This document shows positions 1 to 64,000 of a stretch of 64,000 bases of DNA, in pieces; position 1 is the first letter of the stretch, and every line of letters starts with the position of its first letter. The position numbers and the translations under genes were made by a program. Origin of the DNA: Jiangella gansuensis DSM 44835 (GTDB lineage Bacteria > Actinomycetota > Actinomycetes > Jiangellales > Jiangellaceae); the NCBI RefSeq assembly GCF_000515395.1, contig NZ_KI911782.1, positions 5,114,070 to 5,178,069 of the forward strand, written 5' to 3'. A model generated the notes under the pieces. It saw only the letters and a program-made list of their open reading frames with translations. It was not told the origin of the DNA and searched no databases.

Positions 1-879
1 GTCCAGGTAGTACTGCATCCGCCGGATGCCGGACTCACCACGCACCATCATCGGCTGGGGCAGCGGCTCGCCGGTGACCCGGTCGACGGTCACCTCGACC
101 ATCGGGCCGTCCTGCAGGAACCCGTAGGCGTCGGCGTGGTTGTGCGGGTAGATCGAGATGCGCCACTCACGGCCGAGGTCGTTGAGCGCCTCCCACTTCT
201 GCGCCGCGAGGTCCCAGGCTTCCTTGGCGCCGCTGCCGGTCGGGTCGCCGCCGGTGCCCATGTAGGGCATGCCGAGGATGGACGCGAACTCCAGCTCGAC
301 CTGGAATCGGTCGTAGTCGTCGGCGCTCATACCGCCGTTCGGCCCGCCCGGCCAGGTACCCGGGATGAACCCGTGATTGCCGATGGCCTCCAGCCCGGCC
401 TCGTCCAGGAAGCCACGCAGTGTCCGTGCGTAGTCCAGGTAGGCCGGGAAGTTCTGCCGCAGCAGCTGCCCGCCCTGGCTGATGACCGGCGCCGCACCAC
501 CCTGGTTGTCAGCGTGCTGGTTGTAGCCGGCGAACTCGACCTGCTTGAAGCCGACGCGGGCCAGGTACTGGAACACCTCACGGAACCCGCCGGGCAGCGG
601 CACCAGCGGACCGAGGTCGTTGGGGTCGTCCGGGAATGCCGGTCCCCCGAGGTAGCCCATGGTCGGCGCCGGGTTGTTCCAGATGCCGCGCCGGGCCGTG
701 GCGTCCCGCTGGGTGTAGAGGATCGTGCCGCGCTTGCCCGGCGGCAGCAGCGGGTTGGGCACGTTCGGCACCAGCGATTGCGCGCCGGCCGCGACCGACG
801 GCACGAGCGCGGCCGCAGCCAGCGTGCCGGCGCTGATCGTCAGCAGCCGCCGGCGGCTCAACGGGTGTTCCAGGGCCAT
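1..879 (-). CDS. Tat-exported sugar phosphate isomerase/epimerase-like TIM-barrel protein (partial, C-terminus off window)
   Basis: About 293 codons are visible and the gene runs off the left edge. The start is the ATG at 879, preceded by a good AAGGAGA ribosome site. The N-terminus carries a twin-arginine signal (SRRRLLT followed by an Ala-rich hydrophobic stretch to about residue 32), so the folded protein is probably exported. The mature part resembles xylose-isomerase-like TIM-barrel proteins: a VGFKQVEFAGY segment near residue 100, a GLEAIGNHGF segment, and an IYPHNHADAYGF segment that would supply metal or substrate ligands. The substrate is unknown. It is the last visible gene of the leftward rhamnosidase/importer cluster, 210 bp after the second rhamnosidase, which suggests a role in handling a released sugar or lactone. 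Function by family only. Confidence 0.75.
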   Translation of the reverse strand, partial: MALEHPLSRRRLLTISAGTLAAAALVPSVAAGAQSLVPNVPNPLLPPGKRGTILYTQRDATARRGIWNNPAPTMGYLGGPAFPDDPNDLGPLVPLPGGFREVFQYLARVGFKQVEFAGYNQHADNQGGAAPVISQGGQLLRQNFPAYLDYARTLRGFLDEAGLEAIGNHGFIPGTWPGGPNGGMSADDYDRFQVELEFASILGMPYMGTGGDPTGSGAKEAWDLAAQKWEALNDLGREWRISIYPHNHADAYGFLQDGPMVEVTVDRVTGEPLPQPMMVRGESGIRRMQYYLD

Positions 880-967
880 GAGTCGTCTCCTTGCTCCGTC
901 GACAATGGGGACGTTGCTCGGCCAGGTCGCGATGCTGCGGCGGCGCGATCCGGCTACTTTCACCGCC

Positions 968-985
968 GTGTGGCGAAAGCCACAC
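968..985. other. Small perfect hairpin in the 210-bp gap between rhamnosidase and isomerase genes
   Basis: GTGTGGC, a four-base GAAA loop (TTTC on the gene strand), then GCCACAC. It lies about 90 bp upstream of the start at 879. It has no T-run after it, so it is more likely a leader structure or a weak terminator/processing site than a classic terminator. Nothing else in 880-1089 is convincing. Confidence 0.35.
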
Positions 986-1089
986 CGATGGTGTTGAAAC
1001 AGTAGCGGCATCTCGGCGTAATGCGATATGCCTCGACGGAAAATTGTCGGGATTCTTCCGCCCCACGGGTCGCCCCGTCACCTCCGCCG

Positions 1090-4000
1090 TCAGCGGACGA
1101 TCCGGATGGCATCGATGACGACGTCGCCGTCGCGCTCCAATGGGTCCAGCCGGAGCCCCGTGAGGGTGCCGTCGAAGCCGCGCACCGGGACCCGGTAGGT
1201 ACGTGGCTCACCGGCGGTGACGGGGAACTTCGTGCTCTTGCCCTCGCTGAAGAACGGCTCGGCGGCGCTGGTCCAGAACAGCTGGGCCCCGCTGTCGGCC
1301 GCGACCTGCATGGTCACCTCGACGACGACGCCGTCCGCCGCATCGATGGACAGCGGCGTGGAGCTCACCAGGTACGGGTCACCGCCGGTGGACGTCACGC
1401 GCAGCACGCCGCCGGAGACCTCGGGCTCGGTCAGGTGGTTGCCCGGTTCCCAGCCCTCGGCGTCGCCGTCGGTGTCGAACAGCCAGCCGGCCAGTGAGTG
1501 GGTCAGCCGGACGGTGGCCGTGGCGCCGTCGTGGTCTCCGTAGCCTGCGGTGAGGGTGACGTCTCCCGCGGCCGGTTCCGCCGGCGGCACCACCCGGAAC
1601 GACACCTCGGCGTGCTCACCGGCCGCGAGCTGATACGCCACCGACGCCGGCTCGACGCTCCAGCCCTCCGGTACCGCGGCCCGAACGGTGCTGTCGACCG
1701 GCTGCGCCGCGCGGTTGGTGACCACGGCCGTCACGGTCGACGGCGTGCCCGGCTCGTCGATGATGCGCGGGTCGGCCGCGACGTCGCCGAGCGTCACCGG
1801 CGAGAGGACGTCCAGGGTGGCCGGGGCGGACAGCTCGACCCTGCCCCCGGCGTGCAGGTAGGACGCCGTCGCGGTGATCGGGACGGCAGCCGCGACCGGC
1901 TGCGACAGCGGGGCGGCCACCGAGAACCGCACGGTGAAGGTCTCGCCCGGCGGCAGCGATCCGACCCGGTCCGGGCCCGCCGGCGTCACCGTCCAGCCCT
2001 CGGGCGCGGTGACCACGGCCTGGACGCCTTGGACCCGGTGCTCGCCGCTGTTGGTCACGGTCACGCCGACCTCCGCAGCGCCGCCGGCGACGACGGAGCC
2101 GTCCGCCGGCGGGGCGACCGTCACCGCGACGCCGGTGATGAGTGCGCTCGCGGATGACAGCTCGCCGTGCACCGCGCCCACCGCGGCGGCCAGCGCCTCG
2201 GCCGTGTCGGCGGGCAACTCACCGGCCGTCCGCTGTCGGTCCAGCCAGTCCAGCAGGCGGCCGGTCACCGTCAGTGCCCGCTGAACCTGCCGGACGACGG
2301 CGTCGTCGCCGGACCCGTCCGCGACCGCGGCGATGGCCGCCTCGACGTTCGCGGCCGCGGCGGTGCTGCGCTCGCGCAGGTGGGCGGCCTGCTCGTCGGT
2401 CAGGTCTTCCGCGGCCCGGTCGATCGCCGCACCGAGATCCGTGGCTGCGGCGTCGCCCAGGTGCAGGTGGCCGAGGACGTGGTCGGAGCCGAAGCGGTAG
2501 TCACCGGAGCCGACCCGGAAAACGGCGTACCCGTCGGCCATCCGGTCGAACTCCACCCCGTCCGCGTCCGCCGCCGGCCCGCCGCTCTCCGTCACCGCGG
2601 CCGCTGCCAGCGCCGGGACCCACACCTCGGCCGTGGTGTTGACCGGGATCGACACGTCCAGCTCGAAGACGCGAGCGGACTGCCGCCAGGAGCTGCGGAC
2701 CTCGCCGGCGACGGAGCGATAGGTGGCGGCGGCGTGGTCCAGGTCGCCGCCGGGCCGGGGCCGGATCACGGTCTCGCCGAAACCGGGCGCGGCCGGCTCG
2801 ATCCCGGCGATCGTGTCGAACATCCACTCCCCCACGGCGCCGTAGGCGTAGTGGTTGAAGGAGTTCATCGCCGGGTTCTCGAACGTGCCGTCCGGCTTGA
2901 GTGAGTCCCAGTGCTCCCACATGGTGGTGGCGCCGTTGGCGATCTGGTAACCCCAGGACGGATAGGTGTCCTGCGTGATCAGCCGGTACGCCACGTCGGT
3001 GTGGCCGGTCTCGGTGAGCACCGGCAGCAGGTCGGGGGTGCCGAGGAAGCCGGTGGACAGATGCCAGTCGCGGGCCCGGATCAGCTCGACCAGCCGGTCC
3101 GCGGCCGGCGCCCGCAGCTCATCGGGGACCAGGTCGAAGCCCAGCGCCAGCACGTAGGCCGTCTGGGTGTCGCCCTCGACCCGGCCCTCGCCGTCGACGT
3201 ACGCCGCGGCGAAGGCGGCGGCCACGTCGTCGGCGAGCTGCCGGTACCGGGCCGCGTCGGCGTCCTCGCCGAGCACCGCCGCCAACTCGGCGACCAGCGC
3301 CGCGCTGTGCGCGAAGTACGCGGTGCCGATGACGTCCTTGGGCGTCTCGTCGTCGACGTTGAGCCAGTCGCCGTACCCCTCGGCCGGCCGCAGGTAGCCG
3401 TCGGAATGCTCGATCAGGTAGTCGATCCACGCCTGCATCGCCGGATAGTGCTCCTCCAGCATCCGGCGGTCGCCGTAGCGGTGCCACAACGTCCACGGCA
3501 CGGTGACACCGGCGTCACCCCATCCGGCCGCGCCACCGCCGAGGAATCCGACGATCGGTGCGACGTCGGGGAACGCGCCGTCGTCGAACTGGGCGTCGCG
3601 CAGGTCCTGCAGCCACTTCGTCAGGAACGGCGCGACCTCCATGTTGTACGCGGCGGCACCGACGAAGACGTTGATGTCACCGGTCCAGCCCATCCGCTCG
3701 TCGCGGGCGGGCGTGTCGGTGGGGATGGAGAGGAAGTTGCCGCGCTGGCCCCACGTGATGTTGCTGAACAGCTGGTTCAGCATCGGGTCGGACGTCTCGA
3801 ACTCGCTGGTCATCGGGGCGTCGGTGTGCATGACCAGCCCGGTGACGGTGTCCGTCGTGGGTGCCGCGGGCAGACCGGTCAACTCGACGTAGCGGAAGCC
3901 GTGGAACGTGAACCCCGGCTCGTACACCTCGGGGTCGCCGCCGGCCAGGGTGTAGTGGTCGGTGGCCAGGGCGCTGCGCAGGTTGTCGGTGTAGATCGTG

Positions 4001-5613
4001 CCGTCGGGGTTGAGCACCTCGGCGTGCCGCAGCCGCACCGTCTGCCCGGCTTCGCCCTCCACCCGCAGCCGGACCGTTCCGACCATGTTCTGCCCGAGGT
4101 CCACGACGTACACGCCGTCCTCGGGTTCGGTGATCTCCACCGGGGTGAGTTCCTGCGTGACCCGGACCGGCGGGTCGGCCTGGGCCACGACCGCCGCGCT
4201 GACCTCGTCGTCGACCACCACCGGCTGCCAGCCGGCGTCGTCGAAGCCGGTCCGCGTCCACCCCGGCGTGGCCTCGCGGGCGTCGTACCTCTCGCCCATC
4301 AGCAGGTCCGACTCCAGCACCGGCCCGGTGGCCGAACGCCAGGTGTCGTCGGTGGCCACCACCTCGGTGCTGCCGTCGGCGTAGGTGACCTCCAGCCGGG
4401 CGGCGAACCACGGCTGGGTCCCGTACTGGTCCGGGCCGAAGATCGCGATGTGGCCGGCATACCAGCCGGGACCGACCGTCGCTCCGATCGCGTTGCCGCC
4501 TTCGCGCAGCTGCTCGGTGACGTCGAACGTCTGGTACTGCACCCGGGTGTCGTAATCGGTCCAGCCCGGTGCGAGCTGGTGGTCGCCGATGCTCTCGCCG
4601 TTGACCTCCAGTTCGTAGACCCCCAGCGCGCTGGCGTAGACGCGCGCCGAGGCGATGGGTTTGTCCAGCTCGAACTCGGTCCGCAGCTGCGGTGTGCGCC
4701 CGTCGGCCTCCGCGAGCGACGGCTGCCAGCGGATGCTCCGATCGCCCGCGACGGGCACACCGTCGGCGAAGGCCTCGCCGTGCGCGTACACGTCGTCGGT
4801 GTGGCTCCACCAGCCGACGGTGCCGGTCGGTGCGGACAGCTCCAGGTAGTAGACGCCGGGCGGCAGGGGATCGTCGACCGCGACGCCGACCCAGTCGTTG
4901 TCGGCCACCTCGTCGACCACCTGGCTGGCGACCTCGGCACCGTCCGGGCCGTCCGCCCGCAGGGTCGCGGTGACCGTCGACCCGGAGGTGTTCCAGGTCG
5001 GCGTCCTCGCCTCGGCCGCGGTGAACGGGTCGTCGGTGGTGAACGTCTGCCCGAGCGTGCCGTCCTCGGCCAGCCGCACGGGCTGGTTCTCCTCGGTGTT
5101 GCTGCGCGGCAGCCGCTCCTCGACCTGGTGGCCGATCCAGGCCGCGCCCAGCTCGTCGTCCATCAGGCCGGTCTCCCACCAGCCGGCCGGACCGGCGACG
5201 GGGCCGGCGCCGTCGGTGTCCCACACCTGCACCGCCCAGTGATACCGGGTGGTCGGCCGCAGTGCGGGACCGCCGTACTCGATCAGGTGGGCCTGCGCCG
5301 ACTCGACCCGGCCGCTGTCCCAGACGTCGCCCCGGCCGGCCGCCAGTTCCTCGGCACTCGACGCCACCAGGATCCGGTATGCGCCCTGGGCCTGCGCTCG
5401 CTGATCCGACTCCAGTCGCCAGCTGAACCGGGGCACCGCCACGTCCAGGCCGAGGGGGTTCGTGCGGTACTCGACCCGTGGGTCGACGACGGTGATCGCG
5501 CCGCCCGTTCCGCGCGCCGGGGATGACCCCGGCACCGCCAGCAGGGCGACCGCGGCGACCAGCGCCATCACCAAGGCGGCCCTGGTCACCGTACGCAACG
5601 GTAGCGACGTCAT
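1090..5613 (-). CDS. Secreted GH78 alpha-L-rhamnosidase with C-terminal NEW3 domains
   Basis: A 1507-residue protein, long for GH78 (usually about 900-1100). It starts at ATG 5613 with AAGGAG seven bases upstream. Residues 1-35 look like a Sec signal peptide. The Ig-like GH78 N-domain (VEYRTNPLGLDVAVPRFSW) follows, with a beta-sandwich insertion at about 180-290, then the catalytic (alpha/alpha)6 barrel. The hallmark RDERMGWTGD, carrying the proposed general-acid Glu, lies near residue 638. The C-terminus adds a helical linker (about 1050-1150), two NEW3-type beta domains (about 1160-1255 and 1280-1370) and a last beta-sandwich that may bind carbohydrate or cell wall. Family members release terminal L-rhamnose from glycosides and polysaccharides. 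It overlaps the upstream GH78 gene by 4 bp (ATGA), so the two are co-translated. Different accessory domains suggest the pair attack different parts of one substrate. Confidence 0.9.
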   Translation of the reverse strand: MTSLPLRTVTRAALVMALVAAVALLAVPGSSPARGTGGAITVVDPRVEYRTNPLGLDVAVPRFSWRLESDQRAQAQGAYRILVASSAEELAAGRGDVWDSGRVESAQAHLIEYGGPALRPTTRYHWAVQVWDTDGAGPVAGPAGWWETGLMDDELGAAWIGHQVEERLPRSNTEENQPVRLAEDGTLGQTFTTDDPFTAAEARTPTWNTSGSTVTATLRADGPDGAEVASQVVDEVADNDWVGVAVDDPLPPGVYYLELSAPTGTVGWWSHTDDVYAHGEAFADGVPVAGDRSIRWQPSLAEADGRTPQLRTEFELDKPIASARVYASALGVYELEVNGESIGDHQLAPGWTDYDTRVQYQTFDVTEQLREGGNAIGATVGPGWYAGHIAIFGPDQYGTQPWFAARLEVTYADGSTEVVATDDTWRSATGPVLESDLLMGERYDAREATPGWTRTGFDDAGWQPVVVDDEVSAAVVAQADPPVRVTQELTPVEITEPEDGVYVVDLGQNMVGTVRLRVEGEAGQTVRLRHAEVLNPDGTIYTDNLRSALATDHYTLAGGDPEVYEPGFTFHGFRYVELTGLPAAPTTDTVTGLVMHTDAPMTSEFETSDPMLNQLFSNITWGQRGNFLSIPTDTPARDERMGWTGDINVFVGAAAYNMEVAPFLTKWLQDLRDAQFDDGAFPDVAPIVGFLGGGAAGWGDAGVTVPWTLWHRYGDRRMLEEHYPAMQAWIDYLIEHSDGYLRPAEGYGDWLNVDDETPKDVIGTAYFAHSAALVAELAAVLGEDADAARYRQLADDVAAAFAAAYVDGEGRVEGDTQTAYVLALGFDLVPDELRAPAADRLVELIRARDWHLSTGFLGTPDLLPVLTETGHTDVAYRLITQDTYPSWGYQIANGATTMWEHWDSLKPDGTFENPAMNSFNHYAYGAVGEWMFDTIAGIEPAAPGFGETVIRPRPGGDLDHAAATYRSVAGEVRSSWRQSARVFELDVSIPVNTTAEVWVPALAAAAVTESGGPAADADGVEFDRMADGYAVFRVGSGDYRFGSDHVLGHLHLGDAAATDLGAAIDRAAEDLTDEQAAHLRERSTAAAANVEAAIAAVADGSGDDAVVRQVQRALTVTGRLLDWLDRQRTAGELPADTAEALAAAVGAVHGELSSASALITGVAVTVAPPADGSVVAGGAAEVGVTVTNSGEHRVQGVQAVVTAPEGWTVTPAGPDRVGSLPPGETFTVRFSVAAPLSQPVAAAVPITATASYLHAGGRVELSAPATLDVLSPVTLGDVAADPRIIDEPGTPSTVTAVVTNRAAQPVDSTVRAAVPEGWSVEPASVAYQLAAGEHAEVSFRVVPPAEPAAGDVTLTAGYGDHDGATATVRLTHSLAGWLFDTDGDAEGWEPGNHLTEPEVSGGVLRVTSTGGDPYLVSSTPLSIDAADGVVVEVTMQVAADSGAQLFWTSAAEPFFSEGKSTKFPVTAGEPRTYRVPVRGFDGTLTGLRLDPLERDGDVVIDAIRIVR

Positions 5614-8600
5614 CGGCCGGCTCCTTCCGGATCACGGACGGGGTGGTAGACGGAACGGCCGGAGCCGACCTCGAAGATGGCCCGGCCGTTCTCGACGCCC
5701 AGGTAGGTGGCGGGACTGCGACCGTCGGCCCGGTAGGAACGCCCGGCCGGGAGCGGCAGCGCGACCCGCGCCGTCACGTTGACCGGCACGTCCAGCTCCA
5801 GCCGGACCGCGTCGCCGACCCGCCGCCACGCGACCGTCACGTCACCGCGCTGGGTCGGCACCGTGCCCGCCGCGGAGGCCAGCCCGGCATCGCCCGACGG
5901 CGGCGCGATCTCCACGGTCGCCGCGCCCGGGCTGGTGGTCCGGACTCCCAGCAGCGTCTGCTGGATGTCGACGACCGCCTGCGCGCCCCAGCCGTGCGAC
6001 TGGCTGAAGTTCGTCCCGGGATCGAGGGTCCATGCCTCCCAGGTGAACGTCGCGTCCTGGGCCAGCAGGTTCGCCCAGCCGAGGTCGTCGGCGTCGGTCA
6101 GCATCTCCAGCACCGCGTCCGGCCGGCCGGCGTCGCTCAGCGCCTGCAGGATCCAGTGCGCCGTCATCGGGCCCTGTTTCATGCCCAGGCCGGCGACGTA
6201 CTCGGCCAGTTCCGCATGGTCGGCCCGCGGTGCGACGCCGTGCGCGATCGCGTAGGTGGTCGAGTGCTGCCCGGCATGGGTGCTCTGGCTGCCGTCGGCG
6301 CCCAGGCCGTCGACGTACACGCCGTCGGCGCGGCGCAGCGTGGCGTTCATCCGCTCGACCAGTTGGTCGGCGCGCTCCGTGAGCTCGGCGGTCTCGGCCT
6401 CGGGCCGGCCCAGGGCCTCGCCCATCGCGGCGGCGTCGCGCAGCACGGCGACGCTCTGCGCGTTGATGGTGGTGCGCGCGGCAGCGCTCATGTCGTAGCC
6501 GAACCGGCCCGGCTCCGGCCAGTCGACGATGCCGTACTGGTAGGCGCCGCTGCCGCCGGAGAGCTGGGTCACCAGGCCCGCGGTCGGCCCGTCGGCGGGG
6601 ATGTGCCGAAGCACGTAGCCGGCGGTGTCGAGGACGGCCGGGTACGCCTCGGCGAGGAGCTCCCGGTCGCCCGTCTCCTGGTAGTACCGCCACACCCAGT
6701 CGACGAACATCAGCGAGTAGTCGGGGATGTCGCGCTTGCCGTCGCCGTTCGGGTAGACGGCGTTGTAGCGGCCGAGGTCGTTGCCGGTGTTCCAGAACCG
6801 GCGCGCGGAGTTCAGGAATTCGCGGATCGCCTGCTGGGTCGCGTCGCGCTCGCCGAACGCGGCCATGGTGGCGTAGGAGATGTTGACCGCGTCGCCGAGG
6901 AACTGCCCCTTCTCACGGGTCGGGGTGTCCACGAAGGCTTCCTGCACCGAGTAGATGGCCGAGCGGACCATCAGGTCCCACACCGCGTCCAGCGTCGCGT
7001 CGGAACTCTCGAACGTCGCCTCCCGGCCGGGCGGGGTGTCGGTGTGCACCACGACGGCCTCGACGTCGTCGAGCGCGATTTCCTCGCCGGCGCCGGGAAG
7101 CTCCAGGTACCGGAAGCCGAGGTGGGTGAAGGCCCGGAACTCCTGCGGGCCGTCCACCTGGGTGTAGGGGAAGCTCATGTTCGTGCCCTGGCTGAGCAGC
7201 GTCGACGTGGCCACCCTGCCGTCGTCGGTGAGCATGTAGCCCGCCCGCATCGGCACCGTCCGGCCGGCGACGCCGTCGTCGAAGCGCACGACCGGCCGGG
7301 CCGGGATCACCACCCCGAAGTCGATCACCGGGGTGCCGTCGGCGGCGGTCAGCAGCGCGACCGGCCGCGCGGTCGTCTCCGTCAGCCGGGTCTCCTGGCC
7401 GGTCAGGTGGGTGAACGGCGCCGTCGGGTGCGGCCCGAGCACGACGGCGTCGTCCCACGCCGCGTCGTCGAAGCCGAGCCGGTCCCAGCCGGCCGGGACC
7501 CGGCGGGCGTCCAAATGCTCGATGTAGTCGCCCTCGCCGTTGCGCCGCGATGTCGCGACGTACGGGCCTTCGGTGACCTTCCAGGAGCCGTCGCTGACGA
7601 CGACCTGCCGCTCGCCGTCGGCGTACTCCACCACCAGCCGCACCAGCAACCCGGGCACCTCGGCCGGGCGGCCCTGCCCGCCGCCGTACCAGTGCAGGAT
7701 CCCGCCGAGGGCGAGCTCGTCCTTCCCGTCCACCAGCGCCGTGACGTCGCTGGCCTGGTAGAAGTGCTCGCCGCTGTAGGCGAACGACTGGCCGCGGTCG
7801 GCCCGCTGCCCGTCGATGAACAGCTCGTAGGTGTGGCTGCCGGCGACGTAGGCGCGGGCCCGGGTGACCGGCTGGTCGCGCAGCGCCACCTCGGTGCGCG
7901 CCAGCGTCCACTCGTCCGGCTGTCGCGACGGCGGCGGCTCGGCCCAGCCGGAGAGGTCGCCGCTGAAGTCGTCGGCGAACAGGGTCGTGCCGTCCGGCGC
8001 GGTGACCTCGACGTCGTCGAACTCGCCGATCTCGTTCGATGCCTCCCGCAGCCCGACGCCGCCGGCCGGGAAAGTGTCGTCTTCATGCTCGTCGACCAGT
8101 ACGCCGTCGACGTAGGTGCGGAACGTGGAACCGGCGATCTCCATCCGCACCCGGTAGTCGGTGCCGGCCACGACGCTCAGCGGCACGCTCGCCAACCGGG
8201 TCGACGAGCCGTCACGATGCAGGTGCGTGTTGAGACCCTGTCCGGGCACCAGCTGCCAGAGATAGCCGTTGCGCCGGTCCGGGCTGCGGAAGACCCAACC
8301 GGCGCCGCGGGTGTACGGGCGCACCGTCAGCTCGAGCGTGTAGTCGGTGGCCGCGATGTCCATGTCGGCGAGCGTGATGTCGCCGCCCGTCACCCGGACC
8401 CGCCCGTCGACGATCTCCAGGGGGCTCCGGCCGCCCGGCGGGCGCTGGATCCACTGTGCGCCGTCCCAGCCGTCGTCGGGGATGCCGGTCTCGAAGCGGG
8501 CCGGTTCAGCCCATGGCGACGGCCGGCCGGCGCTGTCCCATGTACGCACCGTCCAGGTGTAGGCGGTGCCGGGGTCCAGGGACGGCCCGTCGTACGGCAC

Positions 8601-8912
8601 GTAGGACTGCTCGGACGAGGCGACCTTGCCGCTGTCCCACACGGTGCCGGAGGCGCCCTCGACGACGAGCTGATAGGCGGTCTGCACCTCGCCGGGATCG
8701 CGGTCCTGCGGCAGCCAGCCGAACGACGGCGTCCCTTCGACGTTGAGCGGGTGGACGCGATCGCCCACGGTCAGCTCGACGGGCGCCAGCGGCGGACGGC
8801 CCGCGGCACCCGCGCCCGCGGGTGCGGCCAGGCCGGCCGCGGCGGCACCCGCCACCAGGGCGGCCACCGCCAGCCACGTGGCTGATCGACGCACCGGAAT
8901 GGAACGATTCAC
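5610..8912 (-). CDS. Secreted GH78 alpha-L-rhamnosidase with an inserted concanavalin-like domain
   Basis: About 1100 residues. I chose the GTG at 8912, not the in-frame ATG at 8942, because GGGAGG sits five bases before it and the signal peptide (RRSATWLAVAALVAG, cleavage after about residue 35) then starts properly. Next come a fibronectin/Ig-like domain and a beta-jelly-roll of the LamG/3-keto-disaccharide-hydrolase type at about 160-320 (ADMDIAATDYTLELTVRPY through FADDFSGDLSGW). The GH78 N-domains and the (alpha/alpha)6 catalytic barrel follow. The GH78 motif appears as DTPTREKGQFLGD near residue 665, keeping the acidic residue in the subfamily variant. The product probably acts outside the cell on rhamnose-containing polysaccharide or glycosides. 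It is the first gene after a large palindromic repeat and is translationally coupled to the second rhamnosidase. Confidence 0.9.
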   Translation of the reverse strand: MNRSIPVRRSATWLAVAALVAGAAAAGLAAPAGAGAAGRPPLAPVELTVGDRVHPLNVEGTPSFGWLPQDRDPGEVQTAYQLVVEGASGTVWDSGKVASSEQSYVPYDGPSLDPGTAYTWTVRTWDSAGRPSPWAEPARFETGIPDDGWDGAQWIQRPPGGRSPLEIVDGRVRVTGGDITLADMDIAATDYTLELTVRPYTRGAGWVFRSPDRRNGYLWQLVPGQGLNTHLHRDGSSTRLASVPLSVVAGTDYRVRMEIAGSTFRTYVDGVLVDEHEDDTFPAGGVGLREASNEIGEFDDVEVTAPDGTTLFADDFSGDLSGWAEPPPSRQPDEWTLARTEVALRDQPVTRARAYVAGSHTYELFIDGQRADRGQSFAYSGEHFYQASDVTALVDGKDELALGGILHWYGGGQGRPAEVPGLLVRLVVEYADGERQVVVSDGSWKVTEGPYVATSRRNGEGDYIEHLDARRVPAGWDRLGFDDAAWDDAVVLGPHPTAPFTHLTGQETRLTETTARPVALLTAADGTPVIDFGVVIPARPVVRFDDGVAGRTVPMRAGYMLTDDGRVATSTLLSQGTNMSFPYTQVDGPQEFRAFTHLGFRYLELPGAGEEIALDDVEAVVVHTDTPPGREATFESSDATLDAVWDLMVRSAIYSVQEAFVDTPTREKGQFLGDAVNISYATMAAFGERDATQQAIREFLNSARRFWNTGNDLGRYNAVYPNGDGKRDIPDYSLMFVDWVWRYYQETGDRELLAEAYPAVLDTAGYVLRHIPADGPTAGLVTQLSGGSGAYQYGIVDWPEPGRFGYDMSAAARTTINAQSVAVLRDAAAMGEALGRPEAETAELTERADQLVERMNATLRRADGVYVDGLGADGSQSTHAGQHSTTYAIAHGVAPRADHAELAEYVAGLGMKQGPMTAHWILQALSDAGRPDAVLEMLTDADDLGWANLLAQDATFTWEAWTLDPGTNFSQSHGWGAQAVVDIQQTLLGVRTTSPGAATVEIAPPSGDAGLASAAGTVPTQRGDVTVAWRRVGDAVRLELDVPVNVTARVALPLPAGRSYRADGRSPATYLGVENGRAIFEVGSGRSVYHPVRDPEGAGR
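8900..8911 (-). promoter_or_regulatory. Possible LacI-type operator overlapping the rhamnosidase start
   Basis: The gene strand reads TGAATCGTTCCA, one base off TGAATCGTTTCA, the palindrome in the importer promoter at 14115-14126. It overlaps the GTG start codon and the first codons. The match could be chance, because it also encodes protein. Confidence 0.35.
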
Positions 8913-9036
8913 CTCGACCTCCCGGAGGTCATCGCCAGGCATGACAGGACTGTGACTCAGCGTGACGGGCGACCGAAGGGGCAGACAAGACGATCAAGAA
9001 AAGTCGTCCGGAAACGGACACGCGCCGGCCGACCCT

Positions 9037-9100
9037 CTTCCCATGATCATCGAGACTTCGCCCGGTTATGGCCGGGTCAAGTCTTGATGATCATGGGAAG
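9037..9100. repeat. TGATCA-ended palindromic intergenic element, copy 1
   Basis: Two 29-nt inverted arms (9037-9065 and 9072-9100) match at 26 of 29 positions and flank a 6-nt loop, TTATGG. The outer 15 nt, CTTCCCATGATCATC, are perfectly repeated. The inner arm consensus (AAGACTTGACCCGG) is shared with the copy at 37912-37971. It sits 14 bp beyond the stop of the small HTH gene and about 125 bp upstream of the first rhamnosidase. It could therefore separate transcription of the importer operon from the rhamnosidases. There is no T-tract. Confidence 0.8.
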
Positions 9101-9114
9101 TCGGGGCGGAGCGG

Positions 9115-9330
9115 TCAGAGCAGGCCGCGCCGGGCGGCCCACACGACCGCCTCGATCGGCGTCCCGACCCCGAGCCGGTCGCAGATGGCTCGGGTCCGGC
9201 GCCGGATGGTCCGGTCCGAGAAGCTCATCCGGCGGCCGACGGCGTCGAGCGGCAGACCCTGCGAGATCAACCGCAGCAGCTGCAGGTCGTCGTGCGCGAG
9301 TACCGGCCGGTCCGTGGTCGAGGCGGTCAT
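9115..9330 (-). CDS. Stand-alone LuxR/GerE-type helix-turn-helix protein (71 aa)
   Basis: The whole protein is one LuxR C-terminal DNA-binding domain. LLRLISQGLPLDAVGRRMSFSDRTIRRRTRAICDRLGV (read here as two adjoining motifs, LLRLISQGLPLDAVGRRM then SFSDRTIRRRTRAICDRLGV) matches the four-helix GerE fold; no receiver, PAS or ATPase domain precedes it. The start ATG has a strong GAGGAGG site eight bases upstream, so it is a real gene, not the tail of a broken one. It lies 35 bp after the importer's binding-protein gene, on the same strand, and just before a palindromic repeat. It probably regulates this sugar cluster, but target and signal are unknown. Confidence 0.7.
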   Translation of the reverse strand: MTASTTDRPVLAHDDLQLLRLISQGLPLDAVGRRMSFSDRTIRRRTRAICDRLGVGTPIEAVVWAARRGLL

Positions 9331-9365
9331 GTGTTCCTCCTCGTCGTCGGGGAAGGGCTGGCTGG

Positions 9366-10460
9366 TCAGAAGTCGAAGTCGTCGATGTTCTCGGCGTTGA
9401 ACCTCGTCGGCGGGCCCAGCGTCACGACGCCGTCGGCGCCGACCGTGTATTCGCCCAGCTCACCGGCGGTGAAGGTCTCACCCTCGGCGCCGGTGATGAT
9501 GCCGGACGCGATGGCCGCGCCCGTGTACGCGGCCAGCTCGCCCAGCGCCGTCGGGTCCCAGAGCGCGAACTCCGTCACCGTGCCGTCCTTGACGTACTCG
9601 CGCATCTGGTTCGGCGTGCCCAGCCCGGTCAGCGCGACCTGCCCCTTGAACTCCGACCCGGAGAGGTATCGGGCCGCGGCCGCGATACCGACCGTCGTCG
9701 GCGAGATGATGGCGCCGAGGTCCGGATTGGCCTGCAGCAGACCCTGGGTCTCCTGGAAGGACTTCTCGTCCTCGTCGTCGCCGTAGACAACGCCCGCCAG
9801 TTCGATGTCCGCGTAATCGGGGTTGTTGGCCAGCTCGTCCTCGATCACCGCGATCCAGGCGTTCTGGTTGGTGGCGTTCGCGGTAGCGGACAGGATGGCC
9901 ACGGAACCGGCGCCGCCGATCTGCTCGGCCGCCATCTCGATGAGCGCCCGGCCCACCTCGTCGCTGTCGACCTGACTGACGAACAGGTCACGGCAGCCCG
10001 GGTCGACGTCGGAGTCGAACGTGACGACGTACGTCTCGGCACTGCGCGCCTGCTCCAGCGAGGAGCACAGCGCGTTGGGGTCATTGGCCGACAACAGGAT
10101 GACGTCCGCCGCCTGCTGGCTCAGCGTGTTGATGTAGCTGACCTGCGAGGACGCGGATGCGTCGGACGGGCCGGTGTACTCGTACTCGCCGCCGAGCTCG
10201 TCGACCGCACTCTGGGCGCCGTCGCTGGACGCTTCGAAGTACGGGTTGTTGACCGACTTGGGCAACATGGCGATGGACAGGTCGGCGGCGTACTCGGCGT
10301 CCGGGTCGGCCGCGGCCGCGGTCCCGTCGTCGCCGGCGCCGTCGTCGTCATCCCCGCTGTCCTGGGTTGTGCCGCCGCAGGCGGCGACCGTGAGCACCAG
10401 GGACAGGCCCAGGGCGGCCGGCGCGAACCTACGCGTCCGGCGGGTTCGACTGGCGAACAT
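9366..10460 (-). CDS. Sugar ABC transporter substrate-binding lipoprotein, RhaS-like
   Basis: A 364-residue CUT2-class periplasmic-binding-protein homologue. Residues 1-27 form a lipoprotein signal with lipobox LTVAAC, so the protein is anchored on the outer face of the membrane. An acidic Asp/Gly/Ala-rich linker follows (about 30-55). The mature domain has the type-1 fold: IAMLPKSVNNPYF at its start, a VILLSANDPNAL strand, VVTFDSDVD, and an AIISPTTVGIAAAA hinge region. The SVNNPYF and SANDPNAL motifs resemble rhamnose-binding RhaS proteins more than RbsB. It lies downstream of the permease and ATPase genes in the same operon, 24 bp after the second permease gene. Specificity for rhamnose is inferred from family resemblance and the neighbouring rhamnosidases. 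Confidence 0.82.
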   Translation of the reverse strand: MFASRTRRTRRFAPAALGLSLVLTVAACGGTTQDSGDDDDGAGDDGTAAAADPDAEYAADLSIAMLPKSVNNPYFEASSDGAQSAVDELGGEYEYTGPSDASASSQVSYINTLSQQAADVILLSANDPNALCSSLEQARSAETYVVTFDSDVDPGCRDLFVSQVDSDEVGRALIEMAAEQIGGAGSVAILSATANATNQNAWIAVIEDELANNPDYADIELAGVVYGDDEDEKSFQETQGLLQANPDLGAIISPTTVGIAAAARYLSGSEFKGQVALTGLGTPNQMREYVKDGTVTEFALWDPTALGELAAYTGAAIASGIITGAEGETFTAGELGEYTVGADGVVTLGPPTRFNAENIDDFDF

Positions 10461-10484
10461 GAGCGGTTCCTTTCTCAGGTGGTG

Positions 10485-11531
10485 CTACGACGTCGGGGTC
10501 GTGCGCAGACGTGCACGCCGGCGGACCAGGGCGGCCCGCGCCGACGTGACGACATTCGGGGCGAGGACGGACACGATCAGCAGCGATCCGGTCACGACGG
10601 TGAGCGCCTCGGTCGACACGCTGGCCAGCCGCAGGGCGTTCTGCAGCGACGACAGCAGCACCACGCCGGCCACCACGCCCGGCAACGTGCCCTTGCCGCC
10701 GAAGATGGAGACGCCGCCCAGCAGCACCGCCGCGACGACCGTCAGTTCCAGGCCGCTGGCGTTGTCGGCGCGGGCGCTGGAGTAGCGCAGCGTCCAGAAG
10801 ACGCCGACCAGACCGGCGACCGCGCCGGACGTGACGTAGAGCCAGAACTTCAGCCGCCCGACCGGGATGCCGGCGAAGGCCGCGGCGATCGGGTTCGCAC
10901 CCGCGGCGAAGACGGCCCGACCCACCGGGGTGGCGTGGAGGACGGCGGCGAAGAGCCCGGAGATCACGATGAGCGGGATCAGCACGTTCGGCACCGACGA
11001 CGTACCGAGGTTGCCGATGGTCCAGCTGCTGAAGTCGCGCGGGAAGTCCGCCACCGCGGTGTCGCCGAGCAGCACGAAGGCCAGCCCGCGATAGAGCGCG
11101 AGGGTACCGATGGTGACCGCAAGCGACGGCAACCCCAGCGCGGTGACGAGGATGCCGTTGACGGCACCGAGCACGGCGCCGATCACCACGCACAGCGGCA
11201 TGATGGTCTCCAGCGGCAGCCCGTTGTTCCACATCACGCCCATGGCGGAACTGGTCAGCCCGACGGTGCTGGCGACGGAGAGGTCGATCTCACCGGTGAC
11301 GATGATCAGCGTCATCGGCAGTGCCAGCAGCAGAACCGGTGTCAGGTCCAGGATCAGGAACCCGGCGTTGCGGGACGTGCCGAAGTGCTCGACCGTCAGC
11401 GCCGCCACGGCGATGACCAGGACCGTCACCAGGACGATGGCGCCGTCCCAGCCCACGATCCGGCTGGAGCGCAGCCGCGACGACGACGGCTGGGCCTGGG
11501 TGATCCGGTCCGGTGCGGTGTCAGTCGACAT
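10485..11531 (-). CDS. Sugar ABC transporter permease (CUT2, RhaQ/RbsC family)
   Basis: A 348-residue membrane protein of the RbsC fold with about ten hydrophobic segments. The family signature near the middle reads IPLIVISGLFAAVLHATPVGR followed by ANPIAAAFAGIPVGR (given in two pieces), the loop that contacts the ATPase. A GEIDLSVASTVGLTSSAMG segment near residue 100 is typical of CUT2 permeases. Its start overlaps the end of the preceding permease gene by 11 bp. It should form the transmembrane channel with the partner permease encoded at 11521-12561. Confidence 0.85.
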   Translation of the reverse strand: MSTDTAPDRITQAQPSSSRLRSSRIVGWDGAIVLVTVLVIAVAALTVEHFGTSRNAGFLILDLTPVLLLALPMTLIIVTGEIDLSVASTVGLTSSAMGVMWNNGLPLETIMPLCVVIGAVLGAVNGILVTALGLPSLAVTIGTLALYRGLAFVLLGDTAVADFPRDFSSWTIGNLGTSSVPNVLIPLIVISGLFAAVLHATPVGRAVFAAGANPIAAAFAGIPVGRLKFWLYVTSGAVAGLVGVFWTLRYSSARADNASGLELTVVAAVLLGGVSIFGGKGTLPGVVAGVVLLSSLQNALRLASVSTEALTVVTGSLLIVSVLAPNVVTSARAALVRRRARLRTTPTS

Positions 11532-12561
11532 GGGAGTCCTTCGTCCGCAGGGAGGCCGCGACCCGCAGGCTGACGAACCGGTCCAGGCCGATGGCGCCGA
11601 GGATCAGGGCACCGACGATGGCCTGCTGCCAGAACTGGTCGATGCTGAGCACCGGCAGTGCGTTGCTGATGACGGTCAGCAGCAGCGCGCCCAGCGCCGC
11701 CCCGTACACGGTGCCGCTGCCGCCGAAGATGGCCACGCCGCCGACCACCACGGCCGCCACCACCGACAGCTCGAGGCCGGACCCGGCCGACGCGTCGACG
11801 GTGCCGAAGCGGGCCGCGTGCAGTACGCCGCCGAGGCCGGCCAGTGCCCCGCACAGCACGTAGGCGGTGAGCAGCCGCCGCCCGGCCGGGACGCCGGCCA
11901 GCCGCGCGGCCTCCGGGCTGGACCCGAGCGCGTACATGTCGCGTCCGGCGCGGTATCGCGACAGGAACACACCGGCCAGCACGAGCACGACCAGAGCCAC
12001 GATGATGAGGTACGGGATGCCCAGGATCCGGGCGGTGCCGAAGTCGAGGAAGCCCCGCGGCATGTCCGAGGCGTTGATGCGTGAGCCGCCGGCGACGAAG
12101 TAGACGATGCCGCGGAACACGTACAGGGTGCCGAGCGTGGCGACCAGCGACGGGACCTTGCCGACGTGGACGATGACGCCGTTGACGAGACCGCATACGG
12201 CGCCGACGGCCAGCCCGAGCAGCATGGCCACCGGCAAAGGGGTCCCGGTGTTGTTCTGCAGGAAGTCCGCGGTGATATAGGCCGACAGCCCCAGCACCGA
12301 GCCCACCGACAGGTCGATGCCACGGGTCAGCACCACGATCGTCATGCCGATGGCCAGCAGCATGGTGATGGCCGCCGAGAGCAGCAGGTCGCGGATGCTC
12401 TGCTGGCCCACGAAGCGTGGGTTGACCGCCGCGGTGACGGCGACGACGGCCACCAGCGCGACGACCAGCCCCAGTGCCCGGAACCGCAGGACCAGATCGA
12501 GGGCCGTGGAGCCGGTGCGGGTCCTGGTGTCCGGCTCGGCCGGCTGCGCCAGCAGCGTCAT
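11521..12561 (-). CDS. Sugar ABC transporter permease (CUT2, RhaP/RbsC family)
   Basis: A 346-residue paralogue of the next permease, also of the RbsC family. The N-terminal cytoplasmic tail is about 25 residues, then about ten membrane segments follow. The CUT2 hallmark [18 protein letters not shown] is present near residue 85, and the coupling loop [19 protein letters not shown] near residue 215. Two different permease genes in one operon point to a heterodimeric channel, as in RhaPQ systems, and away from the homodimeric ribose type. The gene overlaps the ATPase gene by 4 bp. Confidence 0.85.
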
Positions 12562-14096
12562 GCCGCGACCTCCTGCCCGGTGGCGAGGAACATGACCGAC
12601 TCCTCGGTCGCCTCGGCTCGGCTCAACTCACCGACCAGGTGCCCCTCCCGGATCACGAGGACCCGGTCGGCCATGCCGAGGACCTCGGGCAGTTCGGAGG
12701 AGACCATGACGACGGCGACCCAGTCGGCCGCGAGCTGCGACATCAGCCGGTGCACCTCGGCCTTCGTGCCGACGTCGATGCCGCGGGTGGGCTCGTCGAC
12801 GATGAGCACTTTCGGCCCGGTGGCCAGCCATTTCGCCAGCACGACCTTCTGCTGGTTGCCGCCGGAGAGGGTGCCGGCGGGGTCGGTGAGGCGACCGTAG
12901 CGGGTCTGCAGCCGACGGGTCCAGTCGGCGGCTTCACGCCGTTCGGCGCCGCCGGTCAGGAAGCCGAAGCGAGACAGCCGGTTGCGCCGGACGAGTGTGG
13001 CGTTACGCATGATCGACAGGTCGAGGATGAGTCCCTGCTGCCGGCGGTCCTCGGGCACCAGCGCCACGCCTGCTCGCATGGCCGCCTTCGAGTTTCCGGC
13101 AGGCAGCGCGTGCCCACCGACCCGCACGGTGCCGGCGTCGCGGGGGTCGACGCCGAACACCGCCTGCACCACCTCGGACCGGCCGGAGCCCACCAGTCCC
13201 GCCAGCGCCACGATTTCGCCGGCCCGGACCTGGAACGACACGTCGCGGAAGACGCCGGCGCGACTCAGCCCGTCGACCTCCAGCACGACCTCACCGGGGG
13301 TGACCTCCTGCTTCGGGAAGAGCGCGCCGAGTTCGCGGCCGACCATGCGGCGCACGATCTGGTCGATGGTGACGTCGGCCAGCAGGTCGGTGGACACGTG
13401 GGCGCCGTCGCGCATGACCGTCACCCGCTGACACAGCGCCTCGACCTCGTCGAACCGGTGCGAGATGAACAGCACCGCCGCACCGGCGTCGCGCAGCCCG
13501 CGGACCACGGCGAACAGCCGCTCGACCTCGACGCCGGAGAGTGCCGCCGTGGGCTCGTCCATGATCAGCACGGTGGCGTCGACGGAGATGGCCTTGGCGA
13601 TCTCGACCAGCTGCTGATCGGCGATGGACAGGCCCTTGGCCGGCCGGGCCGGGTCGAGCGGGACGCCTAGCCGTTCGAACAGTGCGGCTGCGTGGCGATG
13701 CATCTCCGCCCGGTCGATCAACCCGAACCGGCCGCGGGGCTGCCGCCCGACGAAGATGTTCTCCGCCACTGACAGATCGGGGAAGAGAGTCGGTTCCTGG
13801 TAGATGACGGCGATGCCCGCATCCTTGGCCGCCGCGGTGTTCGTGAATTCGACCGCTTCGCCGTTGACTGTGACAGTGCCGGTGTCGGGCCGGTGGACGC
13901 CGGCGAGGACCTTGATCAACGTCGACTTGCCGGCGCCGTTCTCGCCGACCAGCGCGTGTGCCTCGCCCGGATACAGCTCCAAGCGCGCGTCACGCAACGC
14001 CGCGACCGGCCCGAATGCCTTGGTCACCCCAGCCAGTGTCACCACCGGACGGACCGGCGAATGGCCGGTTTCGAACGTGCTCCCGGTAGCGGACAA
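12558..14096 (-). CDS. Sugar ABC transporter ATP-binding protein (CUT2, two nucleotide-binding domains)
   Basis: A 512-residue RbsA/RhaT-type protein. The first nucleotide-binding domain has Walker [10 protein letters not shown] near residue 55 and Walker [13 protein letters not shown]. The second has the degenerate P-loop GLVGSGRSE usual in this family, a proper signature [15 protein letters not shown], and [12 protein letters not shown]. Translation most likely starts at TTG 14096, because GGAGG lies eight bases upstream and no better start exists. It is the first gene of the importer operon (ATPase, permease, permease, binding protein, LuxR-like HTH). A well-formed promoter and a LacI-type operator precede it. 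Confidence 0.88.
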
Positions 14097-14114
14097 CGGC
14101 GTCCTCCAGGTTAA

Positions 14115-14168
14115 TGAATCGTTTCACGACCTTGCGAGGACATTAGGCCCAGTGACGCTCGCGGTCAA
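14115..14168 (-). promoter_or_regulatory. Promoter and LacI-type operator of the sugar importer operon
   Basis: On the minus strand a -35 box TTGACC (14163-14168) is followed after 17 bases by a -10 box TAATGT (14140-14145). A 12-bp near-palindrome TGAAACGATTCA (14115-14126) then lies where transcription would begin. Next come a GGAGG site and the TTG start at 14096. An operator just inside the transcribed region fits repression by a LacI-family regulator lifted by sugar. No LacI gene lies beside it; the nearest is at 35489-36547. Confidence 0.65.
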
Positions 14169-14208
14169 CCCCCAAGTCGCATCGAAACCGACACTCCGCC
14201 ACCCCCGG

Positions 14209-14280
14209 AATGATCACGTTCACCATGGGTGCTCCCGCTCCACCATGGATGCTTGCCTGGTGACGCGGGAGAACCCCTGG
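14209..14280. repeat. Palindromic intergenic element, family B, incomplete copy
   Basis: It begins AATGATCACGTTC and shares ordered blocks with the element at 23410-23501: ATGGGTG, CGCT, ATGCTTGCC, GGTG, GCGGGAG and ACCCC. The closing TGATCA end present at 23488-23501 is missing here. It lies 45 bp past the stop of the FadR-type gene and upstream of the importer promoter. Confidence 0.6.
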
Positions 14281-14324
14281 GGTCGCCAGGCCCGAACCGG
14301 ACCTGCACCGGACCCGCGCCCGTC

Positions 14325-15014
14325 TCACGTCAGCCGCGCGTCCCGGTAGAAGCCCTCGATGTGCTCGGCCACCAGCGACGCGGCGCGCTCACCGTCGCCG
14401 GCGGCGATCGCGGCGAGCACCGCCCGGTGCTGATGCCTCAGCGCGTCGGCGGTGTTCTTCCAGTCCGGCAGGTCCGCTGCCGCTGCGACGACGTAGCCGT
14501 GGATCGCCTCGCGCAGCGACGCCATGATGGTGGAGACCAGGACGTTGCCCGCCAGCGCGGCCAACGCCACGTGGAACTCCGCGTCGAGCAGGTGGAAGCG
14601 TTCGCGCGGCAGGTCGGCGTCGTCCATCGCCTCCAGCAGCTGGCCGGCGGCGGCCAGTTGCTCCGGCTGAGCCCGGCCGGCCGCCTCGCGCACCGCCCAC
14701 GACTCCAGCAGCACCCGGGTCTGGACGATGTCACCCATCGGCAGGTGGCTGGTGGCCAGGTGCAAACGCAACGTGGCCGTCAGCGGCGAGGCCGGCTCGG
14801 CGACGATGACGGCACCGGCTTCCGGGCCGGACCCCGCGGCGGTGCGGACGACGCCCATCGCCTCGAGCACCCGGATGGCCTCGCGCACGGATGGCCGGCT
14901 CACCCCCAGCAGCCCGGCCATCGCGCGCTCGCCGGGCAGCCGATCGCCCAGCCGCAGCCGACCGGCGGCCAGGTCGGCCTCGATCTGGCGCAGCACGAGC
15001 TCGTACGTCTTCAC
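14325..15014 (-). CDS. FadR/GntR-family transcriptional regulator, probably LldR-like
   Basis: About 229 residues from a GTG at 15014; longer readings add an implausible Arg-rich tail. Residues 1-70 form the winged helix of GntR proteins ([29 protein letters not shown], quoted here as [20 protein letters not shown] plus AIRVLEAMG). The rest is an all-helical FCD ligand domain containing [12 protein letters not shown] and HRAVLAAI, the region whose His/Asp residues usually bind a metal and a carboxylate effector. It is divergent from the alpha-hydroxy-acid oxidase gene across a perfect palindrome of the FadR-subfamily type. It therefore probably represses that two-gene operon and itself, responding to a hydroxy- or keto-acid. 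Confidence 0.82.
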
Positions 15015-15065
15015 GATCGGCAACCCTACTGGCCGGCTTCCGTTCCGCCTCCCACCTGGTCTACC

Positions 15066-15082
15066 GTGTGGTCTGACCACAC
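15066..15082. promoter_or_regulatory. FadR-subfamily operator palindrome GTGTGGTCTGACCACAC
   Basis: A 17-bp palindrome, perfect except for the single central base, in the divergent gap between the FadR-type gene and the oxidase gene. Its core TGGTCTGACCA matches the GGTnnnACC pattern bound by LldR/PdhR-like FadR-subfamily regulators. It is 39 bp before the oxidase start. Confidence 0.75.
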
Positions 15083-15120
15083 CGAAACGACGCACCCGTA
15101 CGACGCCAACGGAGCGCTCC

Positions 15121-16332
15121 ATGACCGATCGACAGATCCCGCGCTGGTCCGAGCTGAAACCCCTGCTGCGGGCGAAGCCGGTGACGCTCAACCCCACCGA
15201 ACGCCGTCTCGAGAAGGCGCTCACCATCGCCGACCTGCGCCGGATCGCGCGGTTGCGCACACCGCGCTCGGTCTTCGACTACACCGACGGCGCCGCCGAG
15301 GCCGAGATCAGCCTGCGCCGCGCCCGGGCCCTGTTCGCCCAACTGGAGCTGCGTCCGTCCATCCTGCACGACGTCTCCGAGGTGGACCCGACGACGACGA
15401 TGCTCGGCGCGCCGTCCGCGCAGCCGTTCGCGTTCGCGCCGACGGGCTTCACCCGCATGATGAACCACGAGGGCGAGAGCGCGGTGGTCCGCGTGGCCGA
15501 GCGGGCCGGCATTCCGTACGCCCTCTCGACCATGGGCACCACGTCCATCGAGGATGTCGCGGCCGCGGCCCCGGACGCGCGCAAGTGGTTCCAGCTCTAC
15601 GTGTGGAAGGACCGGTCCTCCGGCGAGGACCTGGTGAAGCGGGCCGCCGCGGCCGGCTACGAGGCGCTCATGCTGACCGTCGACGTCCCGGTGGCCGGCG
15701 CCCGGCTGCGCGACGTCCGCAACGGCTTCACCATCCCGCCGTCCCTGACCGCGAAGACGGTGCTCGACGCCGCCGCCCATCCCGCCTGGTGGATCAATCT
15801 GCTGACCACCAAGCCGCTGGAGTTCGCCTCCCTGAGCGAGTGGCAGGGCACCGTGGCGGAACTGCTGAACAAGCTCTTCGACCCCACCATGACCATCGAC
15901 GACCTCGCGTGGCTGCGCTCCATCTGGTCCGGGCCGCTGATCGTCAAGGGCATCCAGACGGTCGACGACGCCCGCCGCGTGGTCGACGCCGGCGCCGACG
16001 CGATCGTGCTGTCCAACCATGGCGGGCGGCAGCTGGACCGGGCACCGGTGCCGCTGCGGATCCTGCCGGAGGTGGCCGCCGCCGTGGGTGACCGCACCGA
16101 GGTGTACCTCGACACCGGCATCACGAACGGCGCCGACATCGTGGCCGCGTTGGCACTGGGGGCCGACGCCTGCCTGGTGGGGCGTGCCTACCTCTACGGG
16201 CTGATGGCCGGTGGCGAACGCGGCGTCGCCCGCGCTGCCGAGATCCTGACCACGGAGGTCCGCCGCACCATGCAGCTGCTGGGGGTCCGCACCGTCGACG
16301 AGCTGAACCCCGACCACGTCCGGCTGCCCTGA
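15121..16332 (+). CDS. FMN-dependent alpha-hydroxy-acid oxidase/dehydrogenase (L-lactate dehydrogenase-like)
   Basis: 403 residues from ATG 15121, preceded by GGAG. The protein is a TIM barrel of the lactate/glycolate oxidase family. It has [18 protein letters not shown] near residue 60, an [12 protein letters not shown] motif, [28 protein letters not shown], the conserved Lys in [12 protein letters not shown], and [15 protein letters not shown] with the catalytic His and substrate-binding Arg. Members oxidise L-2-hydroxy acids to keto acids with flavin. Gene order with a fumarylacetoacetase-fold hydrolase suggests it oxidises L-lactate released by that enzyme. Substrate assignment is inference; the family is secure. 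Confidence 0.88.
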
Positions 16333-16381
16333 TCCAGGCAGCCCGCTGAGAACCGCACACACCACCCAGGGAGAGACGATC

Positions 16382-17230
16382 ATGCACCTGATGCGCATCG
16401 GCGAGCCGGGCCAGGAGCGTCCCGCCGTCCGCGACGACGACGACACCCTCTACGACCTCACCCCGCTCACCGGCGACATCGACGGCACCTTCCTCGCCGA
16501 CGACGGCATCCGCCGAGCCCGCGCCGCACTGGCGGCCGGCGAGCTGCCGGCGCTGCCTGCACAGGGCCGCATCGGCGCACCCATCGCCCGCCCCGGCAAG
16601 ATCGTGTGCATCGGCCTGAACTACCGCGACCACGCCGCCGAGACCGGCGCAGCCCTGCCGGCGGAGCCGATCATCTTCATGAAGGCATCCAACACCGTGG
16701 TGGGACCCAACGACACCGTCCTGGTCCCCCGCGGCAGCACCAAGACCGACTGGGAGGTCGAGCTCGGCGTCGTCATCGGCAAGACCGCCCGATACCTGGA
16801 CTCACCCGACGATGCCCTGGACGTCATCGCGGGCTACACCATCTCCCACGACGTGTCCGAACGCGAGTTCCAGCTCGAGCGCGGCGGGCAGTGGGACAAG
16901 GGCAAGTCCTGCGAGACGTTCAACCCGCTGGGCCCCTGGCTGGTCCCGACCGACGACATCGACGACGCCGGCAAACTCGGCCTGCGGTTGTGGGTGAACG
17001 GCGAGCAGCGCCAGGACGGCACCACCGCCGACCTCATCTTCGGCATCGGCCACGTCATCTGGTACCTGAGCCAGTTCATGGTCCTCGACCCCGGCGACCT
17101 GGTGAACACCGGCACACCCGCCGGCGTGGCCATGGGCATGCCGGGGCAGCCGTACCTGCGCGCCGGCGACGTCGTGGAACTGGAGATCGACGGCCTCGGC
17201 CGGCAGCGGCAGGAATTCCGCGACGCCTGA
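16382..17230 (+). CDS. Fumarylacetoacetate-hydrolase-family enzyme, possible 2,4-diketo-3-deoxy-L-rhamnonate hydrolase
   Basis: 282 residues. After a short N-domain, the FAH beta-roll begins with KIVCIGLNYRDHAAETG near residue 75. The metal ligands follow as Glu residues in TDWEVELGVVIGK and an Asp in YTISHDVSEREFQ, with GKSCETFNPLGPWLV and NTGTPAGVAMG completing the active site. This subgroup is often labelled ureidoglycolate lyase or 2-keto-4-pentenoate hydratase, but several members hydrolyse 2,4-diketo-3-deoxy sugar acids. Next to rhamnosidases and a rhamnose-type importer, hydrolysis of diketo-deoxy-rhamnonate to pyruvate plus L-lactate is the best guess. It is in an operon with the oxidase gene (49 bp gap, GGGAGAG site). 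Confidence 0.78.
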   Translation: MHLMRIGEPGQERPAVRDDDDTLYDLTPLTGDIDGTFLADDGIRRARAALAAGELPALPAQGRIGAPIARPGKIVCIGLNYRDHAAETGAALPAEPIIFMKASNTVVGPNDTVLVPRGSTKTDWEVELGVVIGKTARYLDSPDDALDVIAGYTISHDVSEREFQLERGGQWDKGKSCETFNPLGPWLVPTDDIDDAGKLGLRLWVNGEQRQDGTTADLIFGIGHVIWYLSQFMVLDPGDLVNTGTPAGVAMGMPGQPYLRAGDVVELEIDGLGRQRQEFRDA

Positions 17231-17247
17231 GCGCCGCACGGCAGCGC

Positions 17248-17283
17248 AAAGGGGCCGGCTACCCAATGGGTGCCGGCCCCTTT
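17248..17283 (+). terminator. Strong intrinsic terminator of the oxidase-hydrolase operon
   Basis: AAAGGGGCCGGC (17248-17259) pairs perfectly with GCCGGCCCCTTT (17272-17283) around a loop that can itself pair (ACCC/GGGT). A short T-run closes the stem. Confidence 0.85.
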
Positions 17284-17298
17284 CCTGCGTCATAGACA

Positions 17299-17350
17299 CC
17301 CGAGGGACGACCCTCGGGCCGGTCTCGGCCGCTCGTGCTCCGCCGAGACC
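17299..17350 (-). terminator. Two tandem hairpins downstream of lsr2
   Basis: CCCGAGGG-ACGA-CCCTCGGG (17299-17318) is followed by GGTCTCGG (17321-17328) pairing with CCGAGACC (17343-17350). They lie about 100-150 bp past the lsr2 stop and face the terminator at 17248-17283. There are no T-runs, which is common for high-GC terminators. Confidence 0.5.
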
Positions 17351-17446
17351 ACGGATCACCGGCCGTGGTGTGTGCGCTTCGATCCGCGGCGGTGCCCGAC
17401 GACCGTCCGCCGCGCGTCCCCGAGCCGCGCGCGAACGGTCACCCCG

Positions 17447-17782
17447 TCAGCCGTGGGCGGACTCGTACTTGGCCAGGATGTCCGACGGGATGCGGCCGCG
17501 GTCGGAGACCTTGAGTCCCTGGTCGCGTGCCCACTCGCGGATGGCCGTGGTGTCGGTGCGGCTGGCCCTGCCACCGGAAGCGGCGGCCCGCCCCCGGCCA
17601 CGCCGAGCCGAGGCCCTACGCGCCGAGGCGACGTAGGGAGCCAAGGTGTCGCGCAGCTTGCTGGCGTTCTTAGCCGACAGGTCTATCTCGTACGAGGCTC
17701 CGTCCAAGGCGAAGCTGACGGTCTCGGCGGCGTCTCCACCGTCGAGATCGTCCAGCAGAATCACCTGAACCTTTTGCGCCAT
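17447..17782 (-). CDS. lsr2: Lsr2 nucleoid-associated xenogeneic silencer
   Basis: 111 residues from ATG 17782 (GGAAGG upstream). The N-terminal dimerisation domain starts MAQKVQVILLDDLDGG, followed by VSFALDGASYEIDLS. A basic Arg/Ala/Gly linker lies at about 60-75. The C-terminal DNA-binding domain contains IREWARDQGLKVSDRGRIP, where RGR is the AT-hook-like triplet that enters the minor groove of AT-rich DNA. Lsr2 bridges DNA and silences acquired genes in actinobacteria. It ends the lysS/argA-like cluster. In most actinomycetes clpC would come next; here the accessory carbohydrate region does. Confidence 0.95.
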   Translation of the reverse strand: MAQKVQVILLDDLDGGDAAETVSFALDGASYEIDLSAKNASKLRDTLAPYVASARRASARRGRGRAAASGGRASRTDTTAIREWARDQGLKVSDRGRIPSDILAKYESAHG

Positions 17783-17834
17783 CGTTGATCCTTCCCGCGG
17801 GGCTGCACACTGTTGTTTTGAGTTGACATCTCTA

Positions 17835-17863
17835 TTGTTACGCCCGGGAAGGGAGAATTTCAA
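17835..17863 (-). promoter_or_regulatory. Likely lsr2 promoter
   Basis: On the minus strand TTGAAA (17858-17863) and TAACAA (17835-17840) are 17 bases apart, leaving a leader of about 45 nt before the lsr2 start. The -35 box overlaps the stop codon of the acetyltransferase gene. The region is locally AT-rich compared with its surroundings. Confidence 0.5.
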
Positions 17864-18429
17864 TTCGCCTGCGGCGCGTCGTGGGACCGGATTTGTGACG
17901 GCACACTCATTCGACGTAGCATCCGCACGTTACCCAGAGTATTCGGCTTCACACGATCGAGGTCGAGGAACTCGGCGACCCCTTCGTCGGCCGACCGCAA
18001 CAACTGCGAGTAGACGTCGTCGGGCACCGGCGTACCTTCTACCGGTTCGAATCCGTGCTGGGCGAAGAAGTCCACCTCGAAGGTCAGGCAGAACACCCGC
18101 TCCACACCGAGTTCCCGGGCCACTCCGAGCAATCGCTGCAGTAGCACATGACCGACTCCGCGACCGCGCCATTCCGGGTCGACGGCGAGTGTGCGAACCT
18201 CCGCGAGGTCTTCCCACATCACGTGCAACGCACCGCAGCCGACCACCCTGCCGCCGGCTGTTTCGGCTACCCAGAACTCCTGGATGTCCTCGTACAAAGT
18301 GACGGTCTCTTTGGATAGCAGGATCCGCCGTGCCGCGTAACCGTCGAGCAGGTTGCGGATCACCCGTACATCGGCGGTGCGGGCCCGCCGCACATGAATG
18401 GCCGACGCGTTTTCGCCGGCCTCCGTCAT
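17860..18429 (-). CDS. GNAT amino-acid N-acetyltransferase (actinobacterial ArgA-like)
   Basis: 189 residues. The acetyl-CoA-binding A motif reads VRTLAVDPEWRGRGVGHVLL near residue 85, preceded by VVGCGALHVMWEDLAEV. The C-terminus keeps FFAQHGFEPVEGTPVPDDVY, the pattern of the short actinobacterial N-acetylglutamate synthases of the Rv2747 type. Those enzymes acetylate glutamate or glutamine as the first step of arginine synthesis. The ATG overlaps the lysS stop (ATGA), so translation is coupled. The role in arginine synthesis is by family resemblance; no other arg gene is in the window. Confidence 0.75.
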   Translation of the reverse strand: MTEAGENASAIHVRRARTADVRVIRNLLDGYAARRILLSKETVTLYEDIQEFWVAETAGGRVVGCGALHVMWEDLAEVRTLAVDPEWRGRGVGHVLLQRLLGVARELGVERVFCLTFEVDFFAQHGFEPVEGTPVPDDVYSQLLRSADEGVAEFLDLDRVKPNTLGNVRMLRRMSVPSQIRSHDAPQAN

Positions 18430-19922
18430 TCCGGCTTCACCAGCGGGAACAGGATGGTCTCGCGAATGCCGGCGTCGGTGAGCAACATCATGACGCGGTC
18501 GATGCCCATCCCCATGCCGCCCAGCGGAGGCATGCCGTATTCCATGGCGCGCAGGAAGTCCTCGTCCATCTGCATCGCCTCGGGGTCGCCTGCGGCGGCC
18601 CGCAGTGACTGGCTCACCAGCCGCTCGCGCTGCAGCACCGGGTCGGTGAGCTCGCTGTAGGCGACGCCCCGTTCGACCCCGCCGATGATGAGGTCCCACG
18701 CTTCCACGAGCCGGGGGTCGTCCCGGTGCGGACGGGCCAGCGGGCGCACCGACTCCGGGTAGTCGCAGACGAACGTGGGTTCCATGAACGTGTGCTCAGC
18801 CAGCTTCTCGAACAGCTCCAGGACGATCTCGCCCTCGTTCCACTGCGGTTCGAGCCGCACCTGGTGCTTGTCGGCGAGTTCGCGTAGCCGTTGGGCCGAC
18901 GTGTCGGCGGTGACCTCTTCGCCGACGGCGTTCGAGACGGCCTCGTGGAGGGTCACCCTCGCCCACGGTGCCTCGAGGTCGATCTCGCCGCCGTGGCCGT
19001 CGGAGACGACAGTGCGGCCGACCGCCCGGGCGGCGTCGACGATGAGATCACGCGTGAGCGTCGCCATACTGTCGTAGTCGTCGTAGGCGCCATAGGCCTC
19101 GAGCATCGTGAACTCAGGGCTGTGCGTGGAATCGACACCCTCGTTTCGAAAAATTCTCCCGATCTCGTAGACCTTGTCCACGCCGCCGACGATGGCCCGC
19201 TTGAGGTAGAGCTCCAACGCGATGCGCAATGTCATCGGAATATCGAACGCATTGAGGTGCGTCTGGAATGGGCGGGCCGCGGCGCCACCGTGGATCAACT
19301 GCAGCACCGGCGTCTCGACCTCGATGTAGCCGTGCCGGTGCAGCGTTTCGCGCAAGGACCGGGTGACGACGGCGCGAGTTCGCACCATGTCGCGGGCCGC
19401 CGGATTGACGATCAAGTCGGCGTAACGCTGCCGGACGCGGGTTTCCTCATTCAAATCCTTGTGCGCCACCGGCAGCGGCCGCAGGGCCTTGGAAAGCATG
19501 GTCCAGCGGTCGGCCGTCACCGACAGCTCACCGCGCTTGCTGACGATGACCTCACCGTCGACGCCGACGTGATCGCCGATGTCGACCAGGTGCTTCCACT
19601 GCGCCAGACTCTCCACACCGACACGATCGAGGGAGAGCATCACCTGCAGTTCGGTGCCGTCCCCTTCACGCAGCCGGGCAAAACAGAGTTTTCCGGTGTT
19701 GCGCAGAAAGATCACCCGCCCCGCGACGGCGGCGCGATCGCCCGTTTCGGTGCCGGCGACGAGATCCGGATAGGAAGCGCGAAGCTGACCGAAGGTGTGC
19801 GTGCGGTCGAATCCGAGCCGATACGGCGGAACTCCCGAGGCCAGCAACTCCGCGCGCTTCTCGCGCCGGATGCGCATCTGCTCGGGAACATCCTGATCGG
19901 GGGTCGGAGGCACGTCACTCAT
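18426..19922 (-). CDS. lysS: Lysyl-tRNA synthetase, class II
   Basis: 498 residues starting MSDVPPTPDQDVPEQM. An OB-fold anticodon domain spans about 50-165 (VAGRVIFLRNTGKLCFARLR). The class II core follows: motif 1 in MVRTRAVVTRSLRETLHRHG with ETPVLQ, motif 2 in RIALELYLKRAIVGGVDKVYEIGRIFRNEG (seen as IGRIFRNEGVDSTHSPEFTM), and motif 3 in MGMGIDRVMMLLTD. It charges tRNA-Lys in the cytosol. The segment before motif 3 reads IIGGVERGVAYSELTDP where the common form is VNGREIANGFSELNDP, so it belongs to a divergent actinobacterial subgroup. It is the first gene of lysS-argA-like-lsr2. Confidence 0.92.
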   Translation of the reverse strand: MSDVPPTPDQDVPEQMRIRREKRAELLASGVPPYRLGFDRTHTFGQLRASYPDLVAGTETGDRAAVAGRVIFLRNTGKLCFARLREGDGTELQVMLSLDRVGVESLAQWKHLVDIGDHVGVDGEVIVSKRGELSVTADRWTMLSKALRPLPVAHKDLNEETRVRQRYADLIVNPAARDMVRTRAVVTRSLRETLHRHGYIEVETPVLQLIHGGAAARPFQTHLNAFDIPMTLRIALELYLKRAIVGGVDKVYEIGRIFRNEGVDSTHSPEFTMLEAYGAYDDYDSMATLTRDLIVDAARAVGRTVVSDGHGGEIDLEAPWARVTLHEAVSNAVGEEVTADTSAQRLRELADKHQVRLEPQWNEGEIVLELFEKLAEHTFMEPTFVCDYPESVRPLARPHRDDPRLVEAWDLIIGGVERGVAYSELTDPVLQRERLVSQSLRAAAGDPEAMQMDEDFLRAMEYGMPPLGGMGMGIDRVMMLLTDAGIRETILFPLVKPE

Positions 19923-20149
19923 GAGGGACAAGCCTAGGCGGTGCGGACGTTGCGCCGCGCCCGGTGCCGGTCGCCGGTATTGCCGGGACCCGTCCCGGCT
20001 GCCACTGTGGGTCATGGAGGGTCATGCGAACCGGCTGCCGACGGAAGGCCGACGCTCCTCTTCGGCGGTCGGTCCGGGCGCTGGGCAAGGCCAACGCCCG
20101 GGCCGTCCTTGCATGACGCGTCCTCTGGATGAGGATGGAGGTGAGGTCG

Positions 20150-20488
20150 ATGAGTGCCGTCCAGGTCGTCGACCGCGGAGCCCGCGAGATCGTCGTCTTC
20201 CTCTCCGGCGACGTCAGTGGCGAGCCCGCCGACACCCTGCACGCCGCCGTCGACGAGGTCAGCCGGCTGGAGCAGCTGAACGCGCTGGATCACGTCGTCG
20301 TCGACATGCACCGGGTCACCGAGCTGGGCGACGCGGGGGTGGCGTTCCTGCGCGAGCTGTCCCGTCGCGGCCGCACTGCCGGTTACGAAGTGTCCTTCGC
20401 GGCCATGAGCGGGCCTGCGCATCGCGCGGTGGAAGCGGCCGGCTGGCGCTTCGCCGAGCACAGCCCGCTGCTCGACGACAGGACCTAG
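20150..20488 (+). CDS. STAS-domain protein (anti-sigma-factor-antagonist-like)
   Basis: 112 residues from ATG 20150 (GGAGGT seven bases upstream). It is a single STAS domain: IVVFLSGDVSGEPADTLHAAV at the start, then LDHVVVDMHRVTELGDAGVAFL, where the residue before Ala is Gly and not the usual phosphorylated Ser (DSSG in SpoIIAA; here LGDAG). The phospho-switch site is therefore unclear, and it may bind a ligand or partner without phosphorylation control. No anti-sigma kinase lies nearby. It is divergent from lysS and its stop overlaps that of the convergent esterase gene. Confidence 0.65.
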   Translation: MSAVQVVDRGAREIVVFLSGDVSGEPADTLHAAVDEVSRLEQLNALDHVVVDMHRVTELGDAGVAFLRELSRRGRTAGYEVSFAAMSGPAHRAVEAAGWRFAEHSPLLDDRT

Positions 20489-21444
20489 GCGTCGAGCAGC
20501 CGCCTGATCGCGTCGAGGTAGCGCTCGGTGTCCGCGGCCTCGTCGGGGTAGTCGGCATGCCCGGCGGAGAAGACCACCAGTTCCTTCGGCCCCGGGATCG
20601 CGTTGTGGACGGCGAACTGCCCAGGCGGCGGGACCGCCGGGTCCCACAGCGCCGGCGCCACGACCATGGGGATGCGCAGCCGGCCGGCCGCGGTGGCGGC
20701 GTCGAAGAATCGCAGCACCTCGCGGGCCTCGGGGCGCTCGGCGACGTAACGGCGCACCGCCTCGCCGCTGCCGGTGCACGGCATGGTGAGGCGCAGGTCG
20801 TGGTTGCCGAAGCTCGGCACGTGCAGGGCGCCGGCGTCGAACCGGTCGTCCCACGGCAGCGCGAGCGCCCCGATGCCACCGCCGAAACTGCCGCCGACGA
20901 AGACCAGCCGGTCCGGCGGCTGCGGCAACAGCGCCAGCAGCGCCGACGCCGCACACCACACGTCAGCCGCGCACCCGCCGTGCACGTAGGTGTCGACCGC
21001 GTCGATGCCGTGCAGCACGTGCTCGGCCGCCACCGCCGGGATGCCGGGGACGAGGCCACGCTGCGGCAGCCCGCGGGCGGCCGCGAACAGGGCCGCGGTG
21101 CCCGGCGGCACCAGCTCGAGGTCCGGCTCGTCGCGGCCGCCGTAGCCGTGCCCGACCACGAGGGCGCGCTCGGCGACACCGTCCGGCGGCAACACCAGCC
21201 AGCCGCCCAGACGTACGCCGTCGAGCGACGTGAACTCCACGTCGTGGAGGCCGGGCCGGCCCGGCACCTGGCGCGTCACCGGCGCCGGGTCGACCGCACG
21301 CGCCCGTCCGTACAGCGTCGTCCAGAATTCGGCGAACCCGGCCGGTTCGGGTGGCGCGCCGACCTCCTCGAGTGCCTTGCGGTCGTAGCCGTAGGTGGCG
21401 TCGAACGCGTCCGGTCCGAACCACTCGTCGTAGGGCGCCGTCAC
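20485..21444 (-). CDS. Acetyl xylan esterase/cephalosporin-C deacetylase family (AXE1) hydrolase
   Basis: A 319-residue alpha/beta hydrolase without signal peptide. The nucleophile elbow is VFVGGSFGGGIGALAL (Ser in GGSFGG) near residue 190. The acid is probably Asp in APALWDPAVPP and the catalytic His is in VVFSAGHADYPDE near the C-terminus. A cap of GYGGRDEPDLELVPPGTA type is conserved in the family. Members remove acetyl groups from xylo-oligosaccharides or cephalosporins inside the cell. It may help process acetylated plant oligosaccharides taken up by the cell. Confidence 0.8.
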   Translation of the reverse strand: MTAPYDEWFGPDAFDATYGYDRKALEEVGAPPEPAGFAEFWTTLYGRARAVDPAPVTRQVPGRPGLHDVEFTSLDGVRLGGWLVLPPDGVAERALVVGHGYGGRDEPDLELVPPGTAALFAAARGLPQRGLVPGIPAVAAEHVLHGIDAVDTYVHGGCAADVWCAASALLALLPQPPDRLVFVGGSFGGGIGALALPWDDRFDAGALHVPSFGNHDLRLTMPCTGSGEAVRRYVAERPEAREVLRFFDAATAAGRLRIPMVVAPALWDPAVPPPGQFAVHNAIPGPKELVVFSAGHADYPDEAADTERYLDAIRRLLDA

Positions 21445-21463
21445 AGCCGGCGATAGTAGCCGT

Positions 21464-22405
21464 TCAGCGGACGCTCGCCCGGAACCCCTCCCGCCAGCTC
21501 GGGTACTGCGGCTTCCAGCCCAGTTCGCGTTCGGCCTTCGCGTTGGACGATCCGCGCAGCGTGGTCATGAACGTCACCCCGAAGTCGCCGATCAGCGGCT
21601 TGGCCAGCCACGCCGGCAGCTTCCGCGGTGACTTCGCGCCGACTGCGGCGGCCAGCTCCGGCAGGATCTGCGCGACCGGTGCGGGCTCGTCGTCGACGAT
21701 GTTGTAGATGCCGGGTGCCCCGCCCTCGATGGCCGCGAGCGTGGCGCGGGCCGCGTCGTCGATGTGCAGGAGCGACCACACCGCGGTGCCGCCGCCGACC
21801 AGCGGGAAGCGCCGTTTACGGAGCATGCCGACGACATCGTCGCCCGTGAGGCCCGTGCCGGGGCCGTAGAAGCTGCCGTAGCGCAGGACCAGCCCGTCGA
21901 CGCCGGGGGTGCTCGTGGTCACCCGCTCCAGGTGCTGGATGGCGCTCAACGTCTGCCGGCAGGCAGCCGGCGGGTTCGCCTCCAGCGGGTCGTCCTCGGA
22001 CTTCACCGGGGCACCGCTGCGGGCATTGGGCCAGCCGGTGTAGCTCTGCGCGACGAACCGCCGCACGCCGGCGTCGCGGGCCGCGGCCAGCAGGTGGTCG
22101 GTGCCCTCCGTGCGCAGCCGGTTGGTGGCGGCGAACTCGGCGTCCCAGTGCTTGAAGTCGCCGGTGCCGCTGGCCAGCGCCGTCTGCTGCTGGACGATGA
22201 CGTCCGGCGCGGCGGCGCGAACCTCCTGCCGCACCGCATCGGCGTCGAGCCCGTCCACCACCACGCCCTCGGCACCTGCCGCGGTCAACTGGGCGAGCTT
22301 GCCCGGCGACCGTGTCGTGCCCACCACTTCGTGTCCGGCGGCCACCAGTATCGGGATCAGCGACCGTCCGACGGCGCCGGTCGCGCCGGCCAGGAACACC
22401 CTCAT
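21464..22405 (-). CDS. NAD(P)-dependent epimerase/oxidoreductase, partner of the ECF41 sigma factor
   Basis: 313 residues from ATG 22405 (GGAG upstream; an earlier ATG at 22426 lacks a good site). It is a short-chain-dehydrogenase-type Rossmann protein: MRVFLAGATGAVGRSLIPIL with the GxxGxxG cofactor loop, FVAQSYTGWPNA carrying the conserved Tyr, and LRYGSFYGPGTGL. The substrate is unknown. It faces the ECF41 sigma gene, and a TGTCACA-N16-CGTC promoter lies just upstream, so it is almost certainly that sigma factor's target. ECF41 regulons usually consist of just such an epimerase, an oxidoreductase or a carboxymuconolactone decarboxylase. Confidence 0.85.
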   Translation of the reverse strand: MRVFLAGATGAVGRSLIPILVAAGHEVVGTTRSPGKLAQLTAAGAEGVVVDGLDADAVRQEVRAAAPDVIVQQQTALASGTGDFKHWDAEFAATNRLRTEGTDHLLAAARDAGVRRFVAQSYTGWPNARSGAPVKSEDDPLEANPPAACRQTLSAIQHLERVTTSTPGVDGLVLRYGSFYGPGTGLTGDDVVGMLRKRRFPLVGGGTAVWSLLHIDDAARATLAAIEGGAPGIYNIVDDEPAPVAQILPELAAAVGAKSPRKLPAWLAKPLIGDFGVTFMTTLRGSSNAKAERELGWKPQYPSWREGFRASVR

Positions 22406-22470
22406 GGTTCTCCACTCCATCCTCATGTCTCACCGGCGGCGCCTGCGAGGCGCCCCGTCACATCCCCTTC

Positions 22471-22497
22471 GACGGGGGACCCCGGCGTCCTGTGACA
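22471..22497 (-). promoter_or_regulatory. ECF41-type promoter driving the epimerase gene
   Basis: On the minus strand TGTCACA (22491-22497), exactly 16 bases, then CGTC (22471-22474). This equals the published ECF41 consensus. Transcription would start about 60 nt before the ATG at 22405. Confidence 0.85.
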
Positions 22498-22508
22498 GGA
22501 TCGGGCGC

Positions 22509-23417
22509 GTGACCGATCTCGCGGTCTCCCACGACCGGTTGCGGCCGCTGATGTTCTCGATCGCGTACCGGATGCTCGGGTCCGTCAGCGAAGCCGAGGA
22601 CGTCGTCCAGGAGGCGTTCCTGCGGATGCACCGCAGCGCGTCCGCCGACCGCCCGCCCATCGACTCCCCGGAGGCGTACGCGACCACCGTGACCACGCGG
22701 CTGGCCATCGACGCGCTGCGCTCCGTCCGCCGCCGGCGTGAACAGTACGTCGGTCCGTGGCTGCCGGAACCGCTCCTGGCCGTCGACGACGACCCCGCCG
22801 GCCGGGCCGAGGCGGCGGAGACACTGTCCACCGCGTTCCTGGTGGTACTGGAGACGCTCTCGCCGGTCGAGCGCGCGGTGTTCCTGCTGCGCGAGGTGTT
22901 CGGTTACGGCTACGACGAGATCGCCGCCGTGGTCCAGCGGTCCGAGGCGAACTGCCGGCAGCTGCTGGTGCGGGCCAAGCGGCACATCGACGAGCGGCGG
23001 CCCCGGTTCGAACCGTCGCCGGAACGTCGGGAGGCGCTGGGCCGGCGGTTCATGGCGGCGGTCCAGGACCGCGACGTGGACGAGCTGGAGCGGATGCTGG
23101 CCGAGGACGTCGCGTTCTACGGTGACGGCGGTGGCCGGACCGCGGCGGCGCGCAAGCCGATCACCGGCGCGTTGCAGGTGGCCCGGTTCCTGGCGAACCT
23201 CGGCCGGATGGGCGAGCGCATCGGCGCCGTGCTCGAGCCGGTCACCGTCAACGGCCAGCCCGGCATCCGGGTGAGTGCGCCCGGCGGCATCATCGGCGTG
23301 CTGTCGCTGACCATCGCCGACGGCCACGTCCGCGGCGTGCACAACGTCATCAACCCCGAGAAGCTGCGCCACCTGGGCCCCGTCGGCGACCTCAACGCCC
23401 TGCTCCAAGGGAAATGA
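22509..23417 (+). CDS. ECF41-family RNA polymerase sigma factor with SnoaL-like C-terminal domain (SigJ-like)
   Basis: 302 residues from GTG 22509. Sigma-2 covers about 5-75 (FSIAYRMLGSVSEAEDVVQEAFLRM, quoted as FSIAYRMLGSVSEAEDVVQE plus AFLRM) and sigma-4 about 110-165 (LSPVERAVFLLREVFGYGYDEIA). A SnoaL/NTF2-like fold of about 120 residues follows, which in ECF41 proteins replaces the anti-sigma factor and tunes activity. The usual linker motif and the late NPEKL segment (HNVINPEKLRHLG) are present. It is divergent from the epimerase gene that it probably controls. Its stop codon lies inside a palindromic repeat. The inducing signal is unknown. Confidence 0.9.
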   Translation: MTDLAVSHDRLRPLMFSIAYRMLGSVSEAEDVVQEAFLRMHRSASADRPPIDSPEAYATTVTTRLAIDALRSVRRRREQYVGPWLPEPLLAVDDDPAGRAEAAETLSTAFLVVLETLSPVERAVFLLREVFGYGYDEIAAVVQRSEANCRQLLVRAKRHIDERRPRFEPSPERREALGRRFMAAVQDRDVDELERMLAEDVAFYGDGGGRTAAARKPITGALQVARFLANLGRMGERIGAVLEPVTVNGQPGIRVSAPGGIIGVLSLTIADGHVRGVHNVINPEKLRHLGPVGDLNALLQGK

Positions 23418-23501
23418 TCACGTTCGGCATGGGTGTGTTCGCTTCACCACCCATGCTTGCCCGGTGGAGCGGGAGCACCCCAACGGCACGTGATCATTTC
23501 C
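23410..23501. repeat. Palindromic intergenic element, family B, complete copy
   Basis: Ends GGAAATGATCACGT (23410-23423) and ACGTGATCATTTCC (23488-23501) are a perfect 14-bp inverted repeat. Internal stems are CATGGGTG/CACCCATG and a GCTTGCCCGG-to-GCGGGAGC region. The TGA stop of the sigma gene (23415-23417) is part of the left TGATCA. It lies between convergent sigma and coaX genes. The copy at 14209-14280 shares its inner blocks. Confidence 0.75.
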
Positions 23502-23508
23502 ACCGGAG

Positions 23509-24285
23509 TCAGGCCGGGTGGTTGCGGTCGAAGACCAGCCGAAGGCCGGTCAGGGTGAGCCACGGCGCGTGGTGGTCGATGGTGGTGGACTCTTCGAGGA
23601 CCAGCGGCGCGAGACCACCGGTGGCGATCACCGTCACGCCGTCCAGGCCGACGCCCAGCTCGGTGGCCATCCGGGTGACCACGCCGTCGACCTGGCTGCT
23701 GAACCCGTAGAAGGCGCCGGACTGCAGCGCCTCCACGGTGTTCTTGGCGATGACCGACCGGGGCCGCACGAGTTCGACCCGGCGCAACTGGGCGGCGGCG
23801 TTGCGCAGGGCCTCCAGCGACACGTCGATGCCCGGTGCGATCGCGCCGCCGATGTACTCGCCCCGCGCCGACACGACGTCGAACGTGGTGGCGGTGCCGA
23901 AGTCGACGACGATGTGCGGGCCCGGCCCGTACTGGTGCATGGCCGCCAGCGCGTTGACGATGCGGTCGGTGCCGACCTCGCGCGGGTTGTCGGTCAGGAT
24001 CGGGACACCGGTCTTGACCCCCGGCTCCACGAGCAGCGCGGGCACGTCGCTGTAGTACCGCTGGGTCAGCCAGCGCAGCTCGCGCTGGACCACCGGCACC
24101 GTCGAGCAGATGGCCACGCCGTCGACCTGGGCGTCCACGCCGGCGAACAGGCCGCGCAGCAGTGCCATCAGCTCGTCGGTGGTGCGCCGGGCAACGGTGG
24201 CGACCCGCCAGTGGTGCACGACGTCGATGCCGTCGAGCAGCCCGATGACGGTCTCCGTGTTGCCGACGTCGATGGCCAGCAGCAT
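23509..24285 (-). CDS. coaX: Type III pantothenate kinase
   Basis: 258 residues, the normal length. It has ASKHA-fold motifs: MLLAIDVGNTETVIGLLDG (phosphate 1), DFGTATTFDVV with the catalytic Asp region (phosphate 2), and VIATGGLAPLV (adenosine). TDNPREVGTDRIVNALAA is the family's substrate loop. It phosphorylates pantothenate, the first step of CoA synthesis, with K+ and without feedback by CoA. It is five bases after nadC in the panC-nadB-nadC-coaX group and supplies the step after PanC. Confidence 0.93.
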   Translation of the reverse strand: MLLAIDVGNTETVIGLLDGIDVVHHWRVATVARRTTDELMALLRGLFAGVDAQVDGVAICSTVPVVQRELRWLTQRYYSDVPALLVEPGVKTGVPILTDNPREVGTDRIVNALAAMHQYGPGPHIVVDFGTATTFDVVSARGEYIGGAIAPGIDVSLEALRNAAAQLRRVELVRPRSVIAKNTVEALQSGAFYGFSSQVDGVVTRMATELGVGLDGVTVIATGGLAPLVLEESTTIDHHAPWLTLTGLRLVFDRNHPA

Positions 24286-24290
24286 GGGCG

Positions 24291-25184
24291 TTATCGTCCC
24301 TCGACGGCGACGACGTCCAGTCCGAGGTCCAGGGCGCGGACCGAGTGGGTCAGCTCGCCGGTGGACAGGTAGTCGACTCCGGTGGCGGCGTAGGCGGCGG
24401 CCTGGTCGAGCGTCAGCCCGCCGCTGACCTCCAGCCTGGCTCGGCCATCGACGGCCTTGACCGCCTCGAGCGCCTGATCGACGGTGAAGTTGTCCAGCAG
24501 GACCAGTTCGGCGCCGGCCTCGACGGCCTCGACCGCGCCGGCAACGTCGTCGACCTCGACCTCGACGGTCAGGCCCGGGTAGGACTCACGGACCGCCCGG
24601 AACGCGGCGGTGATGCCGCCGGCCGCGGCGACGTGATTGTCCTTGATCAGCGCCGACTCCGACAGCGACGAGCGGTGGTTCACCCCACCACCGGCCCGCA
24701 CGGCGTACTTCTCCAGCGACCGCATCAGCGGCGTCGTCTTGCGGGTGTCGCGCACCGCCGCCTGGCTACCCGCGAGGGCGCCGACCCAGGCGCGAGTGGC
24801 GGTGGCGATGCCGGACAGCCGGCAGGCCAGGTTCAACGCGGTCCGTTCGGCCACGAGCAGGGCGCGGGTGCGCCCGTGCACGGTCAGCACAGTGGTGCCG
24901 GGCGATACCTCGGTGCCGTCGGCGACGTGCCGTTCGACCTGGACGTCGCCACCGACCACCGCGAAGGTGGCCTCGGCCACCGGCAGGCCGGCGACCACAC
25001 CGGCTTCCCGGGCCGCCAGCACCGCGATCGCCTGCTGCTCGGCCGGCACGGTGGCGACGGTGGTGACGTCTTCCCCGCCGTCGAGGTCTTCCTCCAGGGT
25101 GGCCCGGATCAGGTCCTCGACGTACGCGGGATCGAGACCCGCCTCGCGCAAGGCGAGCGTCACGGCCTCGGGCAGACTCATCAT
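24291..25184 (-). CDS. nadC: Nicotinate-nucleotide pyrophosphorylase (quinolinate phosphoribosyltransferase)
   Basis: 297 residues. The N-domain reads VEDLIRATLEEDLDGGEDVTT, then comes the TIM-like barrel with RKTTPLMRSLEKYAVRAGGG, HRSSLSESALIKDNH and VEVEVDDVAGAVEAVEAGAE. The Lys/His/Arg residues in these motifs bind quinolinate and PRPP. It makes nicotinate mononucleotide in de novo NAD synthesis. The start overlaps the nadB stop (ATGA); two successive ATG codons (25184, 25181) are possible. nadA is not in the window. Confidence 0.93.
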   Translation of the reverse strand: MMSLPEAVTLALREAGLDPAYVEDLIRATLEEDLDGGEDVTTVATVPAEQQAIAVLAAREAGVVAGLPVAEATFAVVGGDVQVERHVADGTEVSPGTTVLTVHGRTRALLVAERTALNLACRLSGIATATRAWVGALAGSQAAVRDTRKTTPLMRSLEKYAVRAGGGVNHRSSLSESALIKDNHVAAAGGITAAFRAVRESYPGLTVEVEVDDVAGAVEAVEAGAELVLLDNFTVDQALEAVKAVDGRARLEVSGGLTLDQAAAYAATGVDYLSTGELTHSVRALDLGLDVVAVEGR

Positions 25185-26848
25185 GACTCCTTCATCGGTT
25201 CATATGTCGTCGTCAGGACGCCGTCCGGATCGAGGACGCTGACCAGGTGGCCGCGCCAGCGGGCGTCGTCACGTTCCGGGAAGTCCTCACGCCAGTGGCC
25301 GCCGCGCGTTTCCTCCCGCAACGCGGCGTGCCGACCGAGCGTAACGGCCACGGTGTGCAGATTCGTGGTCTCCCAGGAATCCGGTGTCATCGGGCCTGGG
25401 TCGTCGGGTCCGGCGCCGACGGCCATGGTGGCCAGCCGGGCGGCGAGGGTCGTCAACGACGCCTCCGACCTGAGCACCCCGGCGCCCGCGGTCATCGCCG
25501 ACTGGACGAACGGCTGGGCGTCGGCGTCGAGCAGGCTGACCGGTCCGTCGCGCTCGACCGGGTCGCCCGGGCGGGCGTCGCCCAGCGACGAGGCGAGGTC
25601 CTCGGCGATGCGGTGCCCCCACACCAGGCCCTCGAGCAGTGAGTTGGACGCCAGCCGGTTCGCGCCGTGCACGCCGGTGCAGGACACCTCACCGCAGGCG
25701 TACAGGCCGGGGAGGCTGGTCCGGCCGCGCCGGTCGGTGCGGATGCCGCCGCTGGCGTAGTGCTGCGCCGGCGCCACCGGGACCAGGTCGGTGGCCGGGT
25801 CGATCCCGTAGGAGCGGCAGCGGGCGACGATGGTGGGGAACCGCTCGGCCAGGAACTCGCCGCCGAGGTGCCGCGCGTCCAGCCAGACGTGTTCGGCGCC
25901 CGTCTCGGCCATCGCGGTGACGACGCCCTTGGCCACGACGTCGCGCGGGGCCAACTCGGCCAGCTCGTGCCGGCCCACCATGAACCGGCGGCCCTCGACG
26001 TCGCGCAGCACCGCGCCCTCGCCGCGGACGGCCTCGGAGATCAGTGGCTGCTGGCCCTTCGCCGACCGGCCCAGCCACAGCACCGTCGGATGGAACTGGA
26101 CGAACTCCAGGTCCGCCACCTGGGCGCCGGCCCGCAACGCGGCGGCGAGGCCGTCGCCGGTGGAGACGGGCGGATTGGTGGTGGAGGCGTACACCTGCCC
26201 GAGGCCGCCGGCGGCGAGCACGACCGCACGGCCCAGCGCGGCGCCGACGCCGCTCTGCCGGCCCTCGCCGAGGACGTGCAGCGTGACCCCGCAGGCTCGG
26301 CCGGCGGCGTCGGTGAGGATGTCGGTGACGAGGGCGTGCTCGTAGACCTCGATCTGCGGGTCCTCGCGGATGGCCGCCAAGGCCTCCAGCAGCGCCCGGG
26401 AGATCTCCTTGCCGGTGGCGTCGCCGCCGGAGTGGGCGATGCGGTCGCGGTGGTGCCCGCCCTCACGCGTGAGCGCGATGTCGCCGGCGGGCGTCCGCTC
26501 GAACTCCGCACCCAGGTCGACCAGCTCGCGCACCCGTCGCGGGCCCTCGGTGACGAGCGTGCGCACGGCGGCCTCGTCGCACAGGCCGACCCCGGCCACA
26601 AGTGTGTCGTTCAGGTGCTGTTCCGGGCTGTCCTCCGGATCGAGCGCGGCGGCGATACCGCCCTGCGCCCACGCGGTAGCGCTGTCGGCGAGGCGGGTTT
26701 TCGTCACCAGCAGCACCCGGCCGGCCTTGCGGGCCTCGAGCGCCGCCGTCAGCCCGGCGATGCCGCTGCCGACCACGACGACGTCGGCGGACACCGTCCA
26801 CCCGGGCGCCTCGGTTCGCAGCCGACGCGCGATGCGTACTCCGGTCAC
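25181..26848 (-). CDS. nadB: L-aspartate oxidase
   Basis: About 555 residues from GTG 26848. Starting at the farther codon 26896 would add an unlikely 16-residue tail. The FAD-binding dinucleotide motif is ADVVVVGSGIAGLTAALEA. Further family motifs include TAWAQGGIAAALDPEDS, EGGHHRDRIAHSGGDATG, FVQFHPTVLW, and YASGGIRTDRRGRTSLPGLYACGE (seen as GGIRTDRRGRTSLPGLYA) near residue 350. The C-terminal helical domain ends in RGGHWREDFPERDD. It oxidises aspartate to iminoaspartate for quinolinate synthase. It is translationally coupled to nadC. Confidence 0.93.
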   Translation of the reverse strand: MTGVRIARRLRTEAPGWTVSADVVVVGSGIAGLTAALEARKAGRVLLVTKTRLADSATAWAQGGIAAALDPEDSPEQHLNDTLVAGVGLCDEAAVRTLVTEGPRRVRELVDLGAEFERTPAGDIALTREGGHHRDRIAHSGGDATGKEISRALLEALAAIREDPQIEVYEHALVTDILTDAAGRACGVTLHVLGEGRQSGVGAALGRAVVLAAGGLGQVYASTTNPPVSTGDGLAAALRAGAQVADLEFVQFHPTVLWLGRSAKGQQPLISEAVRGEGAVLRDVEGRRFMVGRHELAELAPRDVVAKGVVTAMAETGAEHVWLDARHLGGEFLAERFPTIVARCRSYGIDPATDLVPVAPAQHYASGGIRTDRRGRTSLPGLYACGEVSCTGVHGANRLASNSLLEGLVWGHRIAEDLASSLGDARPGDPVERDGPVSLLDADAQPFVQSAMTAGAGVLRSEASLTTLAARLATMAVGAGPDDPGPMTPDSWETTNLHTVAVTLGRHAALREETRGGHWREDFPERDDARWRGHLVSVLDPDGVLTTTYEPMKES

Positions 26849-26906
26849 GCCGGGCAAGCCTACGACGCCCGGAGCGAATCCCCGAGGCGATCTCACGTGG
26901 TGGCGG

Positions 26907-27749
26907 TCAGGGCAGGTCGATCGCGGCGTTGTCGATCAGACGGGTGTGGCCCACCCGGGCGGCCACGAGCAGCCGCGCCGGGCCGTGGTCCGGCGCCGGT
27001 TCCAGGGCGGGCCCGCGCAGCTCGAGGTAGTCGACGTCGACGGTGTCCACGGTCAGTTCGGCGGCCGCCGCGGCGACGACGGCCTCCGGACCGGACGCGG
27101 CCGCGCCGGCCCCGGCCCGCAGTGCCCGGGACAACGCGAGCGCCGCCGTCCGCTCGTCCGGAGACAGGTACCGGTTGCGACTGGACAACGCCAGCCCGTC
27201 GTCCTCGCGGACGGTGGGGACGCCGACGATCTCGTACGGCAACTCCAGGTCGGCCGTCATCCGGCGGACGAGCGTCAGCTGCTGGTAGTCCTTCTCACCG
27301 AAGAGCGCGTACGCCGGCACGGTCAGGTTGAGCAGCTTGGCCACGACGGTCAGCACCCCGGCGAAGTGTCCGGGCCGGACCGCGCCCTCCAGTTCGGCGC
27401 CCAGCGGTCCCGGCTCGATGGTGACCTCGGGCCGGCCGCCCGGGTACAGCTCGGCCTCGTCGGGCGCGAAGACGACATCCACGCCCTCCTCGGCGCAGAC
27501 GGCGAGGTCGGTCTCGAACGGGCGCGGGTACCGGTCGAAGTCCTCACCGGCCCCGAACTGCAACGGGTTCACGAAAACGGTCACGATCACCGTTCCGTCG
27601 TCGCCCACCAGCTCACGGGCCGCCCGCATGAGGGCGCGGTGCCCCTCGTGCAGGGCCCCCATGGTCATGACGACGGCGCTGACGGTCTCGGCGGCCGCCA
27701 GCGCGTCGGCGAGATCGTCACGAGTGCGGGCTACCACCGGACCGGTCAC
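26907..27749 (-). CDS. panC: Pantothenate synthetase
   Basis: 280 residues from GTG 27749. Nucleotidyltransferase-fold motifs are [18 protein letters not shown] (HIGH-like), [51 protein letters not shown] and [17 protein letters not shown] (KMSKS-like). It joins pantoate and beta-alanine with ATP. The beta-alanine enzyme gene panD is 15 kb away at 42413-42835, although the two usually adjoin in actinobacteria. The neighbouring ABC exporter operon faces the other way, 97 bp off. Confidence 0.94.
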
Positions 27750-27846
27750 GCGGGTCAGCGTAGCCGCCGGCACCCGCGCCGCCCGCCAGCACCCACGTCG
27801 AAAACCCGATGACGTCGAGCCACGGGAGGTGTACGGTCTCGCGTTT

Positions 27847-28641
27847 GTGCGTCTCTTCGCCGCCTTCGTCGCCATGGGTTTCCGGCGGTGGTCGACCTAT
27901 CGGCTGGCCACCGCGGCCGGCGCGTTCACGAACACCGCGTTCGGACTCATCAAGGCGTCCATCACCGTCGCCACGGTCGGTGCCGCCGGCGGCACCCTGG
28001 CCGGCTACGACGCGGCCACCGGTGCCACCTACGCATGGCTGGTGCAGGCCCTGGTCGCGCCGGTCAACGTCTTCCAGTGGAGCGAGCTGGCCGAGCGGGT
28101 CCGCGACGGTGACGTCGCCATCGACCTCGCCCGCCCGGTCGACCCGCAGCTGGCCTATCTGGCCGCGTTCCTGGGTCGCGGCGCCTACCTCTTCCTGCCG
28201 CGGGGGATTCCGCCGCTGCTGGCCGGCGCTCTGACGACGGGGCTGCTCCTCCCGTCGACACCACTGCCGTACGTGATCGGGCTGGTCAGCGTCATGCTCG
28301 CCGTCGCGTTGTCGTTCGTCTGCTGGTGGCTGGTGAACCTGGTCGCGTTCTGGGTGGTCGAGATGCGCGGCCTCGCCACGCTGTACGTCGTCGCCATGAG
28401 CGTGCTGTCCGGGCTGATCGTGCCGGTTCACTGGTTCCCGGACTGGATGGCCACCCTCGCCGCGTGCACGCCGTTCCCGTCGCTGCTGCAGGCACCGATC
28501 GACGTGATCATGGCTCGGGCCACGGGGGTCGAGGCGCTGTCGGTGCTGGCCGTCCAGGCCGGCTGGCTGCTCGGAATGCTGCTGTTGGGCCGCCTGGTGT
28601 TCGCCCGCGGCACAGCCACCCTGGTGGTACAGGGTGGCTGA
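27847..28641 (+). CDS. ABC-2-type exporter permease (COG4587 family)
   Basis: About 264 residues from GTG 27847; the ribosome site is poor (GGGAGG is too far upstream), and GTG 27829 or ATG 27874 are alternatives. There are about six hydrophobic segments. The N-terminus [24 protein letters not shown] and the [21 protein letters not shown] and [17 protein letters not shown] motifs are typical of COG4587 permeases that pair with COG3694 and a COG4586 ATPase. The exported substrate is unknown for this family. It is the first gene of a three-gene operon set between panC and the DUF2520 gene. Confidence 0.8.
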
Positions 28642-29437
28642 GCGGCTGCACCCCTACCGGACGCTGCTGGGGTCGCGGATGCGGTCGCAGACGGCGTACC
28701 GGCGCTCGTTCGTGTTCGACGTCCTGGGCAGTGTGGGCATCGGGCTGGTCGAGTTCGCCGAGGTCTACGTGATCTTCACCAACGTCGACATGCTGGGCGA
28801 GCTGGACTTCGCCGCCGCCATGCTGCTGTTCGCCCTGGCCAACCTGGGCTTCAGCCTGGCCGACATGGCGGTGGGTCACGTCGACCGGCTGCCGGTCTAC
28901 CTGCGCGAGGGGACGCTCGACGCGTTCCTGCTGCGGCCGCTGCCGGTGTTGGCGCAGCTGATCACCAGCGACATCTCGCTGCGCCGGCTGGGCCGCACCG
29001 TCGTCGCCGCGGTGGTCATGGGAATCGCGCTGCCACTGAACGACATCACCTGGACGGCGGCCACTGTCGTGCTGGTCGTGGTGGCGCCGCTGGCCGCTGC
29101 CGCGATCTTCGCCGCCCTGTTCGTGTGCGCGGCAGCCATCCAGTTCTGGCTGGTCGAGGGCGCGGAGTTCGCCAACGCGTTCACCTACGGCGGCGCCTAC
29201 GCCTCGGAGTACCCGGCCAGCATCTTCAGCCTGCCGATGCGGCTGTTGTTCACCTTCGTCGTCCCGGCGGCGTTCGCCGCGTACCTGCCGGTGCTCGTAC
29301 TGCTGGACCTGCCCGGCCCGGCCTGGCTGCCGCAGTGGCTGGGCTGGTGCACGCCGGCCGCCGCGGCCGTCATCTGGGTCGTCGCCCTGGCCGGCTGGCG
29401 GGCCGGCATCCGCCACTACACGGGAGCCGGATCGTGA
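28634..29437 (+). CDS. ABC-2-type exporter permease (COG3694 family)
   Basis: 267 residues from GTG 28634, overlapping the first permease gene by 8 bp. About six membrane segments are visible. The cytosolic loop HVDRLPVYLREGTLDAFLLRPLPVL is the family counterpart of the EGxLDxxLxRP motif. It should dimerise with the other permease and be driven by the ATPase encoded immediately downstream. Confidence 0.82.
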   Translation: MAERLHPYRTLLGSRMRSQTAYRRSFVFDVLGSVGIGLVEFAEVYVIFTNVDMLGELDFAAAMLLFALANLGFSLADMAVGHVDRLPVYLREGTLDAFLLRPLPVLAQLITSDISLRRLGRTVVAAVVMGIALPLNDITWTAATVVLVVVAPLAAAAIFAALFVCAAAIQFWLVEGAEFANAFTYGGAYASEYPASIFSLPMRLLFTFVVPAAFAAYLPVLVLLDLPGPAWLPQWLGWCTPAAAAVIWVVALAGWRAGIRHYTGAGS

Positions 29438-30411
29438 CCGAGCCGATCATCAGTGTCCGCGACCTGCGCCGCGAGTTCGTCGTCCGGAGCCCGGCGGGAC
29501 GGCTGCGGCGCACCCGCACCGTCGTCGCCGCCGTCGACGGGCTGAGCTTCGACCTGGCCGAAGGGTCGGCCGTCGGGTACATCGGCGCGAACGGGGCCGG
29601 GAAGTCCACGACCATCAAGATGCTCACCGGCATCCTGGTCCCGACGGCGGGGACGGTGCGCACCTGCGGTCTGGAGCCGGTACGACGGCGCCGCGACCTG
29701 GCCCGGCAGATCGGCGTGGTGTTCGGCCAGCGCAGCCAGCTGTGGTGGGATCTGCCGTTGCGTGAGTCGTTCCGCACGCTCGCGGCCATCCACCGGCTGG
29801 CACCGGCGGCGTGGCCGGTGCGCCGCGACGAACTGGTGGACCGGCTGGACCTCGGGTCGTTCCTCGACACCCCGGTCCGGCAGCTCTCACTGGGGCAGCG
29901 GATCCGGGGCGAGATCGCCGCCGCGCTGCTGCACTCGCCCCGGCTGCTGATCCTCGACGAGCCGACGATCGGCCTGGACGTGCTGAGCAAGGAACGCCTG
30001 CGGGTGTTCCTGGCCGAGCAGCGCGCCCTGCACGGCACCACCCTGCTGCTGACCACGCACGACATGGACGACGTCCAGCGGCTCACCGAACGCATCATCG
30101 TGGTCGACCACGGGCGGTGCGTGTACGACGGGACGCTGACCGGGTTGGTGGGCCGGGTGGGCGCGGAGCGGGTCATGGCGGTCGACCTGGCCGAGCCGGT
30201 CGCGTCGCTGGGCGAGATCGCCGGAGTGCGTACGGTCGCGGTGGAGTCCGACGGCCTGCGGCACCGGCTGGCGTTCACCCCGGAGCGGACGACGGCGGGC
30301 GCCATCCTGGAGGCGGTGGGACAACGGGCCCAGGTGCGCGACCTGAGCATCGAGGAACCCGACATCGAGGACGTGGTGCGCCGCCTCTACCTGTCGCAGA
30401 CGGCGTCGTGA
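29434..30411 (+). CDS. ABC-2-type exporter ATP-binding protein (COG4586 family)
   Basis: 325 residues from GTG 29434, overlapping the permease stop (GTGA). Walker A is GANGAGKST near residue 55. A QRSQLWWDLPLRESF Q-loop region, typical of COG4586, follows, with signature LSLGQRIRGEIAAALL, Walker B LLILDEPTIGLD and switch His in TTHDMDDV. A 90-residue C-terminal extension (DLAEPVASLGEIAG onward) is a regulatory tail found in such exporters. The three genes form a complete exporter of unknown substrate. Confidence 0.87.
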   Translation: MTEPIISVRDLRREFVVRSPAGRLRRTRTVVAAVDGLSFDLAEGSAVGYIGANGAGKSTTIKMLTGILVPTAGTVRTCGLEPVRRRRDLARQIGVVFGQRSQLWWDLPLRESFRTLAAIHRLAPAAWPVRRDELVDRLDLGSFLDTPVRQLSLGQRIRGEIAAALLHSPRLLILDEPTIGLDVLSKERLRVFLAEQRALHGTTLLLTTHDMDDVQRLTERIIVVDHGRCVYDGTLTGLVGRVGAERVMAVDLAEPVASLGEIAGVRTVAVESDGLRHRLAFTPERTTAGAILEAVGQRAQVRDLSIEEPDIEDVVRRLYLSQTAS

Positions 30412-30500
30412 CGACGCTGTCCGGTCGAACGGCCGGTCTCGGCGCCACTCGGCAGGATCCTGGTCGCCTTTCCCGGAGCAGCGGTCTCGGCGCGATCGTG

Positions 30501-31394
30501 TCAGTCCGGCGCGGGGGGATCGGCGAGCACGTCCAGCAGCGCTTCGGCGTCGCTCGCCTTCAGCCGCCCGTCGGCCAGCGCCCGGCCCGCGGTGCGCCGC
30601 GCCAGCGCCACGTACGCGCCGACGCCTTCCGGTAGCGCGGCCGTGATCTCACGCAGATGGCTGGAGACGGTGCCGGCGTCACCCCGGGACACCGGGCCGG
30701 TGAGCGCGTCGTCGCCCTGCCGCAGCCCGTTGTCGAGCGCGGCGGACAGCAGCGGCGCGAGGACCTTGTCCGGCTCGTCGACGCCAGCCGCCCGCAGGAG
30801 GCCCATGGCGTCGTTGACGAGGGTCACCAGGTGGTTCGCGCCGTGTGCCAGCGCCGCGTGGTACAGCGCGCGGGCGTTCTCGGCGATCCGGACCGGCTCG
30901 GACCCCATCTCGACCACCAGGGCCTCCGCCACCGGCCACAGCGGCTCGGGCGCGGTGACTCCGAACGTCGCGCCGGTCAGCCGGTGCAGGTCGACCGAGG
31001 TGCCCGTGAACGTCATGGCCGGGTGCAGCGCGAGCGGCAGCGCGCCCACCCGCGTCGCGGGGTCCAGCACCCCGACGCCGTACCGGCCGCTGGTGTGGAC
31101 CACCAGCTGACCCGGCCGGATCTCGCCGGTCTTCGCCAGCCCGTCGACCAGGCCGGGCAGGGCGTCGTCGGGCACCGTCAACAGCACCAGGCCGGACCGT
31201 GCGAGCACCTGCGGCACGTCCACCAGCGGAACGCCCGGCAGTAGCGCGTCGGCACGGGTCCGGCTGGTCAGTGAGACGCCGTAGCCGGCCACCACGTGGT
31301 GGCCGGCCCGGGCGAGGGCCGCGCCGAGTACTGCGCCGACCCGCCCGGTGCCGACGATTCCCACGTCCAGGCGCGCCGGCCGTTCCTCCGTCAC
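30501..31394 (-). CDS. Rossmann-fold DUF2520 protein (Rv3603c-like, ketopantoate-reductase-like)
   Basis: 297 residues. The N-terminal NAD(P)-binding motif is VGIVGTGRVGAVLGAALARAGH, followed by LVLLTVPDDALPGLVDGLA and HTSGRYGVGVLDPA. The C-terminal DUF2520 helical domain spans about 150-285 (ALYHAALAHGANHLVTLVNDA). In actinobacteria the gene normally sits directly before panC and has been suspected of a pantothenate-related redox role, unproven. Here a foreign-looking ABC operon of opposite direction separates the two. Confidence 0.82.
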   Translation of the reverse strand: MTEERPARLDVGIVGTGRVGAVLGAALARAGHHVVAGYGVSLTSRTRADALLPGVPLVDVPQVLARSGLVLLTVPDDALPGLVDGLAKTGEIRPGQLVVHTSGRYGVGVLDPATRVGALPLALHPAMTFTGTSVDLHRLTGATFGVTAPEPLWPVAEALVVEMGSEPVRIAENARALYHAALAHGANHLVTLVNDAMGLLRAAGVDEPDKVLAPLLSAALDNGLRQGDDALTGPVSRGDAGTVSSHLREITAALPEGVGAYVALARRTAGRALADGRLKASDAEALLDVLADPPAPD

Positions 31395-31421
31395 AGACGA
31401 CAGGCTAGGCCACGCCCGATC

Positions 31422-33566
31422 TCATTCGGTCGCGAGCGCCACCACCGGCGAGGTGCGCGCCGCGCGCTGCCCGGGCACGAGCGACGCCACCACACCCAGC
31501 CCCGTCGCCACCACCGCGCTGATCGCCAGCACACCCCACGGCACGACGAACTCCAGTTCCTCCACGCTCACCACGGCTGCCCAGGCGAACAGGACCCCGG
31601 CCGCCGTCCCCACGACCGCCGCGACCGCACCCATCAGTGCCGCCTCGAAACCCAGGAGCACCCGGGTCTGCCGGCGGGTCAACCCCAAGGCCCGCAGCAG
31701 CCCGATCTCGCGGGTCCGCTCGTGCACCGACAGCGACAACGTGTTGGCGATCCCGATGAACGCGATCACCAGCGCCAGCGCGAGGACGGCGAGGACCACG
31801 TTGACCGCCTCGTCGAGGTTGCGCTCGAACTCCGCGCGGCGCTCCACGAAGCTCTGCACCGACAGCTCCGGATGTCCCTCGGTCGCGGCCAGCAGCGCGG
31901 CGCGCGCGGTGTCGCCGTCGACGCCGTCGGCCGCGTTCACCGCCAGCACGTCGTCGCCGTCGACGACCACCCGGCCGATCTCCGGCAACTCCGTTACCGC
32001 CCGAACCACGGCCTGGGCGATCGGCGCGTCGGCGGCCGTGCGGACGGCGAAGTCGGCAGGCACCTGCCCGTCCACCACCACGCTGACACTGCTTCGAGAC
32101 GACTCGGCCACGGTGACGAAGCCGGCAACCGTCGTCACGCCGATCAGCAGCGCCGCCGTCGTCGCGGCGACCCGGCGCGGGTTGCGCACGGCGTTGGCCG
32201 TCGCCAGCTCCGCGCTCGACCGCGAGGCGCCGGCCAGTCGCGACACCCCCGCGCCGAGCACCCGCACCACGGGCGGCACCACGCGCGGGCCCAGCACGAG
32301 CAGGCCGAGGAAGCAGACGGCGGCACCGAACACCACCGCGACCAACCCCATCCCGCCGCCGGTGGTCCCCGCGGCGGCACCGGCCACCAGCAGCAGCGCG
32401 CCGGCCCCCATGGCCAGCAGCCCGACGGCGAAGCGGGCCCGGCCCACGGCGCGACTGTCCGCTCCGTCGGGCACTGCCTGCAGGGCGGCCAGCGGCGACA
32501 CCCTGGTCGCCGCCCGTGCCGGCGGCACCGCCGCCCCGACGGTCACCAACACCCCGACGACCAGCGACCAGCCGACCGCGGTCGACGACACGACGAGCGG
32601 CAACGGGCCGGTCCGGTCGTCGAGCAGGGCGCCCATGCCCCATGCGGACAACGCACCGAGGCCGACCCCGGCGATGCCGCCGGCCAGCCCCACGGCGACC
32701 GACTCGGACAGCAGACCGAGCAGCACCTGGCGCCGGGTCGCGCCGACCGTCCGGAGCAGGGCCAGCTCCCGCGTGCGCTGGGCGATGAGAATCCGGAACG
32801 TGTTGGCGATGACGAACGCCGCGACGATCAACGACACGGCGCCCAGCATGAGCAGCGGCACGCGGAGCGCCTCGCGGCTCGAGGATCCGTCGACCAGCCG
32901 CTGGGCGAGCTCGCCGCCGGTGATGACCTCGTGGCCGCCGGGCATTGCGGCCCGGACCGCGTCGGCGTCGGCGCCCGCGTCGAGCCGGAGGTCCACGCGG
33001 CTGGCGCCCGGCGGGTCGGCGAACCGCTGCACGACGCCCCAGCCGGCCGTCAGCTCCGGGTCGTCACCGGCCTCGGCGGTGGGCTCGGCGATCCCGGCGA
33101 CCGGCAGCTCGACCACGTCAGTGGAGCCTTGGGCCGCGACGCTGATCTCGTCGCCGGCCTGCAGGTCCAGGCGTTCGGCGGAGCGCCGGTCCACCAGGAC
33201 CCCGTCGCCGTCGAGGTCGGAGCCGACCGGCGCGGCGACCACCCGCGCGGCCGAGAACGGGTCGATCCGGCCGTCGCCGTCGACCGTGTGGACGGTCACC
33301 TCGCGGCGGGGCGCCGCGACGGCGACGCCCTCCATGTCGGCGACAGTGGCCGCGACCGATGCGTCGAGGTATCCCTCGTCCGGTGCCATGACCGCGAGGT
33401 CGACGCCCTCGGCGTCGGCCGCCACCCGCTCCCGCGAGGCGGCGTCGAGGGAGTCGGTGAGAACCAGGGTGCCCGCGGTGAACCCGACCGAGAGCACCAC
33501 GACCAGCGCCGTCAGGCCCAGCCGCAGCAGGTGGGCGCGCAGGCCCGCCAGGATCACATCACGCAC
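31422..33566 (-). CDS. FtsX-like/MacB-type ABC transporter permease
   Basis: 714 residues with two FtsX domains: a membrane segment at about 15-37, an extracytoplasmic MacB-core domain (about 40-230), three membrane segments at about 240-355, a second trio-plus-periplasmic module, and a final set ending near residue 705. FAVRTAADAPIA and NTFRILIAQRTRELALLRTVGATRRQVLL are the coupling helices (the latter seen as LIAQRTRELALLRTVGATRR), repeated as HERTREIGLLRALGLTRRQ. Such proteins move lipids, peptides or lipoproteins out by mechanotransmission, or act in stress sensing. It is 3 bp after its ATPase gene. Confidence 0.85.
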   Translation of the reverse strand: MRDVILAGLRAHLLRLGLTALVVVLSVGFTAGTLVLTDSLDAASRERVAADAEGVDLAVMAPDEGYLDASVAATVADMEGVAVAAPRREVTVHTVDGDGRIDPFSAARVVAAPVGSDLDGDGVLVDRRSAERLDLQAGDEISVAAQGSTDVVELPVAGIAEPTAEAGDDPELTAGWGVVQRFADPPGASRVDLRLDAGADADAVRAAMPGGHEVITGGELAQRLVDGSSSREALRVPLLMLGAVSLIVAAFVIANTFRILIAQRTRELALLRTVGATRRQVLLGLLSESVAVGLAGGIAGVGLGALSAWGMGALLDDRTGPLPLVVSSTAVGWSLVVGVLVTVGAAVPPARAATRVSPLAALQAVPDGADSRAVGRARFAVGLLAMGAGALLLVAGAAAGTTGGGMGLVAVVFGAAVCFLGLLVLGPRVVPPVVRVLGAGVSRLAGASRSSAELATANAVRNPRRVAATTAALLIGVTTVAGFVTVAESSRSSVSVVVDGQVPADFAVRTAADAPIAQAVVRAVTELPEIGRVVVDGDDVLAVNAADGVDGDTARAALLAATEGHPELSVQSFVERRAEFERNLDEAVNVVLAVLALALVIAFIGIANTLSLSVHERTREIGLLRALGLTRRQTRVLLGFEAALMGAVAAVVGTAAGVLFAWAAVVSVEELEFVVPWGVLAISAVVATGLGVVASLVPGQRAARTSPVVALATE

Positions 33567-33569
33567 GGC

Positions 33570-34340
33570 TCAGTCCCCCAGCCGGCGCAGGTGGTCGATG
33601 ACGGTGTCCACCGTCGGGTCGGCGATCTCGCCGGCCAGCCGCCCGTCGGCCAGCAGCACGACATGGTCCGCGGCGGCCGCGGCGGCCGGGTCGTGCGTCA
33701 CCATGACGACGGTGCGGCCCAGCTCGCGGGCGCTGGCTCGCAGCAGCGCCAGGACCTCGCCGCCGGAGCGCGAGTCCAGGTTGCCGGTGGGCTCGTCGGC
33801 GAAGATCACCTCGGGTCGGTTGATCAGCGCCCGGGCCACCGCGACCCGCTGCTGCTGGCCGCCGGAGAGCTCGCTGGGCCGGTGCGTCAGCCGGTCCTGG
33901 ATGCCCAGGATGCCGACGACCTCGTCGAACCAGGCCGGGTCGGCGGACCGGCCGGCCAGCCGCAGCGGCAGCAGCACGTTGGCCTTCGCGTCGAGGGTCG
34001 GCAGCAGGTTGAAGGCCTGGAAGACGAAGCCCAGCCGGTCGCGGCGGAGCAGGGTCAGCGCGGTGTCCCCGAGCTTCGTCAGGTCGGTGTCGCCGAGCAG
34101 CACCTGGCCCGACGTGGCGGTGTCGAGTCCGGCCAGGCAGTGCACGAGGGTGGACTTGCCGGACCCGGACGGCCCCATGATGGCGGTGAACCGGCCGGCG
34201 GCGAACGGGACGGAGATGCCGTCGAGGGCCCGGACGGCGGTGCGGCCGGTGCCGTACACCTTGGTCAGCCCGACGGCTCGGACGGCGACGGCGCCGGGGT
34301 CCGCCCCGGCGCCCGCGTATGCGTGTGTCTGGATGCTCAC
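33570..34340 (-). CDS. ABC transporter ATP-binding protein, MacB/LolD type
   Basis: 256 residues. Walker A is GPSGSGKST near residue 55. The Q-loop region is FVFQAFNLLPTLDA, the signature LSGGQQQRVAVARAL, Walker B EVIFADEPTGNLDSRSG and the H-loop MVTHDPAAA. The FADEPTGNLD form is diagnostic for the MacB/LolD subfamily that powers FtsX-fold permeases. It forms a two-gene operon with the permease at 31422-33566. Confidence 0.88.
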   Translation of the reverse strand: MSIQTHAYAGAGADPGAVAVRAVGLTKVYGTGRTAVRALDGISVPFAAGRFTAIMGPSGSGKSTLVHCLAGLDTATSGQVLLGDTDLTKLGDTALTLLRRDRLGFVFQAFNLLPTLDAKANVLLPLRLAGRSADPAWFDEVVGILGIQDRLTHRPSELSGGQQQRVAVARALINRPEVIFADEPTGNLDSRSGGEVLALLRASARELGRTVVMVTHDPAAAAAADHVVLLADGRLAGEIADPTVDTVIDHLRRLGD

Positions 34341-34461
34341 GTGTCCAGCGTCGTCGGCGACTGGTCCGGGATCGTCGGACCAACGGGTACACCTGCCGTG
34401 CGACCTTGGTCGTACGGCGCCGGGGCGGGCGGGGCCGATAGTGTCGGCGCTCGTGTCCGGG

Positions 34462-35444
34462 ATGCGCCCGATCGAGACGCTGCCGAAGGTGCAGGCTCAC
34501 CTCCACCTGACCGGCGCGATGCGCCCCGGCACCCTGACGGAACTGGCGGCCCGGGCCGGGATCGCCGTGCCGCCGGCACTGGATCCGGCCGGCATCCACG
34601 AATGGCCGGCGTTCCAGCAGCGCTACGACGCCGCGCGGGACGCGATCCGCTCGTCCGCCGACGTCGCGCGGGTCGTGCGGGAGGCCGCCGAGGACGACGC
34701 GGCCGGCGGCTGCGGCTGGCTGGAGCTCCAGGTGGACCCGACGTCGTACGCTCCGGCGCTGGGCGGGCTGGAAGCCGCGATCGAGGCAGTGCTGGCCGGG
34801 GCGGCGCAGGCGCCGACCCGGTCGGGGTGGTCGTCGCGTCGAGCTGGGCGCGGCCGGGTTCCCATGCGTCCCGCCTGGCCCGGTTGGCCGCCCGGTACGC
34901 CGGCGACGGTGTCGTCGGGTTCGGGCTGTCCAACGACGAGCGGCGCGGCCGGGTCGCGGACTTCGCGCCGGCGTTCCGGATCGCCGCGGAGCACGGGCTG
35001 GTGCGCACTCCGCACGCAGGGTTCTTCACCGGTGCCGGCCATGTCCGCGAGTGCGTGGAGGTGCTGGGTGCCACCCGGATCGGGCACGGCACGTCGGCGG
35101 TGGCCGACCCGGCGGTGCTGGAGCTGCTGGCCGATCGGCAGGTTGCGCTGGAGGTCTGCCCGACGTCGTACCCGCCGTTCGGCGTGCACCCGCTCGCCGG
35201 CGTGCCGGTCGGGGCAGTGCTGGCCGCAGGCGTCCCGGTGACCATCGGCAGCGACGACCCGCTGCTGTTCGGCGTCGGGCTGGCCGGCCAGTACGCGCTG
35301 TGCCGTGACCTTCTGGGCTTGTCCAACACCGAGCTGGCCGCGCTGGCCCGGTGTGGGATCGCGGCGTCCGGCGCGCCCGGCGACGTCAAGCGGCGACTGC
35401 TGGCCGGGGTCGACGCTTGGTCGGCAAGTCACCCCTCCCCATGA
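34462..35444 (+). pseudogene. Adenosine-deaminase-like gene interrupted by a frameshift
   Basis: Two adjoining reading frames together give one adenosine/AMP-deaminase-fold protein of about 330 residues. The first frame has LPKVQAHLHLTGAMRPGTL (metal-binding HxH) and runs to LAGAAQA. At about 34806-34812 one base seems missing, and homology continues in the -1 frame as GADPVGVVVASSWARPGS and onward to IGSDDPLLFG, which carries the metal Asp. The usual catalytic HAGE reads HAGF here, so the proton-relay Glu is also absent. Either the gene is decaying, or it is a non-deaminase relative with a sequencing error. The stop TGA lies inside a palindromic repeat. Confidence 0.7.
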
Positions 35445-35498
35445 TCACCGACGATCCGCCCCGCTATGACGTGGCGAATCGCCGATGATCATGGGGAG
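35435..35498. repeat. TGATCA-ended palindromic element between two convergent genes, supplying both stop codons
   Basis: Arms of 26 nt (35435-35460 and 35473-35498) match at 23 positions around a 12-nt loop. The outer box CTCCCCATGATCA is perfectly inverted. The plus-strand gene stops at TGA 35442-35444 in the left TGATCA; the minus-strand LacI gene stops at 35489-35491 in the right one. Confidence 0.8.
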
Positions 35499-36547
35499 GG
35501 CGCGGCGGAGGTGGTGCCGACCCGCAAGTGGACCGGGAGCCGTACGTCGTCGGGCCGGGTGCCGGCCAGCAGCTCGGTGACCAGGCGGCCGGTGACGCGG
35601 CCCTTCTCGACGATCGGCTGGACGACGGTGGTGAGGGTCCGCTCGCCCAGCCACGGCGTCTCGATGCCGTCGAAGCCGACGACGGTGAGGTCGTCGGGGA
35701 TGCGCAGCCCCGCGGCCTCCGCGGCGCGGATGACGCCGACCGCCAGCAGGTCGCTCTGCGCGATGATCGCGGTCGGCCGGCCGGCGGGGTCGTCCAACAG
35801 CTCTTTTGCCGCCAGATCGCCCTCCTCGATCCGGTTGGCGGCCGCTTCCACCGCGACGACCGGGCCGAAGGTGTCCTCGACGGCGGCCAGCCGGTGCCGG
35901 CAGTCGGCGTAGGCGGTGGCGGCGCGGCGGGTGTCGTCGGCCGGCCCACGCCGGCCGTCCAGCCGCAGCGGCAGCGTCACGACGGCGGGGCGCTGGTGGC
36001 CGAGGTCGGCGAGGTGCCGGGCCAGGGCTGCCGACCCGCCGTAGTCGTCGATGTCGAGCAGCACGACGTCCGGCCGGTCCGGGCCGTCGACGGCGACCAC
36101 CGGCACGCCGCGGCCGACGAAGTGGTCGAGCAGGGGGTCGTCGTCACCGCCGCAGGTGGCGAAGACGGCGGCGTCGACCGGCATCCGGGCCACTTGTTCG
36201 GGAGTCGGCCCGCTGCGCTGGGCGTCGCCGGAGAGCAGCAGCAGCCCGGCGCCGGGCGGGCCGAGGGCGTCGGCCAGCCCGTCCAGCAGCGCGACGGCCA
36301 CCGGGTCGCGGAACGCGTAGAGCAGCCGCTCGCCGATGATCGCGCCGACGATGCCCGAGCGTCCGCGCCGCAGGGAACTGGCCATCGGGTCCGGGCCGAG
36401 GTAGCCCAGTTCGCGCGCGGCGTCGAGCACCCGCTGCCGGGTGGCGTCGGCCACCGGCCCGGAGCCGCTGAACGCCAGCGACGCCGTGGACGGCGACACC
36501 CCGGCGCGTGCGGCGACGGCGGCCAGCGTGGCCCGATGCTCACCCAC
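35489..36547 (-). CDS. LacI-family transcriptional regulator
   Basis: 352 residues from GTG 36547 (AGGAG upstream). The N-terminal HTH is TLAAVAARAGVSPSTASLAF with the hinge helix DPMASSLRRGRSG. The type-1 periplasmic-binding-like effector domain then has VGAIIGERLLYAF, VVAVDGPDRPDVVLLDIDDY, TAIIAQSDLLAVGVI and LTVVGFDGIETPWLGERT. It is divergent from an MFS transporter gene. Two tandem palindromes in the shared promoter are its likely binding sites. The inducer is unknown. Confidence 0.88.
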   Translation of the reverse strand: MGEHRATLAAVAARAGVSPSTASLAFSGSGPVADATRQRVLDAARELGYLGPDPMASSLRRGRSGIVGAIIGERLLYAFRDPVAVALLDGLADALGPPGAGLLLLSGDAQRSGPTPEQVARMPVDAAVFATCGGDDDPLLDHFVGRGVPVVAVDGPDRPDVVLLDIDDYGGSAALARHLADLGHQRPAVVTLPLRLDGRRGPADDTRRAATAYADCRHRLAAVEDTFGPVVAVEAAANRIEEGDLAAKELLDDPAGRPTAIIAQSDLLAVGVIRAAEAAGLRIPDDLTVVGFDGIETPWLGERTLTTVVQPIVEKGRVTGRLVTELLAGTRPDDVRLPVHLRVGTTSAAPSP

Positions 36548-36603
36548 CGGTGATCCAACTCCTCTCGTGGGGTTGCGCCTGCGCAGAGTCGCATAGCAGA
36601 ATA

Positions 36604-36632
36604 TCGAATCGATTCGAGTCGAATCGATTCGA
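36604..36632. promoter_or_regulatory. Tandem LacI-family operator: two copies of TCGAATCGATTCGA
   Basis: Perfect 14-bp palindromes at 36604-36617 and 36619-36632, one base apart (15 bp centre to centre). They lie between the LacI start (36547) and the MFS start (36668). Their spacing and identity suggest cooperative binding by the adjacent regulator. Confidence 0.8.
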
Positions 36633-36667
36633 CCACCATGAACCCATACTCCCCCAAGGACGCCCCT

Positions 36668-37903
36668 GTGAGCCACCCCGCATCGGACCGGCAGCTGTCG
36701 CCGGCTCGCGTGCTGCGTGCGCGCAACGCCGTCGCCGCCGTGTTCGCTCTCAACGGCCTCGCCGTGGCCTCGTGGATGGCACGCATCCCCGAGGTCCGCG
36801 ACCTGCTGGAGATCACCCCCAGCGAGCTCGGCCGGCTGCTGCTGGCGCTCGCCGTCGGCTCCATCGTCGCGCTCCCGACGTCCGGACTGGTGGTCAACCG
36901 GATCGGCGCCGCACGCACGGTGGCCGGGGGGTCACTCCTGGTGGGCGCCGGGCTGACACTGGCCGGCGTCGGCAGCGACGCACTGCTCAACGTCCCGGTC
37001 ACCGCGGCCGGCCTGGTGCTCATCGGCTACGGCTCGGGCTCGTGGGATGTCGCCATGAACGTCGAGGGCGCCGCCGTCGAACGCCTGCTCGGCCGCACGG
37101 TCATGCCCCGCTTCCACGCCGCGTTCAGTCTCGGCACCGTGGCCGGCGCCGGCCTCGGAGCCGGAGCCGCCGCGGCGGCCGTTCCGGTCGCCGTCCACCT
37201 CGGCGTCATCGGTGCCGGCGTGGCCACCGGCGCCGTCATCGCCACCCGCAGCTTCCTGCCCCGCACCGTCGAGGTCGACGACGACGGCGTCGCGGCGCCG
37301 AACGTGTCGGTGTGGACGGCCTGGCGCGAACCGCGCACCCTGCTCATCGGACTCATGGTGATGTGCTTCGCGCTCATTGAGGGCATCGCCAACGACTGGC
37401 TGGCGCTGGGCCTCGTCGACGGCTACGACACCAGCAACGCGATGGGCGCCGTGGGCTTCGCCGTCTTCGTCGCCGCCATGACCATCGGGCGTACCGCCGG
37501 CACCCAGCTCATCGACCGGTACGGCCGGCTGCCCGTGCTCCGGGTCAGCGGCGTCCTGGCCGCGGGCGGTGTCCTGCTGGTGGTGTTCGGCGGCTCGCTG
37601 CCGCTCGCCGCGGTCGGCATCGTCATCTGGGGCTTCGGCGCGGCGCTCGGGTTCCCGTTGGGCATGAGCGCGGCGTCGGACGATCCGCGGCGCGCCGCCG
37701 TCCGGGTCAGCGTCGTCGCCTCGATCGGGTACACGGCGTTCCTCGCCGGCCCGCCCATCCTTGGCTACATCGGCGACCACGAGGGCGTGTTGCGCGCCCT
37801 GCTGGCCGTCGCCGTGGCGGCCACCATCGGGACACTGGCCGCGCCGGCCGCCCGAGAGCAGAAACCGTCCTCCGAGCGGGTCGAATCCGGAGTGCGGGAC
37901 TAG
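36668..37903 (+). CDS. Major facilitator superfamily transporter (YbjJ-like)
   Basis: 411 residues from GTG 36668, chosen because AAGGA lies seven bases upstream; the ATG at 36638 is only six bases past the operator and has no ribosome site. About twelve membrane segments are visible. The MFS loop 2-3 signature appears as LVVNRIGAARTVAGG and its C-half repeat as LIDRYGRLPVLRVSG. LASWMARIPEVRDLL-like wording at the N-terminus and PRFHAAFSLGTVAGAGLG match YbjJ-type permeases. The substrate is unknown; control by the divergent LacI regulator hints at a sugar or similar small molecule. Confidence 0.83.
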   Translation: MSHPASDRQLSPARVLRARNAVAAVFALNGLAVASWMARIPEVRDLLEITPSELGRLLLALAVGSIVALPTSGLVVNRIGAARTVAGGSLLVGAGLTLAGVGSDALLNVPVTAAGLVLIGYGSGSWDVAMNVEGAAVERLLGRTVMPRFHAAFSLGTVAGAGLGAGAAAAAVPVAVHLGVIGAGVATGAVIATRSFLPRTVEVDDDGVAAPNVSVWTAWREPRTLLIGLMVMCFALIEGIANDWLALGLVDGYDTSNAMGAVGFAVFVAAMTIGRTAGTQLIDRYGRLPVLRVSGVLAAGGVLLVVFGGSLPLAAVGIVIWGFGAALGFPLGMSAASDDPRRAAVRVSVVASIGYTAFLAGPPILGYIGDHEGVLRALLAVAVAATIGTLAAPAAREQKPSSERVESGVRD

Positions 37904-37911
37904 CGCACCCT

Positions 37912-37971
37912 CCCCTTGATCATCAAGACTTGACCCGGCCAGCACCGGGTCAACTCTTGATGATCATGGGG
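37912..37971. repeat. TGATCA-ended palindromic intergenic element, copy 3
   Basis: Arms of 27 nt (37912-37938 and 37945-37971) match at 25 positions around the 6-nt loop CCAGCA. The inner arm (AAGACTTGACCCGG) is the same as in the 9037-9100 copy 29 kb away. It lies between convergent genes, and the stop of the response-regulator gene (37964-37966) is in its right TGATCA. Confidence 0.8.
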
Positions 37972-38641
37972 TGCCGCCGGGCCGGACCAGACCGGTCTCG
38001 TAGGCGAGCACCACGAGTTGCACCCGGTCGCGCAGGCCCACCTTGGCCAGCACCCGGCCGATGTGGGTCTTGACGGTCGCCTCGGTGACGAACAGCCGGG
38101 CGGCGATCTCGGCGTTGGAGCGACCACGCACCACCTCGCGGACGATCTCGTGTTCGCGCTGGGTCAGCTCGGACCAGACGGCGGCCGGCGGACTGGTGTC
38201 GTCGGGCAAGTGCCCGGCGAACCGCTCCAGCAGCCGCCGGGTGGTGCTCGGCGCCACCACGGCGTCGCCGGAGTGGACCGTCCGGACCGCGTCCAGCAGG
38301 GTCGGCGGCTCGGCGTCCTTGAGCAGGAAGCCGCTGGCACCGGCCTTGATCGCGGCGAAGGCGTATTCATCCAGGTCGAACGTGGTCAGCACGATCACCT
38401 TCGGCGCGTCCGGCCGTGCCCGCAACCGGCGGGTGGCCTCGACGCCGTCGAGCACCGGCATCCGCACATCCATGAGGACGACGTCCGCGGCGGTCACCGC
38501 CAGCGCATGAAGGGCGGCATCGCCGTCACCGGCCTCGCCGACCACCTCGAGGTCCGGCTGCGAATCGATGACCATCCGGAACCCGGCCCGGACCAGCTGC
38601 TGGTCGTCGACGAGGAAGACCCTGACCGGCACCGCCCTCAC
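37964..38641 (-). CDS. NarL/LuxR-family two-component response regulator
   Basis: 225 residues. Receiver domain 1-120: acidic pocket VDDQ, phospho-acceptor Asp58 in VVLMDVRMP, conserved Thr in VIVLTTFD and Lys in FLLKDAEP. The GerE HTH near 160-215 reads LTQREHEIVREVVRGRSNAE and TEATVKTHIGRVLAKVGLRD. It is coupled to the sensor kinase gene by an ATGA overlap. Targets are unknown; the two small membrane-protein genes in the same operon are candidates. Confidence 0.9.
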   Translation of the reverse strand: MRAVPVRVFLVDDQQLVRAGFRMVIDSQPDLEVVGEAGDGDAALHALAVTAADVVLMDVRMPVLDGVEATRRLRARPDAPKVIVLTTFDLDEYAFAAIKAGASGFLLKDAEPPTLLDAVRTVHSGDAVVAPSTTRRLLERFAGHLPDDTSPPAAVWSELTQREHEIVREVVRGRSNAEIAARLFVTEATVKTHIGRVLAKVGLRDRVQLVVLAYETGLVRPGGTP

Positions 38642-39831
38642 TCCCTCTCCCCGTACGGCATTGCCACCTCGACCCGCCAGCCGCCGCCGCTGGCCGGACC
38701 GGCCGTCACCGTACCGCCGTACATCGCCATCCGTTCGCGCATCCCCACCAGGCCCTGGCCGAGCCCGTCGCTCGGCGCGGCGGCGCCACGGCCGTCGTCG
38801 GTGACCCTTGCGGTCAGCCGGTCGGTGTCGAAGGCCAGCCGGACCTGCGCCCGCGCCGCCGGCCCGGCGTGTTTGAGCGCATTGGTGAGCGCCTCCTGGA
38901 TGACCCGGTACAGCGCCAGCGACGGGCCCGGCGGCAGCGGCCGGGGTGGCCCGGCGACGTCGAACTCCACGGGCAGGCCGGCCTGCCGCACCGACGTGAC
39001 CAGCTCCGGCAGACTGCCCAGGCCCGGCTGCGGGTTGCGGACGGTGGCCTGCTCGTCGCCGTCCTCGTCGTCGGTGGTCCGCAGCACCCCGAGCAGCCGG
39101 CGCATCTCGGCGAGCGCGCCACGGCCGGTCTCGCCGATCGTCTTCAGCGCGTCGGCGGCGGCCTGCGGATCCTGCGCCGCGGCGTACCGGCCGCCGTCGG
39201 CCTGGACGACGATCACGGACAGGTTGTGCGCCACCACGTCGTGCATCTCACGGGCGATGCGGGCCCGCTCCTCGGCGGCCGCGATGACGGCCCGCTGGTC
39301 GCGCTCCCGCTCGGCCTGGTGAGCCCGCTCGACCAGTTCGACGACGTAGGCCTGCCGGACCCGCCGCACGTCGCCCATCGCCCAGGACCCGATCACGACG
39401 GCGCTGAGGCTGACGACACTGGCCACGAAGGTCTGCACCCCCCATTCGGCGATCGGGTAGTCGCGGGTGGCCGCCAGCGCCACCCCGAGGAACCCGACGG
39501 CCAGACCGGCCCGGCTGGCCCAGCGCGGCCCGTACCCGCTGACCGAATACAGGCCGATCAGGAGCAGGACGCCGGCCGGGGTCAGCGGCAGTCCGGTGGC
39601 CCACTGCACGAGGCCGCAGCCGGCCAGGACCGCGAACGACGCCACCGGCCGGACCCGCCGGAACACCAGCGCCGCGCACATGACGGCGCCCAGGGCGGCA
39701 TGCGCCCACCCGGGGTCATAGGCCGAGGCACTCAGCACGACGACGGTGATGAGTAGCGCACAGGCCATGGCGGCGTCCGGCACGAGTGGATGCCGGCGCA
39801 CCCATGCGTACAGCCGGTCCCTGCGCCTCAC
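38638..39831 (-). CDS. Two-component sensor histidine kinase (HisKA_3 type)
   Basis: About 397 residues from GTG 39831; a longer reading would overlap the upstream gene out of frame. The N-terminal half has about five or six membrane segments (20-150) and little extracytoplasmic sequence. It probably senses the membrane state or is told by a partner. A coiled coil (about 155-190) leads to the phospho-acceptor His197 in IAREMHDVVAHNLS. The HATPase domain follows with LYRVIQEALTNALKHAG (N-box) and VTDDGRG plus GLVGMRERM (G-boxes). It pairs with the response regulator immediately downstream. Confidence 0.88.
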   Translation of the reverse strand: MRRRDRLYAWVRRHPLVPDAAMACALLITVVVLSASAYDPGWAHAALGAVMCAALVFRRVRPVASFAVLAGCGLVQWATGLPLTPAGVLLLIGLYSVSGYGPRWASRAGLAVGFLGVALAATRDYPIAEWGVQTFVASVVSLSAVVIGSWAMGDVRRVRQAYVVELVERAHQAERERDQRAVIAAAEERARIAREMHDVVAHNLSVIVVQADGGRYAAAQDPQAAADALKTIGETGRGALAEMRRLLGVLRTTDDEDGDEQATVRNPQPGLGSLPELVTSVRQAGLPVEFDVAGPPRPLPPGPSLALYRVIQEALTNALKHAGPAARAQVRLAFDTDRLTARVTDDGRGAAAPSDGLGQGLVGMRERMAMYGGTVTAGPASGGGWRVEVAMPYGERE

Positions 39832-39841
39832 GTGATGCAGG

Positions 39842-40246
39842 CTAACCGTCCGTGCGGTTGGTGCGCCGCAGCCAGAGCAGGCCCAGCACCGGCAGCACCA
39901 GCGGGACGAACCCGTAGCCGCGGCCGTACTGCGACCAGACGGTGTCGTCGGGGAAGTCACCGGGGTCGAACGCGGTGATGGTGCCCACGGTCAGCACACC
40001 GAGCAGTTCGACGGTGACGGCGAGCAGTGCCACCCGCCGCGCGGTCTCCCCCGGCCTGGCCAGCGCGATCGTCGCCACCACGTAGACCAGCGCGGCGAAC
40101 GCGGACAGCAGGTACGCAACCGGCGCGTCGGAGAACCTGGTGGCGATCTGCACCCCCGCCCGCGCCGACGCGGACAGCGCGAAGACCGCGTACACGGCCA
40201 CCAGCAGCCGCCCCGGGCCGCTGGTGCGCTGGGACTGCTCGGTCAT
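39842..40246 (-). CDS. Small integral membrane protein of unknown function (134 aa)
   Basis: ATG 40246, overlapping the preceding gene's stop (ATGA). Four hydrophobic segments can be drawn (about 12-35, 42-62, 70-95, 110-128). It begins MTEQSQRTSGPGRLLVAVYA. No motif was recognised. It sits directly before the kinase gene and is probably co-transcribed, so it could be an accessory sensor subunit. That is inference from position only. Confidence 0.6.
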   Translation of the reverse strand: MTEQSQRTSGPGRLLVAVYAVFALSASARAGVQIATRFSDAPVAYLLSAFAALVYVVATIALARPGETARRVALLAVTVELLGVLTVGTITAFDPGDFPDDTVWSQYGRGYGFVPLVLPVLGLLWLRRTNRTDG

Positions 40247-40608
40247 GCGGCGCCCGCGTCCCAGATCTGCTGCATGCGCAGCACCAGCACCGGGATCACC
40301 AGGGCGGCCACCACCAGCACGGACGTGCCCCACCGCGACTTCTCCGCGAGCGCCCAGAACAACCCCAGCGGCAGGATGATGACGATCATGAGCAGGTAGC
40401 CGATGAACGTGGCCAGCTCGTTCGGGGCGCCGTCGACGACCATCGTGACGATGGCGACCACGGCCTGCAGGAGGATCAGCAGCTCCACGACCCCGGCGCC
40501 GATGACGTACGGCTCGCGCGGCGGCTTACCCAGCACCACCGCCACCAGCGCCCACGCGGCATACGCCAGCGAGGTCGCGATGACGGCATAGTCGACGACG
40601 GCGATCAT
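40243..40608 (-). CDS. Small integral membrane protein of unknown function (121 aa)
   Basis: Four hydrophobic segments. It starts MIAVVDYAVIATSLAYAAWAL and ends in the soluble tail RMQQIWDAGAA. It is 12 bp after the DUF885 gene on the same strand and overlaps the next small membrane-protein gene, so it probably forms an operon leading to the two-component system. No family recognised with certainty. Confidence 0.6.
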   Translation of the reverse strand: MIAVVDYAVIATSLAYAAWALVAVVLGKPPREPYVIGAGVVELLILLQAVVAIVTMVVDGAPNELATFIGYLLMIVIILPLGLFWALAEKSRWGTSVLVVAALVIPVLVLRMQQIWDAGAA

Positions 40609-40620
40609 CGGCTCACCCCG

Positions 40621-42345
40621 TCACGGCAGCCGGGCGAGCTCGTCGGCGAGGTCGTCGAGGCCCAGCGAGCCCATCGACAGGGCCGCCATGTGCCAGGCCT
40701 TCAGGTCGAACTCGGTGCCGCGGGCGGCCGCCGCGGAGCGGGCGGCGTCGCGACCGGCCAGCCAGGCCCGCTCACCCAGCTTGTAGCCGATGGCTTGGCC
40801 GGGCAGGCCGAGGTATCGGACGATCTCGGAGTCGAGAAACGCCGGGTCGCGACCGTTGAAAGCCCCGAAGAACTCGCGCGCCAGTTCCGGCGTCCAGACC
40901 TCGCCGGGGTGGAACGTCTCGCCGGCCGGGATGCGCAGTCGCAGGTGCATGCCGATGTCGACGATGACCCGGATGGCCCGCATGATCTGCGCGTCGAGGT
41001 AGCCCAGCCGCCGCGCCGGATCGGTGAGGTAGCCCAACTCGTCCATGAGACGCTCGGCGTAGAGCGCCCAGCCTTCGGTCATGGCGCTGACCGAGCCGAG
41101 ACTCACCTGGTACCGCGACAGCGACTGCGCGACGTGGACCCACTGTGCGAACTGCAGGTGGTGACCGGGAACGCCTTCGTGGTACCACGTGCTGACCAGG
41201 CCCCACACCGGGAACCGGGTCTCGCCGAGCGTGGGCAACCAGGTCCGCCCGGGCCGGGAGAAGTCCAGCGCCGGACGGGTGTAGTACGGCGCGGCCGCGC
41301 TGCCCGGCGGCGCGATCATGGCCTCGACCTGCTTGACCGGTTCGGCGAGGTCGACGTGGGTGCCGTCGAGGTCGGCCATCGCCTGGTCCATGAGGTCCTG
41401 CAGCCAGGTGCGGACGTCGTCGACGCCCTCGATCGCCTCGCCGTGCTGGTCGAGGTGGCGCATCACGGCCAGCGGCGTGTGCCCCGGCAGGACCGCATCG
41501 GCAGCCTGCTTCATCTCCTCGTGCAGCCGGTGGAACTCCGACCACCCGTACGCATAGGCGTCTTCGAGGTCGAGCGTCGTGCCGGCCCAGCGGCGCACCC
41601 ACAGCTCGTACCGCTCGCGGCCGACGGCGTCCGGGGTGCCGGCCGCGGCCGGCAGGTAGCTGTCCGCGAGGTAGCCGCGCAGGTCGGCCAGCGCGGCCGT
41701 CGCCACCCCTGCCGCCTCGGTCAGCTCGGCGCGCTGGGCTTCCGGGCCAGCGGCGACGAACGTCGTGTACCAGTCGGAGGAGAGCCAAGTGTCGATCTGC
41801 TCGACCACCGTCTCGACCTGCCGGGGCGCGGCCAGCAGCCGCCGCTCGACGCCCGCGCGCAACGACTCCCGGTAGCCCTGGGCGGCCGCGGGCACGTGGC
41901 GCAGCCGGCGCCCAATGACGGCCCAGTCGTCGTCGGTGGCGGTGGGCATGAGCAGGAAGACCGACCGGAGCGATTGCACCGGCGAGAACAGGTTGCTGAC
42001 GTCGCGCAGCCCTTCGCCGGCGTCGTGGACGGCCAGCGCGGCGGTCAGCCGCTCGCGCAGCAGCCGCGCCGCGCGCCGCTCCTCGACCGGGAGACCGCCG
42101 TCGCCGGCGGCCGCCGCCTCGGCAGCGTCGAGCTCGGCGAGTGTGGACCGGCCGGCGTCGGCGACGGCATCCTGCCCCTGCGGCGAGAGGTCGGGAAGGG
42201 TGTCGACACCGGGCCGGATGCCAAGCGCCGTCCCGGTGATCGGGTTCAGGTCGGCGATCGTCTCGACGTAACGGTCGGCGATGGCGCGGGGGGTCGGTGC
42301 GTTCTCGTGCGGCACCGGCCCATCATCCCCGATCGGGTCCGGCAT
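40621..42345 (-). CDS. DUF885-family metallopeptidase-like protein
   Basis: 574 residues, no signal peptide; a GTG at 42312 is an alternative start. The largely helical DUF885 fold contains STWYHEGVPGHHLQFAQ (an HExxxxHH zinc-site variant) near residue 395 and SAMTEGWALYAERLMDELGY, where the Glu of EGWALY is the third metal ligand. These motifs are shared with M32-like and related peptidases. The biochemical substrate is mostly unknown in bacteria. It lies between panD and the small membrane-protein genes, on the same strand, 67 bp past panD. Confidence 0.82.
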   Translation of the reverse strand: MPDPIGDDGPVPHENAPTPRAIADRYVETIADLNPITGTALGIRPGVDTLPDLSPQGQDAVADAGRSTLAELDAAEAAAAGDGGLPVEERRAARLLRERLTAALAVHDAGEGLRDVSNLFSPVQSLRSVFLLMPTATDDDWAVIGRRLRHVPAAAQGYRESLRAGVERRLLAAPRQVETVVEQIDTWLSSDWYTTFVAAGPEAQRAELTEAAGVATAALADLRGYLADSYLPAAAGTPDAVGRERYELWVRRWAGTTLDLEDAYAYGWSEFHRLHEEMKQAADAVLPGHTPLAVMRHLDQHGEAIEGVDDVRTWLQDLMDQAMADLDGTHVDLAEPVKQVEAMIAPPGSAAAPYYTRPALDFSRPGRTWLPTLGETRFPVWGLVSTWYHEGVPGHHLQFAQWVHVAQSLSRYQVSLGSVSAMTEGWALYAERLMDELGYLTDPARRLGYLDAQIMRAIRVIVDIGMHLRLRIPAGETFHPGEVWTPELAREFFGAFNGRDPAFLDSEIVRYLGLPGQAIGYKLGERAWLAGRDAARSAAAARGTEFDLKAWHMAALSMGSLGLDDLADELARLP

Positions 42346-42412
42346 CGGCTCGCCGGGCCGATGCGTCCCGAAGCTGTGGCCGAGACCGTCGCCCGCGGGC
42401 CGGGCGGCTGCC

Positions 42413-42835
42413 TCAGCCGGCGACGACGGTGTCGCCGCGCCGCTGTCCCGGATCGCCCGGCACCGGCTCAGCGGCGTCGTCGCCGATGGTCACGATGCGG
42501 TTGGCGGCGTCGACGTGCACCACCCGCGGCCGCAACCGACGGGCCTCCGCGTCGTCGACCAAGCCGTAGCTGATGAGGATCACCAGGTCACCGGGCTGCA
42601 CCAGCCGGGCGGCGGCGCCGTTGATGCCCAGCACGCCGGAGCCACGCGGGCCGGCGATGGCGTAGGTGGTGAGCCGGGCGCCGTTGGTGATGTCGACGAT
42701 GTCGACCTGCTCACCGGGCAGCAGGTCCGCCGCCTCGAGGAGGTCCTCGTCGACCGTGACCGATCCCACATAGTGCAGGTCGGCCTGCGTCACGGTAGCG
42801 CGGTGGATCTTGCCCTTCATCATGGTGCGGAACAC
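42413..42835 (-). CDS. panD: Aspartate 1-decarboxylase precursor
   Basis: 140 residues from GTG 42835 (AGGAG nine bases upstream). This start gives the N-terminus [20 protein letters not shown] seen in actinobacterial PanD; ATG 42823 or 42820 would cut it. The self-cleavage site is Gly24-Ser25 in [13 protein letters not shown], where Ser25 becomes the catalytic pyruvoyl group. The catalytic loop [11 protein letters not shown] and [21 protein letters not shown] follow. It makes beta-alanine for PanC. It is 4 bp after the PH-domain gene and far from panC. Confidence 0.94.
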
Positions 42836-42839
42836 TGCG

Positions 42840-44387
42840 TCACTCCTGGTCTCGCTCGCTCGATGCGGTCGGCTGACCGTCACCGTCGGCGTGGCCGTCG
42901 GGGTCGGGACCGGCGTACCGGTACCTCGCCATCCATTGTTCTGGAACATCGACCTTGCGCGCCACTCGGGAACGCTCGGTCTGGCCGTCCACGATCTCCC
43001 GGGCCTCCGCGACGTACCGGTGCCGGATGACCGCGTCGACCGGGCCCGGAGTCGTGTCGACGTGCACCGTGGCCAGCCCCAGGCGACGCTGCAGCGGCCC
43101 CTGGTTGATGCGGACACTCTGGGCCTTCGCATGCGGCACCGCGGTCAGGTTGCGGTACAGCACCCCTTCCCGGACGACGACCACGTGCTCGTCGAAGCCG
43201 TAGGCCAGCCGCTTCCATCCGAACGGACGCAGCCAGCGTGCCGGCCGCGGCGCCGTGGACAACGGCACGACCAGCGGGTCGGACCCGGGCAGCACCTGCC
43301 GCAGCACCTCGGCCGCCTCGTCGAACGTGGCGACCGGCAGCAGCGTCGACGTGCGCTGGCCGTCGTCCGACGACTCCCCCGCATACCCCGCGACATCCAC
43401 GTCCAGCCTCACCCAGCCCTTCAACCTCCACAACAACGGCTGGCGCATGGCTACTCCCTGCACGCGGCCCGGCGGGACGGTCTGGTGCAGGGTGTCGAGC
43501 AGACCCTTGCGGATGCGGTAGCCGTCGGGAGACTCCGCCAGGACGAAGCCGAAGTTGCGGCCGAGCTGGTTCCACAGCGCGGCGCCGACGGCGATGAGGC
43601 CCGGCAGCATCGACCACGCCACCCCGATCGTCGCGCCCCGGTCGGGGACGAGCGCCAGGGCGACTCCCATGCCCACGAGGATCAGCGCACCGATGACGAA
43701 CACCCCGGACAGCACCGTCGACCAGACCAGCCGGTCCAGCGGCACCTCGTGCACCACCCGCTCGGGCGCCTCGGGAGTGTCCGCGTCGATACCGGCGGCA
43801 CGGGCCAGCAACTGCGCCCGCAGCCGGACGGCGTCGTCGACGGCGAGGTACTGCAGCGGCGCCTCGGCCTTGCCGCCGCCGGCCACCTCCAGGCGAAGCT
43901 CCGAAACCCCCAGCAGCCGCCCGGCCAGCGGCCGGTTGATGTCGACCGCCTGCAGGCGGTCGAGCCGCACCCGCCGCGAGCGCCGGTTGAGCATGCCGGA
44001 GTCGATGCGTAGCGCATCGCCGTCGAACCCGTAACGGGTGAACCACCACGACAACAGCCCTGTGATCATGCCGATGATCGCGATGCCGAGCACCGTGATG
44101 CCGAATCGCCCCATCTCGCCGGAGCGCAGCGCGTCCTGACCGCCGAACGCGATGGCCGCGGCCAGGAACGCCCAGCCGCGCAACAGCGGCGTGAGCGGAT
44201 GCAGCCGCGTGAAATGCTCCGGCGTGGGATCGACCCGGGCGGCCTTGCCGCCCCCGTCACCCGCGCCCGGCCCGTCTGCGGTCACGGAATCGCCGGTTCG
44301 GACCCCGTCGCTCGTTCGCTCCGCGGCCGGCTCCGCGGGGTCCGCACCGGGCTGGGCCGGGCGTTCACTGGTCTCGTCGTCACTCAC
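42840..44387 (-). CDS. Membrane protein with bacterial PH domains (YdbT-like)
   Basis: 515 residues. After a disordered acidic N-tail (1-55) come two membrane segments and a bPH_2 domain ([20 protein letters not shown] then [20 protein letters not shown]). A second membrane pair near 225-270 precedes a further bPH_2 region ([20 protein letters not shown]), and a third lies near 400-470 ([25 protein letters not shown]). Such YdbT proteins act with small YdbS partners and are linked to resistance to membrane-active compounds in Bacillus. The partner gene overlaps upstream (ATGA). Confidence 0.82.
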
Positions 44388-44878
44388 AGCCCTGCCGCCT
44401 GGGCCTCACCGAGCGCCGACAGCCGATCGCGCAGGCGTGCCGCCTCGGCGGCCGGAAGACCGGGGATCTTCGCGTCGGTGGCGGGCGATGCCGTGTGCAG
44501 CTGGATGGTGGCCAGCCCGTAGCGACGCTCCAGCGGCCCGGAGGCGACGTCGACGAACTGCATGCGCCCGTACGGCACGACCGTCAGCTTGCGGTACATC
44601 ACGCCGTGGGTGACGAGGAGGTCGTCGAGACGCTCGGCATAGCCCCAGGCCCGCCAGTTGCGCGGGATCAGCCACAGCCCCCAGCCCAACGCCACCAGCC
44701 CGCCGGCGACCGCCACCGCCACACCGGCCAGCTCGAACGGCAGGCCGAGCCCGAACCCGGCCGCCACCGTGCCGATCACCACCCAGATGACGAGCACCAG
44801 CCGGCGCAGCGCGACGAGCTTGCGCGACACCTGCTGCCAGGCCTCACCGGGCGGCGCGAAGAGCTGGTCCTGATCCAC
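44384..44878 (-). CDS. Small bacterial PH-domain membrane protein (YdbS-like)
   Basis: 164 residues. Two membrane segments at about 28-72, then one bPH_2 domain: AERLDDLLVTHGVMYRKLTV, PYGRMQFVDVASGPLERRYGLA and IQLHTASPATDAKIPGL. It is the usual small companion of the larger three-PH protein encoded next. The pair sits beside folK/DUF3180 and DUF2520 in many actinobacteria, but here lies between panD and a DUF1684 gene. Confidence 0.82.
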   Translation of the reverse strand: MDQDQLFAPPGEAWQQVSRKLVALRRLVLVIWVVIGTVAAGFGLGLPFELAGVAVAVAGGLVALGWGLWLIPRNWRAWGYAERLDDLLVTHGVMYRKLTVVPYGRMQFVDVASGPLERRYGLATIQLHTASPATDAKIPGLPAAEAARLRDRLSALGEAQAAGL

Positions 44879-44910
44879 GGCACACGAGGCTACCCCTCGT
44901 ACGCCTCGAA

Positions 44911-45519
44911 TCAGGCGGCGACCAGCTCACCCGCTTCCACCGGCACGTCCAGGCGGTTGCCCGGCGGCGCCAGCGGACAGGTCCAGGCCGGGTCGTACGC
45001 GCAGGACGGGTTGTAGGCGAAGTTGAGGTCGATCACGAGGCCGTCGGTGACCGAACCGCCCAGATCGGAGCCCTTCACCGTGTCGAAGACATAGCGGCCG
45101 CCGCCGTAGGTGCGAGTACCGGCCGAGGCGTCCTTCACCGGCACGAACAGCCCGCCGCCGTAGGAGTCCAGCCACCACACGTCGAGCGTGCCGACCGGCA
45201 GGTGTACCCGCCCCACCAGCTCGAACGGCACCACGCCGTCGGTGGCCGTGGGCACCTCCAGCCGCTGGGGCTCGACCGCTGTGTCGACCGCGGCCACGAA
45301 CCGCAGGCCGGCGTCGTAGGGCGCGTGCCGCAGGCCGGCGAACTCGGACCGGCGTTGCACCGGCAGCGGCGACGCCGGGTGGGTGCGGACCAGCTCGTCG
45401 CGGCCCGCGGCCCATTCGGCGTGCGCCCGCGCCGGGTCCGGCTCGGCCCGGACCCGGGCATAGAGCGCATGGACCCGGCGGCGCCAGTCCAGTACGTCGA
45501 AGGCGCTGATGGAACTCAG
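44911..45519 (-). CDS. DUF1684 protein, probably starting at a CTG codon
   Basis: About 202 residues. The conserved DUF1684 core includes GTLDVWWLDSYGGGLFVPVKD, TYGGGRYVFDTVKGSDLG and DLNFAYNPSCAYDPAWTCPL (overlapping pieces), with the family's invariant NPSC and CPLAPPGNRL. The frame stays open upstream with good family sequence (FDVLDWRRRVHALYARVRAE), but no ATG, GTG or TTG precedes it. A CTG at 45519, overlapping the stop of the osmolyte-binding-protein gene as CTGA, would give a normal length. The first canonical start, GTG 45360, removes about 50 conserved residues. Function unknown. Confidence 0.72.
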   Translation of the reverse strand: MSSISAFDVLDWRRRVHALYARVRAEPDPARAHAEWAAGRDELVRTHPASPLPVQRRSEFAGLRHAPYDAGLRFVAAVDTAVEPQRLEVPTATDGVVPFELVGRVHLPVGTLDVWWLDSYGGGLFVPVKDASAGTRTYGGGRYVFDTVKGSDLGGSVTDGLVIDLNFAYNPSCAYDPAWTCPLAPPGNRLDVPVEAGELVAA

Positions 45520-46496
45520 AGCAGCCCCTTCTCCTCGAGATACGCCATGGCGACGTCGGGTGTCTGCTGGCGCTCGGCGTCGACCTGGGCGTTCAGCATG
45601 GCGAGGTCCTCGGTGGTGAGGACATCGGCCAGCTGCCCGAGCACCTCGGCGATCTGCTCGTCGCCGGCGGTCTCGGTGTTCACCACCGGCACGAGGTTGT
45701 CGGCCAACTGCAGCTGCTGGTCGTCCTCCAGCAGCACCAGCTCGAACTGGTCGAGAGTGCCGTCGGTGGTGCCGACCAGGCCGAGCTGGGCGTCGCCGCG
45801 CTGGACGGCCTGCTTGGTCTCACTGGTGCTGAACCCGGTGGCCAGCGGCGGGTCGACGATGTCGAGGCCGTAGACGGACTCCAGGCCGGGCTCGCAGAAC
45901 GGCCGGTCGGGGCACTCCTCGACCGCGGCCAGCGTGATCGGCTGGCCCAGGGCCGCCAGGTCGGACAGCGTGGTGATGCTGTTCTCGTCGGCGAACTGCT
46001 GTGAGACCGCGAAGGCGTTCTGGCTGGCCGCCTCGGCCGGGTCGAGGATGGTGAGACCACGCTGCTCTGCCAGCGGCCGGGCGGCCTCGACCGTCTCCTG
46101 AGCGTCAGCCGTGGCGACCGGCGCGTCGGAAGGGGCTTCGGGGCCGTTGATGGTGGCGTTCAGGTACTCGGCGAACGTGGCGGCGTACTCCGGGACGATG
46201 TCGATCTCACCACTCTGCAGCGCCGGCTCGTAGATCTCCCGCGCGTCGACAGACTGGATGTCCACGGAGTAGCCCGCGTCCTCGAGCAGGGCAGCGTACA
46301 TCTCCTGCATGATCACCATCTCGGTGAAGTTGGCGCCACCGACGGTGAGGTCGCCGCCTTCCGCCGCGGTGGCGTCGCCTCCGCCGCCGTCCTCGTCCTC
46401 GAACGGGTCGTCACTGTCGCCGCACGCCGCGAGCGACAGCGCCAGCCCGGCCGCCGCCGCCAGCGCGGCTGCTCGCTTGCGCATGGTCTGGGACAT
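45516..46496 (-). CDS. Glycine betaine/choline-type ABC transporter substrate-binding lipoprotein (OpuCC/ProX family)
   Basis: About 326 residues from ATG 46496 (GGAAGG eight bases upstream). Lipoprotein signal with lipobox LSLAAC near residue 24, then an acidic Gly/Asp linker. The OpuAC domain begins LTVGGANFTEMVIMQEMYAAL and has EIDIVPEYAATFAEYLNATI, a pattern of the quaternary-amine-binding family. Conserved aromatic cage residues could not be placed with certainty. It delivers betaine, choline or a similar osmolyte to the two permeases encoded upstream in the same direction. Confidence 0.83.
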   Translation of the reverse strand: MSQTMRKRAAALAAAAGLALSLAACGDSDDPFEDEDGGGGDATAAEGGDLTVGGANFTEMVIMQEMYAALLEDAGYSVDIQSVDAREIYEPALQSGEIDIVPEYAATFAEYLNATINGPEAPSDAPVATADAQETVEAARPLAEQRGLTILDPAEAASQNAFAVSQQFADENSITTLSDLAALGQPITLAAVEECPDRPFCEPGLESVYGLDIVDPPLATGFSTSETKQAVQRGDAQLGLVGTTDGTLDQFELVLLEDDQQLQLADNLVPVVNTETAGDEQIAEVLGQLADVLTTEDLAMLNAQVDAERQQTPDVAMAYLEEKGLL

Positions 46497-46602
46497 CACA
46501 TTCACCTTCCGGGTGTCACCTTCTGTGTCCCGTGACGGCGTCGGGCCGCCACGCGTGTCCGGCGAGCACCTGGACAGCGCCCGCGTTTCGCATCCCAGTC
46601 AA

Positions 46603-47337
46603 CTACGCACCACCGACAACCTCTTCCCGAACGAGCGGCAACTCGTGGTCACGATCGCGTCTCGACGTGCGCCGGCCGGCCCGCCGCATCGGGTCGACGG
46701 CCCGCTGAAGCCAGGCCATCAGGCCCTCGACGACCAGCGCCAGCAGGCCGACGATGATCGCGCCGGCCACGATCTCCGGTACGTCGCGTCGCCCGAAGCC
46801 GCTGGTGATGATGCGTCCGAGCCCGGGCCCGGAGATCACGGCCGCCAGGGTGGCCGTCGCCACCACCTGGACCGTCGCCAGCCGGATGCCCCCCATGATC
46901 AGCGGGATTGCCAGCGGCAGCTCCACGGCGCGCAACAACTGTCCACCGGACATGCCCATACCGCGAGCGGCCTCGACGGCGTCGCGGTCGACCTCGCGCA
47001 TGCCGACGTAGGCGTTGGTGAGGATGGGCGGGATCGCGAACAGCACCAGCGCGATGACGGTGGTCCAGATCGACAGGCCGAGTGGCGTCATGTAGAGGAT
47101 CGCCAGGATCGCGAACGTCGGTACCGCCCGGCCGATGTTGCTGATGTTGATGGCCAGCGCACCGCCACGGCCGACGTGGCCCAGCCAGAGCGCGACCGGC
47201 AACGCGGCGGCGCAGGCGATGACCATGGACAAGCTGGTGATCCACAGGTGCTCCACCAACCGGGTGCCGACCCCGGCCGGCCCGGACCAGTTCTCGCCGT
47301 CGAGCAGCCAGCTGAGGCCGTCCAGCAGCGCGTTCAC
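46603..47337 (-). CDS. Osmolyte ABC transporter permease (OpuCD-like)
   Basis: 244 residues from GTG 47337, overlapping the previous permease stop (GTGA). About five or six membrane segments. The binding-protein-dependent transport signature appears as EAARGMGMSGGQLLRAVELPLAIPLIMGG (seen as EAARGMGMSGGQLLRAVELP). FAILAILYMTPLGLSIWTTV is typical of the OpuC/YehW group. It forms the channel with the partner permease encoded at 47334-48038. Confidence 0.83.
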   Translation of the reverse strand: MNALLDGLSWLLDGENWSGPAGVGTRLVEHLWITSLSMVIACAAALPVALWLGHVGRGGALAINISNIGRAVPTFAILAILYMTPLGLSIWTTVIALVLFAIPPILTNAYVGMREVDRDAVEAARGMGMSGGQLLRAVELPLAIPLIMGGIRLATVQVVATATLAAVISGPGLGRIITSGFGRRDVPEIVAGAIIVGLLALVVEGLMAWLQRAVDPMRRAGRRTSRRDRDHELPLVREEVVGGA

Positions 47338-48038
47338 GCGTTCACCGCCCGTCGCCAGGGCATGAGCCATCGTTGCAGCGCGAGCAGCGCGAGATCGGCC
47401 ACCAGCGCGAGCACCACACACAGCGCGGACGCGGTCAACACCTCGGCGTGGAAGTTGCTGCGCTGACCCCGGGCGATGAGATTGCCCAGGCCGCCGTGGT
47501 TGACGATCATGCCGATGGTGGTGAGGGCCACGGTGGACACCGTCGCGACCCGCAGCGCGGCGAAGACGGCCGGTAGCGCCAGCGGCAGCTCGACCTTCCG
47601 CAGCAGCCGGAACCCGTCGTAGCCCATGCCGACGGCGGACTCACGCACCTCCGCGGGTACGGCGTCCAGCCCGGTCAGGATGCCTCGTACCAGGATCGTG
47701 AGCGAGTACAGGACCAGCCCGACCACCACCGTCGTCGCCGAGATGCCGGTGAACGGCAACAGCAACGCGAACATCGCCAGCGACGGCAGGGTGTACAGGG
47801 CGGTCGACGTGCCGAGGATGACCCCGCGTAGCCACGACACCTGCCGGGCCACCACCGCGAGCACCAGCGCGACGGCGAAGCCGATGGCCAGCGAGACCAC
47901 CGTGATGGTGACGTGCTGACCGAGGGCGTCGAGGATCTCGTCCGACCGGGTACGCACATACTCGCCACACACCCAGTCGTTGCGTGTGAGGCAGTTGTCA
48001 GTCAGGGTTGCGTCATGAGCGGGCCCGAAGAGCGCCAT
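47334..48038 (-). CDS. Osmolyte ABC transporter permease (OpuCB-like)
   Basis: About 234 residues if it starts at ATG 48038. The family N-terminus NCLTRNDWVCGEYVRTRSDEI is present, so a much later start is unlikely. About six membrane segments and the EAA-like loop ESAVGMGYDGFRLLRKVELPLALP (seen as ESAVGMGYDGFRLLRKVELP). Its 5' end overlaps the divergent ATPase gene by about 24 bp, leaving no free promoter DNA between them. The real start of one of the two may therefore be further in, or promoters lie inside the coding regions. Confidence 0.78.
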   Translation of the reverse strand: MALFGPAHDATLTDNCLTRNDWVCGEYVRTRSDEILDALGQHVTITVVSLAIGFAVALVLAVVARQVSWLRGVILGTSTALYTLPSLAMFALLLPFTGISATTVVVGLVLYSLTILVRGILTGLDAVPAEVRESAVGMGYDGFRLLRKVELPLALPAVFAALRVATVSTVALTTIGMIVNHGGLGNLIARGQRSNFHAEVLTASALCVVLALVADLALLALQRWLMPWRRAVNA

Positions 48039-49217
48039 TCCGAGGACGCTACCGAACAACCGATGATTCGTCTCGACCGCGTGTCGAAGCGGTACGCCGA
48101 CGGCACCGTCGCGGTCCAGGAGCTCACCCTCGAGATCGCTCGGGGCGAACTGGTGGTGCTGGTTGGTCCGTCCGGGTGCGGGAAGACCACCACCATGAAG
48201 ATGGTCAACCGGCTGGTGCAGCCCACCAGCGGCAACATCTACGTCGACGGCCAGGACGTCACGAACACCGACCCCGTGGCACTGCGGCGCGGCATCGGCT
48301 ACGTCATCCAGAACGTCGGGCTGTTCCCGCACCGCACCATCGAGGACAACATCGCCGTCGTGCCGGAACTGGTCGGCTGGCCACGCAAGCGGCGCGCGGA
48401 ACGCGCGCGCGAACTCATGGAACTGGTCGGGCTGGACCCGTCCGTGCACGGGCGGCGTTTCCCGCACGAGCTCTCCGGTGGCCAGCGCCAGCGGGTCGGG
48501 GTGGCCCGGGCGCTGGCGGTCGACCCGCCGGTGCTGCTCATGGACGAGCCGTTCAGCGCCGTCGACCCCGTGGTGCGGTCACAGCTGCAGGACGAGTTCC
48601 TGCGGCTGCAGGACGACGTGCGCAAGACCATCCTCTTCGTCACCCACGACATCGAGGAGGCGGTCCGGCTCGGCGACCGGATCGCGGTGTTCAAGCAGGG
48701 TGGGCTGCTGGAGCAGTACGACACACCGGCGACCGTTCTCGGCGCGCCGGCCACCGATTTCGTCGCCGACTTCGTGGGCGCCGACCGCGGCCTGAAGCGG
48801 CTGTCCGTCACACCGATCACCGCGGCGGACCTCGAGCACCCTCCGGTCGTGCGGGCCGACGACGACCTCACCACCGCCGGTGCCGCGCTGGGCGCGGATC
48901 GGTGGGCGGTGGTGCTGGACGCCGACGGCGGCCTGGCCGGGTGGATCAGCCGCGACCTGCTGACCGGCAGCGGCCGGGTCGGCGACCGGGCGCGCCGGAT
49001 GGAAGCGTGGGTCGAGCTCGACGACACCCTCAAGGTGGCGTTCGCGGAGATGTTGCAGTGGAACGCCGGCTGGATCGCCGTGTTGGACGACGACGATCGC
49101 TACCTCGGCGTACTGACGCCGGCCACCCTGCACATGGCGCTGCGGCGTTCGGTGGAGGCCGACGCGCAGGACCTCGCCCTCACGGACGTGGTGCTGGAGA
49201 CAGTGCGGGACGTCTGA
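48015..49217 (+). CDS. Osmolyte ABC transporter ATP-binding protein with CBS domains (OpuCA-like)
   Basis: 400 residues from ATG 48015; ATG 48063 (MIRLDRVSKRYADG) is an alternative. Walker A GPSGCGKTT, signature LSGGQRQRVGVARAL, Walker B VLLMDEPFSAVDP, switch His in FVTHDIEEA. Tandem CBS modules fill about 270-395 (PPVVRADDDLTTAGAALGAD, then DTLKVAFAEMLQWNAGWIAV). In OpuA/OpuC systems these sense ionic strength. Unusually, the ATPase gene is divergent from the permease and binding-protein genes and does not lead their operon. Confidence 0.88.
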   Translation: MSGPEERHSEDATEQPMIRLDRVSKRYADGTVAVQELTLEIARGELVVLVGPSGCGKTTTMKMVNRLVQPTSGNIYVDGQDVTNTDPVALRRGIGYVIQNVGLFPHRTIEDNIAVVPELVGWPRKRRAERARELMELVGLDPSVHGRRFPHELSGGQRQRVGVARALAVDPPVLLMDEPFSAVDPVVRSQLQDEFLRLQDDVRKTILFVTHDIEEAVRLGDRIAVFKQGGLLEQYDTPATVLGAPATDFVADFVGADRGLKRLSVTPITAADLEHPPVVRADDDLTTAGAALGADRWAVVLDADGGLAGWISRDLLTGSGRVGDRARRMEAWVELDDTLKVAFAEMLQWNAGWIAVLDDDDRYLGVLTPATLHMALRRSVEADAQDLALTDVVLETVRDV

Positions 49218-49400
49218 CCCTTGATCATGTGAGATCACGGGGGTTGCCGACGCCCGCGACGCAAGAAGCCCCGGCGCGTGGCCGCAATAGCACGCGCCGA
49301 GGCCCAGCTGGGATCACTGGTGTTAGAGCACCTAGCCCAACCAGAACCAAGTTACCCGTCGACGTCGTCGGGTGGCCCAGGCCGAGCCGTGACGCGGAGG
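49218..49400. other. 183-bp non-coding block with a strong hairpin between convergent genes
   Basis: CGGCGCGTG (49272-49280) pairs perfectly with CACGCGCCG (49291-49299) around a 10-nt loop. The following 60 bases (TGTTAGAGCACCTAGCCC region) are clearly lower in GC than the surroundings. TTGATCATG at 49231 resembles the TGATCA boxes but has no inverted partner. It may be a bidirectional terminator or a small RNA; no tRNA fold was found. Confidence 0.45.
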
Positions 49401-50000
49401 TCAGGCGCTGCGTTCCTGCTGCTCGACCGCTGGCGCTGCCGGCTTGACGCGCCGGTCGGCCTCGGGCAGCAGGTCGGTGTTCTTGTCCTCCCACTTGATG
49501 AGGTCGACCACCGTGGGGGCCTCGCTGAGGTCGGGCCACAGGTCATTCCACTCCGCACCCTCGGCCAGCCGGGCCAGTTCGACGCTCGGAGTGGAGGCGC
49601 CGGGGCGGGCGCTGCGCGCGGCGGCGATTTCGGACTCCAGCAGGTCCAGCTTGGAGCGCATGACGTCGATGCGCTCGGAGGCGACGTCGAGCAGGCCGAC
49701 CATGTGGTCAGTGAACTCGCGGTGCTCTTCGGAGTACCGCGCGTGGGCCTCGGAGTATTCGGCGGCCTGCTCGGCGCGGACCGTGGCGACCTCGACCCTC
49801 AGCCGGCGTTCGAGCTTGAGGATGAACGCCCCCAGGACGGCCGCGACGACGGCGCCTTCCGCGGCGGCGACTCGCGGCCAAGGCCCCTCGGCGATGAATG
49901 CGGCCGCGGCCAGACCTATCGCCAGCGTGGGAGCGAAGATGGCGAGAACGCGGACAGCGGTGAGGCGACGGCGGTGACGGACGGAGGCCATGGGCGTCAC
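49401..50000 (-). CDS. Membrane-anchored coiled-coil protein of unknown function
   Basis: 199 residues from GTG 50000 (an ATG at 49991 is equally possible; neither has a strong ribosome site). Two hydrophobic segments at about 17-38 and 45-62 form a membrane hairpin. A long helix/coiled coil follows at about 65-130, rich in Glu, Ala and Arg (RRLRVEVATVRAEQAAEYSE, then VGLLDVASERIDVMRSKLDL). The last 60 residues are acidic then basic (EWNDLWPDLSEAPTVVDLI). The layout recalls phage-type DUF2746 proteins but I cannot confirm this. It faces the OpuC ATPase gene. Confidence 0.55.
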   Translation of the reverse strand: MTPMASVRHRRRLTAVRVLAIFAPTLAIGLAAAAFIAEGPWPRVAAAEGAVVAAVLGAFILKLERRLRVEVATVRAEQAAEYSEAHARYSEEHREFTDHMVGLLDVASERIDVMRSKLDLLESEIAAARSARPGASTPSVELARLAEGAEWNDLWPDLSEAPTVVDLIKWEDKNTDLLPEADRRVKPAAPAVEQQERSA

Positions 50001-50121
50001 CGTACCTGCTTGTACGCCGCGAATCGGACTTCACACGCCGCGCCACACCGGCGGTTTCCCAGATACCGCGACCTGCCGAGATCAATTCCCGTGGGGGCCC
50101 GCCCGGCCGCGGGCACGCCGA

Positions 50122-50598
50122 TCAGGACGCGGCGGGGTCGCCGTTCTCCTCGTCCGCCGGGGGCGGAACCTCGCCGGCGCGTTCCAGCCGGACCGCCGCC
50201 ACTGTGAGCACCACGGCGCAGACCACCACGGCGCCGGCGAGGATGGCTCGGTTGCGACCCATGGGCGAGTCGAGCATCGTCGCCGCCAGCAACCCGAGCC
50301 CGGCATAGCCGCCCGCCACGACGGCGCCGAAGTACTCCGACGCCTTGGCCAGGGCGACCGACCGGGCCACCCGCAGCGCGTCGATGCGATTGTCGAAGCG
50401 CCGCTCGGTGATCCACTCCCGTACCGCCCGGGCGCCGGCGAACACGGCGATGGCCAGGAACAGCAGTAACAGCGGCAACACCCACGGTACAGGTGGCAGC
50501 GCGCCGGACACGGCGTCGATCACCCGGCTGATCGACCAGCCGATCGGGATCGCCACCAGGGCGGCCCAGATCAGCGAACCGATCTTCGTCTTCTGCAC
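50122..50598 (-). CDS. DUF3180 membrane protein (Rv3605c-like)
   Basis: 158 residues with four membrane segments (about 8-30, 38-56, 92-110, 118-138). It begins MQKTKIGSLIWAALVAIPIG, close to the family's TRxxxL start. The gene nearly always follows folK in actinobacteria, as here (18 bp gap). No function is known; its steady place in the folate-pantothenate locus is the main reason for the assignment. Confidence 0.82.
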   Translation of the reverse strand: MQKTKIGSLIWAALVAIPIGWSISRVIDAVSGALPPVPWVLPLLLLFLAIAVFAGARAVREWITERRFDNRIDALRVARSVALAKASEYFGAVVAGGYAGLGLLAATMLDSPMGRNRAILAGAVVVCAVVLTVAAVRLERAGEVPPPADEENGDPAAS

Positions 50599-50616
50599 GG
50601 TGCGGCCCCGGAACCC

Positions 50617-51183
50617 TCAGGCGGGGTTCTCGAGGGTTTCCTCCAGCCGGCGCATGCCGGTGGCGTCGACGGCCGAGCTGAGGTCCACCACCCGTCCGAG
50701 GCCGGGCACGGTGAACTCCGGGTCCACGTCGGCCCAGGGCACCAGGACGAATGCCCGCTCGGCCAGCCGCGGATGCGGCACCCGGAGATCGTCGTCGTCG
50801 GCGGTGACGTCACCGACGGCCAGCACGTCGATGTCGAGTGTGCGCGGACTGTTCGGGACGTCACGCGTGCGACCGTAGGCCGCCTCGGTGGACTGCGCCC
50901 GTTCCATGAGCGACCGCGGCGACAGCGTGGTGTCGACCACCAGGACGGCGTTGAGGAACTTCGGCGAGTCGGCCGGTGCGTTCACCGGCTCGGACTCGTA
51001 GACCGGTGACACCGCCACCGGCACGATCTCCGACGAGTCGGTCAACGTGTCGACGGCCGCTTGCAGGAACTCGAGGCGGTCACCCAGGTTGCTGCCCAGG
51101 GCGAACGCGGTGCGACGCAGTGGGCGCAGATCACCCGTCAGGGTGTCGGCGTCGACGACGTTGGGGTTGGGGACATTGGTCAC
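50617..51183 (-). CDS. folK: 6-hydroxymethyl-7,8-dihydropterin pyrophosphokinase
   Basis: 188 residues. HPPK motifs: AFALGSNLGDRLEFLQAAVD, VYESEPVNAPADSPKFLNAV, and the signature RTLDIDVLAVGD with the Mg-binding Asp pair, then VPHPRLAERAFVLVPWADVDP. It transfers pyrophosphate from ATP to hydroxymethyl-dihydropterin. The start overlaps the folB stop (ATGA), giving folP-folB-folK order. Confidence 0.94.
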   Translation of the reverse strand: MTNVPNPNVVDADTLTGDLRPLRRTAFALGSNLGDRLEFLQAAVDTLTDSSEIVPVAVSPVYESEPVNAPADSPKFLNAVLVVDTTLSPRSLMERAQSTEAAYGRTRDVPNSPRTLDIDVLAVGDVTADDDDLRVPHPRLAERAFVLVPWADVDPEFTVPGLGRVVDLSSAVDATGMRRLEETLENPA

Positions 51184-51542
51184 GTTCTGGCCCTTCGAAT
51201 CGTCACGGTCACGTCGTCGAACGGCACCGTGATCGGCGCCTCCGGCTTGTGCACGGTCACTTCGGCATCCTCGACCCGCGGGTCCTCCAGGCAGAGGTCT
51301 GCGATGCGCTGGGCGAGGGTCTCAACCAGCCTGACCGGCTCCCCCTCGACGAGCCCGACCACCCGGTCAGCAAGACTGCCATAGTCGACGGTGTCGGTCA
51401 GGTCGTCACTGCGAGCCGCCGCACGCGTATCGACGCCGAGCGAGACGTCGACGCGGAACAGCTGGCCGGTCTCCCGCTCGTGGGAGAACCAGCCGTGGCG
51501 TCCGGTCGCGGTCAGGCCGCGCAGCTCGATGCGGTCAGGCAC
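51180..51542 (-). CDS. folB: Dihydroneopterin aldolase
   Basis: 120 residues, the normal length. Motifs: IELRGLTATGRHGWFSHERE with the substrate loop, DTVDYGSLADRVVGLVEGEP and LVETLAQRIADLCLEDPRVE with the conserved Glu/Lys region. It cleaves dihydroneopterin to hydroxymethyl-dihydropterin, the FolK substrate. It follows folP after 63 bp. Confidence 0.93.
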   Translation of the reverse strand: MPDRIELRGLTATGRHGWFSHERETGQLFRVDVSLGVDTRAAARSDDLTDTVDYGSLADRVVGLVEGEPVRLVETLAQRIADLCLEDPRVEDAEVTVHKPEAPITVPFDDVTVTIRRART

Positions 51543-51605
51543 GCCACGACACTAGTCGCAGGCCGCCGTTCACCGCTTCCCCCCTCGTCGTGGCATTGAA
51601 CACGC

Positions 51606-52481
51606 TCACCCGTCTTCCGCCCCGAGCCGGGCCGCCACGTGCACCGCGTCCATGGTCGCCGGGACGGTGTGGACCCGGATGCACCAGGCACCGTCCAGTG
51701 CCGCCACGACGGACAACGCGTCGGTGGCGGCGTCGCGGCCGATCGGCGGGCGCCGCTCCCCCGTCGCCGGGTCGGCCAGCAGTTCACCCAGGAAGGTCTT
51801 GCGGGAGGCGGCCACCAGTACCGGAAAGTCGAGCTGCACCAGTTCGCGCAGCCGGGCCAGCACCGTCCAGTTGTGGTCCCAGGTCTTGGAGAAGCCCAGA
51901 CCGGGGTCGACGGCGATGTGCTCCGGCCGCACCCCGGCCGCCAGGGCGGCGTCGATGCGCTGCCGCAGCTCCGCAATGACGTCGGCGACCACGTCGGCGT
52001 ACTCGGTGAGCTGCTGCATCCGGTCGGAGTGCCCGCGCCAGTGGGTGAGGATCACCGGGACGCCGGCCGCGGCCACCACTCGCAGCATGTCGGGGTCGGC
52101 CTGGCCGCCGGAGACGTCGTTGACCAGTTTGGCGCCCGCGGCCAGGGCGTCCTCGGCGACGGCTGCGCGCATGGTGTCGACCGACACCACGGCACCGGCC
52201 GCCGCCAGTTCGCGGATGACCGGCAGCGCGCGACGGCGTTCCTCGTCGATGGAGGGCCGCTCGGCGCCGGGCCGGGTGGACTCGCCGCCGACGTCCACGA
52301 TGTCCGCGCCCTGAGCGATGAGGTCGAGGCCGTGCTCGACGGCATCGCCGGGTTCATACCAGAAGCCACCGTCGGAGAACGAGTCGGGCGTCACGTTGAC
52401 CACGCCCATCACCAGCGCCCGCGGCGGCTGCGGCAGGCCCACGACGTAGTGTGCCGGCCGGCCGGGTCGTCGGGCGCTCAT
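51606..52481 (-). CDS. folP: Dihydropteroate synthase
   Basis: 291 residues. TIM barrel with [20 protein letters not shown] (pterin/pyrophosphate loop), [45 protein letters not shown], and [15 protein letters not shown], with the late conserved Arg in [10 protein letters not shown]. It is the sulfonamide target and joins pterin to p-aminobenzoate. It overlaps the purD stop by 4 bp, so folate and purine genes are coupled here. No folE is visible. Confidence 0.94.
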
Positions 52482-53725
52482 GTCCGCGCCGCCGCCTCGG
52501 CGATGTCGCTGCGGGCGTGGCTGCCCTCGAGCTGGATCCGTCCGACCGCTTCATAAGCACGGTCGCGGGCCTCGGCCAGGTCGTCGCCGACAGCGGTGAC
52601 GGACAGCACCCGGCCGCCGCTGGACACCACGGCGCCGTCGGCGTCCAGGCGAGTGCCGGCGTGCAGCACCTCGACCCCCTTGATCGCCGCCGCGTCGTCC
52701 AGGCCGTGGATGCGGTCGCCGGTGCGCGGCGCCGCCGGGTACCCGTGCGCGGCCACGACGACGGTGACCGCGGCGCCGTCGTGCCACACCGGCTCCGGGT
52801 GCTGCGCCAGCGTGCCCGTGGCCGCCGCCCGCAGCAGCCCGCCCAGACCGGAGCGCAGCCGGGCCAGCACCGCTTGGGTCTCCGGGTCGCCGAAGCGGGC
52901 GTTGAACTCCACCACCCGCACGCCTCGCGAGGTCAGCGCCAGGCCGACGTAGAGCAGCCCGGCGAACGGTGTGCCACGCCGGTGCATCTCGGAGATGGTG
53001 GGGCGCACGACCCGCTCGACGACGTCGTCGACGAACCCGGGCGGCGCCCACGGAAGCGGCGTGTACGCGCCCATGCCACCGGTGTTGGGCCCGGCGTCGC
53101 CGTCGTAGGCACGCTTGAAGTCCTGGGCGGGGGTCAGCGGCACCGCGGCCAGGCCGTCGGTGACACAGAACAGCGAGACCTCCGGCCCGTCCAGGAACTC
53201 CTCGACGACGACCGTGCCGCTGGCCTCGGCGTGGGCCAGCGCGGCCGCGCGGTCGTCCGTGACGACGACACCCTTGCCGGCCGCGAGTCCGTCGTCCTTG
53301 ACCACGTACGGCGGGCCGAACCGGTCGAGGGCAGCCTCGACCTCGGCGCGGGTCTCGCAGACCACCGCCATCGCGGTCGGGACACCGGCCGCGGCCATGA
53401 TCTCCTTGGCGAACGCCTTGGAGCCCTCGAGCTTCGCCGCCCGGGCGGACGGTCCGAAGCAGGCGATGCCGCGTGCCTTCACGGCGTCGGCGACACCCGC
53501 GACCAGCGGGACCTCCGGGCCGATGACGACGAGGTCGGAGTCCAGCCGAGCGGCCAGGTCGGCCACCGCCTCGGGCCGGTCGGCCGCGACCGGGTGGACG
53601 GTGGCATCGGCGGCGATGCCGGCGTTGCCGGGCGCCGCGTGCACCTCGGACACCTCGGGGTCGCGCAGCAAGGAGCGGACGAGGGCGTGCTCGCGGGCAC
53701 CGGAGCCGATGACGAGAACCTTCAC
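52478..53725 (-). CDS. purD: Phosphoribosylamine-glycine ligase (GAR synthetase)
   Basis: 415 residues. It starts [20 protein letters not shown]. The ATP-grasp domain has [58 protein letters not shown], and [16 protein letters not shown] with the metal-binding Glu/Asn. It catalyses the second step of purine synthesis. The gene starts about 120 bp from the divergent phosphatase gene and reads into folP. Confidence 0.95.
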
Positions 53726-53846
53726 GTCGGCCGACCCTATCGGGAGAGCCGCGCCGCCACGTCAACCGTCCGGGCACGGTCGGCCTCCAGACCGATGGTC
53801 CGGCCGCAGCGCGCGCCGCCATCGCGGTCGACTACCGTGAACGGTG

Positions 53847-54623
53847 ATGAGCGAACGCTGGATCGACCTCGTCGGCGCCGTCAACGTACGCGACCTCGGC
53901 GGGCTGCCCACCACGGACGGACGCACCACCCAATTCGGGCGGGTGCTGCGCTCGGACAACCTCCAGGACCTGATCGACGACGACGTCCAGCGGCTCACCG
54001 GGCCGCTGCGGCTGCGCGACGTCATCGATCTGCGCACCAGCATCGAGGTGACGTCCGAGGGACCCGGGCCGCTGACATCCGTGCCCGACGTCACCATCCA
54101 TCATCTGTCCTTGTATCCGGAGGTCGGCGAGCGCACCGACGTCGAGGCCGACAGCGTGCTGCTGCCGTGGACCCAGGAGCAGGGCGCCACCATCCGGCAC
54201 AACACCGGCGCCTACTACGTCAACTACCTGCGACACCGGCCCGAGAACGTCGTCAGGGCGTTGCGCACCGCCGCCACCAGCAGCGGCGCGGCGCTGGTGC
54301 ACTGTGCCGCCGGCAAGGACCGCACCGGCGTGGTCTGCGCGCTCGCGCTGTCGGTGGCCGGGGTCGAGCGCGACGCCATCGTCGCCGACTACGTCCAGAC
54401 CGCCGAACGCATCGAGGCGATCATCGGCCGGCTCAAGGCCACCGCCACCTACGCGCCGGACCTCAACGGCCGGCCCATCGACAGCAATGTCCCACGCGCC
54501 ACCTCCATGACCACTTTCCTCGACACCGTCGAGCAGCAGTTCGGCGGCCCGATGGAGTGGCTGAGCATGCACGGCTGGACCACCGACGACACCACGGCGC
54601 TGCGCTCCCGCCTGCTCGACTGA
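53847..54623 (+). CDS. Tyrosine-protein phosphatase (PtpB-like, Y_phosphatase3)
   Basis: 258 residues from ATG 53847 (GTG 53844 directly precedes it). N-terminus WIDLVGAVNVRDLGGLPTTD and VLRSDNLQDLIDDDVQRLTG are the family's substrate-side motifs. The catalytic P-loop is VHCAAGKDRTGVVCALAL, with Cys and Arg of CX5R. The KDRTG form is shared with mycobacterial PtpB, a triple-specificity phosphatase. No signal peptide is seen. Substrate unknown. Confidence 0.88.
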   Translation: MSERWIDLVGAVNVRDLGGLPTTDGRTTQFGRVLRSDNLQDLIDDDVQRLTGPLRLRDVIDLRTSIEVTSEGPGPLTSVPDVTIHHLSLYPEVGERTDVEADSVLLPWTQEQGATIRHNTGAYYVNYLRHRPENVVRALRTAATSSGAALVHCAAGKDRTGVVCALALSVAGVERDAIVADYVQTAERIEAIIGRLKATATYAPDLNGRPIDSNVPRATSMTTFLDTVEQQFGGPMEWLSMHGWTTDDTTALRSRLLD

Positions 54624-54633
54624 CGAGTTCCGA

Positions 54634-55251
54634 TCATGCGCGCGCGGTCAGTGCCGCGGTCAGCCGGTCGCGCACCGCCGGCCACTCCGCGGCCAGGATC
54701 GAGTAGTACACCGTGTCCCGCCAGGTGCCGTCCGGCCGCAGCTTGTGATGGCGCAGCACGCCCTCGTACACCGCGCCGAGCCGCTCGATCGCCCGCTGCG
54801 ACCGCAGGTTCAGGTGGTCGGTCTTCAGCGCCACCCGCTCCAGGCCCAGCGTGTCGAAGGCGTGCCCCAGAAGCAGCAGCTTGGTGGCGGTGTTGACCTC
54901 GGTGCGCCACCACGGCGACCCGATCCAGGTGGAGCCGATCTCGACCCGCCGGTCGGCGACATCGATGTCGAGGTACGACGTGGATCCGACGATCGCGCCG
55001 TCGGCCGCGCGGCGAATGGCCCACACGGCCAGGTCGCCCCAGCGTGCGCTCTCGACCAGCGCGCCCACGACGGCGTGCATGCCGTCGCGCCGAGCGGCAC
55101 GCCACGTCCCCATCCAGCGGAAGACCTCGTCCTGATCGGCGGCTGCCGCGGCAGTCAGGTCACCGACGTGACCCGGGCCGAGCGGCTCCAGGCTGACCCA
55201 GCGGTTCGCCAGCGGGACCGCGGAGATGGCGACATCGTTCACGCCCGTCAT
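54634..55251 (-). CDS. GNAT-family N-acetyltransferase (RimJ/RimL-like)
   Basis: 205 residues from ATG 55251; a longer reading to 55323 would run into the divergent gene. It has the RimJ/L pattern VSLEPLGPGHVGDLTAAAAA, the strand VGSTSYLDIDVADRRVEIGS, then WIGSPWWRTEVNTATKLLLL and LNLRSQRAIERLGAVYEGVLR, the acetyl-CoA and Asn-containing motifs. Members acetylate protein N-termini or small molecules. Function beyond the family is unknown. Confidence 0.82.
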   Translation of the reverse strand: MTGVNDVAISAVPLANRWVSLEPLGPGHVGDLTAAAAADQDEVFRWMGTWRAARRDGMHAVVGALVESARWGDLAVWAIRRAADGAIVGSTSYLDIDVADRRVEIGSTWIGSPWWRTEVNTATKLLLLGHAFDTLGLERVALKTDHLNLRSQRAIERLGAVYEGVLRHHKLRPDGTWRDTVYYSILAAEWPAVRDRLTAALTARA

Positions 55252-55315
55252 GATGTCACCGGACGCGACTCGCACAGCGACGGGCCGGGAGGGTCCCGGC
55301 CGGAGAGGCACACAC

Positions 55316-55909
55316 GTGATCATCAGACCCTACGCACCCGGTGACGACGCGGCGCTCTACGACATCTGCCTGCGCACCGGCGACAACGGCGGCGACGCGT
55401 CCCACCTGTTCACCGATCCGCGGCTGCTCGGCGAGATCTTCGTCGGCCCGTACCTGCGGTTCGAGCCGTCGCTGGCGTTCGTCGTCGACGACGGCGCGGC
55501 GGCCGGGTACGTGCTGGGCGCGCGCCACACGCCCTCGTTCGAGGAAGCCTGCGAACAGGAGTGGTGGCCGCCGCTACGCCGCCGTTACCCTCGCGACTCC
55601 TTCCCGGCCGGCACCCGCGACGCGCACTACGTCGAGATCATCCACGAACGCCGGAACGCCGACCCCGCGATCATCGACGAGTACCCTGCTCACCTGCACA
55701 TCGACATGCTGCCGCGGGCGCAGGGTCACGGCATGGGGCGGGCGTTGATGGAGCGACTGCTGGCCGCGCTGCGCGACGCCGGCGCGCCGGGGGTGCACCT
55801 GGGTGTGGGCGCCGCCAACGTCCGGGCCATCGGGTTCTACGAGCGCATGGGCTTCGCCACGCTCCGGGCGTCCGAGAACGGCCGGGTCATGGCACGCGCC
55901 ACGACCTGA
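55316..55909 (+). CDS. GNAT-family N-acetyltransferase
   Basis: 197 residues from GTG 55316 (GGAGAGG upstream). It starts VIIRPYAPGDDAALYDICLR, and the CoA-binding A motif LHIDMLPRAQGHGMGRALME near residue 130 is followed by GVGAANVRAIGFYERMGFA. The long segment between (EEACEQEWWPPLRRRYPRD) resembles the acetyltransferase-like relatives of O-GlcNAcase. It is divergent from the other acetyltransferase. Its TGA directly abuts the TCA (minus-strand stop) of purA. Confidence 0.82.
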   Translation: MIIRPYAPGDDAALYDICLRTGDNGGDASHLFTDPRLLGEIFVGPYLRFEPSLAFVVDDGAAAGYVLGARHTPSFEEACEQEWWPPLRRRYPRDSFPAGTRDAHYVEIIHERRNADPAIIDEYPAHLHIDMLPRAQGHGMGRALMERLLAALRDAGAPGVHLGVGAANVRAIGFYERMGFATLRASENGRVMARATT

Positions 55910-57265
<1,356 letters not shown>

Positions 57266-57270
<5 letters not shown>

Positions 57271-57675
57271 GGAGCGTGTCGGCCGCGGTGGGGCTGGAAT
57301 CGCGCAGGAACTCCGCGCACCGGGTGGCCTCTTCGGCCTCGCCGATGGCCTCCGCGGCCCGGCCCAACGCGTAGAGCGAACGGAGGAACCCCTGGTTGGG
57401 CTCGTGCTCCCACGGAATCGGCCCGTGGCCCTTCCAGCCGTTGCGACGCAGCTGGTCCAGGCCGCGGTGGTAGCCGGTGCGGGCGTACGCGTACGACGTC
57501 ACCGCGTCGCCGGCCGCGAACGCGCGGTCGGCGAGCTCGGCCCAGGCCAGCGAGAATTCCGGGTGCCCGGCGGCCACGGTGGACGGGTCGACGCCCGACG
57601 CCAGCGCCTCGCGGGCGTCGGGGTCGTCGGGCAGGAACGTCTCCGGCGGGCCGCCGAGCAGGTTCTCTCCGGGCA

Positions 57676-57676
<1 letters not shown>
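57266..57676 (-). CDS. DUF3151 protein
   Basis: 136 residues from ATG 57676, sharing a base with the fba stop (TGATG). Conserved features: NLLGGPPETFLPDDPDAREA at the start, FSLAWAELADRAFAAGDAVT, YAYARTGYHRGLDQLRRNGW and VPWEHEPNQGFLRSLYALGR-type wording (here IPWEHEPNQGFLRSLYALGR). The helical repeats look TPR-like. The gene follows fba in many actinobacteria but its function is unknown. Confidence 0.85.
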
Positions 57677-58698
<1,022 letters not shown>

Positions 58699-58972
58699 AA
58701 ACGCTCCGTTCCGGTCGGACGGCAGGTCCCCGGCCGTCCGGTGTCACGCCCCACGGCGGCGGGGGGCTCGCATGTCAGGCCCAGTATTCACCGTAACGCC
58801 CCGGCAACGCGAAAGCGGCCCACCAGCACTCTGTGTCGATCATGCTGAATCAGGGTCGCACGACCTGCGAGCACCTCGTCCGGTCGCCCTCGTCCGGAGT
58901 CGTCCGGGTGCGTGTCGGGACTCCCGGATAGGCTTGGGGGCCGGAACACACGAGCTCACCAGAGGAGACGCC

Positions 58973-59239
58973 GTGCCAGAGCGCACCGCAGTCGTCGCGA
59001 GCAAGGCGGGCCTGCACGCCCGGCCCGCAGCCGTCTTCGTCAAGGCCGCGGCCGAGCAGCCCACGAAGGTCACCATCCGCAAGCCGGACGGTGACCCGGT
59101 CGACGCCGCCAGCATCCTGTCGATCATGACCCTCGGGGTGGAGCAGGGCGACGAGGTCATCCTGTCCGCCGACGGCGACAAGGCCGACCAGGCGCTCGAC
59201 GCGCTCGTCAGCCTGCTCGAACGCGACCTGGACGAGTAG
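58973..59239 (+). CDS. ptsH: Phosphocarrier protein HPr
   Basis: 88 residues from GTG 58973 (GAGGAG upstream). The phosphorylated His15 lies in SKAGLHARPAAVFVKAA. Ser47 in DAASILSIMTLGV corresponds to the regulatory Ser46 of firmicute HPr, although actinomycetes normally lack HPr kinase. It relays phosphate from enzyme I to sugar-specific PTS enzymes. No other PTS gene is in the window. A strong terminator follows. Confidence 0.93.
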   Translation: MPERTAVVASKAGLHARPAAVFVKAAAEQPTKVTIRKPDGDPVDAASILSIMTLGVEQGDEVILSADGDKADQALDALVSLLERDLDE

Positions 59240-59256
59240 CCGCACCGATCTGCCCG

Positions 59257-59289
59257 GACGCTGCAGGTGGCTGGTCCGCCTGCAGCGTC
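59257..59289 (+). terminator. Strong terminator after ptsH
   Basis: GACGCTGCAGGTGG (59257-59270) pairs with CCGCCTGCAGCGTC (59276-59289) around CTGGT, with one G-T pair in 14 bp. The sequence GCTGTTTCC follows. Confidence 0.8.
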
Positions 59290-59311
59290 GCTGTTTCCGC
59301 AGGTCGGTAGC

Positions 59312-59341
59312 TTGTGTCGGCGCACATTGCTCGGTTATCCT
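59312..59341 (+). promoter_or_regulatory. Possible promoter of the FadR-type regulator gene
   Basis: TTGTGT (59312-59317) and TATCCT (59336-59341) are 18 bases apart, in a stretch less GC-rich than its surroundings. About 30 nt separate it from the GTG start. Confidence 0.35.
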
Positions 59342-59372
59342 ACAAATCATCAGCGCCGGGAGGAGTAGTCAG

Positions 59373-60098
59373 GTGGCTCAGGGGGAGCAGACGAGGCAGT
59401 TGACGGCGTTGCCGCGGCCGCCGAGCCTGCACGAGTCCGTCCAGACCGCACTTCGGGATCACATCCTCACCAACGGCCTGAAAGCCGGTGACGGCCTGCC
59501 GGCCGAAGGCGCGCTCGCCCAGCAGCTCGGCGTCAGCCGCAACTCCGTCCGCGAGGCGGTGAAGGGCCTCGTCTCGCTCGGCATCCTCGAGACCCGCCGC
59601 GGCAGCGGCGTTTTCGTCAAGGACTTCTCGCTGTCGCTGCTCATCGACAACCTCCCCTTCAACCTGCTGTTCGATTCCAGCGAGCTCGCCGACCTCCTCG
59701 AGGTGCGCCGAGCCGTCGAGAACGACCTCGTCGCCCGGGCCGTGGCCAACCTGAGCGAGCAGACCAAGGCCGACCTGGCGCGGATCCTTGCCGAGATGAA
59801 GGCCAAGGCCGACCGCGGCGAGGACGTCCTGGCCGAGGACCGCCGCTTCCACCGCACCCTGTTCGCCGATGCCGGCAACGCCGTCGCGCTGAAGCTGCTC
59901 GACGCGTTCTGGCTGACCATGAGCCACGCGGTCGCCCAGCGCGCCGAGATCGCCGACGACAGTCCCGCCGACACCTACCGCCAGCACGACGCCATCTACC
60001 GGGCGGCACTGGACGGCGACGTCGACGGCGTTCACGAGGCGCTGTCGGCCCACTACACACCCATCCTGAGCCGCCTGGACCGCACCGGCCCGCTGTAG
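59373..60098 (+). CDS. FadR/GntR-family transcriptional regulator
   Basis: 241 residues from GTG 59373 (GGGAGGAG about seven bases upstream). Winged-helix domain at about 20-90: LPAEGALAQQLGVSRNSVRE, VKGLVSLGILETRRGSGVFV. The FCD effector domain runs 95-235 with LLEVRRAVENDLVARAVANL, DRRFHRTLFADAGN and YRQHDAIYRAALDGD, the Asp/His metal-site residues. Regulators of this subgroup (DgoR/GntR-like) often answer to sugar acids. No target gene is obvious next to it. Confidence 0.85.
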   Translation: MAQGEQTRQLTALPRPPSLHESVQTALRDHILTNGLKAGDGLPAEGALAQQLGVSRNSVREAVKGLVSLGILETRRGSGVFVKDFSLSLLIDNLPFNLLFDSSELADLLEVRRAVENDLVARAVANLSEQTKADLARILAEMKAKADRGEDVLAEDRRFHRTLFADAGNAVALKLLDAFWLTMSHAVAQRAEIADDSPADTYRQHDAIYRAALDGDVDGVHEALSAHYTPILSRLDRTGPL

Positions 60099-60209
60099 TG
60101 GACACCTAGCGGTGTCAAGCGGCCACCCTGGTCGTGGCACCAGCACTCGCTGCTAGCCGCCGTTGAAGGCGTCATGGATCGTGCGGCCGGTGACCGACCC
60201 CACCCACCA

Positions 60210-60259
60210 TGATCATCAACCGCTGGGTGCGCCATCACACGCCCACCCGTTGATGATCA
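60210..60259. repeat. TGATCA-ended palindromic element inserted in a nucleotidyltransferase gene
   Basis: Arms of 22 nt (60210-60231 and 60238-60259) match at 18 positions around the 6-nt loop CCATCA. TGATCATCAAC is repeated exactly at both ends. It lies between the convergent FadR-type gene and the truncated nucleotidyltransferase, whose reading frame runs into the right arm and stops inside the element. Confidence 0.7.
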
Positions 60260-60431
60260 CGCTATCCATGTCGCTGTTCGGGGTTTCGGCGCCCCGCGCC
60301 ACGCTGCCGAACAGGCGCAGGTTGGATACGCCATGCCGGCCAGCAGCCTCACGCATGGCGTCGAGATGTTCAAGAACCCTCCGACCCAGCGGCCCCCGCA
60401 GTTCGTGTCCCGACCACCCGTCGCGACGCAC
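60216..60431 (-). pseudogene. Truncated MNT-type nucleotidyltransferase gene
   Basis: Only 71 codons. The nucleotidyltransferase N-terminus is clear: AAGRHGVSNLRLFGSVARGA followed by ETPNSDMDS, i.e. the GSxxRG loop and the first metal-binding Asp pair. Right after this, the family's hydrophobic strand is replaced by VIINGWACDGAPSG, translated from the palindromic element, and a stop follows. The third catalytic Asp and the rest of the domain are lost, so the product cannot be active. A matching toxin partner (HEPN) is not visible. Confidence 0.7.
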
Positions 60432-60476
60432 TCACCTCCAGGCTGTGTCCGGCGGCGTCGATGAGTGGATGCCCAT

Positions 60477-61403
60477 TCATCGGGAGCGATGCCGCAGCAA
60501 GACCTCTGCCAACGTGACCTGGGGCGGGTCGAGTGCGGTCTTGCCGTCCTCGATGTCCCACAGCGCGTTCTGGAGGACCCGCCCGAGCGTCCATCCGGTG
60601 GCCCGCTCCCGGCCCACGCCGACGATCTCCGTCATGAGGTCGAAGCGGCGCAGCACCGCCCGGACCGGATCGGAGCTGGCGACGATGGTGTTCCAGCGGC
60701 TGTTCAGCGCCGGCCACAGATCGAAACCGGGGTCGCCGGCCAGCGGTTCCGGGTCGATGGCCAGCCATGGTTCGCGCTGCCCGGCGAGGACGTTCTCGTC
60801 GTGCAGGTCCCAGTGCAGCAGGCACTCGCCGGCGTCGGGAACGAGATCGGCGACGACGGCGGCGCAGGTGCGCACCAGGCGCTGCTCGGCCGGGTCGTGC
60901 AGCGCCGGGACGGCGGCAGGGGTCTGGTCGATCATGGCCGTCGCGACGTCCGCCAACCGCCGGAGGCCCGCCGGCGCCTCGACCGCGGCCAGTCGCGCCA
61001 GCAGCTCGGCCAGGACGGTCATGACGGTGTCGTCGTCGGTCAGCACGGCGAGGGGACGGCTGGCGTCGAGCCGTTCCAACAGCATGGCTCCGGTGCCGGG
61101 GTCGTGATCGAGCAGCCGCACGATGCCGACGCCGTTCCAGGTGCGCAGGCCCAGCGCGGCGCCGGCGTTGTCATCGCTGACCGGTTGCAACCGCAGCACA
61201 GCGGGCTCCCCGTCGGTGCGGAGCACCGGCACCACCAGCGACGCCATGCCGTTCGCCGATGGCCCGTCCGGCCGTAGCGACCACCGCTCCAGGGTGTCGG
61301 CTACCAGGCGGGGCAGCCCGGCCAGCCACGAACGGCCGGCGTCGTCACGTCCGTACGACGCGACGAGCTCGGCCGGGACGTCGTCGGGAATCGCAGCGGT
61401 CAA
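60477..61403 (-). CDS. Aminoglycoside/hydroxyurea antibiotic kinase family protein (APH(6)-like)
   Basis: 308 residues with the protein-kinase-like APH fold. The nucleotide lobe includes SLVVPVLRTDGEPAVLRLQP. The catalytic loop is CLLHWDLHDENVLAGQREPW (Brenner-type HxDxxxxN) near residue 195, followed by LAIDPEPLAGDPGFDLWPAL with the metal Asp. Relatives phosphorylate streptomycin at O6 or hydroxyurea; actual resistance cannot be read from sequence. The gene starts 7 bp after rnhA and is probably in one operon with it. Confidence 0.8.
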   Translation of the reverse strand: MTAAIPDDVPAELVASYGRDDAGRSWLAGLPRLVADTLERWSLRPDGPSANGMASLVVPVLRTDGEPAVLRLQPVSDDNAGAALGLRTWNGVGIVRLLDHDPGTGAMLLERLDASRPLAVLTDDDTVMTVLAELLARLAAVEAPAGLRRLADVATAMIDQTPAAVPALHDPAEQRLVRTCAAVVADLVPDAGECLLHWDLHDENVLAGQREPWLAIDPEPLAGDPGFDLWPALNSRWNTIVASSDPVRAVLRRFDLMTEIVGVGRERATGWTLGRVLQNALWDIEDGKTALDPPQVTLAEVLLRHRSR

Positions 61404-61410
61404 CCGTGGC

Positions 61411-62088
61411 CTACGACTGAGCCAGCTTGGCGGCGACGGCGAGCTCGTCGACGAGGTCGTTCATGGGGTCACCGGAGTGGCCCTTGACCCAGCGGAAGGC
61501 GATGTCGCCGCGCTCGTCGAACAGGTCGATGAGCGGTTCCCACAGGTCGCGGTTGGCGACCGGAGCCCGTGCCGACGTGACCCAGCCTCGCGCCCGCCAG
61601 TTGCGCCACCACCCGTCGCGGAAGCAGTTGACGACGTAGGCGGAGTCGCTCACGACCACCAGCGGACCGGACAGTGCCCGCACCGCCTCGAGTGCCGCCC
61701 GGATCTCCATCCGCTGGTTCGTGGTGCTCGGCTCGGAGCCGGCGGCGAACCGTTCGCGATCGACCGCCCAGGCCCATCCGCCCGGTCCGGGCGTGCCGGA
61801 GCAGGCACCGTCGGTGAACACCTCGACCGCGCCGTCGGGGGCTGGCATGGACGGCGGTCGCGGACGGCGCTTGCGGACGGGCGCGGCTGGCGCCCCGCCC
61901 GGTGCATTGCCGGCCGCGGAGCCTGCCCCCACACCCGCCGGCACCTCGACCAGGGCCGGAGCGCCGGCGCACCCCGCATGCGCCCAGGTCCGATTGCGCC
62001 CGGAACCCGAGCTCTCGATCTCTTCACCGGGCTTGATGCCTCCGGCGCACACTCCGCACCGGCCGGCGAACTTCGCGAGCACGAACAC
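61411..62088 (-). CDS. Ribonuclease HI with an N-terminal Cys/His module
   Basis: 225 residues, about 75 more than E. coli RNase HI. Residues 1-40 hold FAGRCGVCAGGIKPGEEIES and WAHAGC, a CxxC...HxxC set that could bind zinc. A Pro/Ala/Gly linker follows (about 42-80). The catalytic domain has VEVFTDGACSGTPGPGGWAW (first Asp), RMEIRAALEAVRAL (Glu), VVVSDSAYVVNC (Asp) and the late DP/D region in VKGHSGDPMNDLVDELA. It removes RNA from RNA-DNA hybrids. The N-module differs from the eukaryotic hybrid-binding domain. Confidence 0.87.
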   Translation of the reverse strand: MFVLAKFAGRCGVCAGGIKPGEEIESSGSGRNRTWAHAGCAGAPALVEVPAGVGAGSAAGNAPGGAPAAPVRKRRPRPPSMPAPDGAVEVFTDGACSGTPGPGGWAWAVDRERFAAGSEPSTTNQRMEIRAALEAVRALSGPLVVVSDSAYVVNCFRDGWWRNWRARGWVTSARAPVANRDLWEPLIDLFDERGDIAFRWVKGHSGDPMNDLVDELAVAAKLAQS

Positions 62089-62162
62089 CCTCTCCTCGTG
62101 GCGGGACCTGCTCCTGCTCCCGGCACCCTAACCCGCTCCGATGACAACGGCGGGCACGCGTA

Positions 62163-63491
62163 TCAGTGCGTCGCGCCGCCGTGCTGAAGTGCCTCGTCGA
62201 GCACGCGACCTTCCGCCTGCGCCGGCGCGGGGATGCCGAGCAAGGCGGCGATGGTCGGTGCGATGTCGACGTGCCGCGCCTGGTCGAGCCTGGCCCGCGG
62301 GCTGACGCCCCGGCCCGCCACCAGCAGGGCGGCCTCTCGCTCACCCGTGCGGCCGTGGTAGCCGCGCGGGCCGTCGGGGTCCTCCATGCCGAACGACCAG
62401 CCGGCCGCGGGCTCGGCCACCAGGTCACCCAGCAACGGACTGGCGCCGAACGCGTCGAGGTCGGCGCGGTCGTACACGCGCTCCACGGGTTCGACCGCTT
62501 CGAGTGCGGCGCGGGCTCGCGCGATGCCGTCGGCGGTACGCGCCGCGCCGAGCAGGTGGACGCTGGCAACGCCACCGACGACCAACGCGACGTCGGTCGA
62601 CGCAGCCGGCGCCGCGCCCGGCGAGACGAACTCGGGGGTGAAACCCGCCTCGGTCAGCGCGGTGAGCGCGAGACCACCGAACCCGCGGGTGAACGTCGTC
62701 ATGCCGTGATCGCCGAGGATGACGAAGGCGGTACTGCCGTAGATGCCGACGTCCTTCGTCGCCTGCACGAGCCGTCCCAGCGCGGCGTCGAGGCCGGCCA
62801 GCGTGGGCCCCATGGCGGGAGATTCCGCACCCTCACGGTGGCCCAGAGCATCGAGGTCGTCCGCGTACACGGCGAGCAGCGTCGGCGGTTCCTCGACGGT
62901 GACCGTCGTGGATCCTGACCGCACCGGCCGGCCGTGCAGGATGTCGACCGCCACGTCGAAGCGGGCCGGACCGGTGCCACCAGGCTGCACGTACAGAGCG
63001 CGGGGGTCGCCGAAGACGACCCCGTGGTTCTGCACGATGAAGAACTGGACCGACGCGACGGTTCCGCCCGCGGCGGCCACGGCCTCGGCGATGCTCTGGG
63101 CCTCCAGAGTCCGGTTCTGGCTCACGGCGCGCCCGGTGGACGGGTCCAGGAAGTAGGGCGTGTTGAGATGAGTGCGCGGCCATGCACCGGTGGCGACACT
63201 GGCCCACGACGTGTTGGTGATGGATGGGAAGCACCCGGTCGTGGTGCCGAGGACACCGCGCCGGGTCAACTGGTCGAGGTTCGGTGTCTCGAGCAGGTCG
63301 AGGTAGGCGGGATCGAACCCGTCCCACGCGATGAGCACCACGTGCCGGGCCGGTGCGAGCCGGCCCCCACTGACCTCTGCCCGGGCCGCGGAGGGCAGCG
63401 TGAGGGCGGCCGCGGTCCCCGCGCCGGCCGCGAGTACGGCACGACGGCTGACCGAACGCACGGATTGCGGAGGGTTGGTCGGTTTCGTCAT
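62163..63491 (-). CDS. Tat-exported type I phosphodiesterase/nucleotide pyrophosphatase family protein
   Basis: 442 residues from ATG 63491. A twin-arginine signal (SVSRRAVLAAGAG) and an Ala-rich stretch end near residue 38. The alkaline-phosphatase-fold metal centre is readable: Asp in LIAWDGFDPAYL, nucleophile Thr in GCFPSITNTSWASVATG, Asp/His in VYADDLDALGHREG, Asp-His in VILGDHGMTTF and His in RGYHGRTGERE. It probably cleaves phosphodiesters or pyrophosphates outside the cell; substrate unknown. It begins 105 bp past the uvrA-type gene. Confidence 0.85.
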   Translation of the reverse strand: MTKPTNPPQSVRSVSRRAVLAAGAGTAAALTLPSAARAEVSGGRLAPARHVVLIAWDGFDPAYLDLLETPNLDQLTRRGVLGTTTGCFPSITNTSWASVATGAWPRTHLNTPYFLDPSTGRAVSQNRTLEAQSIAEAVAAAGGTVASVQFFIVQNHGVVFGDPRALYVQPGGTGPARFDVAVDILHGRPVRSGSTTVTVEEPPTLLAVYADDLDALGHREGAESPAMGPTLAGLDAALGRLVQATKDVGIYGSTAFVILGDHGMTTFTRGFGGLALTALTEAGFTPEFVSPGAAPAASTDVALVVGGVASVHLLGAARTADGIARARAALEAVEPVERVYDRADLDAFGASPLLGDLVAEPAAGWSFGMEDPDGPRGYHGRTGEREAALLVAGRGVSPRARLDQARHVDIAPTIAALLGIPAPAQAEGRVLDEALQHGGATH

Positions 63492-63596
63492 GGCCGGTGA
63501 GCATCCCAGATCGCGGTGAACTCCGCTCGTCGCCCACGTGGCGGCGCGCCGTGAGGCAGATGGCCCGCACGCGCGGACCGGCCCTGCCCGCACCTC

Positions 63597-64000
63597 TCAC
63601 TGCCGGCCGTCGAGGTGGCGGCGGAGGTACTCGGCCGTGTGGGTGGTGCCGTCCGTGGCCAGCAGTGCGGGAGTGCCCTCGAAGACGACCTGACCGCCGT
63701 CGTGGCCGGCCTCCGGGCCCAGGTCGATGACCCAGTCGGCCGCGGCGACGACGTCGAGGTTGTGCTCGATGACGATGACCGTGTTGCCGTCGTCGACCAG
63801 GCGGTTGAGCAGGTCGACGAGGTGGTCGACGTCGGCGAGGTGGAGCCCGGTGGTGGGTTCGTCGAGCACGTAGAGCTTGCCGCCGGCGAGGAGTTCGCTG
63901 GCCAGCTTGAGCCGCTGCCGCTCGCCACCGGAGAGCGTCGTGAGCGTCTGCCCGAGCGCGATGTAGTCGAGCCCGACGTCACGCATGCGCTCCAGGACCG
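63597..64000 (-). CDS. UvrA-family ATPase, C-terminal end (gene continues beyond window)
   Basis: About 134 codons are visible, entering from the right edge. The second UvrA nucleotide-binding domain ends here: signature [20 protein letters not shown], Walker [21 protein letters not shown], and the H-loop [30 protein letters not shown] (seen as [20 protein letters not shown]). It is probably a UvrA2/DrrC-type paralogue linked to drug resistance and not the housekeeping repair UvrA: the end is short and the usual uvrB neighbour is not seen. With only the tail this cannot be settled. Confidence 0.8.

What the first reader, a model, noticed from the sequence alone, without database searches (positions are those of the whole stretch)
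22471..23417. Near-textbook ECF41 circuit: sigma factor, divergent epimerase and exact TGTCACA-N16-CGTC promoter
The sigma factor has the SnoaL-like C-terminal domain of ECF41. The adjacent epimerase is the kind of partner described for this group. The promoter matches the known consensus with exact spacing, on the epimerase side only. No equal site was found reading toward the sigma gene, so autoregulation may be absent.
Basis: partly seen in the sequence, partly recalled or inferred. Interest (0 to 1): 0.5.

Follow-up and report, generated by a model that had tools for sequence, protein, structure and literature searches.

The report
Enzyme switch sharing one DNA box
A soil bacterium's well-known type of gene switch (an ECF41 sigma factor that turns on a neighbouring enzyme gene) is really there, and comparison with relatives suggests that the switch gene itself is read from an ordinary promoter that shares DNA with the enzyme's promoter, so the two probably compete.

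Summary
Confirmed. A 302-residue ECF41 sigma factor (22509-23417, +) is divergent from a Rossmann-fold 'epimerase' (22405-21464, -), and TGTCACA-N16-CGTC (22497-22471, -) points at the epimerase. All 12 same-genus (Jiangella) genomes searched keep the pair and the exact promoter. Of 37 divergent loci among 79 named ones, 37 carry the motif toward the epimerase (33 exact, 4 with one mismatch), 1 also toward sigma.

Two things go beyond the textbook. (1) The sigma gene looks leaderless: an extended -10 shape (TGN-N5-T) ends 6-7 nt before its start in 28 of 37 loci, against 0 of 36 epimerase starts and 0 of 27 ECF41-like genes with a sigma-directed motif. In Jiangella and three Microbacteriaceae loci this -10 overlaps the ECF41 -35, so the promoters should exclude each other, giving negative feedback (inferred). 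(2) The motif precedes an unlinked FAD/berberine-bridge-type oxidoreductase in 12 of 12 Jiangella genomes (11 exact, 1 with one mismatch), a predicted trans target. In this genome alone the motif is at chance frequency, and no transcript data were available. The circuit is a known kind; the promoter arrangement is a plausible new variant.

The parts
22509..23417 (+). ECF41 sigma factor gene, GTG start, 302 aa (sigma2, sigma4, SnoaL-like C-terminal domain)
   Evidence: Pfam sigma regions 2 and 4 over cut-off, SnoaL_2 at 25.7 bits just under its 27 cut-off; TIGR02957 and SigJ models over cut-off; AlphaFold model best matches SigJ 5xe7
22758..22772 (+). WLPEP linker motif (residues 84-88)
   Evidence: W84, P86, E87, P88 invariant and L85 at 90% or more in 38 aligned sequences; motif named in PMC3426412 (section 21 read)
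23124..23135 (+). DGGG motif of the C-terminal extension (residues 206-209)
   Evidence: D206 and G208 invariant, G207 and G209 nearly invariant in 38 aligned sequences; its status as an ECF41 signature is recalled
23352..23366 (+). NPEKL motif (NPDKL-like, residues 282-286)
   Evidence: N282, P283, K285, L286 invariant in 38 aligned sequences; signature status recalled
22491..22497 (-). -35 element TGTCACA of the epimerase promoter
   Evidence: Sequence; conserved in 12 of 12 same-genus genomes
22471..22474 (-). -10 element CGTC of the epimerase promoter, 16 bp from the -35; transcription start predicted about 22462-22465
   Evidence: Sequence; conserved; in S. meliloti the motif lies 9 nt upstream of a mapped start (PMC3616915 passage)
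22493..22501 (+). Predicted housekeeping extended -10 of the sigma gene, TGA-CAGGAT, ending 7 nt before GTG; overlaps the ECF41 -35 by five bases
   Evidence: Pattern TGN-N5-T at 6-7 nt in 28 of 37 divergent loci against a mean of 0.27 at 41 other distances; 0 of 36 epimerase starts; 0 of 27 ECF41-like genes with a sigma-directed motif; present in 12 of 12 same-genus loci
21464..22405 (-). NAD-dependent epimerase/dehydratase-family protein (313 aa); an in-frame start at 22426 is possible
   Evidence: PF01370 83.6 bits; closest NCBIfam model is the diazo-reducing AvaA7 at 279.4 bits, below its 400 cut-off; the upstream in-frame ATG at 22426 is; the 22405 start is chosen from the alignment with relatives
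22406..22462 (-). Predicted epimerase leader; carries a hairpin-forming insert of about 33 bp not seen in the 11 other same-genus loci
   Evidence: Alignment; fold of the 60 nt 22406-22465 gives -20.7 kcal/mol
20485..21444 (-). AXE1-type hydrolase gene 19 bp downstream of the epimerase; possible second gene of the operon, but not a conserved partner
   Evidence: PF05448; found at the locus in 2 of 5 named Jiangella

Best explanation
This is an ECF41 sigma circuit with an asymmetric shared control region. SHOWN by sequence and conservation: an ECF41 sigma factor with a fused SnoaL-like domain, a divergent epimerase-family oxidoreductase with the exact ECF41 promoter, and no recognisable ECF41 promoter toward the sigma gene. 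STRONGLY SUGGESTED by comparison: the sigma gene is transcribed by the housekeeping holoenzyme from an extended -10 box ending 6-7 nt before its start codon, giving a leaderless mRNA, while the epimerase mRNA has a leader and a Shine-Dalgarno sequence. INFERRED: a low constant supply of sigma is held inactive by its own C-terminal domain until an unknown ligand or signal arrives; the active holoenzyme then sits on the epimerase promoter. Because the ECF41 -35 and the sigma gene's -10 share bases and the predicted start sites are about 44-46 bp apart, ECF41 polymerase on the epimerase promoter should block transcription of its own gene, a built-in negative feedback. ALSO INFERRED: an ECF41-type polymerase in Jiangella also drives an unlinked FAD/berberine-bridge-type oxidoreductase gene.
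For: Family. Promoter footprint: 12 of 12 same-genus loci exact; 37 of 37 divergent named loci with at most one mismatch, 33 exact, spacer 16 in 36 and 15 in 1. Sigma-directed motif in 1 of these 37. Leaderless signal: TGN-N5-T at 6-7 nt in 28 of 37 and TANNNT at 9-10 nt in 8 others, so 36 of 37. Controls: 0 of 36 usable epimerase starts have the -10 shape, and a Shine-Dalgarno-like word stands before 33 of 36 epimerase but 4 of 36 sigma starts; 0 of 27 ECF41-like genes with a sigma-directed motif have the extended -10, and 19 of 27 have a Shine-Dalgarno-like word (8 of 10 named, 11 of 17 same-genus paralogues). A -10 about 12 bp upstream of the start marks leaderless genes, common in Actinobacteria (PMC3160421, PMC3898074, passages). 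Estimated start-to-start distance at most 100 bp in 33 of 37 loci, 44-46 bp in the 8 superimposed ones. Precedent: HrpL polymerase at the divergent hrpJ promoter represses hrpL (PMC5263251, passages). Trans target: the exact motif begins 91-121 nt upstream of the FAD oxidoreductase start in 11 of 12 same-genus genomes, with one mismatch in the twelfth, and no relative of the window sigma was detected within 1.5 kb.
Against: No transcript start, binding or expression data exist here. The extended -10 pattern was noticed in the same 37 loci in which it was then counted (then 47); only the control sets are independent, and the loci are phylogenetically related. One of the 37 (L078) is also in the sigma-directed set. 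The hexamers often lack the consensus first T (CAGGAT, CATGCT) or the A (TTGTAT), and Conexibacter (L119) has no such box. In the window AGGA could act as a Shine-Dalgarno, so a leadered mRNA is not excluded for this species. In Jiangella the TG and CA of the box are also required by the ECF41 -35, so only the terminal AT there is independent evidence. Of the 17 same-genus paralogues used as a control, 9 lack WLPEP, and the 5 of those 9 that were scanned are under the ECF41-type cut-offs, so they are ECF41-like rather than proper ECF41; among the 8 with WLPEP only 2 have the Shine-Dalgarno word. In this genome alone the motif is no more frequent than the control, and spacer 12 gives 26 hits against 74, so part of the 74 is chance. 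The trans target motif was not found in the two nearest same-family orthologues, L275 and L276, and which of the 8 ECF41-like paralogues would read it is unknown.
Confidence: 0.66

Rival explanations
1. Plain textbook ECF41 pair: sigma controls the epimerase only; the sigma gene is expressed from an ordinary unrelated promoter with a leader, and there is no feedback of any sign.
For: One-sided motif; AGGA before GTG in the window; published ECF41 cases have one local target (PMC3426412 passages and section 25; PMC6180224 passages).
Against: Localised extended -10 at 6-7 nt and lack of Shine-Dalgarno words across the clade; overlapping promoter geometry; conserved distal motif.
Confidence: 0.22
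2. The sigma gene is positively autoregulated through a degenerate or distant ECF41 site, for example one inside the epimerase gene.
For: Of 55 divergent ECF41/COE pairs in the 2012 survey 36 have a motif on the sigma side (PMC3426412 Table 4); an ECF41-like paralogue in this genome (L015) has the motif on both sides, exact toward sigma.
Against: No sigma-directed match within 300 bp in the 12 same-genus loci in the restricted scan, and 1 of 37 divergent epimerase loci has one.
Confidence: 0.07
3. The conserved bases before the sigma start are only the reverse complement of the ECF41 -35 plus a weak Shine-Dalgarno, not a promoter.
For: In Jiangella the two coincide.
Against: In Agromyces, Phytoactinopolyspora, three Nocardioides, Terrabacter and Intrasporangium loci the main -35 lies 30-160 nt away yet the extended -10 shape remains before the start codon (one Agromyces locus, L098, also has a second, one-mismatch motif at -17).
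Confidence: 0.15
4. The exact motif upstream of the FAD oxidoreductase is a site for another regulator or a relic, not an ECF41 promoter.
For: No ECF41 gene nearby; motif absent in two same-family orthologues.
Against: -35, -10 and the 16-bp spacer length are kept while the spacer sequence diverges, exactly in 11 of 12 genomes; FAD_binding_4 proteins are among the published ECF41 partner classes (PMC3426412 passage).
Confidence: 0.3

Closest known systems
ECF41 sigma factors of Bacillus licheniformis and Rhodobacter sphaeroides (Wecke et al. 2012, PMC3426412)
   Same: Domain make-up, WLPEP linker, COE neighbour, TGTCACA -35 (consensus TGTCACA-N16-CGTC), no evident anti-sigma gene.
   Different: Here the partner is a divergent epimerase-family protein; the sigma gene is predicted leaderless and housekeeping-driven; a second conserved motif lies upstream of an unlinked oxidoreductase, whereas the published cases had one detectable target.
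SigJ of Mycobacterium tuberculosis (5xe7)
   Same: Best sequence and fold match over the whole length.
   Different: 33-34% identical in the fold alignment; its genomic setting was not examined here.
hrpL/hrpJ divergent region of Pseudomonas syringae (PMC5263251)
   Same: Works alike in the proposed mechanism: the sigma holoenzyme on a divergent target promoter occludes the promoter of its own gene.
   Different: hrpL transcription is sigma-54 dependent and the occluded sites are activator and IHF sites, not a shared -10/-35 box; that HrpL is not ECF41 is recalled.
AvaA7, NADPH-dependent 3-diazoavenalumate reductase (PMC10777205, passages)
   Same: The window epimerase scores 279 bits over its full length to the NCBIfam model of AvaA7, far above the next model (61.5).
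   Different: Below the curated 400-bit cut-off; substrate unknown; the five neighbouring proteins scanned show no diazotisation enzyme.

Membership tests
ECF41 | Sigma2 and sigma4 domains plus a SnoaL-like C-terminal extension of about 100 residues | tested here: met
   Sigma domains over Pfam cut-offs, SnoaL_2 at 25.7 bits just under 27; model matches SigJ over its length and ketosteroid-isomerase folds
ECF41 | WLPEP motif in the sigma2-sigma4 linker | tested here: met
   Residues 84-88; invariant apart from L85 (90% or more) in 38 aligned sequences
ECF41 | Adjacent carboxymuconolactone decarboxylase, oxidoreductase or epimerase gene | tested here: met
   Divergent PF01370 protein, kept in 12 of 12 same-genus genomes
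ECF41 | TGTCACA-N16-CGTC promoter before the partner gene | tested here: met
   Exact
ECF41 | No anti-sigma gene beside the sigma gene | tested here: met
   Neighbours are a type III pantothenate kinase and the epimerase, then a hydrolase and a STAS-domain protein; the STAS protein scores only 20.2 of 53.45 bits for the anti-sigma antagonist model
ECF41 | Single local target gene or operon | tested here: inconclusive
   Conserved motif upstream of an unlinked oxidoreductase, but which ECF41 paralogue reads it, or whether any does, is unknown
ECF41 | C-terminal domain controls activity; sigma recognises the promoter | not testable with these tools
   Needs reporter assays or in vitro transcription
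Leaderless gene (sigma gene) | -10 box about 12 bp upstream of the start codon and no Shine-Dalgarno | tested here: inconclusive
   Met across the clade (28 of 37, plus 8 TANNNT variants; Shine-Dalgarno-like word in 4 of 36); in the window itself AGGA could be a Shine-Dalgarno
Leaderless gene (sigma gene) | Transcript starts at the start codon | not testable with these tools
   Needs 5' end mapping
HrpL-type negative autogenous control | Target promoter overlaps the promoter of the sigma gene | tested here: met
   Predicted elements share bases 22493-22497; estimated start sites 44-46 bp apart in the eight superimposed named loci. The sigma promoter itself is a prediction
HrpL-type negative autogenous control | Sigma represses its own gene through that promoter | not testable with these tools
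   Needs reporter assays

The most novel reading that the evidence does not exclude
A distinct class of ECF41 circuits in which positive autoregulation has been replaced by a housekeeping, leaderless promoter for the sigma gene whose extended -10 overlaps, on the other strand, the ECF41 -35 of the target gene. One box read two ways makes the two holoenzymes mutually exclusive, giving a self-limiting switch; the arrangement occurs in Jiangella and in three Microbacteriaceae loci, possibly by convergence, and in Jiangella an unlinked oxidoreductase has also been captured in trans.
Probability: 0.35. Interest if true: 0.55.

Novelty: new variant of a known kind. Interest (0 to 1): 0.38.

Why it matters
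ECF41 sigma factors are widespread and lack anti-sigma partners; how their own level is set is little studied as far as I could see. The comparison splits ECF41-type loci into two sets that can be told apart from sequence: sigma genes with an ECF41 promoter mostly have a Shine-Dalgarno-like word (19 of 27) and none has the extended -10 (0 of 27), while the divergent-epimerase lineage is predicted leaderless and housekeeping-driven. The prediction that one box serves as -35 for one polymerase and -10 for another is easy to test with point changes. The conserved distal oxidoreductase promoter offers a test of the rule that ECF41 factors act only on their neighbour, in a genus with several ECF41-like paralogues.

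Tried and rejected
Single-genome regulon listing: 7 exact hits against 6 for the control, so a regulon cannot be read from this genome alone. Of the seven, one precedes an ECF41-like paralogue (L001/L015), one the FAD oxidoreductase (L003), one is the window site, one (L005) lies 107 nt before the script's start of an MFS transporter and joined no cluster, and three (L002, L004, L006) lie inside an ORF, antisense to one, or lead to no gene in the ORF list.

A first upstream scan wrongly took loci on the minus strand as oriented and showed no motif in them; one search repeats it with orientation checked, and only one search is used.

I considered that the hydrolase downstream of the epimerase is part of a conserved operon; it was found at the locus in 2 of 5 named Jiangella (L053, L056), so it is not a conserved partner. 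I considered assigning the epimerase to diazo reduction (AvaA7); the score is below the family cut-off, so this stays a lead. A Tyr-x-x-x-Lys motif was not seen in the SYTGWP stretch where I expected it, and the tyrosine is often phenylalanine among 48 homologues, so classical epimerase chemistry is doubtful; the motif and its place are recalled knowledge.

A class-wide search with a Microbacterium sigma gave 30 loci, 19 of them from family members already held; they were not analysed further. Seven motif hits before a DnaJ-like ORF (2-48 nt from its start, six of them 2-8 nt; the one tested scores 22.2 bits against a 27.8 cut-off) were set aside as doubtful. Of 74 exact hits, 5 had no qualifying downstream ORF.

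Papers: PMC3426412 was seen as outline, passages and sections 21 and 25; PMC8999054, PMC10777205, PMC3898074, PMC3160421, PMC5263251, PMC6180224 and PMC3616915 as passages; others only in search listings. Searches for print on this arrangement: ECF41 with leaderless (one paper, whose ECF41 passage is about another operon), extracytoplasmic function with leaderless or divergent promoter (57 papers, 20 listed), ECF41 with regulon, autoregulation or orphan (249 papers, 20 listed), Jiangella with sigma factor (two listings). I saw no description of it in those listings and passages; only open-licence papers are held, and a 2019 paper on ECF41 C-terminal extensions was not held.

Full report
What is there. 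The minus-strand sequence TGTCACA-N16-CGTC is exact at 22497-22471. To its right, on the plus strand, lies a sigma factor gene of 302 codons starting at GTG 22509 and ending at 23417; to its left, on the minus strand, a 313-residue NAD-dependent epimerase/dehydratase-family gene, 22405-21464. The sigma protein has regions 2 and 4 over the Pfam cut-offs and a SnoaL_2 hit slightly under its cut-off (25.7 against 27 bits). It passes the curated cut-offs of TIGR02957 and the SigJ model, its best solved relative is SigJ of M. tuberculosis, and an AlphaFold model (mean pLDDT 81, pTM 0.53) finds SigJ first in the PDB and ketosteroid-isomerase folds further down (TM-scores to SigJ are only 0.45-0.50, so the domain arrangement is not predicted with confidence). 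The WLPEP linker motif described for ECF41 (PMC3426412, section 21) is present and essentially invariant in 38 aligned sequences.

Is the promoter more than chance? From this genome alone it cannot be told: one hit in the window against 0.38 expected, and 7 exact hits in the genome against 6 for the reversed control. Comparison settles it. In the 12 genomes of the genus searched, the window's own included, the divergent pair is kept 12 of 12 times with an exact -35, exact -10 and a 16-bp spacer whose sequence varies. Over these 12 genomes the exact N16 motif occurs 74 times, against 4 for the reversed pattern, 10 with spacer 20 and 26 with spacer 12.

One-sidedness. Among 79 named loci that encode a relative of the sigma factor (the best 80 of 325 confirmed stretches were kept), a script classed 37 as divergent with an epimerase homologue. 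All 37 have the motif toward the epimerase with at most one mismatch (33 exact, 4 with one; spacer 16 in 36 and 15 in 1) and 1 of 37 also has one toward the sigma gene. Some of these named loci are the same loci as some unnamed family members, so the two sets overlap. In the 2012 survey 36 of 55 divergent pairs had a motif on the sigma side and 41 on the partner side (PMC3426412 Table 4), so the one-sided form is the minority there but the rule in this lineage. Within the same genome an ECF41-like paralogue (without WLPEP) beside a carboxymuconolactone decarboxylase gene carries motifs on both sides, exact toward sigma and with one mismatch toward the decarboxylase (L015).

How the sigma gene is probably expressed. 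Directly before the sigma start codons of the 37 loci there is a localised element TGN-N5-T, an extended -10 shape, ending 6 nt (22 loci) or 7 nt (6 loci) before the start; at the other 41 distances tested the mean is 0.27 and the maximum 5. Eight more loci have TANNNT ending 9-10 nt before the start; only Conexibacter has neither. The pattern was noticed in these same loci, so I tested it on sets not used to find it: 0 of 36 usable epimerase starts have it and 33 of 36 have a Shine-Dalgarno-like word, while only 4 of 36 sigma starts do. Of ECF41-like genes that do have a sigma-directed motif, 0 of 10 named loci and 0 of 17 same-genus paralogues have the extended -10, and 8 of 10 and 11 of 17 have a Shine-Dalgarno-like word. 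Of those 17, 8 carry WLPEP and NP[DE]KL and 9 do not; the Shine-Dalgarno word is in 2 of the 8 and 9 of the 9. One named locus, L078, is in both sets. Start codons were chosen by script as the in-frame start nearest the alignment start. A -10 about 12 bp before the start codon is the published mark of leaderless genes, common in Actinobacteria (PMC3160421 and PMC3898074, passages). I therefore predict that in this lineage the sigma gene is made from a housekeeping promoter as a leaderless mRNA. In the window itself AGGA before GTG leaves a leadered mRNA possible.

A shared box. In the window the predicted sigma -10 (22493-22501, TGA-CAGGAT) overlaps the ECF41 -35 (22491-22497) on the opposite strand. 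All 12 same-genus loci keep TGTGACA followed by NNAT, while the two bases between vary, so the terminal AT is conserved beyond what the -35 needs. Three other loci (L097 and L102 Microbacterium, L110 Humibacter) show the same superposition, whereas in most Agromyces, Nocardioides and Phytoactinopolyspora loci and others the -35 lies 29-160 nt upstream and the -10 shape stays by the start codon. Estimated start sites are at most 100 bp apart in 33 of 37 loci and 44-46 bp apart in the eight superimposed named ones. Polymerase on one promoter should exclude it from the other. The nearest demonstrated case I found is hrpL/hrpJ, where the HrpL holoenzyme at the divergent target represses hrpL (PMC5263251, passages). 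This step is inferred.

Regulon. Sorting the 74 genus-wide motif hits by the next gene gives 17 before ECF41-like sigma genes (9 genomes), 12 before the window's epimerase (12 genomes), 11 before one orthologous FAD_binding_4/BBE oxidoreductase (11 genomes), 7 before a DnaJ-like ORF, 6 before transporters that are divergent from an ECF41 gene (one of the six tested: MMPL), smaller groups and singletons (69 in all), and 5 without a qualifying ORF. The twelfth oxidoreductase has the motif with one mismatch; no relative of the window sigma was detected within 1.5 kb of any of the twelve, nor in the 12 kb fetched in the window's genome; two same-family orthologues (59-60% identical) lack the motif. 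FAD_binding_4 proteins are a published ECF41 partner class (PMC3426412 passage), so this looks like a partner gene that is regulated from a distance. Published ECF41 cases seen here had one local target (PMC3426412; PMC6180224 passages); a review cites an ECF41 factor of Azospirillum for motility (PMC8999054, reference title seen), so wider regulons are not unheard of. The window's genome has 8 ECF41-like genes scoring over 200 bits, 4 of them over the TIGR02957 cut-off, so which of them reads which promoter is open.

The partner enzyme. The epimerase-family protein is closest, among NCBIfam models, to AvaA7, an NADPH-dependent enzyme that replaces a diazo group by hydride (279 bits, cut-off 400; PMC10777205 passages). 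Its SYTGWP stretch lacks Tyr-x-x-x-Lys, and the tyrosine is often phenylalanine among 48 homologues, so a reductase of reactive small molecules is as plausible as an epimerase. In 9 of 10 named Jiangellaceae loci tested the pair lies between the pantothenate kinase and STAS genes (the tenth, a short contig, shows the kinase only); in 16 loci of other genera tested only the sigma/epimerase pair was found.

Verdict. The circuit is a new member of a known kind; the leaderless housekeeping promoter superimposed on the ECF41 -35, and the conserved distal target, make it a plausible new variant that simple mutations can test.

Noticed in passing
L003 1501-1527 and 1622-2977 (G000:C1:2902309-2903785): Exact ECF41 promoter upstream of an unlinked FAD_binding_4/BBE oxidoreductase, conserved in 12 of 12 same-genus genomes (11 exact, 1 with one mismatch).
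   Followed up: yes
L015 1410-1471 (G000:C1:20885 region): An ECF41-like paralogue (no WLPEP) divergent from a carboxymuconolactone decarboxylase gene has ECF41 motifs on both sides, unlike the window locus.
   Followed up: partly
L220, L233, L235, L244, L259, L264: In six same-genus genomes a WLPEP-bearing ECF41 gene is divergent from a transporter gene (MMPL in the one tested), each with an exact ECF41 motif in front; MMPL is not among the partner classes named in the 2012 survey passages I saw.
   Followed up: partly
L001, L223, L226, L239, L246, L250, L256, L267, L269: Nine ECF41-like sigma genes lack the WLPEP linker motif (5 of 9 scanned: under the TIGR02957 and SigJ cut-offs) yet sit behind an exact ECF41 motif.
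   Followed up: partly
window 22406-22462: The epimerase leader of this species has an insert of about 33 bp with a 7-bp hairpin (GGCGCCT/AGGCGCC) absent from the 11 other same-genus loci.
   Followed up: partly
L224, L227, L236, L243, L248, L255, L266: An exact motif lies 2-48 nt (six of seven: 2-8 nt) before a small DnaJ-like ORF in seven same-genus genomes; promoter or coincidence not decided.
   Followed up: no
window 21464-22405: The 'epimerase' scores far better to the diazo-reducing AvaA7 model than to any other NCBIfam model, though below its cut-off.
   Followed up: partly
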